Shown: piece by piece, positions 1 through 35,968 of the stretch
Layout: each line of letters begins with the position of its first letter
How positions within the stretch are numbered: position 1 is the stretch's first letter
Source of the DNA: Chloroflexota bacterium
GTDB lineage: Bacteria; Chloroflexota; Dehalococcoidia; Lucifugimonadales; Australimonadaceae
Length of the DNA: 35,968 nucleotides
Assembly (NCBI GenBank): GCA_022561455.1
Contig: JADFRC010000005.1
Coordinates: forward strand, 1-35,968
Direction: 5' to 3'
The notes under the pieces: generated by a model
Database searches by the model: none
Seen by the model: only the letters and a program-made list of their open reading frames with translations
What the model was told of the DNA's origin: nothing
Position numbers and translations under genes: made by a program

Positions 1-2
1 TC

Positions 3-1244
<1,242 letters not shown>

Positions 1245-1268
1245 GTCCACGTACCTACTGACCTAAGC

Positions 1269-1300
1269 GAAGGGGCCTCGCCGACCGGCGAGGCCCCTTC
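1269..1300. terminator. GC-rich hairpin between convergent groEL and M16 genes
   Basis: A 14-bp perfect stem (arms 1269-1282 and 1287-1300) closes a 4-base loop. It lies between the convergent ends of groEL and the M16 peptidase gene and could serve both strands. There is no clear T-run after it on either strand, so it is a probable rather than a classical intrinsic terminator. Confidence 0.6.
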
Positions 1301-1339
1301 CATGTGCGTGTCTCGGTCCGCCTGCTTGCGGCGTCTCGG

Positions 1340-2605
1340 CTACGCCACCGCGAGGAGCTTGCGGAACCGTGCTTCCGACCGGTATGGCCCGACGACGGCG
1401 AACTTGAAAGAGCCGGGCGCGAGGTACTTCCGCGCCGCGTCGGTGACCTGCGCAAGCGTGACTGCACGCACGTCGGCAACGACCTCGTCCGGCGTGCGCA
1501 CGGTCCCGCGCAGCAGCTCCTGGCCACCGATCCAGCCCATCACCGAGCGCGTGTCCTCCATGCGCAGGTAAAGCCGTCCGACCGCGAACTCGACGGCGCG
1601 CTCCAGCTCCTCCTCGGGCACGCCCTCACGCATCTTGTCGAGCTCACCGACGATCGCCTCGACCGCCTCGTTGACCTTCGCCGTGTCCACGCCGCACCCG
1701 ATGACCAGCGCGCCGCAGTCCCGGTAGTGCGACGAGCTGCTGTGCACCTCGTAGGCAAGCCCTCGCCGCTCGCGCACCTCCATGAACAGCCGGCTCGTCA
1801 TCCCCTCGCCGAGCACCGTGTTCATGAGATCGACCGCATAGCGGTCGGGCGCGACGTTCGAGACGCCGTCCACGGCCAGGCACAGGTGCGCCTGGTCCGT
1901 GCTCTTGTTGCCGACGTTCACGCGCACGCCGGCGGGCGCCGGGCGCACCGCCTCCCAGCCGAGCGGCGGGCCGCCCGACCAGTCGCCCATGCACTCGGCC
2001 ACCCGTGCCACGACCTCGGCGTGCTCCACGTTCCCGGCCACCGCCACGACGACGTTGCCAGGCACGTACTGCTTGGCGTGGTAGTCGGCGAGCGCCTGGC
2101 CTGAGAGCGCGCTTACCGTCTCCTTCGTGCCCGCGACGTCGCGCCCCATCGCCTGGTCCGGCCAGAGCGCCTGATCGATCAGCAGGTCGGCGATGGCGTC
2201 CGGCTGGTCGTAGATCATCGATATCTCTTCGATGATGACGCCGCGCTCGCGCTCGACCTCCTCCGGCTTGAACAGCGGGTGCAGCGCCATATCGGACAGC
2301 ACGTCGAGGGCGATATCGAAGTGGTCCCGCGCGACGCGGGCGTAGTACAGCGTGGCCTCGCGGTCGGTACTGGCGTTCAGCACACCGCCGACCGATTCGA
2401 TCGCGCCGCTGATCATCTGCGGCTCGGGGCGCTTCTCGGTGCCCTTGAACAGCATGTGCTCGAGGAAGTGCGATGCGCCGGCGTGCGCCTCGTCCTCGTA
2501 GCGCGACCCGGCGCCGACGAAGATGCCGACGGACACCGAGCGCGTGTGGGGCATCGTGCTGCTGAGCACGCGAAGGCCGTTGGGTAGGACCGAACGCTCG
2601 TACAC
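1340..2605 (-). CDS. M16 family zinc peptidase (processing-protease type)
   Basis: This is a pitrilysin/inverzincin family protein related to mitochondrial processing peptidase beta and bacterial PqqL/YmxG-type proteins. The N-terminal half carries the inverted zinc motif HFLEH (residues 46-50), followed some 75 residues later by the downstream acidic signature VIIEEISM. The C-terminal half is the usual inactive M16 repeat, with GMTSRLFMEVRERRGLAYEV. I chose the GTG at 2605 (421 aa), preceded by GGAGAG, because the protein then begins YERSVLPNGLRV as family members do; a start at 2692 would add 29 basic, non-homologous residues. It is the last gene of the leftward greA-lysS-serS run. The substrate cannot be told from sequence. 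Confidence 0.9.
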   Translation of the reverse strand: MYERSVLPNGLRVLSSTMPHTRSVSVGIFVGAGSRYEDEAHAGASHFLEHMLFKGTEKRPEPQMISGAIESVGGVLNASTDREATLYYARVARDHFDIALDVLSDMALHPLFKPEEVERERGVIIEEISMIYDQPDAIADLLIDQALWPDQAMGRDVAGTKETVSALSGQALADYHAKQYVPGNVVVAVAGNVEHAEVVARVAECMGDWSGGPPLGWEAVRPAPAGVRVNVGNKSTDQAHLCLAVDGVSNVAPDRYAVDLMNTVLGEGMTSRLFMEVRERRGLAYEVHSSSSHYRDCGALVIGCGVDTAKVNEAVEAIVGELDKMREGVPEEELERAVEFAVGRLYLRMEDTRSVMGWIGGQELLRGTVRTPDEVVADVRAVTLAQVTDAARKYLAPGSFKFAVVGPYRSEARFRKLLAVA

Positions 2606-2727
2606 AGACTCTCCTCTCCCGTAGCAACGGGACGCGGGGGCAATGGTTCCGACGGCCGGCGCCATGCGCCGGCGCCTGGCATTGTAGGGCACGCCAAAGC
2701 TAGCGAGTCAAACGGGTCGTGGCCGGC

Positions 2728-4018
2728 CTACCGCGCGGGCTCCAGCACCTGCTGGCCGTCCATGTACGGCACCAGCACCTCCGGCAGGCGCACGGTGCCG
2801 TCGCGCTGCTGGTTGGTCTCCAGCAGCGCGATGATGACGCGCGGTAGCGCGAGGCCGGAGCCATTGAGCGTATGGACGTACTCCGGCCGCCCTTGGGGCT
2901 CGCGCCGGAACCGGATGTTCGCCCGGCGAGCCTGAAAATCGGTGCAGTTGGAGCAGGAGCTTACTTCGAGCCACTCCTCCGAGGCCGGCGACCAGACCTC
3001 CACGTCGTAGGTCTTGGCCGACTGGAAACCGACGTCGCCGCTGCACAGCTCCAGGATCCGGAACGGCAGGCCAAGGCCCCGGGCAACGTCCGACGCGTGC
3101 TCCACGATCTGCTCCAGCACCGCCGCCGACTGCTCCGGCTCGACGAGCTGGAACATCTCCACCTTGTCGAACTGGTGCAGCCGCTTGAGCCCGCGCACCT
3201 GCGTGCCGGCCGCCGCCTTCTCGCGGCGGAAGCACGGCGTGTGGGCCATGTAGCGCAGCGGCAGCGTGCCGGGCGCGAGTATCTCGTCGCGGTGGAGGCC
3301 CGTCAGCGGCACCTCCGCCGTCGGGATCAGCCACAGGTCGTCCTCATCGTCGTGGTACAGGTTGTCCGCGAACTTGGGGAGGTTGCCGCTGCCCTCCATC
3401 GTCTCGCGCAGCACGAGATAGGGGACGCCGCGCTCCGCGTAGCCGTGCCGCTGCCGGTGCATGTCGAGCATCCACGCGATGAGCGCGCGCTGGAGCCGGG
3501 CCCCCGCCTCGCCGAGCACGGAGAACATACGCCCGGAGAGCTTCGACCCACGCTCGAAGTCGGTGATGCCAAGCTCCTCCGACAGCTCCCAGTGCGGCTT
3601 GAGCGCGAAGTCGTAGCTCTTTGAGCTTCGGGGCTCGCCCTCCTGGCGCGTGACCGCGTTGGCGCTCTCGTCGTCGCCGTCCGGCACGTCGTCGAGCAGG
3701 ATGTTCGGCACCGTGAGCAGCAGCGCGCGGAGCTTCGCGTCGGCGTCGCGCTCGGCCGCCTCGATGCGCTTGATGCGCTCCCCGGCCTCACGGCCGGCCT
3801 TGCGCTGCCCCTCCGCCACCGCCTTGTCTCCCGCTTTCATCGCCTCGCCCACGGACTTGCTGTTCCGGTTCACCTCCGCGCGTAGCCCGTCGACCTCGGC
3901 CACGAGCGCGCGCCGGTCCGCATCGAGGTGCGCCAGCTCGTCGACGACGCCCGGGTCCTCGCGCCGGCGCTCGAGCGAGCGGCGGACGACCTCCGGCTCG
4001 CGGCGCACGGTCTCGATG

Positions 4019-4026
<8 letters not shown>
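2728..4026 (-). CDS. serS: Seryl-tRNA synthetase
   Basis: This class II synthetase charges tRNA-Ser and also the tRNA-Sec precursor where present. At 432 aa it has normal length. The N-terminal 100 residues are rich in charged heptads, as in the long tRNA-binding coiled-coil arm of SerRS. Class II signatures are visible: TAEVPLTGLHRDEIL, the motif 2 region FRREKAAAGTQVRGLKRLHQFDKVEMF, and motif 3 NGSGLALPRVIIALLETNQ. Its start overlaps the end of lysS by 8 bases, so the two are probably translated in a coupled way from one mRNA. Some 120 bases separate its end from the start of the M16 gene. Confidence 0.97.
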
Positions 4027-5563
<1,537 letters not shown>

Positions 5564-5613
5564 CGGGTCCTCCCGAGGGACGAGGGATGCGTGGGAAGCG
5601 CGTGAAGAGCGGG

Positions 5614-6096
5614 CTAGCGGACGGAGACGACCTTGATCTTCTGGTTCCCGGCGGGCACGGTGAACTCGACGACATCTCCGGCCTTCTTGCCCAGCAGTGC
5701 GCTCCCAAGGGGCGACTCGTTGGAGATGCGCCCCTCATCGGGCGCGGCCTCCGCACTCCCGACGATAGTGTAGGTGTCCGATCGCTTGCTGGCGACGGCT
5801 TGCACCTTCACGATCGAGCCGACCTCGACGACCGCGGACCTGGCGCCCCGCCGGCGCCGGTGGTCCGGGATGATGACCGCATCGTGGATCATCGCCTCCA
5901 GCTCCTGGATGCGGCCCTCCACGAAGGCCTGCTCGTTCTTCGCCTCTCCGTACTCGGCATTGTCGAGCTCGCCGACCTCTTTCGCCTCCTGGATGCGGGC
6001 CGCCGCCTCATGGCGGCGGACGCTGCGAAGCTGCTCGAGCTCCCCCTCGAGCTCGCGCAGGCCATCCGTCGTGAGATACGTTCTTCCAGACGTCAT
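5614..6096 (-). CDS. greA: Transcription elongation factor GreA
   Basis: Gre factors enter the RNA polymerase secondary channel and stimulate cleavage of backtracked RNA. The protein is 160 aa, the normal size, with an N-terminal antiparallel coiled coil and a C-terminal FKBP-like domain ending in ESPLGSALLGKKAGDVVEFTVPAG. The coiled-coil tip reads KEVGELDNAEYGEAKNEQ (residues 39-56). The usual tip is GDLxENAEY, where the D and the E position the catalytic magnesium. Here the loop is one residue shorter and offers E43 and D45 instead. ATG at 6096 has GAGGA upstream. It is the first gene of the greA-lysS-serS-M16 run, and its promoter is visible at 6190-6218. Confidence 0.93.
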   Translation of the reverse strand: MTSGRTYLTTDGLRELEGELEQLRSVRRHEAAARIQEAKEVGELDNAEYGEAKNEQAFVEGRIQELEAMIHDAVIIPDHRRRRGARSAVVEVGSIVKVQAVASKRSDTYTIVGSAEAAPDEGRISNESPLGSALLGKKAGDVVEFTVPAGNQKIKVVSVR

Positions 6097-6189
6097 CGTT
6101 CGTTCCTCGAAGCAGGCCGATATCAGGGCAAAGGAAAGACCGAGTCCCCCTTGGAGCCCCCGTATCGGGCGAGTCCCCGGCCGCGCGGG

Positions 6190-6218
6190 ATTCTACGCGC
6201 GCCCCGGCGCGATAGCAA
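6190..6218 (-). promoter_or_regulatory. Sigma70-type promoter of the greA operon
   Basis: On the minus strand TTGCTA (6213-6218) and TAGAAT (6190-6195) are separated by exactly 17 bases. The expected start near 6183 leaves a leader of about 90 bases before greA. The -35 box lies only about 15 bases from the left end of cassette A, so the insertion stopped just short of destroying the promoter. Confidence 0.7.
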
Positions 6219-6232
6219 CAGCCCGCGCCGGT

Positions 6233-6251
6233 CGGTAGTGTCCTAGTTTGA
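6233..6251 (+). repeat. Left terminal inverted repeat of cassette A
   Basis: The sequence CGGTAGTGTCCTAGTTTGA is the exact reverse complement of 8071-8089. The outermost C/G pair may belong to the target duplication, which would make the true terminal repeat 18 bases beginning GGTAGTG. Confidence 0.85.
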
Positions 6252-6258
6252 CCGACGG

Positions 6259-6462
6259 CTAAGGCGTGCGCGATGCCATGAAGAGAGCGAACCCTGACAC
6301 GCTAGCAACAAATGCCACGGACGCCCACATGCCAACCGATGTCCAGGCGTTGCTCATCGCCATTAATCCGACCACAGATCCGACAGGGATCACTCCCCAA
6401 GCGATGACGAGGTGCCAGAACTTCGGTTTCTCATAGCGGCGGCGGCGTCTTGGTAACCTCAC
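6259..6462 (-). CDS. Small two-helix membrane protein, unknown function
   Basis: This is a 67-aa protein I do not recognise. After a basic N-terminus (residues 2-10 almost all Arg/Lys) come two hydrophobic segments, about residues 17-37 and 43-63, so it is probably a small inner-membrane protein with its N-terminus inside. The GTG start at 6462 follows the restored stop of the small gene upstream by 4 bases. It is the last gene of the leftward cargo of cassette A and ends only 8 bases from the terminal repeat. The hydrophobic pattern and close packing support a real gene; a chance reading frame is possible. Confidence 0.5.
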   Translation of the reverse strand: MRLPRRRRRYEKPKFWHLVIAWGVIPVGSVVGLMAMSNAWTSVGMWASVAFVASVSGFALFMASRTP

Positions 6463-6466
6463 GCGA

Positions 6467-6758
6467 TCATCCCCGCTGTTCCTGGACGGTAGCGGCGCGC
6501 ACCGCTGCCTCTGGTGAGTCTACTTGTCCTTGGTGCAGCACGGCCACGAACCGGCGCTTCTCGCCAGCCGTAGCGTGCGACCAGGCGTAGCAGCGGGTCG
6601 CGGTGGGGTGGACCTATCAGATCGAACACGTGGACCTCGCCATCCCAGACCGTCAGGCCCTCAAACGCCTCGTGGACGGGAACGGCAGCGACCCAAACTG
6701 AGTCGCAGCCATGTAGGTCCTGTATCGCTTGGCGCAGCGAGGTTAAATCCTCAGGCAT
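6467..6758 (-). pseudogene. Small conserved hypothetical protein, broken by a one-base frameshift
   Basis: Read from ATG at 6758 the frame gives a plausible soluble protein up to VWDGEVHVFDLIG (about residue 49), then degenerates. Removing one G of the pair at 6610-6611 restores a continuous 96-residue protein that goes on HPTATRCYAWSHATAGEKRR and ends ATVQEQRG with TGA at 6467. From memory this matches a family of about 90-residue proteins with HPxAxRxYAWSH followed by a 'VAVLH...SPxAAVRAA' end; its function is unknown to me. The start overlaps the P63C stop by 8 bases. The break may be a real recent mutation or a sequencing/assembly error. Confidence 0.7.
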
Positions 6759-7746
6759 CCTCTTCCTCGTCGTCTTCGAACCCCAGGTCTAGTCGCCCTT
6801 GGGGGTCTCTTGGCCCAAAGGCGCGCTTGAAGAGGCGGTCGAACGTCGTCCAACTATTCGAGACGCGCATCAGTGTCATCACTGAAGCCAGTTGTCGACC
6901 TAGATGCTCGTTGCCGATATCAGTTAGGTGCTGGTGGAGGGTGTGCTTGCGATGCCCCGTCTCGGTCAGGGGCTCCAACCGCTTCAACTCATCGAGAACG
7001 CTCGGTGCAAGCGGCTCGTAGACAAGTTGGTTCGTAATCTTCCCGACAATCTTGGGCCGCTTCACCGATGGGGGGTTGTACGTCCAGCCACGAAGCCTGA
7101 AAAGCTCTTCGTAGAACTCATCGGGGAACCGTTTGGTCCAGGGCATCAGGGCAGGGGCAATGTAGGCCTCAAGGATGCGGTGGAGCTCGTCCCGGTCCCG
7201 GTCTCGAACATATCCTGTCGCGTCATCCACCAAAGCACTGAGGGCGACCCCGACCAACGCGTCCCGAAGGACTTCTGCTTGGAACGCCATGCGCTCCTGC
7301 TGTGTCCCAAGGATGCCAGCGTGTCCGGCATCTATCCAGACCTTGCAAATCTCACCGAGCAGCTCCGCGCGGATGCCGTAGCTCCTTGCGCCGCGGAGTC
7401 CCCTGTAAACGATAGGATCGGATAGCTGAACAAGGAGAGTCGATGGAATGAATGGGATCAGATTCTTCGCAGAAAGGAACAAGGGCAGGGTTGGGCCGGT
7501 TGCGCCTTGACGCAACCTATACCACGACGGGCTGCCTCGCCCGGTCTTGCCAAATACCCTCGCGACGCCCCGCTCTGACAACACCCTGAGAGGGAACTGC
7601 CTGCCTTGGGGTTCAAGGACGGCACAGGGGATGACCAAGTCTCCGATGACCAAATCTCCCGTATGCGTCGCCCTAGGTATCTGCTGGACATCTTCGGTTG
7701 CAGACTGAGAAGCCATATCATCTCCACTATGCACCGGTTCATCCAT
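6751..7746 (-). CDS. P63C-domain protein (cargo of cassette A)
   Basis: The 331-aa protein opens with THTGDLVIGDLVIPCAVLE and an early VLSERGVARVFG segment, and its second half carries the P63C-type stretch from KRFPDEFYEELFRLRGW to ITNQLVYEPLAPSVLDELK. P63C proteins are widespread in phages and mobile elements; their biochemical role is not established. The C-terminus is acidic (FEDDEEEDA). An alternative start is ATG at 7716, which has a better GGAG upstream and removes ten residues. The gene leads the leftward cargo operon and overlaps the next gene by 8 bases. Family assignment is from recalled motif resemblance. Confidence 0.75.
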   Translation of the reverse strand: MDEPVHSGDDMASQSATEDVQQIPRATHTGDLVIGDLVIPCAVLEPQGRQFPLRVLSERGVARVFGKTGRGSPSWYRLRQGATGPTLPLFLSAKNLIPFIPSTLLVQLSDPIVYRGLRGARSYGIRAELLGEICKVWIDAGHAGILGTQQERMAFQAEVLRDALVGVALSALVDDATGYVRDRDRDELHRILEAYIAPALMPWTKRFPDEFYEELFRLRGWTYNPPSVKRPKIVGKITNQLVYEPLAPSVLDELKRLEPLTETGHRKHTLHQHLTDIGNEHLGRQLASVMTLMRVSNSWTTFDRLFKRAFGPRDPQGRLDLGFEDDEEEDA

Positions 7747-7890
7747 GGGTGGTATAGCCGAACATAGGCAAGTTATCTACAGTCCGGCCTCTTTCCTGAA
7801 GGAGAATGGTATACGGCATCAGTCAGTGGTGTCAATCACTCTGCCACCGTCATCCTTTAGAAAGCCGGTGATAGTGCCGTGTTTCTCTTG
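7747..7890. other. Cassette A spacer between P63C gene and transposase fragment
   Basis: About 140 bases of comparatively AT-rich sequence hold the presumed promoter of the leftward cargo genes and the junction where cargo replaced the body of the transposase. I see no convincing gene in it. Confidence 0.4.
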
Positions 7891-8079
7891 ACGGCAAGGG
7901 TCCGGCTCACGAACGGGTTCAGCAAGAAGGTGGAGACCTTGCGTGCAGCGGTCGCGTTGCACTTCTTCGCCCACAACCTCGTGAGGCGTCACCACACGCT
8001 GCACATGACCCCTGCGATGGCCGCTGGCATCACTCCGCGCCGGTGGACGGTCGCCGATCTCGTCTGGCTCTCAAACTAG
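7879..8079 (+). pseudogene. Transposase, C-terminal fragment (IS1-like)
   Basis: The last 66 codons of a transposase remain. RLTNGFSKKVE, ALHFFAHNLVRRHHTLHMTPAMAAG and the end RWTVADLVWLSN match the C-terminus of the DDE transposases whose ends read 'RLTNAFSKKxEN...MHYNFVRIHxTLRVTPAMAAG'. The catalytic N-terminal two thirds are absent, and homology fades upstream of about base 7890, so the fragment cannot be active. The stop codon lies within the right terminal repeat. I place it in the IS1-like group with moderate certainty. Confidence 0.8.
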
Positions 8080-8089
8080 GACACTACCG
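8071..8089 (-). repeat. Right terminal inverted repeat of cassette A
   Basis: Exact reverse complement of 6233-6251. It contains the stop codon of the transposase fragment (8077-8079). Confidence 0.85.
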
Positions 8090-8192
8090 CGCTGGTCCCA
8101 AGAACCGCCCAACGTCTCCGCCGACCGGCTCCAGCATCGGGGGCGCGAGGAGCAGGAACGCCATAACCGCCCGAAGAGGTCTCGTAGTTCGA

Positions 8193-8222
8193 TTGAACCG
8201 AAATTGAAACAACGCATAGAAT
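8193..8222 (+). promoter_or_regulatory. Probable promoter of rsmD-coaD
   Basis: TTGAAC (8193-8198) and TAGAAT (8217-8222) are 18 bases apart in an AT-rich patch between cassette A and rsmD. The -10 box is identical to those of the greA and rplU promoters. The predicted leader is about 50 bases. Confidence 0.5.
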
Positions 8223-8280
8223 ATCGACCAGTTACGACCGCCGCCCCCTCAGGGGCACGACAGGGACGTAGGGGCGCGAT

Positions 8281-8838
8281 GTGCGCGTGACCGGTGGAGC
8301 GGCCAGGGGTGTGCGTTTGCGACCGCCCCGGGCCCCGGGCGTGCGGCCCACCACCGACCGCGTGCGGACCGCGCTCTTCAACGTCCTGGCGGCCCGCGGC
8401 ATCGAGGGGGCGGTCGTCGCCGACCTCTACGCCGGCACCGGGTCGCTTGGGATCGAGGCCCTGAGCAGAGGCGCGGCGCAGGCAGACTTCGTCGAGGCCG
8501 ATCGGAGGCAGATGGACGTGATCCGGGCGAACGTGCGGGCGGCCAAGGTGGCCGAGCGTGCCAAGCTGGTCCACGCGGACGTCGAGCGGGCCCTGGACGG
8601 GCTCGGCCGGCGCTACGACTTGGTGCTCATGGACCCGCCGTACACGCAGCCCTTCCCGGCCGCCGTCGTCGCGCGGATCGCCGAGCTGGGCCTGCTGGCG
8701 GACGACGCCGTCGTCGTGGCCGGGCACGCCAGCCGCGTCGAGGCGCCCCTGGTCTGCGGGCAGCTCGTCCGCGACCAGGACCGCCGCTACGGCGACAGCT
8801 CGCTCGCGTTCTACAGCGTGCATGGGAGCGGCCGATGA
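8281..8838 (+). CDS. rsmD: 16S rRNA (guanine-N2)-methyltransferase RsmD
   Basis: RsmD methylates G966 (E. coli numbering) of 16S rRNA in the 30S subunit, using S-adenosylmethionine. The 185-aa protein has the typical opening MRVTGGxARG and PTTDRVRTALFNVL, the SAM-binding loop DLYAGTGSLGIEALSRG (residues 48-64) and the catalytic DPPY at 118-121. The GTG start at 8281 is preceded by AGGGG at a good distance; a nearby ATG at 8279 is out of frame. It shares a 4-base stop/start overlap with coaD, the usual partner of rsmD. Confidence 0.95.
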   Translation: MRVTGGAARGVRLRPPRAPGVRPTTDRVRTALFNVLAARGIEGAVVADLYAGTGSLGIEALSRGAAQADFVEADRRQMDVIRANVRAAKVAERAKLVHADVERALDGLGRRYDLVLMDPPYTQPFPAAVVARIAELGLLADDAVVVAGHASRVEAPLVCGQLVRDQDRRYGDSSLAFYSVHGSGR

Positions 8839-9314
8839 CCGTGGCGATCTACCCAGGGCGCTTCGACCCGGTGACCGCCGGGCACTTGGACATCGTCCAG
8901 CGCGCGGCCAAGCTATTCGAGCGCGTGGTGGTGGCGGTCTTCGAGGCGCCGGAGCACGACACGCTCTTCAGCGCCGAAGAGCGGATCGCACTCTTCCGCG
9001 ACGCCACGAAGACGGTCGAGGGCGTGGAGGTCAAGGGGTTCGGCGGGCTGGTGGTCGACTGTGCGCGGGCGGAGGGCGCCGGGGCGATCGTGCGCGGCAT
9101 CCGGATGACCGCCGATTTCGAGTACGAGTTCGAGATGGCCCTGATGAACAAGAAGCTCGCGCCGGACATCGACGTGGTCTGCCTGATCACCGACATCCAG
9201 TACCAGTTCGTCCGCGCCACCCTGCTCAAGGAGGTTGCCCGCCTCGGCGGCGACATCACCGGGCTCGCGCCCACCAACGTGATAGCGGCTCTCAAGGAGC
9301 GACTCGGCCGGTAG
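8835..9314 (+). CDS. coaD: Phosphopantetheine adenylyltransferase
   Basis: CoaD makes dephospho-CoA from 4'-phosphopantetheine and ATP, the fourth step of CoA synthesis. The 159-aa length is normal. The nucleotidyltransferase motif TAGH is at residues 14-17, after IYPGRFDPV. RGIRMTADFEYEFEMALMN matches the conserved RGLRAVADFEYE region. The ATP-phosphate loop, ISSS in E. coli, is replaced by QFVRATLLKEVA, a notable local change. It overlaps rsmD by 4 bases. Confidence 0.95.
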   Translation: MTVAIYPGRFDPVTAGHLDIVQRAAKLFERVVVAVFEAPEHDTLFSAEERIALFRDATKTVEGVEVKGFGGLVVDCARAEGAGAIVRGIRMTADFEYEFEMALMNKKLAPDIDVVCLITDIQYQFVRATLLKEVARLGGDITGLAPTNVIAALKERLGR

Positions 9315-9353
9315 CACGGCCACCCGATCGTCTGAAGTAAGAAGGAGGAAGAC

Positions 9354-9899
9354 ATGGAGATACTGGAGCTCATCGACAAGCTGGAGACCATGGCGGGGCA
9401 GGCCCCGAGGGTGCCCATCACCGGGCGCGCCATGATCGACGCCGACCGGCTGCTGGAGCTGATCGACCAGATGCGCCTCGCCGTGCCCCGCAACGTCCAG
9501 GAGGGCCAGGAGGTGCTGGAGCGGCGCGAGCAGATCATCAACCAGACCACGCTCGACGCCCGCCGCATCCGCGCCACCGCCGAACAGGACGCGCGTCACC
9601 TGGTCGAGGACAGCGAGATGGTCAAGGTCGCGAAGCGCCGCGGCGAAGAGATCATCGCCGAGGCCGAGGCCAAGGCGCACCGCATGCTCGCGGCCGTCGA
9701 GGCCGACGCCAAGAACCGCCGGGCCGGCGCCAACAAGTATTCGCTCGACGCGCTCACCGAGCTCGAGGAGCAGACGCTCGCCGTGCTCAACGCGATCCAC
9801 TCCGGCCAGCGCGCGCTCACGCCGGTCGAGGACCGCACGCCGCCGCCGCCCGCCCCCGAGCGCGAGAAGGCGCGCGAAGAGGCAACGGCCGCGAGCTAA
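9354..9899 (+). CDS. DivIVA/AtpF-like coiled-coil protein
   Basis: This is a 181-aa protein made mainly of long charged helices. A conserved-looking head (MEILELIDKLETM, then ALIDADRLLELIDQMRLAVP-like sequence) precedes a coiled coil of about 100 residues rich in Ala, Glu and Arg. A short Pro-rich linker and an acidic/basic tail follow. Such genes beside coaD are usually annotated as DivIVA-like or ATP synthase subunit b-like; it is unlikely to be a true ATP synthase subunit because no atp genes are near and there is no membrane anchor. ATG at 9354 has GGAGGAAG just upstream. A role in cell-envelope scaffolding is only a guess. Confidence 0.75.
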   Translation: MEILELIDKLETMAGQAPRVPITGRAMIDADRLLELIDQMRLAVPRNVQEGQEVLERREQIINQTTLDARRIRATAEQDARHLVEDSEMVKVAKRRGEEIIAEAEAKAHRMLAAVEADAKNRRAGANKYSLDALTELEEQTLAVLNAIHSGQRALTPVEDRTPPPPAPEREKAREEATAAS

Positions 9900-9902
9900 G
9901 CC

Positions 9903-11639
9903 CTAGCGCGCCTGGGTCACCGCGTCCACCAGGGCCGGCATGCCCGTCTCCTTGATGTGCTTGATGGCCCGCTTGATCGCAGGCCCGAGCTTGTTGGGGT
10001 CCTCGATCGGACCCTCGCCGTGCCATCCCATGGCCTTGGCCAGCAACCCGAAGTCCGGCGCCGGGTGCGTCAGCTCCATGCCCAGATACGCCATCTCCTC
10101 GTCGCGCCCGCGGTCCTTCGCGATGGCGATCTGGTGCTCCCAGTCGTTGTAGTAAGCCCGGTTGTTGTACATGACGACCAGCATCGGCATCTTGTGGTAG
10201 GCCGCTATCCACAACGAGCCGGCGTCGAACATCAGGTCGCCGTCGGGCTGGATCGAGACCACCAGCTTGTTGGTCCCCTTGTAGGCCAGCGCCACCCCGA
10301 GCGATAGCCCCACCTGCGTGCCGGTGCCCAGCGGCATCCCTGGGAACTGGTCGGGCTCGGTGAACTCCCACAGCCGCCGGTTCCAGCCGTTCAGCACGGC
10401 ACCCGTCATCACCCAGTCCTCGTCCTTGATCTGCGCCCATATCTCCCATGACAGGCGCGCCAGCGTCATCGGCTTGTCGTTCCAGCCCTCCTTCGCCCGC
10501 TCCAGTCCGGCCGAGCGCAGGTTGTCGTGGACCAGCGTCACGCGCTCCCGCCGCGCCTTCAGATCGGCCTTGCCGTTCTTGGTGAGCAGCCCCTTGACCG
10601 CGTCCGCGATCTGGCCGAGCGCGATGGCCGGGTCGGCGGTGGCGAACACGTCCACCTCGCGCAGCTTCAAGAAGCCCTGCGCCCACGCCTTGATGTTCGC
10701 GTCGCGGTAGCTGATGTCGATGATCTTGCAGCTAGGCTTGAGTATCTCCTCCGTCTCCCGCGTGGTCCGGTTGAGCCGCGTCAGCGGACCGTCGAAGTTG
10801 CGCACCTCGACGGCGAAGAGGACGTCGGCCTCCGCGAGCGTGTCGCGCGAGCCCGTGACGTCGAGGCTGTTCGTGTTGGCGAAGTTGAAGCGGCGGCCGC
10901 CGTCGTAGACAGGCATCGCCAGTATCTCCGCGAGCTCGGCCGCTCGCTCGACGGCAACGGGGTTCTGCCCCAGCATGTCCGCCAGCATCACCGGGTTCTT
11001 GGCCTGCACCAGCATCTCGGCGACCGTCTCCACCGTGCGCGGGTTGAGCGCGGCGGGGTCCGGCGGCATGAGCCGTTTGGGGTCCACGCTCGGCACGTCG
11101 ACCAGCAGCGGGTCCTCCTGCAGGTTGGAGTCGTAGACCAAGTACGCGGGCCCGTACGGCGGCGTGGAGACTACGCGGTACGCCCGAGCGAACGACTCCG
11201 GCACGGCCGCCGGGGTGTGTGGCTGGTCGTCCCACTTCGTGAAGTCGCGGACCACACCGGCCTGGTCCTGCGCCGTGTGTATCCAATCGATGTAGGGACG
11301 GCGGCGCGTGGCGTCCATCGGCCCCGTGGCGCCGAGCAGGATCACCGGCGCCTCGTCCACGTAGGCGTAGTACACGCCCATCGTGCCGTGGAGCAGACCG
11401 ACGAGGTCGTGGACGATGGCCGCGCTCGGCTCCTTGGTCACGCGCGCATAGCCGTGGGCGATCCCGAGGGCGATCTTCTCGTGCGTGCACTCGATGATCT
11501 CCGGCTTGTTGCCGCCGTAGTTGACGATGGAGTCGTGCAGGCCCCGGTACGAAGCGCCGGGGTTGAGCGGCAGGTACTTGATCCCGTAGAGGTTCAGCAT
11601 GTCCACGATGACGTCGGAGCCGTACTTCTCGTATGGCAT
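9903..11639 (-). CDS. Thiamine diphosphate-dependent enzyme, acetolactate synthase-like
   Basis: The 578-aa protein has the three-domain layout of the acetolactate synthase/benzoylformate decarboxylase family. Glu54 in ECTHEKIALGIAHGYA is the candidate cofactor-activating glutamate. The ThDP-binding motif appears as DGDLMFDAG around residue 465, with the closing NN around 491 (VVMYNNRAYYND); the classical third Gly of GDG is Leu here. The ATG at 11639 has GGGAAGGGAG upstream; an in-frame start at 11747 would add 36 residues of repeat-derived sequence. The gene is divergent from the MmgE/PrpD gene and convergent with the coiled-coil gene, 3 bases away. No ilvN or ilvC is near, so valine synthesis is doubtful. 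Substrate unknown. Confidence 0.85.
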   Translation of the reverse strand: MPYEKYGSDVIVDMLNLYGIKYLPLNPGASYRGLHDSIVNYGGNKPEIIECTHEKIALGIAHGYARVTKEPSAAIVHDLVGLLHGTMGVYYAYVDEAPVILLGATGPMDATRRRPYIDWIHTAQDQAGVVRDFTKWDDQPHTPAAVPESFARAYRVVSTPPYGPAYLVYDSNLQEDPLLVDVPSVDPKRLMPPDPAALNPRTVETVAEMLVQAKNPVMLADMLGQNPVAVERAAELAEILAMPVYDGGRRFNFANTNSLDVTGSRDTLAEADVLFAVEVRNFDGPLTRLNRTTRETEEILKPSCKIIDISYRDANIKAWAQGFLKLREVDVFATADPAIALGQIADAVKGLLTKNGKADLKARRERVTLVHDNLRSAGLERAKEGWNDKPMTLARLSWEIWAQIKDEDWVMTGAVLNGWNRRLWEFTEPDQFPGMPLGTGTQVGLSLGVALAYKGTNKLVVSIQPDGDLMFDAGSLWIAAYHKMPMLVVMYNNRAYYNDWEHQIAIAKDRGRDEEMAYLGMELTHPAPDFGLLAKAMGWHGEGPIEDPNKLGPAIKRAIKHIKETGMPALVDAVTQAR

Positions 11640-11810
11640 GGGTTTCTCCCTTCCCGATGGTGTGCGCCGGGGCGGATTATGCCACGTCCGCCCGCGCGGT
11701 GGGCGCGCTATACTCGCGCCCATCCCCGGCCCCATCCCCGGCCCCATCCCGGACCCGCCCTAGCCCCGGCCCGGACCCGCCCTAGCCCCGGCCCGGACCT
11801 GGAGGTCCCC
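11640..11810. promoter_or_regulatory. Divergent control region between ThDP enzyme and MmgE/PrpD genes
   Basis: This 171-base divergent gap contains a TATACT hexamer at 11709-11714 on the plus strand, without a clear -35 box, and the GC-rich tandem repeats described separately. The MmgE/PrpD gene has GGAGG at 11801-11805. Confidence 0.4.
11719..11798. repeat. GC-rich tandem repeats in the divergent promoter region
   Basis: About three copies of a 12-base unit (CCATCCCCGGCC) are followed by two copies of a unit of about 22 bases beginning CTAGCCCCGGCCCGGACC. They lie between the TATACT hexamer and the MmgE/PrpD ribosome-binding site, so copy number could affect the leader. Confidence 0.7.
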
Positions 11811-13157
11811 ATGACGGCGACCGCGTCCCTCGCCCGCTACCTCGTGAGCGCCAAGGCCGGCGGCCTGCCCGGCTGGACGCTTCATGAGGCCAAGCGGACG
11901 CTCATCAACCTGCTCGGCGTCTCGCTCTCGGCCTCCGTCATGCCCGCGGCCCGCATCATGCTCGAGTGGGCAGCCGCCGAGGCCGCCGCGCCCCGCGCGA
12001 GCGTCATCGGCTCGGGCTTGCGGACATCCCCGGCCACCGCCGCGCTGCTGAACGGCTACCTGGCGCACCTCCAGGACTACGACGACACGCACTTCCCCAC
12101 GGTGCTGCACCCCACGGCCCCGGTATGGCCGGCGGTGCTCGCAGCCGCCGAGGACACGGGGGCCTCGGGCCGCGAGGCCTGCGCGGCCTTCGTGCTGGGC
12201 GCCGAGGCCGCCTGCCGCGTGGCGATGTCGGTCCACCCGTGGCACTACGACGCCGGATGGCACATCACGGGCACCGCCGGCCCCTTCGGCGCCGCGGCCG
12301 GCGCCGGGCGCCTGCTGGGGCTGAGCGCGGAGCAGATGACGCATGCCCTCGGCGTGGCCGGGACGCAGGCCGGGGGCGTGCGCGAGGTCTTCGGCAGCGA
12401 CTCGAAGGCCATGCACCCGGCGAAGGGAGCCGCCAACGGCCTCCAGGCCGCGCAGCTCGCCAAGGCGGGCTTCACCTCGGCCGACGACATCTTGGGCGGG
12501 AGGCGCGGCTTCTGGGCGGTGCTCTCGGCCGCCGGCCACAGCGAGGAGCAGCTGCTCGGCGGGCTCGGCGAGCGGTGGGAGCTCGCGAACAACGGGCTCA
12601 AGCCCTATGCGAACGGCGTCGTCTCGCACCCGATCCAGGACGCCGTCATCCAGCTCCGCAACGAGCACGGACTGCGCCCGGAGCAGGTCACGGCGATCCA
12701 TGCGCGCGTGAACCCGCTGGTGCTCGAGCTGATGGACCGCCCACAGCCGCGCCGGGGGCTGGAGGGCAAGTTCTCCTTCCAGCACTGCGCCGCCGCCGCG
12801 CTGATCGACGGCGCAGGCCACGACGCGCAGTTCAGCGACGAGCGCGTCGCGGACGCGGCCATCGCCGCGCTCCGTGCGCTCGTCTCGGCGACGCCGGACG
12901 AGGCCATGGGCGAGGACCAGGTCCACGTCGCGATCTCGCTCGTCGACGGGCGCACCGTCGAGACGCAGATCGAGCACGCGACGGGCTCCCCCGGCAACCC
13001 GCTGACGGATGAAGCACTCGAAGCGAAGTACCGCGCCATCGCGACGCCCGTGATCGGCAAGGAGCGGGCCGAGAAGCTCCTCGCGGCCGCATGGGCGCTC
13101 GACGGCGCGCCGGACGTGGGCGAGGTCGCATCGCTGATGGTGGTGGTGGACGCGTAG
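11811..13157 (+). CDS. MmgE/PrpD family protein
   Basis: This 448-aa protein belongs to the family of 2-methylcitrate dehydratase (PrpD), cis-aconitate decarboxylase and related lyases/epimerases. Typical segments are NGYLAHLQDYDDTHFPTVLHP (helical domain, about residues 81-101), GWHITGTAGPFGAAAGAGRLLGL and SDSKAMHPAKGAANGLQAA, and FSFQHCAAAALIDG in the lid domain. GGAGG precedes the ATG at 11811. A methylcitrate cycle is not supported here: no prpB or prpC is near. The divergent ThDP enzyme is a possible partner in breakdown of an unidentified acid. Confidence 0.9.
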   Translation: MTATASLARYLVSAKAGGLPGWTLHEAKRTLINLLGVSLSASVMPAARIMLEWAAAEAAAPRASVIGSGLRTSPATAALLNGYLAHLQDYDDTHFPTVLHPTAPVWPAVLAAAEDTGASGREACAAFVLGAEAACRVAMSVHPWHYDAGWHITGTAGPFGAAAGAGRLLGLSAEQMTHALGVAGTQAGGVREVFGSDSKAMHPAKGAANGLQAAQLAKAGFTSADDILGGRRGFWAVLSAAGHSEEQLLGGLGERWELANNGLKPYANGVVSHPIQDAVIQLRNEHGLRPEQVTAIHARVNPLVLELMDRPQPRRGLEGKFSFQHCAAAALIDGAGHDAQFSDERVADAAIAALRALVSATPDEAMGEDQVHVAISLVDGRTVETQIEHATGSPGNPLTDEALEAKYRAIATPVIGKERAEKLLAAAWALDGAPDVGEVASLMVVVDA

Positions 13158-13203
13158 CTCCGGGCCGCGCCCCGTCGTCCTGTGGGCCTGGATCGCCGTC
13201 GGC

Positions 13204-14067
13204 GTGGCCAGCGTATCGGTCGCGGCCATCTTCATCCGTCTGGCCGATACCGAGCCGCTCACTTTCGCCGCGTACCGCCTGAGCCTGGGCGCCGCGCTCG
13301 TCGCCGTGCCGACGCTGCTGCGCTCGCGCGCCGGACTGCGAGCGTTGCGGCGGGCCGACATGCCGCTGCTCGTGCTTTCCGGGCTCTTCCTGGCGGCGCA
13401 CTTCGTCCTCTGGATCACCTCGCTGTCGCTGACGTCGGTCGCGAGCTCCGTGCTGCTGGTCACGACCACGCCCGTGTTCGTCGCGCTCGCGTCGCACCTG
13501 TGGCTGCGCCAGCGTATCGGCCGGCTCACGGCAGCAGCGGTCGCGCTGACGATGGCGGGAGGCGCCGTGCTCGCGGCCGGGGGGTGGGCTGGCGAGGACC
13601 GCCGGCTGCTGGGCGACGGTCTGGCGCTGCTCGCCGCAGTCGCGGTCGCCGGCTACATCCTGGCCGGCCAGCGTGCCCGCACCCGCATCGCCAACATGCC
13701 GTACGTCACCGTCGTCTATACAGTGACGGCGGTGGTCCTGCTCGCCGCGGCGGTGGGCACCGGCGCGCCGATGCTCGGACTGCCGGCCAAGACCTACTTC
13801 TGGATCGCGGCCTCCGCGCTGCTCCCCCAGGCGATCGGGCACACGCTGCTGAACTGGGCCCTCGGGCACGCCTCGGCGACGAGCGTCGCGATGGCGGTGC
13901 GGGCCGAGCCGTTGATCGCGACGCTGCTCGCCATCGTCGTGCTCGGCGAGATGCCGCCTTGGACCGTCCTCCCGGGCGGCGCGCTGGTGCTCGCGGGCGT
14001 CTATCTCGCCATCCGGGCCGACCAGGGCACGGCCCTCGACCCACTCACCGGCGCAGACCGCCGCTGA
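13204..14067 (+). CDS. EamA/DMT-family transporter
   Basis: This integral membrane protein of 287 aa has about ten hydrophobic helices in two EamA repeats. The second repeat ends with the family-like AEPLIATLLAIVVLGEMPPW. Substrate unknown. The start is uncertain: GTG at 13204 is the only standard in-frame start after the upstream stop, but it falls inside the first hydrophobic helix and has no ribosome-binding site. The codons before it read LWAWIAVGVASV, so a CTG start at 13180 would give a complete first helix. It follows the MmgE/PrpD gene closely and may be co-transcribed with it. Confidence 0.85.
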   Translation: MASVSVAAIFIRLADTEPLTFAAYRLSLGAALVAVPTLLRSRAGLRALRRADMPLLVLSGLFLAAHFVLWITSLSLTSVASSVLLVTTTPVFVALASHLWLRQRIGRLTAAAVALTMAGGAVLAAGGWAGEDRRLLGDGLALLAAVAVAGYILAGQRARTRIANMPYVTVVYTVTAVVLLAAAVGTGAPMLGLPAKTYFWIAASALLPQAIGHTLLNWALGHASATSVAMAVRAEPLIATLLAIVVLGEMPPWTVLPGGALVLAGVYLAIRADQGTALDPLTGADRR

Positions 14068-14104
14068 TGGACGACCGCGATGCCTGCCTCCGACGCTCGC
14101 TCGG

Positions 14105-15019
14105 CTAGGCGGAGGCGGCTGCCCGCGCATCGGCGGCGATCGCGGTGCTCATCGCTGAGATCGCGACCTCGATCTGATCGTCGTCCGGCGGCCGCGTCGT
14201 CAGCTTCTGGAGGGCCAGGCCAGGCACCGCCAGCGCCCGGACGAGGGCGTTGTCCTCGTGCGCCGCGGTGTAGCGGATCACCTCGTATGCGATGCCCGCG
14301 ATGACGGGGAGGAGGACGATCCGCGAGAGGATGCGCAGCGGCAGGTCGGGCGTGCCCAGCATCGCGAACACGATGATGGCGACGATCATCACCGTGAGCA
14401 GGAACGCCGTCCCGCAGCGGGGGTGCGCGGCCGGGAACTTCCGCACGTTCGAGGTTTCGAGCGGCAGCGCATGCTCGTTCGCGTGCACCGTCATGTGCTC
14501 GGCCGCGTGGTAGGCGAAGACGCGGCGGATGCTCGGCATCAGCCCGATCGCGAGCAGGTACAGGAAGAAGATGGCGAGCCGCAGCACGCCCTCGGCCGTG
14601 TTGCTGAGCACCGAGCTGTCGGTGAACCGGTCGACCAGCGTATGCGTGAGCAGCAGCGGCGTGACGAAGAACAGCAGCACCGCGAGCCCGAGCGAGAACG
14701 TCAGCGTGGCCGCGAGCATCCACTTCGGGATCGGCTCTCCGTCGTCTTCGTCCTCGCCCGCCGCCACCTGCGCCGAGTACGTGAGCGCGCGCATGCCCAT
14801 GACCATCGTCTCGCTGAGCACGAGCGTGCCGCGGACGAACGGTATCCTCCGCCAGCGGCTCGTCGCCCACGGCGGCACCGGCCACGACCGCGTGCGGATG
14901 TCGCCGTCCGGGTGGCGCGCCGAGCACGCGTAGGTCGTCCGGCCGCGGATCATCACGCCCTCGACCACCGCCTGCCCGCCGTATACGAAGGGTTGCTGGG
15001 CCACGTGCGTTGCTCCCAT
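14105..15019 (-). CDS. DUF1385 integral membrane protein
   Basis: This 304-aa protein has the signature opening YGGQAVVEGVMIRG (residues 13-26), a central block RVFAYHAAEHMTVHANEH and HPRCGTAFLL, and about four hydrophobic helices. DUF1385 proteins are commonly encoded between rpmE and prfA in Gram-positive bacteria and Chloroflexota; function is not established, and the conserved HAAEH/HPRCGT residues suggest metal binding or catalysis at the membrane. The ATG at 15019 is chosen because it sits just before the conserved opening; the open frame upstream crosses the tandem repeat array. prfA is not downstream here: the next gene converges. Confidence 0.9.
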   Translation of the reverse strand: MGATHVAQQPFVYGGQAVVEGVMIRGRTTYACSARHPDGDIRTRSWPVPPWATSRWRRIPFVRGTLVLSETMVMGMRALTYSAQVAAGEDEDDGEPIPKWMLAATLTFSLGLAVLLFFVTPLLLTHTLVDRFTDSSVLSNTAEGVLRLAIFFLYLLAIGLMPSIRRVFAYHAAEHMTVHANEHALPLETSNVRKFPAAHPRCGTAFLLTVMIVAIIVFAMLGTPDLPLRILSRIVLLPVIAGIAYEVIRYTAAHEDNALVRALAVPGLALQKLTTRPPDDDQIEVAISAMSTAIAADARAAASA

Positions 15020-15146
15020 CAGGCTCGGCCCCTCTGCGTGGGCCAGCCTATGGATGTTACACCGCGCGCGCCGCCACGCCCTCGCCCGAACGTACGGCCT
15101 GTGCCCAGGATGCCGCGTCGCCGCGAACCCAGCTCGTGGCGGGGGG

Positions 15147-15523
15147 GCTTCGCCCCTCTGCCGGGGGCACGGGGTGTACCCCGTATTTGGCTTTGCCACC
15201 TCCTTCCTGGGGAGGGGGTTTGCCTCAAAACCCCTCTTCGTACACCAGACAGAGGCGTGCAGAGAGCCATCTCTGAGCCCATCGAAGGGGGCTCCGCCCC
15301 TCTGCCGGGGGCGCGGGGTGTACCCCGTATTTGGCTTTGCCACCCCCTTCCTGGGGAGGGGGTTTGCCTCAAAAGCCCTCCTCGCGCACCAGACGGGGAG
15401 TGCAGAGAGCCTGCCCTGAGCCCGTCGAAGGGGGCTAAGCCCCTCTGCCGGGGGCACGGGGGTGTCCCCCGTATCCGGCTTTATCTCCCCCTTCCTGGCA
15501 GGAAGGGGGCCGGGGGGATGGTC
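15147..15523. repeat. Tandem array of three copies of a ~144-bp repeat
   Basis: Three imperfect copies begin near 15147, 15291 and 15434; the same point (CGCCCC or AGCCCC before TCTGCCGGGGG) recurs at 15151, 15295 and 15438, spacings of 144 and 143 bases. Each copy contains the palindrome ACGGGGTGTACCCCGT or a close variant, CTTCCTGG with a G-rich run, and a junction like CTGAGCCCRTCGAAGGGGG. The third copy is truncated near 15523. No spacer pattern is present, so it is not a CRISPR. It fills most of the 640-base gap between DUF1385 and rpmE. Confidence 0.85.
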
Positions 15524-15591
15524 GAAAGGGCTGCGGGGCACCGGCGCAGGGTAGCCGGGCGGACCTACTGACACAAAGCCCCGGTACGAAG

Positions 15592-15618
15592 AGAGGGGCG
15601 CACCGGGTGCGCCCCTCT
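15592..15618 (-). terminator. Hairpin downstream of rpmE
   Basis: A perfect 12-bp stem (15592-15603 with 15607-15618) around a 3-base loop lies about 40 bases after the rpmE stop on the minus strand. There is no strong T-run, so this is a likely rather than typical terminator. Confidence 0.6.
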
Positions 15619-15660
15619 TGCCGTCGGCTTCTCCTGTCGCCTACTGCCCTTCGCTGGTGC

Positions 15661-15864
15661 CTATTGCAGGTTGAAGCGCCTCTTGAGGCGGTCCACACGG
15701 CCCTCGGTGTCGACGATCCGCTGCTCACCCGTGAAGAACGGGTGACAGACGCTACATATCTCAACCTTGATCTGGGCCTTCGTGGCGCCGGTCGTGAACG
15801 TGTTCCCGCAGGAGCAGGTCACGACGGCCTCGGCGTAGTACGTGGGATGGATGTCGGTCTTCAT
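15661..15864 (-). CDS. rpmE: 50S ribosomal protein L31 (zinc-binding type)
   Basis: L31 bridges the two ribosomal subunits. The 67-aa protein is the zinc-containing type: Cys17, Cys19, Cys37 and Cys40 form the CxC...CxxC site (TCSCGNTF and ICSVCHPF). The family end RVDRLKRRF is present. It lies between the L21-L27 pair upstream and, beyond the repeat array, the DUF1385 gene. Confidence 0.97.
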
Positions 15865-15973
15865 CGCTCGGTCCTTCTACTCGTGGGCTACCCGTGGGGT
15901 TGCACCCGGCTGCTACCTCGCACGTCGGCGCGAGCGGCTCATATCGTGAGATGCATCCCGCGCACTCGGGGTG

Positions 15974-16237
15974 CTAGCCGGCCGCCACCGGGACGATGTT
16001 CGCACGCTTGCGCACCTTGGTGGCGTGGTCGAAGGCGACCGTGCCGTCGACGAGCGCGTACAGCGTGAAGTCGCGTCCCATGCCCACGTGGCGTCCGGGG
16101 CGGATCCTGGTGCCCCGCTGGCGCACGATGATGGTGCCCGCAAGCACCTCCTGGCCGGCGAAGCGCTTCACGCCGAGGCGCTGGCCCCTGCTGTCGCGTC
16201 CGTTGCGGCTGCTGCCGCCAGCCTTCTTATGCGCCAT
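15974..16237 (-). CDS. rpmA: 50S ribosomal protein L27
   Basis: The 87-aa protein has [24 protein letters not shown] at its start and the [14 protein letters not shown] segment. L27's N-terminal tail reaches the peptidyl-transferase centre. There is no N-terminal extension of the kind cleaved in Firmicutes. It overlaps rplU by 11 bases, the usual order. Confidence 0.97.
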
Positions 16238-16595
16238 CGGCTGCCTTCTTACGCGAGGCTGCGGGCCGTGCGCCGCCGGTCACGATCTCTTTGATGGCAA
16301 GCCTGGTCAGCCACTGCCGGTGGCCGGTCTTGACGCGGTACCGGGTCTTCGACTTGTACTTGAGGATGATGATCTTCTTGGCGCGGCCCTGCTCGGTGAC
16401 CTCGGCCACGACCTTGGCGCCCTCGACGGTCGGCGTGCCGACGCTCAGCTTGTCGTCTTCGGAGACGAGCAAGACGCGGTCGAGCTCCACCGTGCTGCCC
16501 GCCTCGCCCTCGATCTTCTCGACCGAGATGGACTTCCCAGGCTGCACGCGGTACTGCTTACCGCCGGTTTCGATGATGGCGTAATTCGCGGGCAC
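16227..16595 (-). CDS. rplU: 50S ribosomal protein L21
   Basis: This 122-aa L21 opens [16 protein letters not shown] (from residue 5) and has the KRRxxxRKxxGHRQ-like RNA-binding stretch [16 protein letters not shown], followed by a Lys/Ala-rich tail. The GTG start at 16595 lies only 9 bases after the -10 box, so the transcript should begin within about 3 bases of the start codon and the gene is probably leaderless or nearly so. It overlaps rpmA by 11 bases. Confidence 0.95.
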
Positions 16596-16604
16596 GACCC
16601 ATCG

Positions 16605-16633
16605 ATTCTAGGCCGTGAAGCGCTCGCTGGCAA
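16605..16633 (-). promoter_or_regulatory. Promoter of rplU-rpmA
   Basis: On the minus strand TTGCCA (16628-16633) and TAGAAT (16605-16610) are separated by 17 bases. The layout is the same as at greA. The predicted transcription start falls at or just before the GTG of rplU. Confidence 0.75.
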
Positions 16634-16661
16634 GAGGGCCGGTATGGGCTGCGCGTGCGGC

Positions 16662-19505
16662 CTAGCGCTTCTTCCTGCCGCCCGAGGCGCCGTCCTTGCC
16701 GGAGGCGGGCTCGTCCGGAGGAAGCTCCATCTTTAGCTGTGAGCTCGCGGACTTGCGGCCGTCCGTGCTGGCCTTGGCGGACTTGGGCGCCGTGGGAGCC
16801 TTCGGGCTGGCGGCCGGCTTGGTGGTCTTGCCACTCTCGGTGGCCTTGGCGGACTTGGGCGCCGCAGAGGCCTTCGGCGCGGTCTTGGAGGCCGTAGTGG
16901 CCTTGCCGCCGTCAGCGGCCTTGGTGGCCTTCGGGGCGCTCTTGGCAGCCGTAGTGGCCTTGCCGCCGTCGGCGGCCTTGGTGGCCTTCGGGGCGGGTTT
17001 TGCGGCGGTCTTGCCCGCGGCCGGCTTGGGCGGCTCCGGGGCCTCCTCCTCCTCCCACGAGCGCTCCTTGAACGCGCTCATCGAGATCACCTGGTCGTCC
17101 GGCGCGAGCTTGTTCATGACCTGCACGCCCTGCGTGTTGCGCCCGAGCGTGCGGATCTCCTTGATGGACGTGCGGTAGACCATCGCCTTGGCGGAGCCGA
17201 CCATGATCTCCTCGACGTCCTCGGCAGTCACCACCGCAGCGGCCAGCGGGCCCGTCTTGTCCATGATCTTGAGCGCGATCACGCCCTGGACGCCGCGGCC
17301 GGTCGTGCGGAAGTGGTCGACCAGCGTGCGCTTGCCGTAGCCGCGCTCCGTGAGCACCAGGAGCTGCGCGCCCGGCGTGGCCACGTCCATGCCGATGACC
17401 TCGTCCTTGTCGAGCAGCCGGATGCCGCGCACGCCGCCTGCGCTCCGGGTGGCCCGCACGCGGACCTCGTCGAGCTCGAAGTGCACGGCCTTGCCGTTGC
17501 GCGTCACCATGATGACGGTGTTGTCGGGGTCGGCGAGGCGCGCGCCCAGGAGCGCGTCGCCCTTCTTAAGGTCGAAGGCCGCGAGCCCGTTGCGCCTGAT
17601 GTTGGCGAACTGGCTGAGCGCCATCCGCTTGACCGCGCCCTTGCGCGTCGCCATGAAGATGTACTGGTCGACGGTGAGATCGCTGATCGCCACGATGGCG
17701 GTGACCGACTCCTCGGCGGCGTTGATGGCGATCAGGTTCTGGAGCGGCGTGCCCCGCGTCTGCCTCGTCAGGTCCTCGCCGATGTTGAAGACGCGCTCGC
17801 GGTAGACGCGGCCGCGGTCCGTGAAGAAGAGCAGCCAGTCGTGCGTCTCGCAGACGATGAGCTGCTGGATGGCGTCGCCCTCGCGGGTCTGCTGGCCGCG
17901 GACGCCCTTCCCCCCGCGGTGCTGGAGGCGGTACGCCTCGATCGGCAGCCGCTTGAGGTAGCCGCGGTCGCTCAAGGTCACGACCGCGTCGCCGCGCGCG
18001 ACCAGCTCCTCCATCGAGTAGTCGCGGGCCTCCTCGGCCGAGATCTTGGTCCGGCGGCCCTGCCCGAAGGTCTTGCGGAGCTCCGCCGTCTCGGTCTTGA
18101 TGACCTCGAGGACCTCGGCGGGGTCGGCGAGCAGCCCTTCGAGCCCGCCGATGGTCTTCGTCAGCTCCTGGTACTCGTTCTCGATGCGCTCGCGCTCGAG
18201 AGCGGCGAGGCGCCGCAGCTGCATCTCCAGGATCGCCTGCGCCTGGACCTCGGTCAGTCCGAACCGCTCCATGAGGCCGTTGCGCGCCGCCTCGGCGTCC
18301 TTCGACGCGCGGATCAGCGCGATGACCGCATCCAGGTTCTCGAGCGCCACGCGCAGTCCTTCGAGCACGTGGGCGCGCTCGCGTGCTCGCGTCAGGTCGT
18401 ATTCGGCGCGGCGCCGGACCACCGTCCGGCGGAAGTCGATGAAGTGCTGGAGGGCCGGCTTGAGGCTCAAGACCCGCGGCTGGCCGTCCACGAGGGCGAC
18501 CATGTTGACGTGGAAGGCGTTCTGGAGCGTGGTGTGCTTGTAGAGGTTGTTCAGCACCTGCTCGGGCATGGTGTTGCGCTGGAGCTCCACCACCACGCGC
18601 ATCCCGTCGCGGTCCGACTCGTCGCGGATCTCCGAGATGCCTTCGATCTTCTTCTCTTTCATGAGCGTGGCGATCTTCGCGACCATCGTCGCCTTGTTCA
18701 CCTGGAACGGCAGCTCCGAAATCACGATCCGCTGGTGCCCGCCGCGCTCGACGTCCTCGATGGACGTGCGGCCGCGCACGACGACCCGCCCGTGGCCGGT
18801 GTGGTACGCCTGCTCGATGCCCTCGGTGCCCATGATGATCCCGGCCGTGGGGAAGTCCGGGCCCTTGACGAACTGCATGAGCTCATCGACCGTCGCGTCG
18901 GCGTGGTCGATCAGGTAGGTGATCGCGTCGCAGAGCTCGTTCAGGTTGTGCGGCGGTATGTTCGTGGCCATGCCCACCGCGATGCCCGACGCGCCGTTGG
19001 CCAGCAGGTTCGGCAGGCGGGCCGGGAGCACGCTCGGCTCGCGCTGGGACCCGTCGTAGTTGTCCCGGAAGTCGACGGTCTCGCGGTCGATGTCGGTCAG
19101 CATCGCCTCGGCGATCCGGGCGAGGCGCGCTTCGGTGTACCGCATCGCCGCCGGCGGGTCGTCGTCCACCGAGCCGAAGTTGCCCTGGCCGTCGACGAGC
19201 GGGTGCCGCATCGAGAAGTCCTGCGCCATGCGCACGAGGGCGTCGTAGACCGGCGCGTCGCCGTGGGGGTGGTACTTGCCCAGCACCTCGCCGACGACGG
19301 CCGCGCACTTCTTGTGGCTCGAGCCCGGCCGCAGGCCCATGCCGTGCATCGCGTAGAGGATGCGGCGCTGCACCGGCTTCATGCCGTCGCGGACGTCGGG
19401 CAGCGCGCGCGCCACGATCACGCTCATGGCGTAATCGAGGTATGCCGTCCGCATCTCGTCCTCGATGCGGACGGGCCGGATCCTGTCGACGCTAGCCTCG
19501 ACCAT
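16662..19505 (-). CDS. gyrA: DNA gyrase subunit A with long C-terminal tail
   Basis: GyrA cuts and reseals DNA and, with GyrB, introduces negative supercoils. The 947-aa protein has the winged-helix/tower core with catalytic Tyr123 in MRYTEARL, and six beta-pinwheel blades. The GyrA box is present as QHRGGKG (about residues 525-531; QRRGGKG in most), which separates it from ParC. The quinolone region reads [10 protein letters not shown]: the E. coli Ser83 position is Ala84 here and the next residue is Pro. The last 130 residues (818-947) are a disordered acidic then Lys/Ala/Thr-rich tail built partly from a 19-residue repeat, well beyond the usual length. A leader of about 130 bases precedes it. 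Confidence 0.97.
16894..17000. repeat. 57-bp tandem repeat in the gyrA tail
   Basis: Two close copies of a 57-base unit (starts 16894 and 16951) encode a 19-residue repeat based on [16 protein letters not shown]. Flanking sequence contains further degenerate Ala/Lys copies. Confidence 0.8.
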
Positions 19506-19716
19506 GAGCGGCTCCCTTACGGGCGGGTGGGGAGGGCGAGTCGAGAGGTTGCCCTATATCTGGCAGATCCTCGGTGATATTACTAGATGTTGTGGGATGA
19601 GCGGCTTACGGGGCGACATGTTCCAGAAATACCACGCCTTTGAGTATAGCAGCCTCGCGCGCGCGTATGTAGGGCTCCGTTGCGTCATTGAGCGGGATCT
19701 CGACCGGCCCGGTCGG
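19506..19716. promoter_or_regulatory. gyrA upstream region
   Basis: This 211-base non-coding stretch is less GC-rich than its flanks. On the minus strand TATACT (19643-19648) is a good -10 candidate for gyrA; the corresponding -35 position reads TACATA, a weak match. I see no gene in it. Confidence 0.4.
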
Positions 19717-20226
19717 CTATCGGTGCCCGCGGTACACCGCCACGATGAGCCGCGACCAGCGCAGGTGCTCCACCAGCAGCGTGTCCTCCGGCCCGAACAT
19801 CTCGTAGGTCGCCAGGTCGATTGGGAAGCGCACCCCGCCCACCACGGTCACGTACGGCTTGACCACCAGCAGGTTGAACCGCCCGCGCCGCATCAGCGGG
19901 CCGAGCTTCCCCGGCACGAAGCCGTGCTTGGCGAAGAGCTCGAAGCTCCCCAGCAGCGTCCGCGTGAAGAAGAAGAGCGAAAGGATCAGGAACACGGTCG
20001 CCATGAGCCCCTGGCCGGATGCCTGGCTCACCGCTATCAGCAGGCCGGCACCCAGCGCGTAAGCGAGGTTCTTGCGGGTGGGCAGCAGCAGCGGCCCGCG
20101 CTCCGAGGACCAGGCAAGCTGGAAGCGCAGCCCGCAGTGCACGCAGACGCCGTCGGGCGCCAGGTAGAGGTGCAGGCACTCGCCCGACGCGTCGAGCCGC
20201 TGGTCCGGGGTCCGCGACTTGCTCAG
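19717..20226 (-). CDS. Small membrane protein with N-terminal Cys/His cluster, unknown function
   Basis: This is a 169-aa protein I do not recognise. Residues 16-35 contain CLHLYLAPDGVCVHCG, which looks like a small zinc-binding knuckle (C..H...CxxC). Two hydrophobic helices follow, about residues 50-90, then a soluble C-terminal part ending LLVEHLRWSRLIVAVYRGHR. No standard start fits: a GTG further in would remove the CxxC. The CTG at 20226 overlaps the amidotransferase stop as CTGA, has a G-rich stretch upstream, and mimics the ATGA coupling used one gene earlier. It is the last gene of the DRTGG-amidotransferase operon. Confidence 0.7.
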   Translation of the reverse strand: MSKSRTPDQRLDASGECLHLYLAPDGVCVHCGLRFQLAWSSERGPLLLPTRKNLAYALGAGLLIAVSQASGQGLMATVFLILSLFFFTRTLLGSFELFAKHGFVPGKLGPLMRRGRFNLLVVKPYVTVVGGVRFPIDLATYEMFGPEDTLLVEHLRWSRLIVAVYRGHR

Positions 20227-20933
20227 GGCATGTCCCCCGCGCCGAAGCGGCCCGACCAGCCGGCGAGCCAGTCGAAGAGCTTGCGGAAGCTCTTGGGCAC
20301 CTCGTCCTCGCGCTCGGGGTGGCACTGGACGGCCATCAGCCACGGGTGCGCCGGGCTCTCGAGCGCCTCCACGATGCCGTCGTGGGGGTGGAACGCCGAG
20401 GCCATCAGCCCCGGCGCGCGCTGCGCCTCCTTCAAGCCCTGGTGGTGCAGGCTGTTGGTGCGGTAGACCGCGCCCGCCCCGATGATGGCCCCCAGCTTGC
20501 TGCCGGGCGTGACGTACACCTCGTGCCGCACCGACCCGTCGTTGGGGCCGCCGGGCTCGACGTGCCCCGGTATGTCCTGGAGCAGCGTCCCGCCGAACGC
20601 CACGTTGACGAGCTGCATGCCGCGGCAGATGCCCAGCACGGGCATGTTGCGCTCGAGCGCGTCGCGGAGCACCGCCAGCTCCATCTCGTCGCGCTCGGGG
20701 TCGGTCTTGCCCGTCGCGGGCTCGGCCTCCGCACCGTACCGCGCAGGGTCGATGTCGTACCCGCCGCACAGCAGCAGGCCCGATGCGCCGCGCATCGCCT
20801 CGGCCACCCCCTCGTAGCGCTCCGGCGTGAGGACGCGCGCCGCGCCCCCGCGCGCAGCGAGTGCGTCGACGTACGGTTGCGCCTCGCGCTCGCTCGTTGC
20901 CGTGACGGCGATCAGCGGCCGCTCGGCACTCAT
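20223..20933 (-). CDS. Class I glutamine amidotransferase-like hydrolase (PuuD/C26 family)
   Basis: The 236-aa protein matches the gamma-glutamyl-gamma-aminobutyrate hydrolase family. The nucleophile Cys103 lies in LGICRGMQLVNVAFGG, and the His205/Glu207 pair in AVQCHPERE. LLLCGGYDIDPARYG is the family's GGxDxxPxxYG motif. In E. coli PuuD this fold hydrolyses gamma-Glu-GABA in putrescine breakdown, but no other puu genes are here. Its tight coupling to a BioD-like/DRTGG ATPase (4-base overlap) suggests another gamma-glutamyl or amide substrate. Function beyond 'hydrolase' is uncertain. Confidence 0.88.
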   Translation of the reverse strand: MSAERPLIAVTATSEREAQPYVDALAARGGAARVLTPERYEGVAEAMRGASGLLLCGGYDIDPARYGAEAEPATGKTDPERDEMELAVLRDALERNMPVLGICRGMQLVNVAFGGTLLQDIPGHVEPGGPNDGSVRHEVYVTPGSKLGAIIGAGAVYRTNSLHHQGLKEAQRAPGLMASAFHPHDGIVEALESPAHPWLMAVQCHPEREDEVPKSFRKLFDWLAGWSGRFGAGDMP

Positions 20934-21982
20934 GTGCTTTTACGGGCCCGTGGCGCTCTCGGGCGTCTACGGGGCTTCGCCGGAGCGAGCCGGGCCGCCA
21001 GGGCGTCGAGGTCCACGCCCTGCTCCACCATCTCCGTGAAGCGCTCGATCTTCTCACGGTGGTGGACCGTGACCACCCCGGCGAGGCCTTCCAGCGCCTC
21101 GGCCGTCTCGTGCGTGTTGCGCTCGACCGTCACCAGTGGCACATCGAGGGCTTCGGCGCGCTGCGCGACGTACTGCGGCGGCTGCGTGCAGCCCGTCAGC
21201 ACCAGCGCGTTCAGCGGGAAGTTGAGCGCGGACATCTGGATGTCGGACCGCCCTCCGCGGGCGATGACGGCCTGGTTGGGCAGCCGGTTGAAGTAGTTGC
21301 CGCCCCACTCGGTCACGAGCCCGCCGATGAGGAAGTGCTCGATGAGCCGATCGAGCCCCGACTCGCCCGCGAACAGCGTGCCTCCCAGCAGCTCCACCAC
21401 CTGGCGGACCGTCGGCGCGAGCATCAACCGCTCCTCCGCCAGCACCCCGATCACCGGCGCTCCGGCCGCTTCGAGCTCCGGAGCGAGGCGGTCGGCGGCA
21501 TCCCGCTCGGCATAGCGCGTCCGCCGGTTGACGACGAACCCGAGCAGCGCGTCGCCGTAGGTCTCGCGCCACGCCGCGACGGCCCCCCCGCCCAGGCCGC
21601 GCTCGTACGGCAGCACGCCCAACACCTTCGCCTTGAGCCGCTTGGCGAGAGCGCCCGATGCCGCCACCGCGCGGCCGTCTGCGTCCGCGTAAGGCGGCGC
21701 ATCGACGACGACGATCTCCGCCGCCTTCTCCAGCGCACCGACGCGCCTGGCCGCCGCGGCGAGGACCGCCGGTTTCGCCACCCCGTCCGCCCCGGCGACG
21801 CCCGGGTCGTCCACCGCGAGCAACCCTGCGTCGGCGCCGCCTTCGGCAAGCGCCAGCGGCTTATCGGCGGCCGCCTCGCGCCCGGCGCGCCGCCACGCGG
21901 CCGCGAGCGACGCAGCCACAGCCGTGCTGCCTACTCCGGGACGCGCGCCAACCACGAACAGGACGCTCAATGGACGCTCCAC
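20930..21982 (-). CDS. P-loop ATPase (BioD/CobQ-like) with DRTGG domain
   Basis: The 350-aa protein has an N-terminal P-loop GARPGVGSTAVAASLA (residues 12-27) and VVVDAPPYADADG, typical of the dethiobiotin synthetase/cobyrinic acid synthase-like AAA_26 fold. A DRTGG-type domain (about residues 205-310) follows, with GGRSDIQMSALNF and ALVLTGCTQPPQYV. The same pair of domains forms the N-terminal half of long phosphotransacetylases, but no Pta catalytic domain is attached. The C-terminus is a basic tail. It overlaps the amidotransferase by 4 bases. A TATAAT hexamer on the minus strand at 22007-22012 is a likely -10 box. A role in ligand sensing or amide chemistry is inference. Confidence 0.85.
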   Translation of the reverse strand: MERPLSVLFVVGARPGVGSTAVAASLAAAWRRAGREAAADKPLALAEGGADAGLLAVDDPGVAGADGVAKPAVLAAAARRVGALEKAAEIVVVDAPPYADADGRAVAASGALAKRLKAKVLGVLPYERGLGGGAVAAWRETYGDALLGFVVNRRTRYAERDAADRLAPELEAAGAPVIGVLAEERLMLAPTVRQVVELLGGTLFAGESGLDRLIEHFLIGGLVTEWGGNYFNRLPNQAVIARGGRSDIQMSALNFPLNALVLTGCTQPPQYVAQRAEALDVPLVTVERNTHETAEALEGLAGVVTVHHREKIERFTEMVEQGVDLDALAARLAPAKPRRRPRAPRARKST

Positions 21983-22090
21983 GCCGTCGCCGACGGCCTC
22001 CCGGCGATTATAGCAACGCTCCGGCCAACCCCTCCTTGGTGCCTCGATGAGTTCGTTAGAATCGGGAACGACTCAAGGAGCTGTTCGAGC

Positions 22091-23341
22091 ATGTGGGAAA
22101 CGCCTGCCAACCCATCCGGGCGATGGGTCCGATTGTCGCTACTGCTCGTCCTCACCGCCTTCCTGGGCGCCATGTGGGGACTCGAGCGCACCACGCTGCC
22201 GCTGATCGCCGCAGAGGATTTCGGCATCACGTCGGCGGCGGTCACGCTCTCCTTCGTCGCCGGATTCGGGGTGACCAAGGCCTTCGCGAACCTCTTCGCC
22301 GGAGGCCTCATGGACCGTTTCGGACGGCGCCGCGTGCTCATCGCGGGATGGGTGGCCGGTCTTCCCGTGCCGCTCCTCATCATCTGGGCTCCGTCGTGGG
22401 AGTGGGTCGTCGCGGCCAACCTCCTGCTCGGGGTCAACCAGGGCCTCGGCTGGACGGCCACGCTGCTGATGATGATGGACATCATGGGCCCCCGGCGCCG
22501 CGGTCTCTCCACGGGGCTCAACGAGTTCGTCGGCTACACCGGCGTCGCCGTCCTCACGTTCGTCACCGGGCTCCTCGCCGTCGCCTACGCCCCTCGCCCC
22601 CACCCCTTCCTGATCGGCGTCGTCCTCGCGGTGGCGGGCATCGTGATCTCCGTCGCCTGGGTCAAGGAGACCGCCCACCGCCCCCGCGAGGAGGCCTTGA
22701 GCGCGCCGCCGGCTCCCAGCTTCCGGGCAACCTTCGTGGCCGCGGTCCGGGACCGCATGCTGCTGAGCTGCGCGCAGGCCGGGCTCGTGACCAAGATCAA
22801 CGACGCCGCCGTCTGGGGGCTGGTCCCGCTCTTCCTGGCGGGCCAGGGGGCCGGCGCCGTCCAGATCGGCATCGTGGCAGCCGTCTACCCACAGGTCTGG
22901 GGCGCCGGCCAGCTGCTCACGGGCGCCCTCGGCGACCGCATCGGCCGCAAGCCGCTCATCGTCTGGGGCATGGCGCTCCAGGCGGTGGGGATCTGGCTCC
23001 TCGCCGCGGCCGACGACCTGCTCTTGCGGGTGGCGGGGGCAGGCGTGCTCGGACTGGGCACGGCCGCCGTCTACCCGACGCTGATCGCCGCCGTGGGCGA
23101 CCACGCGCCGCCGTTGCGGCGGGCTTCGGCCGTCGGCGTCTACCGCTGGTACCGGGACTCCGGGTTCGTCGCGGGCGCCGTCATCGGAGGAGTGCTGGCC
23201 GACTCGTTCGGGTTCCGCCTCGCCTTCGGGGTCATCGGTGGGATCAGCGCACTCTCGGCCGCGTTCGTCGCCATCGCCATGGTCGAGCCCTCCCGGACGC
23301 ATCACGCCCCGGCGGCCCGGAGCACCGCCGGGGACGCTTGA
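22091..23341 (+). CDS. MFS transporter
   Basis: This 416-aa major facilitator has 12 hydrophobic segments. The loop 2-3 signature is GGLMDRFGRRRVL (residues 71-83), repeated in the second half as GALGDRIGRKPL. The start ATG at 22091 has AAGGAG 10 bases upstream, and TAGAAT at 22057-22062 is a -10 candidate with a short-spaced TTGGTG. Substrate unknown. The gene ends 36 bases before thrB and its stop overlaps the promoter region of that gene. Confidence 0.92.
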   Translation: MWETPANPSGRWVRLSLLLVLTAFLGAMWGLERTTLPLIAAEDFGITSAAVTLSFVAGFGVTKAFANLFAGGLMDRFGRRRVLIAGWVAGLPVPLLIIWAPSWEWVVAANLLLGVNQGLGWTATLLMMMDIMGPRRRGLSTGLNEFVGYTGVAVLTFVTGLLAVAYAPRPHPFLIGVVLAVAGIVISVAWVKETAHRPREEALSAPPAPSFRATFVAAVRDRMLLSCAQAGLVTKINDAAVWGLVPLFLAGQGAGAVQIGIVAAVYPQVWGAGQLLTGALGDRIGRKPLIVWGMALQAVGIWLLAAADDLLLRVAGAGVLGLGTAAVYPTLIAAVGDHAPPLRRASAVGVYRWYRDSGFVAGAVIGGVLADSFGFRLAFGVIGGISALSAAFVAIAMVEPSRTHHAPAARSTAGDA

Positions 23342-23352
23342 GCACCCTGCGC

Positions 23353-23358
23353 TATAAT
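23353..23358 (+). promoter_or_regulatory. -10 box of thrB-lysC
   Basis: A consensus TATAAT lies 20 bases before the thrB ATG; a start near 23366 would leave a leader of about 12 bases that includes AGGA. No good -35 box is visible at the right distance. Confidence 0.5.
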
Positions 23359-23377
23359 GCCCGTTTAGCAGGACACC

Positions 23378-24325
23378 ATGCGACAGACGCCCGCTTCCGA
23401 ATCCATCGTCATCCGCGTCCCGGCCTCCACCGCGAACCTGGGGCCCGGCTTCGACACGCTCGGACTCGCCCTCTCCCTGTGGAACACGCTGCGCGTCGGC
23501 TGGTCCGACACACCGTCAGTTACCGTTCACGGCGAGGGCGAAGGCCATCTGCCCACCGGCGCGCGCAACCTGACGTACCGGGCCGCCGCGCGGCTGCTCG
23601 ATGAGGCGGGCGCCGGCGGGCGCCACCTCGCGATCGAGTCGTGGCAGGACGTGCCGCTCGCCCGCGGCCTCGGCAGCAGCTCGTGCGCCATCGCCGGCGG
23701 CATCTACGCCGCCAACGCGCTGCTCGGCTACCCGCTCGAGCCGCACCGGCTCCTGGAGCTGGCCGCGAAGATCGAGGGCCACCCCGACAACGTCGCTCCC
23801 GCACTGATCGGCGGCATGACCATCGCCGTGCGCGACGGCGATGGCGTCCACGCGGTGCCGGTGCCGGTGCCGGAGAACCTCCAGTGCGTCGTCTTCATCC
23901 CCGAGCGCCCGCTGTCCACCAAGAAGGCCCGCGAGGTCCTGCCCGCCACCGTCTCGCTCGAAGACGCCGTGTACAACGTCGGCCGCACCGCCCTGTTGGT
24001 CGCCGCCTTCGCGCTCGACCGGCCGGAGTACCTGCGGCTCGCCACCGAGGACCGCCTCCACCAGCCGCAGCGCCGCGCCGTCTTCCGCGAGATGAAGGTG
24101 ATCTTCGAGAGCGCGCTCCGTGCGGGCGCCCGCGGCGTGTTCCTCTCCGGCGCGGGGTCCTCCGTCGTGGCGCTGACCACCAGGGGCGAGAACCGGGCCT
24201 TCACCATCGGCGCGGAGATGACCGACGCAGCCGACAAGTCCGGCCTCCCCGGCACCTTCCGCGTGCTGGAGCCCTCGCCGGCCGGTGCCGAGGTGCTGCC
24301 AGGCCTCCCCGCGGAGCTCGGCTGA
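23378..24325 (+). CDS. thrB: Homoserine kinase
   Basis: ThrB phosphorylates L-homoserine with ATP, the penultimate step of threonine synthesis. The 315-aa GHMP kinase has the opening VPASTANLGPGFDTLGLAL (residues 14-32), the ATP-binding glycine loop PLARGLGSSSCAIAGG (93-108) and the third motif GVFLSGAGSSVVAL near residue 255. AGGA lies upstream of the ATG. Its stop overlaps the ATG of lysC by one base, so the aspartate-pathway genes form an operon. Homoserine dehydrogenase and threonine synthase are not in the window. Confidence 0.96.
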   Translation: MRQTPASESIVIRVPASTANLGPGFDTLGLALSLWNTLRVGWSDTPSVTVHGEGEGHLPTGARNLTYRAAARLLDEAGAGGRHLAIESWQDVPLARGLGSSSCAIAGGIYAANALLGYPLEPHRLLELAAKIEGHPDNVAPALIGGMTIAVRDGDGVHAVPVPVPENLQCVVFIPERPLSTKKAREVLPATVSLEDAVYNVGRTALLVAAFALDRPEYLRLATEDRLHQPQRRAVFREMKVIFESALRAGARGVFLSGAGSSVVALTTRGENRAFTIGAEMTDAADKSGLPGTFRVLEPSPAGAEVLPGLPAELG

Positions 24326-25572
24326 TGGCGCTGCTCGTGCAGAAGTACGGCGGGACGTCGGTCGCGGACGCCGAGCGCATCCGCCACGTCGCCGAGCGCA
24401 TCGTGGCATGCCGCGAGGCCGGGAACCAGGTCGCCGTGGTCGTCTCGGCGATGGGCGACACCACCGACCGGCTCATCGAGCTCGCGCACTCGATCGCCGC
24501 CAACCCGGACCCGCGCGAGCTCGACCTGCTGCTCTCCACCGGCGAGCTGGTCTCGTGCACGCTCGTGGCGATGGCGCTCCGCGAGCTCGGCGCCGACGCC
24601 GTCAGCATGAACGCGGCCCAGGCCGGCATCCGCACCGACACCGCGCACGGCCGCGCGTCCATCGTCGCCCTCGACCCGAAACGCGTGCGGCGCGAGCTCG
24701 ACCGGGGCCGGATCGTCATCATCGCCGGCTTCCAGGGCACGACCGAGGACATGGACGTGACGACGCTCGGACGCGGCGGCTCGGACACGACCGCGGTCGC
24801 CCTGGCGGCGGCGCTCGGGGCCGAGCGCTGCGAGGTCTACACGGACGTGAGCGGCATCTACACCGCCGACCCACGCGTCGTGCCGGACGCGCGGCAGCTC
24901 TCCGAGATCGGGTACGAGGAGATGCTGGAGCTCGCGAGCTACGGCGCCAAGATGCACCCGCGGGCGATCGAGCTCGCTGCCTGGTACCACGTGCCGGTCC
25001 TCGTGGCCGACGCCGCCGGAGAGCGCCCCGGCACGCTGATCCACGACCTGGACACCCCCTCAGGAGGCGAGATGGCAAGCATGGGCGAGATGGAGGCCCG
25101 CAACCGCGTGAGCGGCGTGACGTATGAGCGCGGCGTCGCCCGCATCACCGTCCGCGCCGTGCCCGACCGCCCCGGCATCGTGGCCGCGGTCTTCGAGCCG
25201 CTCTCCGAGGCGAACGTCAGCGTCGATACCATCGTCCAGAGCGCGAGCGCAGAGCGGCTGACCGACGTGTCGTTCACCGTCGCGAAGACCGACGCCGACG
25301 CTGCCCTCGCGATCTCGCAGCGCGTCGCGGGCGAGATCGGCGCCGCCGACTGCGTGAGCGACACCGGCCTCGGCGCCGTCAGCATCGTCGGAACGGGCAT
25401 GCAGAACGCCCCCGGATACGCCTCGCGCATGTTCCGGGCGCTCGCGGACTCCTCCATCAACATCGAGATGATCACCACGTCGCAGATCCGTATCACGTGC
25501 ATCGTGGCCGAGGCGCACCTCGACGACGCCGTCCGGGTCCTCCACGCCGCCTTCGAGCTGGACAAAGCCTAG
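24325..25572 (+). CDS. lysC: Aspartate kinase (alpha subunit)
   Basis: Aspartokinase catalyses the first step towards lysine, threonine and methionine. The 415-aa protein has KYGGTSV at residues 7-13, the amino acid kinase domain with STGELVS and TLGRGGSDTTAVALAAAL, then two ACT domains from about residue 265 that would bind the feedback amino acid. Length and layout match the B. subtilis LysC/C. glutamicum type. That type makes an alpha2beta2 enzyme from overlapping in-frame genes; the same arrangement is visible here, with an internal start at 25072. Confidence 0.97.
   Translation: MALLVQKYGGTSVADAERIRHVAERIVACREAGNQVAVVVSAMGDTTDRLIELAHSIAANPDPRELDLLLSTGELVSCTLVAMALRELGADAVSMNAAQAGIRTDTAHGRASIVALDPKRVRRELDRGRIVIIAGFQGTTEDMDVTTLGRGGSDTTAVALAAALGAERCEVYTDVSGIYTADPRVVPDARQLSEIGYEEMLELASYGAKMHPRAIELAAWYHVPVLVADAAGERPGTLIHDLDTPSGGEMASMGEMEARNRVSGVTYERGVARITVRAVPDRPGIVAAVFEPLSEANVSVDTIVQSASAERLTDVSFTVAKTDADAALAISQRVAGEIGAADCVSDTGLGAVSIVGTGMQNAPGYASRMFRALADSSINIEMITTSQIRITCIVAEAHLDDAVRVLHAAFELDKA
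25062..25067 (+). promoter_or_regulatory. Internal ribosome-binding site in lysC
   Basis: A perfect AGGAGG lies inside the lysC coding region, 4 bases before the in-frame ATG at 25072. Confidence 0.7.
25072..25572 (+). CDS. lysC: Aspartate kinase beta subunit, internal in-frame start
   Basis: Initiation at Met250 of LysC would give a 166-aa protein holding only the two ACT regulatory domains (MASMGEMEARNRVSGVTYER onwards). The position, the length (B. subtilis beta is 163 aa) and the perfect AGGAGG are those of the known alpha/beta aspartokinases. That it is really made is inferred from this match. Confidence 0.7.
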   Translation: MASMGEMEARNRVSGVTYERGVARITVRAVPDRPGIVAAVFEPLSEANVSVDTIVQSASAERLTDVSFTVAKTDADAALAISQRVAGEIGAADCVSDTGLGAVSIVGTGMQNAPGYASRMFRALADSSINIEMITTSQIRITCIVAEAHLDDAVRVLHAAFELDKA

Positions 25573-25801
25573 CGCAACCAGGCCACGGCCACGTCCCCAC
25601 CGTCCCGCGGCCCGTCCCCGCACGCTTTTTGGAGCCGCACCCCGTGGCGCGGCTCCCCCCGAGCTGCCCCGAAATCCGGGAACACCGTGCCCGGAAACTC
25701 ATTGACGACCATTCCCCCGATTGCGCAATCTAGCGCGCATCAGGTCACGGCGGCGCGGAAGGCCTCGGCGGGGCAAACCCTCCTTGTCTGATGTCATATA
25801 C
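25573..25801. other. Intergenic region with hairpin
   Basis: This 229-base gap between lysC and the CoA-binding protein gene contains an 8-bp GC stem (25631-25638 with 25649-25656) preceded by a run of five T. The T-run is on the wrong side for a classical terminator. I see no gene. Confidence 0.4.
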
Positions 25802-26224
25802 ATGGCAACAATAGAAGAGATATTGACAAGATCGAAGGTGGTCGCGGTGGTGGGGCTCTCCGGCCGGGAGGACCGGCCGAGCCATACCGTTGCGAAGTAC
25901 CTGGCGTCGCAGGGCTACCGCATCATCCCCGTGAACCCCCGGCTCGAAGGCCCCGTGCTCGGCGAGCAGCCGTACCCGGACCTCGGATCGGTGCCGGAGC
26001 ACATCGACCTCGTCGACATATTCCGGCGGCCGGGCGACGTGCCGCCGGTGGTGGACTCGGCGATCGAGGTCGGAGCCTCGGCGGTGTGGATGCAGCTGGG
26101 GATCGTGAACGAGGAGGCCGCGGAGCGCGCGCGGCAAGCAGGCCTGGATGTGGTCATGGACCACTGCACCGCGATCGAGCACCGGCTGCTCGTCGCCGCG
26201 GGAAGGATACCGGGAAGAATCTAG
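25802..26224 (+). CDS. CoA-binding domain protein (YccU-like)
   Basis: This 140-aa single-domain Rossmann protein belongs to the CoA_binding_2 family. VVAVVGLSGREDRPSHTVAKYL (residues 13-34) is the nucleotide-binding turn; RIIPVNPR, VDIFRRP and GASAVWMQLGIVNEEAAERARQAGL are family-typical. The precise function is unknown, though such proteins bind CoA or an acyl-CoA. ATG at 25802 lacks a clear ribosome-binding site; the open frame extends upstream without other good starts. Confidence 0.9.
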   Translation: MATIEEILTRSKVVAVVGLSGREDRPSHTVAKYLASQGYRIIPVNPRLEGPVLGEQPYPDLGSVPEHIDLVDIFRRPGDVPPVVDSAIEVGASAVWMQLGIVNEEAAERARQAGLDVVMDHCTAIEHRLLVAAGRIPGRI

Positions 26225-26274
26225 CAAGCCGCGGCGCTTGAAGGGGAGGAGCGCGTGCGGCACGGAGCGTGAAC

Positions 26275-27114
26275 ATGGTGTATCGCGAAGACGACTCAGT
26301 CAGACTGCGCAAGGAGCGGACGAGAGAGGCCATCGGCCTCGCCATGGACGGCCGCTGGAAAGAGGCGGCCGCCGTCAACCGGGAGCTCACCGAGGCGTCG
26401 CCCACCGACGTCGACGCGTGGAACCGCCTCGGCAAGGCGCTGCTGGAGTTCGGCGACGCCAAGGGCGCGGCCAAAGCGTTCAAAGGCGCCGTCGCGATCG
26501 ACCCGGCCAACGCCATCGCCCACAAGAACCTCGAGCGGCTCGCCACGCTCCCCAAGAAGGGGCGCGCCGCGAAGCGCGTCGCCACGCCGCTCGCCGCGCA
26601 CCGCTTCTTCATCAACGACGGCTCGAAGACGGCGCACGTGGCGCTCACGGGCTGCGCGCAGGGCAAGGACCGCGTCTTCGTCTCGCCCGGCGCGCCGGTG
26701 CGACTCGAGCGGCGGGGCGACGCGCTGGCCGTCCACACGGAGGACGGCGACCGCCTGGGCATGGTCCCCGCGAAGCTCGGGCGCCGGCTCAGCCGCCTCA
26801 TGGACGGCGGGAACGAGTACCAGGGCGCCGTGGCCAGCACCGCCGGCGGCACGATCCGGGTCGTGCTCCACGAGACCTTCCAGCACCCCTCTCTGCGCGC
26901 GACGGTCTCCTTCCCCGCCTCGGCGGTGGCCACGACCGCCGATCCGGCCGACGCGCCCGTCAGCGCGCCGGTGCTGGACATGGCGCAGTGGGCTGAGGAC
27001 GACCCGGAGCGCAGCGCCAAGATGACCGCCGTCGGCGCCGTGCTCGACGGTGGCATGCGGGACGACGCAAGCCTCCCGGACGTGCCCGAGGAGGCGTCGG
27101 GTCAGCCGGACTGA
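26275..27114 (+). CDS. TPR protein with HIRAN-like C-terminal region
   Basis: This 279-aa protein has two TPR-like helical hairpins at about residues 15-85 (the second reads AWNRLGKALLEFGDAKGAAKAFKGAVAIDP). A middle region resembles a HIRAN-type beta domain: DALAVHTEDGDRLGMVPAKLGRRLSRLMDGG. The tail is acidic and probably disordered. HIRAN domains are often found with DNA-processing proteins, but here the resemblance is only by eye. I prefer ATG at 26275 over GTG at 26269 because of the spacing to GGAG. Its end overlaps the end of the convergent Fe-S oxidoreductase gene by 13 bases. Confidence 0.8.
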   Translation: MVYREDDSVRLRKERTREAIGLAMDGRWKEAAAVNRELTEASPTDVDAWNRLGKALLEFGDAKGAAKAFKGAVAIDPANAIAHKNLERLATLPKKGRAAKRVATPLAAHRFFINDGSKTAHVALTGCAQGKDRVFVSPGAPVRLERRGDALAVHTEDGDRLGMVPAKLGRRLSRLMDGGNEYQGAVASTAGGTIRVVLHETFQHPSLRATVSFPASAVATTADPADAPVSAPVLDMAQWAEDDPERSAKMTAVGAVLDGGMRDDASLPDVPEEASGQPD

Positions 27115-29204
27115 GCCCCATCGAGGCTCTCAGCGAGCAGCTCGAGCAGGTCTTTCGCCTTCTTGGTGTCCCCCGCGCCCTTGGCGCCGATCCCCTCCTC
27201 CATCATCTGGAGACAGAAGGGACAAGACACCCCAACGATGTCGGCGCCCGTCTCGAGGAAGTGGTCCGTCCGGATGTGGTTGACCCTGGTGCCCTCCTCC
27301 TCCATCCACATGCGCCCACCGCCGGCGCCGCAGCAGAACCCGCGCTCGCGGCACCGGTCCTCGCCCATCTCGACGAGCGTGAGCCCCGGGATCGCTGCGG
27401 CGATCTCCCGCGGCGGGTCGTAGATCCCGTTGTGCCGCCCCAGGTAGCACGAGTCGTGGTAGGCGACCGTGGCCTCGATGCGGGCGACCGGCTTGATGCG
27501 GCCGTCGCGCACGAGCTCCGCGACGTACTCGGTGTAGTGCAGCACCTCGTACTCCCCCCCGAGCTGCGGGTACTCGTTCTTCATCGTGTTGAAGCAGTGC
27601 GGGCAGAGCGTGAGTATCTTCTTCACGCCGTAGCCGTTCAGCGTGGCTATGTTCTGCTCCGCCAGCATCGAGTAGACGTACTCGTTGCCCATGCGCCGGG
27701 CGGGGTCGCCCGTGCACACTTCCTCGTTGCCCAGCACGCGGTAGCGCACGCCAGCGCGCTTGAGCACTGCGGCCATCGCGCGCACGGCGGCCTGGTTGCG
27801 CACATTCAGCGCGCTCGTGCACCCCACCCACAACAGCACCTCGTGCTCCGGGTCGTCCGCCATCGTCACGGCGCCCGTGCCCTCCATCCAGTCCGTGCGC
27901 GTCGCGGAAGTGCCGCGCCAGGGGTGGGCGCGCTGCTCCATCGACGTCAAGGCGTCCATCGCCGTCTCCGGCACGGCCGCCTCCTCCATCGTCAGGAAGC
28001 GGCGCATGTCGACGATCGTGTCGATGTGCTCGACGCCCGCCGGGCAGGCCTCCTCGCACGCGCCGCAGGTCGTGCACGCCCACAGCGCCTCCGGCGTCAC
28101 GAAGTCGTGGACGAGCGACCGCTCCGGGTCCGCCGCCTGCTCGCCATCGCGCAGGGCGAGGAGCGCCGGCGCGCGCTGCTCCATGTACGCCTTGGCGTCC
28201 TGGATGACCTTCCGTGGCGAGAGCGGCTTGCCGCTGGCGAACGCCGGGCACTGGTCCTGGCAGCGCCCGCAGTTCGTGCAGGCGTCGAGGTCCAGCAGCT
28301 GCTTCGTCGTGAGAGACGTCAGATCGCGGGCGCCGAAGCTCTCCAGCTCCTCGAGCGCGCCCATCGGCCGCAGCGCCCCCTTCGGCCGCACGACCGAGGT
28401 GCGCATGAGCAGGTTCAGCGGGCTCACGAAGATGTGCATCAGCGGACCGAAGCGCACCGCCGCATAGACGAACGCCGCCGACATCAGCGCGGCGTGCGCC
28501 CACCACAGCACGAAGTGGCTCACCTCCATCGCGTAGACCGTCATGCCCGTCGCGCGGACTCCGGCCGCGATGGCGTAGCTGACCGGCGACCACACCGCCC
28601 ACTCCGGCCGGTAAAGCGCGCTTGAGGGCTCCATCTCCGTCGCCGCCATCCGCAGCGACTGGAGCACGAAGCCGGAGAGCGCCATCGCCAGCAGCACCCA
28701 GAGCAGCACGCCGTTCTCCAGCATCGTGTTGAGGCGCGGGGGGCGGAGCACGTAGCGGCGGTAGGCCGCGAGCCCGATACCGGCGATGAGCATCAGCCCG
28801 CCGAGGTCCCATACGAGCTCGAGCTGCACGCCGATCGCGGCCGTGGGGAACCGCCAGCCCACGTACCGCTCGAGGTTGAACTCGACCGCCGCGAGCGTCG
28901 TCGCGACCAACAGCACGGCGATGCCCCAGAAGATCAGGAAGTGCATCAGGCCGGGGTAGCGCTCGTGGCGCAGGAACCGGCGGTGCGCGAAGGAGTCGAC
29001 CGCCAGCGTCCGCAGGCCTGCAAGCAACCGCGGGCCCCACGGCCCGACGTCTGGATTGGGCGCGCCGAGGCGCCAGATGCGCGAGCGCCGGTAGAGCGCC
29101 CACGCGACCGCCGCGATCGCGACGACGGCGCTCAGGTAGACGATGGCGCCCAGCGGGTAGCCGATATTCCAGAAGTCGAGACGTCCGTTGAGGTCGGGGG
29201 GCAA
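27102..29204 (-). CDS. Membrane-bound Fe-S oxidoreductase (NarI-like + HdrD-like fusion)
   Basis: This 700-aa protein begins with about six hydrophobic helices resembling the NarI/cytochrome b domain (about residues 15-260, with possible haem-ligand histidines). Two 4Fe-4S motifs follow, CTNCGRCQDQCP (about 311) and CTTCGACEEACP (about 375), then two cysteine-rich CCG domains, including CPHCFNT, FCCGAGGGRMW and SCPFCLQ. This layout matches the DUF224 membrane oxidoreductases proposed to pass electrons from electron-transfer flavoprotein to menaquinone. No etfAB is in the window, so the partner is inferred. The tail overlaps the TPR gene by 13 bases. Confidence 0.9.
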   Translation of the reverse strand: MPPDLNGRLDFWNIGYPLGAIVYLSAVVAIAAVAWALYRRSRIWRLGAPNPDVGPWGPRLLAGLRTLAVDSFAHRRFLRHERYPGLMHFLIFWGIAVLLVATTLAAVEFNLERYVGWRFPTAAIGVQLELVWDLGGLMLIAGIGLAAYRRYVLRPPRLNTMLENGVLLWVLLAMALSGFVLQSLRMAATEMEPSSALYRPEWAVWSPVSYAIAAGVRATGMTVYAMEVSHFVLWWAHAALMSAAFVYAAVRFGPLMHIFVSPLNLLMRTSVVRPKGALRPMGALEELESFGARDLTSLTTKQLLDLDACTNCGRCQDQCPAFASGKPLSPRKVIQDAKAYMEQRAPALLALRDGEQAADPERSLVHDFVTPEALWACTTCGACEEACPAGVEHIDTIVDMRRFLTMEEAAVPETAMDALTSMEQRAHPWRGTSATRTDWMEGTGAVTMADDPEHEVLLWVGCTSALNVRNQAAVRAMAAVLKRAGVRYRVLGNEEVCTGDPARRMGNEYVYSMLAEQNIATLNGYGVKKILTLCPHCFNTMKNEYPQLGGEYEVLHYTEYVAELVRDGRIKPVARIEATVAYHDSCYLGRHNGIYDPPREIAAAIPGLTLVEMGEDRCRERGFCCGAGGGRMWMEEEGTRVNHIRTDHFLETGADIVGVSCPFCLQMMEEGIGAKGAGDTKKAKDLLELLAESLDGAQSG

Positions 29205-29281
29205 GGCGGGCTCCGTGCTCAGGCCATCGCGGCCCGGCGCCGGGGCAGTGTAGCATCACGCTGGCGCGCTCCAGCTACCCG

Positions 29282-29340
29282 CCCACCATCGCCGTGACCG
29301 TCGAGCCGATGTCGGCGGGCGCCGGTTATGATGTGGCAGC
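29282..29340 (-). repeat. Displaced copy of the sucD 3' end (att-like direct repeat, left)
   Basis: 59 bases match 31085-31142, the last codons of sucD, with two substitutions and one extra T. The copy is in the same orientation as sucD and even has its own TAG stop at 29275-29277. The extra T breaks the sucD frame, so the copy is decaying. It marks the left edge of cassette B. Confidence 0.85.
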
Positions 29341-29415
29341 TAGGTCTTCCGCGCGTGTGGCGTTCGTGCTAGCGTGCGCTTGCGGAGATGTCCCGCAAGG
29401 AAGCAGACCATCGCT

Positions 29416-30021
29416 GTGCCAGTGAAACCGGCCGCACTAACCATCGGCCACTCGAATCACTCACTCGGTGACTTCCTCACCCTCCTGAAGAAGCACCGGG
29501 CTGACCTCCTCGTGGATGTGCGGTCGCATCCTCGTTCTAAGTACGCTAACCAATTCGATTCTCCTGGCCTTGGTGAGGCTCTGGAACAAGCGGGAATCCG
29601 CTACCTCTACCTGGGCGACGAGCTAGGAGGGCGACCGCGGGATTCCCACTATTACGATTCAGCTGGCTACGTCCTGTATGGCAAGCTGGCGCAATCGGAC
29701 GATTTCTTCCGCGGGCTTGTTCGACTCCGAGGCGAGCTGCCACGCCACCGCGTTGCAATCATGTGCAGCGAGGAAGATCCAACTAACTGTCACCGCCGAC
29801 TGCTCGTTGGGCGTGTGCTGGCCGAACGAGGCCATTCGGTTAACCACATTCGTGGGGATGGACGACTGCAAAGTGAGCAGGAAATCGCTCAATCGGAGCG
29901 CGGAGGTCAGTCAGCACAGATGAGTCTGCTTCAACCGGATGAGGAGGAGTCGTGGCGGTCCGCACGGCCTATTCGATTGGGTTCACCAAGCACAGCGCCC
30001 GGGACTTTTTCGAGTCCCTAA
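29416..30021 (+). CDS. DUF488 family protein, first copy
   Basis: This 201-aa DUF488 protein has the typical opening ALTIGHSNHSLGDFLTLLKKH, then LLVDVRSHPRSKY, YLYLGDELGGRP and CSEEDPTNCHRRLLVGRVL. The CSExxxxxCHR pair of cysteines and the DVRSxPxS loop are the likely active-site residues. The biochemical activity of DUF488 is not established; comparative work has linked it to nucleotide-modification contexts. I chose GTG at 29416 (VPVKPAALTIGH); an upstream GTG at 29374 adds 14 basic residues. The gene overlaps the second DUF488 gene by 70 bases, unusually far. Confidence 0.88.
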   Translation: MPVKPAALTIGHSNHSLGDFLTLLKKHRADLLVDVRSHPRSKYANQFDSPGLGEALEQAGIRYLYLGDELGGRPRDSHYYDSAGYVLYGKLAQSDDFFRGLVRLRGELPRHRVAIMCSEEDPTNCHRRLLVGRVLAERGHSVNHIRGDGRLQSEQEIAQSERGGQSAQMSLLQPDEEESWRSARPIRLGSPSTAPGTFSSP

Positions 30022-30401
30022 ACCGCGCAGGCATCGAGCGCCTCGTCGACGTGAGGCTCAACAACGTGTCCCAGCTCGCGGGGTTCGCGAAGCGCGATGA
30101 CCTCGCGTACTTCCTCGAATTAATCTGCGGTGTGGAGTACATGCACGAACCTCTCTTGGCTCCAACCGCCGAGTTGTTGGACGCATACCGCAAGCGTCGC
30201 ATTACGTGGGAAACGTACGAGCGTAGGTTCAGTGACCTGATTCGCGAGCGGAGCATCGGAGACATGTTCGCGCCGGAGTTCTTCGATCGCCGCACCGTCC
30301 TGCTCTGTAGCGAGCACGCTCCTGACCAGTGCCATCGGCGCCTTGTGCTTGAATACTTGCAGCGTGTATGGGAGGGAGACCTGGTGATCAAGCACCTCTA
30401 A
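29952..30401 (+). CDS. DUF488 family protein, second copy
   Basis: This 149-aa protein shares the DUF488 pattern with its neighbour but is diverged and shorter: AYSIGFTKHSARDFFESL, RLVDVRLNNVSQLAGFAKRD, then CSEHAPDQCHRRLVLEYL. The second variant, with LNNVSQLAGF in place of SxPxS, is a recognisable DUF488 subgroup. GTG at 29952 has an excellent GAGGAGGAG just upstream. Two different DUF488 paralogues side by side suggest a heteromeric enzyme or two successive steps. It ends 11 bases before the next gene. Confidence 0.88.
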   Translation: MAVRTAYSIGFTKHSARDFFESLNRAGIERLVDVRLNNVSQLAGFAKRDDLAYFLELICGVEYMHEPLLAPTAELLDAYRKRRITWETYERRFSDLIRERSIGDMFAPEFFDRRTVLLCSEHAPDQCHRRLVLEYLQRVWEGDLVIKHL

Positions 30402-30412
30402 GGGGAGGGGGC

Positions 30413-31078
30413 GTGGAAGTCGAGCTACTGTGCCTGGCAAACTCTCAGAAGTTAGGTGGGCGCTGCCTGGCGGGTTTGCGGACCGACGGCCAAGGCTGGA
30501 TTCGCCCCGTCACTAACACCCCAAGCGGCACGCTGTCGATTCGGCAGGCTAGTATCGCTGGTGCCGAGATTGCACTACTCGATGTCGTCCGCGCTGATCT
30601 GGCTAGCGCACGACCCGAGCCGCATCAGCCAGAGAATCACATCCTTGCTAGCACACCGCTGATCTTTGTTGAAAATCTCGCTCCGACAGAGGCCTTGCCT
30701 CTACTGTCGGCAGCCATTGAGCGAGGCCCGGACCTTCTGAGGGGCGCAACCGACCGCATCGCCAGGCAGAGTTTTGACGCAAGACCCACGCAACACTCAC
30801 TCTCGCTAATCGAGCCAGCGATATTGCGCTGGGTCGTGACCACCTCGTTGAGAGGAAATCCACAGGTCAGGGGCGTCTTTAGTCTTTCAGGAACCACTTA
30901 CGACTTGGTAGTGACCGATCTAGTCTGGAAAGCCCGGTTCGGTGGCCGTGACGTGGGGACTTACCCACCCGATGCAACAGGTACTAATCGCTCCAACCGG
31001 GTGCTGCTGGTCATCAGCTTGTCCGAACCCCTAAACGGCATGTGCTACAAGTTGATTGCCGGTGTAATCGTCATCTGA
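30413..31078 (+). CDS. Dual OB-type domain protein (partner of DUF488 pair)
   Basis: The 221-aa protein opens VEVELLCLANSQKLGGRCLAGL, with WIRPVTNTPSGTLS, LLDVVRADLASARPEPHQPEN and, near the end, VVTDLVWKARF. This fits the 'dual OB-containing domain' proteins that I recall beside DUF488 genes; the match is from memory. These are thought to bind nucleic acid or nucleotides. GTG at 30413 has AGGGGAGGGGG upstream and sits 11 bases after the second DUF488 gene. Its stop is 2 bases from the convergent end of sucD, at the edge of the island. Confidence 0.7.
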   Translation: MEVELLCLANSQKLGGRCLAGLRTDGQGWIRPVTNTPSGTLSIRQASIAGAEIALLDVVRADLASARPEPHQPENHILASTPLIFVENLAPTEALPLLSAAIERGPDLLRGATDRIARQSFDARPTQHSLSLIEPAILRWVVTTSLRGNPQVRGVFSLSGTTYDLVVTDLVWKARFGGRDVGTYPPDATGTNRSNRVLLVISLSEPLNGMCYKLIAGVIVI

Positions 31079-31080
31079 CC

Positions 31081-31956
31081 CTACCCCACCATCGCCGCGA
31101 CCGTCGAGCCGATGTCGGCGGGCGTCGGTATGATGTGGCAGCCGGCGTCTTGGAGCGCCGCGACCTTCGCCGAGGCGAGCGCGGCCTCGCCGGTGATGAC
31201 GGCGCCCGCGTGCCCCATGCGGCGCCCCGGCGGCGCCGTCTGGCCGACGATGAGGCTGGCCACCGGCTTGCGGACGTGCTCCTTGATGTAGGCGGCCGCC
31301 TGCTGCTCCTTCGTCCCGCCGATCTCGCCGATGAGCACGATGGCCTCGGTTCCTGGGTCGTCGTTGAACAGCTCCAGCACGTCCACGAACGTCGTGCCGG
31401 AGACCGGGTCGCCGCCGATGCCCACGCACGTCGACTGCCCGATGCCCGCCTTCGTGAGCTGGTCCACGGCCTCGTACGTCAGCGTGCCCGAGCGCGAGAC
31501 GACCCCGACCTTCCCCGGCGTGTGTATGTCGCCCGGCATGATGCCGATCTTGGCCTTGGAGCCGGGGCTGATGAGGCCGGGGCAGTTGGGGCCGATGAGC
31601 CGCGTCCCCTTGCCCTCCAGGTAGCGCATGACGAACGTCGAGTCGCGCACCGGCACGCCCTCGGTGATGCAGACCACCAGCGGCACGCCGGCGTCGGCCG
31701 ACTCCATGATCGCGTCGGCCGCGAACGGCGGCGGCACGAAGATGAGCGCGACGTTCGCGCCCGTCTCGCCGACGGCAGCTCTTACGCTGTTGAAGACAGG
31801 CACGGTGCCGCCGAAGAGCTCGCCGCCCTTGCCCGGCGTCACGCCGGCGACGACGTTCGTGCCATAGGCGGCACAGCGCTCGGCGTGAAAGCTGCCCTCG
31901 CGCCCGGTGATGCCTTGGATCAGCAGCCGCGTGTTGCCGTCGACCAGGATGCTCAT
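31081..31956 (-). CDS. sucD: Succinyl-CoA synthetase alpha subunit
   Basis: SucD binds CoA and carries the phosphohistidine of succinyl-CoA synthetase (TCA cycle, substrate-level ATP or GTP formation). At 291 aa it has the normal size. [10 protein letters not shown] (residues 15-24) is the CoA-binding loop and the phosphorylated His249 lies in [11 protein letters not shown]. The last 19 codons fall in the direct repeat that bounds cassette B, so the present C-terminus may be supplied by the incoming element. It is separated from sucC by 127 bases holding a palindromic repeat. Confidence 0.97.
31085..31142 (-). repeat. sucD 3' end, att-like direct repeat (right)
   Basis: 58 bases within sucD repeated at 29282-29340; this is the right-hand edge of cassette B. 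Confidence 0.85.
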
Positions 31957-31980
31957 TGACGCTCCGCCGATCGCCCTGTT

Positions 31981-32071
31981 CTGTCATTCTGAGGAGTCCT
32001 TCCACAGAAGGACGACGAAGAATCTCGTGGCCTTCTCGGGTCGAGATCCTTCGCGCCGCTCAGGATGACAG
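31981..32071. repeat. Palindromic interspersed repeat between sucC and sucD
   Basis: The ends CTGTCATTCTGAG (31981-31993) and CTCAGGATGACAG (32059-32071) pair with one mismatch. Inner arms (CGAAGAATCTCG and CGAGATCCTTCG) also pair with little mismatch. This resembles the TGTCATTCTGAG...GAAGAATCTC family of dispersed palindromes seen in many environmental genomes. On the transcript between sucC and sucD it would form a long hairpin and could reduce sucD expression. Confidence 0.8.
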
Positions 32072-32083
32072 GGAGGGCAGCCC

Positions 32084-33232
32084 TCATCGCGCGATCGCCT
32101 CGGCCGCTTCGCGCAGCGTGTCCACCAGCTCGATGGCCAGCCCCGAGTCGGCCAGGACCTGCTTGCCCTCGTCCGCGTTCGTGCCCAGCATGCGCACGAC
32201 GAGTGCCGGCTGGCGGTCCGCCTTGCCGTAGGCGTCGACGATGCCGCGTGCCGCGATGTCGCACCGCAGGATGCCGCCGAAGATGTTCACGAGCACGCGC
32301 TCCACGCTCGGGTCGGAGAGCATCAGCAGGATGGCCGTCGAGATCTTCTCCTCGTTGGCGCCGCCGCCCACGTCCAGGAAGTTGGCCGGCTCGGCCCCGG
32401 CCGACTTCACGATGTCCATCGTGGCCATCGCGAGCCCGGCGCCGTTGACCATGCAGCCGACGTTGCCGTCCAGCTTGACATAAGCGATGTTCGCCTCCGA
32501 CGCCTCGACCTCGAGCGCGTCCTCCTGCCCGGTATCGCGTAGCGCGAGCGCATCCGCATGCCGGAAGAGCGCGTCGTCGTCCAGGCTGAGCTTGGCGTCG
32601 AGCGCGAGGAGCCGCCCGTCCTTGGTCAGCACGAGCGGGTTGATCTCGATCATGCTGGCGTCGGTCTCCATATAAGCCTTGTAGCACGCCTCGGCCAGGG
32701 CCACGAACGGCCGGACCGCGCCCGCCGGCAGCTCCAACGCCTCCGCCAGCCGCCGGCCCTGGAAGGGCTGGAGGCCGACCGCGGGGTCGATGGGCTCCGT
32801 GAGGACTCGCTCCGGCGTCTCGCGCGCCACCTCCTCGATCTCCATGCCGCCCGCGGAGGAGACGATGACGACCGGCCGGCGCAGCCCGCCGTCGGTGATG
32901 ACGCTGAAGTAGAGCTCGCGCTCGATGTCCACGGTCTGCTCGACCAGCACCCGATCGACCGGCGCTCCTTGCGGGCCCGTCTGGGCCGTCACGAGCGTCG
33001 TGCCGATCAGCGACCCGGCGATCCTCCCGGCATCGGCGGCATCGGACGCCACCTTGACGCCGCCCGCCTTGCCCCGCCCGCCCGCGTGGACCTGCGCCTT
33101 GACGACGACGCGCCCGCCAAGGCGGCCGGCGGCCTCGACCGCCTCGGCGGCGCTCGACGCGACGTAGGCCTCCGGCACCGGTACGCCGTACCGCGCCAGG
33201 AGCTCTTTGGCCTGGTATTCGTGGAGTTTCAT
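32084..33232 (-). CDS. sucC: Succinyl-CoA synthetase beta subunit
   Basis: SucC has an ATP-grasp domain that uses the nucleotide and sets substrate specificity. The 382-aa protein opens MKLHEYQAKELLARYGVPVP and has VKAQVHAGGRGKAGGVK, EINPLVLTKDG and LDVGGGANEEK, with the nucleotide loop NIFGGILRCD. The ATG at 33232 gives the conserved start; the open frame upstream is not homologous. It is upstream of sucD in the same direction. Confidence 0.97.
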   Translation of the reverse strand: MKLHEYQAKELLARYGVPVPEAYVASSAAEAVEAAGRLGGRVVVKAQVHAGGRGKAGGVKVASDAADAGRIAGSLIGTTLVTAQTGPQGAPVDRVLVEQTVDIERELYFSVITDGGLRRPVVIVSSAGGMEIEEVARETPERVLTEPIDPAVGLQPFQGRRLAEALELPAGAVRPFVALAEACYKAYMETDASMIEINPLVLTKDGRLLALDAKLSLDDDALFRHADALALRDTGQEDALEVEASEANIAYVKLDGNVGCMVNGAGLAMATMDIVKSAGAEPANFLDVGGGANEEKISTAILLMLSDPSVERVLVNIFGGILRCDIAARGIVDAYGKADRQPALVVRMLGTNADEGKQVLADSGLAIELVDTLREAAEAIAR

Positions 33233-33371
33233 CGTGCGTTGAGGAGCCTCGGCGGGCAGGCCGCCGCAGCGGCGCATGATAGCAGACCGAGGGCCGCTTC
33301 CCACGCCCAGCCGCGCTGCTACAATGCCGCCGCCGAGCTGGGACTCATCGAACCCCAAAGGAGGAGACCCC

Positions 33372-34241
33372 ATGCTGGTCGATCTCGTCGACACGACAAC
33401 GAGCGATACGGTCAAGCTCCACGGCATCTTCCTGGAGCCGGAGAAGGCCCGCACCGACCTGATCGTGGACGCCGTGCTCATGGTCCACGGCTCGGGCGGG
33501 AACTTCTACGCGTCCCCGTCCAACCCCCGCGCCGCACGGCTGCGGGATCTGGGCATCCCGGTGGCGCTCTTCAACACGCGGGGCCACGACGTCGTCGGCG
33601 GCCGCAGCGGCGACGTGAAGCTCGGCAACGCCTTCGAGGTCCTCGACGACTGCCGCATGGACATGCTCGCGGCCGTCGGCTGGCTCGTCGAGCGCGGCTA
33701 CCCGCGGGTCGCCATCTGGGGCAGCAGCCTGGGCGCGACGAAGGTCGTCTACGCGCAGGCGAAGAACCAGGACCCGAACGTCGGCGCCGTGATCGCGCTC
33801 GGGCCGCTGCGCTTCTCGCACGCCTACTACTCCGTGTGCGAGATGAAGGAGTTGCACCTCAAGCACTACGAGGAGGCCAAGGCACTGGTCGCGGCCGGCA
33901 AGCCGAACCAGCTCATGCCGGTGGACTTCCCGAACCCGAACGCCCTCTTCTCGGCGGCGGTGCACCTCGACCGGCACTGCAGCGAGCGCTACGACATCAC
34001 CAAGGCACACGCGGACAAGGTCACCTGCCCCTTCCTCATCCTCACCGGGACCGAGGAGAAGCACCCGCGGATGCTTGATGCCGGACGCGACATGTACGAG
34101 CTCGCTAAGCGCAACCCGGGCACGAAGTGGGTGCACGTCGAAGGCGGCGACCACGGCCTGCACAACAACGACGACCTGCTCTTCGACGAGCTCCTCGGCT
34201 GGCTGTCCGGCGCGAAGGCCCCCGCCACCGTCGCGCCGTGA
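33372..34241 (+). CDS. Alpha/beta hydrolase
   Basis: This 289-aa serine hydrolase fold has the oxyanion region HGSGG (39-43), the nucleophile elbow GSSLG (117-121, Ser119) and a likely catalytic His in GGDHGLHN near residue 260. It starts without a signal peptide, so it should be cytoplasmic. AAAGGAGGAG precedes the ATG; TACAAT at 33320-33325 is a possible -10 box. Its stop overlaps the start of the methyltransferase gene as GTGA. Substrate unknown. Confidence 0.9.
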   Translation: MLVDLVDTTTSDTVKLHGIFLEPEKARTDLIVDAVLMVHGSGGNFYASPSNPRAARLRDLGIPVALFNTRGHDVVGGRSGDVKLGNAFEVLDDCRMDMLAAVGWLVERGYPRVAIWGSSLGATKVVYAQAKNQDPNVGAVIALGPLRFSHAYYSVCEMKELHLKHYEEAKALVAAGKPNQLMPVDFPNPNALFSAAVHLDRHCSERYDITKAHADKVTCPFLILTGTEEKHPRMLDAGRDMYELAKRNPGTKWVHVEGGDHGLHNNDDLLFDELLGWLSGAKAPATVAP

Positions 34242-34879
34242 GCTGCCCGCAGTGCAAAGGTATCGACGCCTTCCTCGACGCGCGCGAGGCCCAGTGGGAC
34301 CTGGCCCGCTACCGCAAGAAGGGCCCGGACAAGACTACTCGGATGCTCCTCGACGCCGTCAAGGCCGAGGGCGTCGAGGGCCGGTCGCTGCTCGACATCG
34401 GGGGCGGCGTCGGCGCCATCCAGCACGAGCTGATCGCGGCCGGCCTTGCCAGCGCCGTCAGCGTGGACGCGTCGCGAGCGCACATTGAGGTCGCGAGACA
34501 GGAGGCGGAGCGCCGCGGACACACCGGGCGCATCCAGGCCCGCTTCGGCGACTTCGTCGACCTGGCGCCGGAGGTCGAGGCCGCCGACATCGTCACGCTC
34601 GACCGGGTCATCTGCTGCTATCACGACGCCGAGAGCCTCGTTGGCCTCTCGTCCGCCCGCGCCAAGAGCGTGTATGCGGTGGTCTATCCGCGCGACAACT
34701 GGCTCTCCAGGCTCCTGTTCAGGCCTATGAACACGCTCTTTTGGATCATGCGCATGACCGGCCGGGTGTACGTCCACCCCACGTCCGTGGTCGAAGCGCT
34801 CGTGGAGGGCAACGGGCTGCGCCGCACGTACCACCGCAAGAGCGGCTCCTGGCAGGTGGCGGTGTTCACGCGCGCGTAG
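34238..34879 (+). CDS. SAM-dependent methyltransferase, class I
   Basis: This 213-aa class I methyltransferase has LLDIGGGVGAIQHELI (residues 51-66) as the SAM loop, SVDASRAHIEVARQEAERRG, and ADIVTLDRVICCYHDAESLV after strand 4. The N-terminus has CPQCKG, a possible single metal knuckle. GTG at 34238 overlaps the hydrolase stop by 4 bases, so the two proteins are probably made together. The substrate is unknown; small-molecule rather than RNA targets fit the short, single-domain form. Confidence 0.88.
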   Translation: MSCPQCKGIDAFLDAREAQWDLARYRKKGPDKTTRMLLDAVKAEGVEGRSLLDIGGGVGAIQHELIAAGLASAVSVDASRAHIEVARQEAERRGHTGRIQARFGDFVDLAPEVEAADIVTLDRVICCYHDAESLVGLSSARAKSVYAVVYPRDNWLSRLLFRPMNTLFWIMRMTGRVYVHPTSVVEALVEGNGLRRTYHRKSGSWQVAVFTRA

Positions 34880-34910
34880 GCTTCCTGTGCGCCTCTGGCG
34901 CAATCTCGGG

Positions 34911-35968
34911 TCAGTCGTTCCCGACCGGCGGCCGCATCGTATGCCAGGGAGTAGCAACCTCGAAGGCGTGAGCGGCACGGAAGACCGACTCCTCGTCGAA
35001 CCGCTTGGCCATGATCTGGAGCCCGATCGGCAGTCCCTTCTCGCTGAACCCGGCGGGCACCGAGATGGCCGGGAGACCCGCGTAGTTCGCGGGAGCCGTA
35101 TACGAGAACTTGCGCATCTGCTCGACCGCCTGCTCCTTGGAGCGCGGCGGGCTCTTCGTGTCCTCGATGCGCGGCGGAGGGGCCGGGTAGGCGGGAGAGA
35201 TCAGGACGTCGAACCGCTCCGTCGCCGCAAGGACCTGCTCCCGCAGCAGGCTGCGGAGCTGCAACGCCCGCTGGTAGAGCGCGGCTGGGATCAGGCCTGG
35301 AAGCACCGTGTACAGCCGCACGCCGGTGTCGTAGTCGGCCGCGGCCTCGGTGAGGTGGCGCCAGTGGAGCGCCGTCCTTGGCGATCCCAGGGCTCCGTTG
35401 ATGAGCCCGCCCTCCGCCATCAGCGGCACCGAGACCTCTTCGACCGTGGCGCCGAGGCGTTCGAACACCGCCGCCGCCTCGAGGATCCGGGCCTTCACCT
35501 CCGGGTCGAGGTGTGCCGAGTGGATCGGCTCCTGCACGAGGCCGATCCTGAGTCCGCGCACCTCGCCGTCGAGGACGGCCGTGTAGTCGGGCACCGGGAG
35601 CCGGGCCGACATCGGGTCGAGCGGGTCGTGCCCGGCGACGGCGTTCAGGATCAGCGCGCAGTCGGCGACGGTCCTCGCGAGCGGGGCCGCGGTGTCCTGG
35701 TACCAGCTCGCGGGGATGAGCCCGTACGTGCTCACCCTGCCCCATGAGGGGCGCAGTCCGACGCAGCTGTTGCAAGACGCGGGACGCCGGATCGAGCCGC
35801 CCGTGTCCTCGCCCATCGAACCGGCGCAGAGCCCCGCCGCCGTCGCGATGCCCGAGCCGGTGCTGGAGCCACCGGCGTCGTACTCCAGGTCCCAGGGGTT
35901 GCGCGGCTGGCCGTAGGGGAACTCCCACGTCAGCGGCGACGCCCACTCGGTCATGTTCAGCTTGCCGA
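34911..35968 (-). CDS. Amidase signature family enzyme, 5' end outside window
   Basis: About 352 C-terminal residues of an amidase are visible. The frame continues to the window edge as GKLNMTEWA, the conserved region before the active site. GGSSTGSGIATAAG holds the cis-Ser and GEDTGGSIRRPAS the nucleophilic Ser; the catalytic Lys lies beyond the edge. Such enzymes hydrolyse small amides or, as GatA, act in Gln-tRNA formation. No gatB or gatC is beside it and the sequence after the signature fits a general amidase better. The end converges with the methyltransferase gene. Confidence 0.9.
   Translation of the reverse strand, partial: GKLNMTEWASPLTWEFPYGQPRNPWDLEYDAGGSSTGSGIATAAGLCAGSMGEDTGGSIRRPASCNSCVGLRPSWGRVSTYGLIPASWYQDTAAPLARTVADCALILNAVAGHDPLDPMSARLPVPDYTAVLDGEVRGLRIGLVQEPIHSAHLDPEVKARILEAAAVFERLGATVEEVSVPLMAEGGLINGALGSPRTALHWRHLTEAAADYDTGVRLYTVLPGLIPAALYQRALQLRSLLREQVLAATERFDVLISPAYPAPPPRIEDTKSPPRSKEQAVEQMRKFSYTAPANYAGLPAISVPAGFSEKGLPIGLQIMAKRFDEESVFRAAHAFEVATPWHTMRPPVGND

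Follow-up and report, generated by a model that had tools for sequence, protein, structure and literature searches.

Transporter insertion sequences (transporter IS, tIS), introduced as a concept by Siguier, Gagnevin and Chandler (2009, through PMC3129680; PMC7986276 is also relevant), are among the known systems closest to the locus described here, with which they share an IS-type transposase, short terminal inverted repeats (TIRs), a target-site duplication (TSD) and passengers predicted to be unrelated to transposition. In the literature searched this concept was found and the group of elements treated below was undescribed; subscription papers and ISfinder lay outside the search, and an earlier description is possible.

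In the window (the whole stretch of 35,968 nucleotides that was analyzed), an element of 1,855 bp (6234-8088) is located between greA and rsmD (Table 1), its limits being set by comparison with the ends of its family (GGTAGTG...). We regard it, with a probability of roughly 0.88 that leaves the function of P63C out of account, as a compact IS1-like transporter IS that was inserted after the split from its congeners and is now non-autonomous through internal deletion. The first-pass annotation of this DNA had described perfect 19-base inverted repeats, a 9-base flanking repeat with one mismatch and a transposase C-terminus ending inside the right repeat, and all three were recovered. The 19-mer CGGTAGTGTCCTAGTTTGA occurs at 6233-6251 (+) and 8071-8089 (-) with 0 mismatches; across the window these are the only sites within 3 mismatches, and 100 shuffled sequences contained no match at this threshold. 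Since the pair is exact and absent from the shuffles, it is not a chance product. The TIRs within the family limits are identical at 18 of 18 positions, and the TSD comprises 9 bp. The G+C content of the element is 59% vs. 70%, and the GC3 value of its P63C gene is 0.67 vs. 0.95 for lysS, which is consistent with a foreign origin.

A second stretch of low G+C content (60% vs. 70%), possibly foreign, was observed at 29251-31105 of the window.

Three ORFs are encoded on the minus strand of the element, as had been noted before; their description as three passenger genes holds for two of them, since the 99-aa ORF is a frameshifted orf102 pseudogene. The C-terminal half of its match continues in another frame, the intact gene encodes about 100 aa, and faulty sequencing or assembly could account for the shift. 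The 67-aa protein shares 34% over 64 aa (E = 3.7e-6) with its relative and shows a weak match to MauE, which is under the cut-off. The P63C-domain protein scores above the Pfam cut-off (E = 5e-32, 110.8 bits vs. 26.1) and lacks the N-terminal KGG/ARW segment with which most of its relatives start. The transposase fragment begins after the E of the DDE motif, so that none of the three DDE residues is left; the candidate catalytic D, D and E are invariant in all 27 full transposases compared.

Table 1. Features of the element between greA and rsmD, with positions in the window.
Feature	Position	Strand	Basis or remark
Target-site duplication, left copy GCGCCGGTC	6225-6233		Sequence comparison; family members have 8-9 bp duplications
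Left terminal inverted repeat GGTAGTGTCCTAGTTTGA	6234-6251	+	Same ends in many genomes
67-aa small hydrophobic protein, GTG start	6259-6462	-	Relative in the 417-bp derivative L135
orf102 homologue (99-aa ORF), frameshifted after about codon 51	6459-6758	-	Intact copies in L077, L029, L032, L078 and L079
P63C-domain protein, 331 aa, open	6751-7746	-	PF10546; phrog_2384
Transposase C-terminal fragment	7879-8079	+	Matches residues 214-273 of the L077 transposase, 65% identity
Right terminal inverted repeat	8071-8088	-	Overlaps the end of the transposase fragment
Target-site duplication, right copy GCGCTGGTC, one mismatch	8089-8097		Sequence comparison

In both congeners compared, G002 (93% identical) and G001 (84-86%), greA and rsmD are joined without the element; in G002 the regions 5550-6128 and 8140-8850 of the window align with 84 bp between them. 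These empty junctions, which the first-pass annotation had suggested looking for, show that the insertion is specific to the window lineage among the genomes compared. The earlier reading of a whole element that ends as IS1-like elements do, is flanked by a target duplication and carries passengers is supported. None of the relatives searched has P63C between greA and rsmD without the repeats. The search for the ends, proposed for the same genome and for relatives, was successful in other genomes only: in the own genome, which is about 91% complete, no second copy was found within 3 mismatches, and the sole transposase similarity of this kind is the window fragment itself. Outside it, a 17-base form of the end matched 37 stretches, and in many of these the ends form pairs flanked by 8-bp duplications.

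Full-length copies, for which the first-pass annotation had likewise proposed to look, are represented by two genomes of the same order, both with near-identical ends and perfect 8-bp duplications. In G038, a 2.77-kb element in one piece (L077) has ends nearly identical to those of the window (GGTAGTGTCCTAATTTGA) and a perfect 8-bp TSD (ggcttggg). It encodes a full transposase, from which P63C and orf102 point away, and the gene order of the window element is that of L077 with most of the transposase missing. One contig of G027 ends with P63C (49-51% identical) and orf102, and another ends with the transposase (L079, L080); both loci share the TSD agcaatcg, and we infer that they form one element split by the assembly. 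Further relatives (L153, L154, L156, L180, L192) have perfect 8-bp and sometimes perfect 9-bp duplications.

Shortened copies were found as well. L133 has a length of 772 bp, with a TSD matching at 8 of 8 positions, and comprises a transposase C-terminus and a piece of orf102, while L135 (417 bp) has an imperfect duplication. MITE-like copies of about 205 bp with family ends (L142:1032-1238, L143:776-978) are present in G568, which contains 27 family ends within one mismatch. In L013 both ends are present with no duplication, and it may be a rearranged copy.

Family ends were also observed around a 3.1-kb stretch (L141:848-3980, G548:C58) with the TSD tccggccc, in which no transposase was found, and, together with duplications, on IMG/VR viral contigs (L179:8659-10798, L180:1907-3576, L192:915-3942, L219:1731-4821); the cargo of L179 includes a methyltransferase-like gene. 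Two near-identical units of 626 bp with the ends GGTAGTGTCTTAGTTTGA occur in two genomes of one genus (L082:2787-3412, L084:4458-5083).

The window element belongs to a wide group whose members normally carry cargo. Among 301 genomes sampled from the phylum, 19 contain a transposase of the group, full or partial, at 25 places in total, and 20 of these loci were taken for end-finding. Ends and duplications could be resolved in 16 of them, with lengths of 2.05-4.60 kb; no convincing ends were found in the other four (L148, L157, L160, L165). The search range would also have caught plain IS of about 1 kb, and for other IS1-like transposases of the phylum it returned a plain element of 1.31 kb (two copies compared, of ten matches in G181), so the method does not force large sizes. 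A small "KGG...ARW" protein is encoded in 15 of the 16 resolved elements, a count that includes the source elements of its profile. This profile was built from 12 elements, which match it by construction (motif GGxxGGxARAxx(L/M)(S/T)...A..AA..RW), and it matched 11 further elements and also four of four plasmid loci that had no part in building it. Three of the latter, from Mesorhizobium, Acidiphilium and Hoeflea, have ends and duplications (2.6-4.2 kb), and the fourth (L224) showed no convincing ends. In the Mesorhizobium record the KGG/ARW protein is annotated as "histone H1". The profile had no match in the window element or in the orf102-bearing loci L078, L019, L029 and L032.

The cargo was called by PADLOC, Pfam or direct BLASTP to the scanned protein, with matches indicating likeness and not function. 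Judged by such matches, putative defence-like cargo (restriction-modification or other) is carried by 10 of the 16 resolved phylum elements, as a raw count. Restriction-modification or methylase genes are found in L147, L150, L155, L158, L159, L161, L162 and L163, with the calls for L159 and L161 coming from BLASTP only; L162 carries a BglII-type endonuclease and an MT-A70 methylase. The ten are completed by PDC-S13 (L149) and PDC-M34A/DUF5343 (L156); a PIN/DUF433 pair (L164) lies outside this count. Outside the phylum, RmrT and RmrA (L004), PD-Lambda-2_B (L039), SoFic (L026), PDC-S33 (L019) and a type II restriction enzyme with a methyltransferase and an XRE regulator (L141) were identified. 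Different cargo on close transposases, as in L078 vs. L080 of one genome and in L156 vs. L158, points to cargo exchange.

P63C is present in 10 of 247 genomes of the order, the window's own counted, and no fewer than five group members carry it. It adjoins a related transposase in L126 (perfect 18-bp ends, TSD cattgttt) and L127 (TSD gacaggta), both of which have matching ends. In the transposase tree these two stand apart from L077 and L080, and three changes of the P63C label are needed, so P63C was gained or lost repeatedly. It was also found in one IS1595-like element with long perfect inverted repeats (L131:3001-6257, G543:C36), which holds methyltransferase-like and HNH-like genes as well; no such element was seen at the other P63C loci of the order (L128-L130, L132).

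The P63C protein matches the phage family phrog_2384, of unknown function, along almost its full length (E = 4e-89), and it has no PADLOC match. Its structure model (mean pLDDT 72) retrieved from BFVD the p63 protein of phage Mx8, one unnamed entry and weak BRO-like matches, with no fold match in the PDB. In SPN9CC a homologue directly follows cI, with sieB nearby; another adjoins int in Burkholderia phage DC1, and a third lies close to int and the repressor in Gordonia phage Petra. Positions beside cI or int are typical of prophage-expressed genes. Given the frequent defence-like cargo of the group and the location of P63C beside cI or int in temperate phages, we tentatively propose, with somewhat less than even confidence, that P63C counters or regulates phages or mobile elements that compete with its carrier. 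The missing PADLOC and PDB matches, and the P63C loci at which no such element was seen, speak against a firm assignment to defence. That it instead regulates the transposon itself, e.g., transposase expression, and is no independent passenger, appears rather unlikely. Its frequent placement beside the transposase in divergent orientation (L077, L126, window) and the phage-regulator-like character of P63C proteins (weak anti-repressor match, E = 3e-4) would fit such a function, but most group members lack P63C and have other genes in its place, even with close transposases (L078 vs. L080), and the gene also occurs in the IS1595-like element and in phages. By homology P63C is no transposition gene, and related elements such as L078 lack it; as a passenger it may be dispensable for transposition.

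Turning to the window copy, its derivation by deletion from an autonomous member is favored because it keeps the transposase tail. The ancestor would have had both ends, a transposase with P63C and orf102 directed away from it and probably the small hydrophobic ORF as well, and would have inserted between greA and rsmD after the split from the congeners, making the 9-bp duplication. A later deletion would have removed the DDE part (the first ~210 codons) of the transposase and probably also the N-terminal KGG segment of P63C; one deletion across the divergent start region would account for both losses. In addition, orf102 would have been frameshifted and one copy of the duplication mutated, this order of events being inferred.

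The first-pass annotation had proposed a cassette moving in trans, which is possible in principle, as the ends are perfect and a related transposase could still act on them. A cassette that is still active in this way has only a small chance of being the right description: L141, L179 and L180 combine perfect TSDs with no transposase found, as such cassettes would, but neither a helper transposase nor a second copy of the ends was found in the own genome, and the TSD mismatch and the frameshift indicate age. For the first of these reasons the window copy is probably immobile now. It is most improbable that P63C and its neighbors entered and replaced a resident IS transposase at this locus, close to the reading of the annotation. 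The transposase is truncated and P63C adjoins it, as this would require, but in other genera a full transposase occurs in this gene order, with perfect TSDs around each element, L077 and L079/L080 already contradict the idea by holding transposase and passengers together, and the window element has no internal copy of the ends.

An internally deleted copy at one locus is of modest interest, and the wider group is of more. Defence genes are known to move between bacteria, and the vehicles of single compact defence systems in non-model phyla are, to our knowledge, poorly known. The findings suggest that the group is a little-noticed vehicle for spreading defence-like genes. At close to an even chance, these compact IS1-like transposons (GGTAGTG ends, 8-9 bp duplications, a ~280-aa transposase, the KGG/ARW protein) may be specialized in one defence-like module at a time, with modules swapped between close transposases and P63C being one of them, a candidate undescribed anti-phage or anti-element gene. 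As the group is recognizable by its ends, transposase and KGG gene, it offers a direct route to defence candidates by their position between two ends, and it raises the testable question of what use the KGG protein is to the element.

Among known systems, the IS1 family is similar in its 8-9 bp TSD, and IS1 models give the closest matches to the group transposase (NF033558, E = 1e-16; PF03400, over the cut-off); for L077 the scores are 61.3 bits vs. the NCBIfam cut-off of 100 and 26 vs. 24.1 in Pfam PF03400. Unlike in IS1, the match starts from about model position 40, the transposase is a single ORF of ~280 aa, and the element has 2-4.6 kb with cargo. With mobile insertion cassettes (MIC) and MITEs the window copy shares the combination of ends and passenger with no working transposase, but it keeps a transposase tail. 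IS1595-type elements with passengers resemble it in that P63C also rides in one such element, L131 of G543, whose transposase is different and whose ends are longer. The complete DDE transposase of an autonomous transporter IS is missing in the window and full in L077, L126 and L127. In contrast to transporter IS, this group has cargo in every resolved phylum member, its KGG/ARW gene is nearly constant, and its cargo is often defence-like.

Follow-up and report, generated by a model that had tools for sequence, protein, structure and literature searches.

The window, the whole 35,968-nucleotide stretch of an Australimonadaceae (Chloroflexota) contig that was analyzed, contains three genes packed on one strand (Table 1). 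The first two encode DUF488 domain proteins, designated DUF488-a and DUF488-b, and overlap by 70 bp. The third follows DUF488-b after a gap of 11 bp and encodes a protein with two OB-type domains, DuOB, which covers positions 2-210 of the 210-position Pfam DuOB profile. Its GTG start at 30413 is preceded by the purine-rich ribosome site GGGGAGGGGGC, and an alternative in-frame ATG lies at 30368. DUF488-b has a second Pfam match, to DUF488-N3a (PF22751, 6.1e-11), which is annotated as 'Active DUF488-N3 subclade'.

Table 1. Trio genes, repeats and flanking genes, in positions of the window.
Feature	Position	Strand	Evidence and remarks
Fe-S/CCG-domain protein	27102-29204	-	CCG 3.8e-32; directly after sucD in the empty site of a congener
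Left direct repeat (att-like), detached original sucD 3' end	29282-29340	-	sucD stop just beyond, 29273-29275
DUF488-a (PDC-M45B-like)	29416-30021	+	201 aa; GTG start, AAGGA upstream; Pfam PF04343 6.5e-21; PADLOC PDC-M45B 1.2e-52
DUF488-b (PDC-M45C-like)	29952-30401	+	149 aa; GTG start; Pfam PF04343 3.2e-21; PADLOC PDC-M45C 1.8e-61
DuOB protein (PDC-M45A-like)	30413-31078	+	221 aa; two OB-type domains; Pfam PF22557 1.9e-40; PADLOC PDC-M45A 3.3e-37
sucD, succinyl-CoA ligase alpha subunit, insertion target, remains intact	31081-31956	-	Pfam CoA_binding 2.2e-25, Ligase_CoA 3.6e-24; 94-98% identity to congeners
Right direct repeat (att-like), sucD 3' end still joined to the gene	31085-31142	-	differs from the empty site of the congener just before the sucD stop

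The first-pass annotation of this DNA, made from the sequence alone, had described two different DUF488 proteins with a CSExxxxxCHR cysteine pair, coupled to a dual-OB-type partner. Both parts of that description are borne out by the Pfam matches to PF04343 and PF22557 and by the packing of the genes. The motif reads CSEEDPTNCHR in DUF488-a (C117-SE-x5-C125-H-R127) and CSEHAPDQCHR in DUF488-b, both of the form CSE-x5-CHR. C117, E119, P122, C125, H126 and R127 were invariant among 12 DUF488-a sequences, as were C119, E121, C127, H128 and R129 among 13 DUF488-b sequences. The DUF488 proteins of the window are members of two distinct conserved subfamilies.

Insertion at the 3' end of sucD

The trio lies in an insert of about 1.8 kb between two direct repeats, which leaves room for its three ORFs only. 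The insert has a GC content of 0.591, compared with 0.699 and 0.700 for the flanks. GC at third codon positions (GC3) is 0.59, 0.79 and 0.63 in the trio genes and 0.95 and 0.96 in the flanking genes. Because GC and GC3 are both low relative to the flanks, the trio was judged to be a fairly recent acquisition, which agrees with the earlier view of this segment as transferred DNA. A second low-GC stretch (0.58-0.62) occupies window positions 6001-8000, where a P63C-domain protein is encoded at 6751-7746 on the minus strand, and is possibly another acquired segment.

The direct repeat that brackets the trio is 59 bp long with 95% identity and scores 90.6 bits. As a control, the 900-bp flanks were compared at shifted positions within the window, which gave at most 28.3 bits. 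The empty site is found in a congener, G001, whose sucD is followed by approximately 136 bp and then by the Fe-S gene that stands to the left of the trio in the window. The alignment of the detached repeat copy with the end of sucD in G001 continues across the stop codon into the sequence beyond, and the attached copy departs from G001 at the point given in Table 1. From these alignments the detached copy was identified as the original gene end, and the attached tip as sequence that arrived with the insert. Site-specific integration likewise leaves the target gene with a new tip supplied by the insert. Among 16 sampled Australimonadaceae genomes, DuOB occurs only in the window genome and in G012, being missing from 14/15 of the others. 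The G012 trio has the order DuOB-a-b, unlike the a-b-DuOB of the window. The repeat, the empty site and this patchy occurrence lend support to the proposal that the genes form a mobile unit, and we read the trio as a PDC-M45 cassette that has moved horizontally.

The junction next to sucD is occupied by a different insert in congener G002 (L033:5217-6556), with antisense genes that were named by eye as ArsR, SRPBCC-like and VOC-like. The sequence after sucD in G003 resembled that of G002, and the junction may be a hot spot.

No integrase was found among the window ORFs between the repeats, nor near the trio in the same genome, where all six integrase matches are on other contigs. A search of the window genome for a further copy of the att-like repeat found none. 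Since the cassette carries no integrase, we propose that it was probably inserted by an integrase acting in trans. Cis-mobilizable elements (CIMEs) have attL and attR but lack integration and transfer genes (PMC5704250). The window unit shares with them direct repeats at a gene 3' end, an empty site in a congener and the absence of an integrase. It differs in being far smaller (1.8 kb) and in holding only the trio, and no remains of a larger, decayed element were seen.

A comparable arrangement was found in a Phycisphaerae MAG (L081), where two copies of the fumC 3' end, at 1518-1557 and 3365-3404, enclose the trio. This repeat is 40 bp long with 92.5% identity and scores 59.9 bits, compared with at most 26.5 bits in controls. 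It begins approximately 6-10 bp past the DuOB stop, as does the repeat in the window. No empty fumC site was found, since the fetched relatives do not have the downstream gene of L081 beside fumC. Convincing gene-end repeats were present in 2/~42 trio loci, the window and L081, and insertion between gene-end repeats was therefore rejected as a general rule. As the other loci have no convincing repeats, gene-end insertion is one way in which some copies spread.

Four other repeats were rejected as gene-end repeats. The 71% repeat at L116 is a DuOB remnant, the C-terminus of a second DuOB upstream of the trio. The L134 repeat codes for PGLRVLDLGCG, a methyltransferase-like motif, and was taken to reflect paralogous genes. 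At L090 and L100 the repeats resemble intergenic repeats of a dispersed type. We hold it very improbable that at least some PDC-M45 trios are minimal, autonomous cassettes that repeatedly enter conserved metabolic genes at the 3' end without a known recombinase, with the DUF488 and DuOB proteins helping to join their own DNA.

Distribution, gene order and neighbors

DuOB was present in 45 out of 400 Chloroflexota genomes, and the full trio in 17 of the 19 genomes in which DuOB scored at least 100 bits. The PDC-M45C model splits the same 400-genome sample cleanly, with 37 genomes above 140 bits and the next at 73 bits. DuOB stands beside DUF488-b in 31/37 of these genomes, is absent from 5 and is off the contig in 1. 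Because 5/37 genomes have DUF488-b without DuOB, DUF488-b is not always dependent on the trio. A genome scan detected DuOB at 13 loci, spread over several bacterial phyla and a single archaeon, with the full trio at 11/13; the exceptions were L079, which had no DUF488-a match, and L086, with DuOB alone. The trio is also found in a Deltaproteobacteria MAG, Phycisphaerae, Bryobacterales, Prochloron, a Methanomassiliicoccales archaeon, Rhizobium and plasmids. An Armatimonadetes locus has DUF488-b and DuOB. The first-pass annotation would have been undone had the three families failed to occur together elsewhere; instead, co-occurrence is strong, and dozens of genomes carry the trio, more than chance would give.

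The trio is known in three gene orders. A set of 49 loci, picked by DuOB or DUF488-b matches, contained all three genes in 48, a count that is no frequency given how the loci were picked. The order was a-b-DuOB in 26, DuOB-a-b in 20 and of mixed strand in 2. Protein distances, taken from pairwise identities, covary among the trio genes (Mantel r 0.57-0.75, p 0.0005). Gammaproteobacterial plasmids have the order DuOB, DUF488-b and an mSLOG-DUF4326 protein that replaces DUF488-a. Examples of this third gene are L069:8084-8686, L074:8057-8659 and L068:8155-8646, the mSLOG match being weak in L068. Other variants include a 527-aa DuOB fused to C-terminal NHL-type repeats (L102:9940-11520), a DuOB fused to a glyoxalase-type domain (L105), and two tandem DuOB genes per trio (L090, L091 and L039).

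No DuOB carriers were found among viruses and phages. DUF488-b-like proteins turned up in the viral search only in Gordonia phages, at 33% identity. One such gene (L173:2977-3429), annotated as a HipA toxin, lies between integrase and immunity-repressor genes.

Neighboring genes were compared with known defence families. A CBASS system adjoins an Agrobacterium trio, and the scan, which also covered a near-identical Rhizobium locus, yielded two sets of CBASS matches. A type III CRISPR system adjoins an Allochromatium trio, and a NotI restriction-modification system a Klebsiella trio. Known defence families were nearly absent by PADLOC from 141 neighboring proteins of the Chloroflexota set, whose trios sit among housekeeping genes. 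A link with defence islands, which the first-pass annotation had suggested checking, is thus seen at a few proteobacterial loci and hardly at all in Chloroflexota, where a general enrichment in known islands is not supported. Any enrichment in proteobacteria is anecdotal.

DUF488-b genes without DuOB have other neighbors. On an IncC plasmid of Klebsiella such a gene adjoins a UvrA-like gene and frmR, in Acinetobacter uvrB and a formaldehyde-sensing repressor, and in Comamonas uvrB. The three solo genes lie on proteobacterial plasmids (L171:4492-4923, L174:3504-3944 and L175:3492-3923), and formaldehyde-sensing repressors are present at 2/3. Their PDC-M45C scores of 220-234 bits, compared with 204 bits for the window protein, make them full members of the subfamily. 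They are 49-52% identical to the window protein, and their loci differ from the window in having neither DuOB nor DUF488-a.

Known systems and predicted folds

All three components of PDC-M45 (A, B and C), a candidate phage-defence system in PADLOC-DB, are present in the window with matches from 1e-37 to 1e-61. PDC systems are candidates of Payne et al. 2021 that have been described as unpublished (PMC11811056). The literature search found no paper naming DuOB or PDC-M45 and no measurement of activity, DNA binding or phage protection for any PDC-M45 member. The proposal that the trio is an undescribed system therefore has to be given up, since the PADLOC models together with Pfam DUF488 and DuOB already cover its parts; the remainder of that reading stands, namely that the genes are coupled, encode two different DUF488s with a dual-OB partner and were acquired horizontally. 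The window trio adds one more copy to a listed yet unexplained candidate system. PDC-M45 is known as a listed candidate, and its insertion anatomy comes from the present analysis.

Sequence searches returned no solved structure for DUF488-a, DUF488-b or DuOB. The predicted model of DUF488-a has a pLDDT of 82. Its matches in VIA, at Z 8-9, are CbiL/diphthine-synthase-like methylases and the phosphatases laforin, KAP, SsoPTP and PRL. These are distant matches (best VIA Z 9.0, Foldseek E at least 3e-3), half of the top ones being methylases instead of phosphatases. In the model the first Cys closes the strand 113-117 and the Arg opens the helix 126-137. Because the Cys ends a strand and the Arg starts a helix, the loop appears to be placed as in cysteine phosphatases. 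DUF488-a was rejected as a canonical PTP/DSP cysteine phosphatase, as its spacing is C-x9-R and the C-x5-R loop is not present.

Burroughs and Aravind, in 2023, reportedly placed methylase- and phosphatase-type folds together with DUF488 in one rhodanese-phosphatase superfamily. They are also said to have treated DUF488 among conflict systems and to have predicted DNA-end processing. DUF488-a shares with the RapZ-C-DUF488-DUF4326 clade of this superfamily the domain and the conserved Cys and Arg between strand and helix, and its predicted model appears to match both arms, the methylases and the phosphatases.

The AlphaFold2 model of DuOB (pLDDT 92.5) gave tandem-OB matches. Foldseek placed HIN-200 domains first (top rows E 2e-4, TM 0.3-0.4; VIA Z 4.1-4.5) and RADX, CST, Teb1 and RPA lower. 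In VIA the best match was LEF-3 (Z 5.7), followed by aspartyl-tRNA synthetase, telomere-end proteins and RPA. The HIN-200 proteins (IFI16, AIM2, p202 and p204) and the RPA70 and telomere-end proteins have two consecutive OB folds per chain, as does the DuOB model. No sequence match was found between DuOB and either group, and at the level of the predicted model the structural matches (VIA Z 4-6) are a distant resemblance of fold type and no sign of kinship.

A possible role at DNA ends or lesions

The trio is best read as a module directed at DNA, which would process ends or lesions for the purpose of defence or repair. The two DUF488 proteins are related, probable cysteine enzymes and DuOB is a probable DNA-binding protein. 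DuOB would bind DNA, at ends or single-stranded stretches, by means of its two OB domains, and would bring the two DUF488 enzymes to it. The enzymes would be relatives of the rhodanese-phosphatases and may act through the first Cys, at the end of a beta strand, and the Arg of the next helix, taking a phosphate or a comparable group off a DNA end or lesion or transferring it. DNA altered in this way could then not be sealed, replicated or kept, or would be readied for repair. DUF4326 has been proposed to process terminal phosphates on ribose (Iyer et al., PMC9503650), and the replacement of DUF488-a by DUF4326 therefore fits phosphate chemistry.

For the cell, the most likely benefit would be protection from incoming DNA, and the repair of damage is a close rival. 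Defence is backed by the candidate status in PADLOC, by patchy and mobile spread and by some defence neighbors. We felt that a DNA-end or lesion module with a defence role should be put forward as a tentative first choice, somewhat short of probable.

In the repair alternative, DUF488-b and an OB partner would process damaged, blocked or crosslinked DNA ends, either in the trio or together with UvrA/UvrB paralogues. The association of full DUF488-b members with UvrA/UvrB and formaldehyde-response genes points in this direction, as does the position of Chloroflexota trios among housekeeping genes. However, the UvrA/UvrB neighbors were seen for solo b genes and not for trios, and defence is suited by the patchy distribution, by plasmid carriage and by neighbors of the CBASS, type III CRISPR and restriction-modification kinds. 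The count of 122 plasmid records is redundant. We regard a repair module as unlikely, though it deserves serious attention.

The trio could also be a conflict system based on nucleotides or NAD derivatives, with the DUF488 pair making or destroying a soluble nucleotide signal and DuOB as sensor or scaffold. The substitution of mSLOG-DUF4326 for DUF488-a in the plasmid versions would suit such a system, as SLOG and DUF4326 have been placed in NAD/ADP-ribose networks (Iyer et al., PMC9503650). We consider it improbable, since the trio includes neither a synthetase nor an effector of the nuclease or membrane type, tandem-OB folds usually belong to nucleic-acid binders, and the UvrA/UvrB link points to DNA. 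RNA 5'-triphosphatases belong to the rhodanese-phosphatase superfamily, RNGTT is a weak Foldseek match to DUF488-a and the DuOB matches include the OB folds of aspartyl- and asparaginyl-tRNA synthetases, but processing of RNA ends instead of DNA, in RNA or tRNA repair or damage, is more doubtful still, as no RNA-repair neighbors were seen at the loci examined and the DUF488-b subfamily adjoins DNA excision-repair genes.

To the listed candidate, this study adds an insertion anatomy without an integrase, the frequency of the trio and the link of DUF488-b with excision repair. This anatomy shows that 1.8 kb can be enough for a defence candidate to spread as a unit that lacks its own integrase, and searches for integrase-bearing islands would miss such units. 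The trio also offers small, testable constructs. DUF488 (domain of unknown function 488) is a common family, and the parts of the trio, namely a tandem-OB partner, a first enzyme replaceable by mSLOG-DUF4326 and a second enzyme that travels with UvrA/UvrB, narrow its likely substrate to nucleic-acid ends or lesions.
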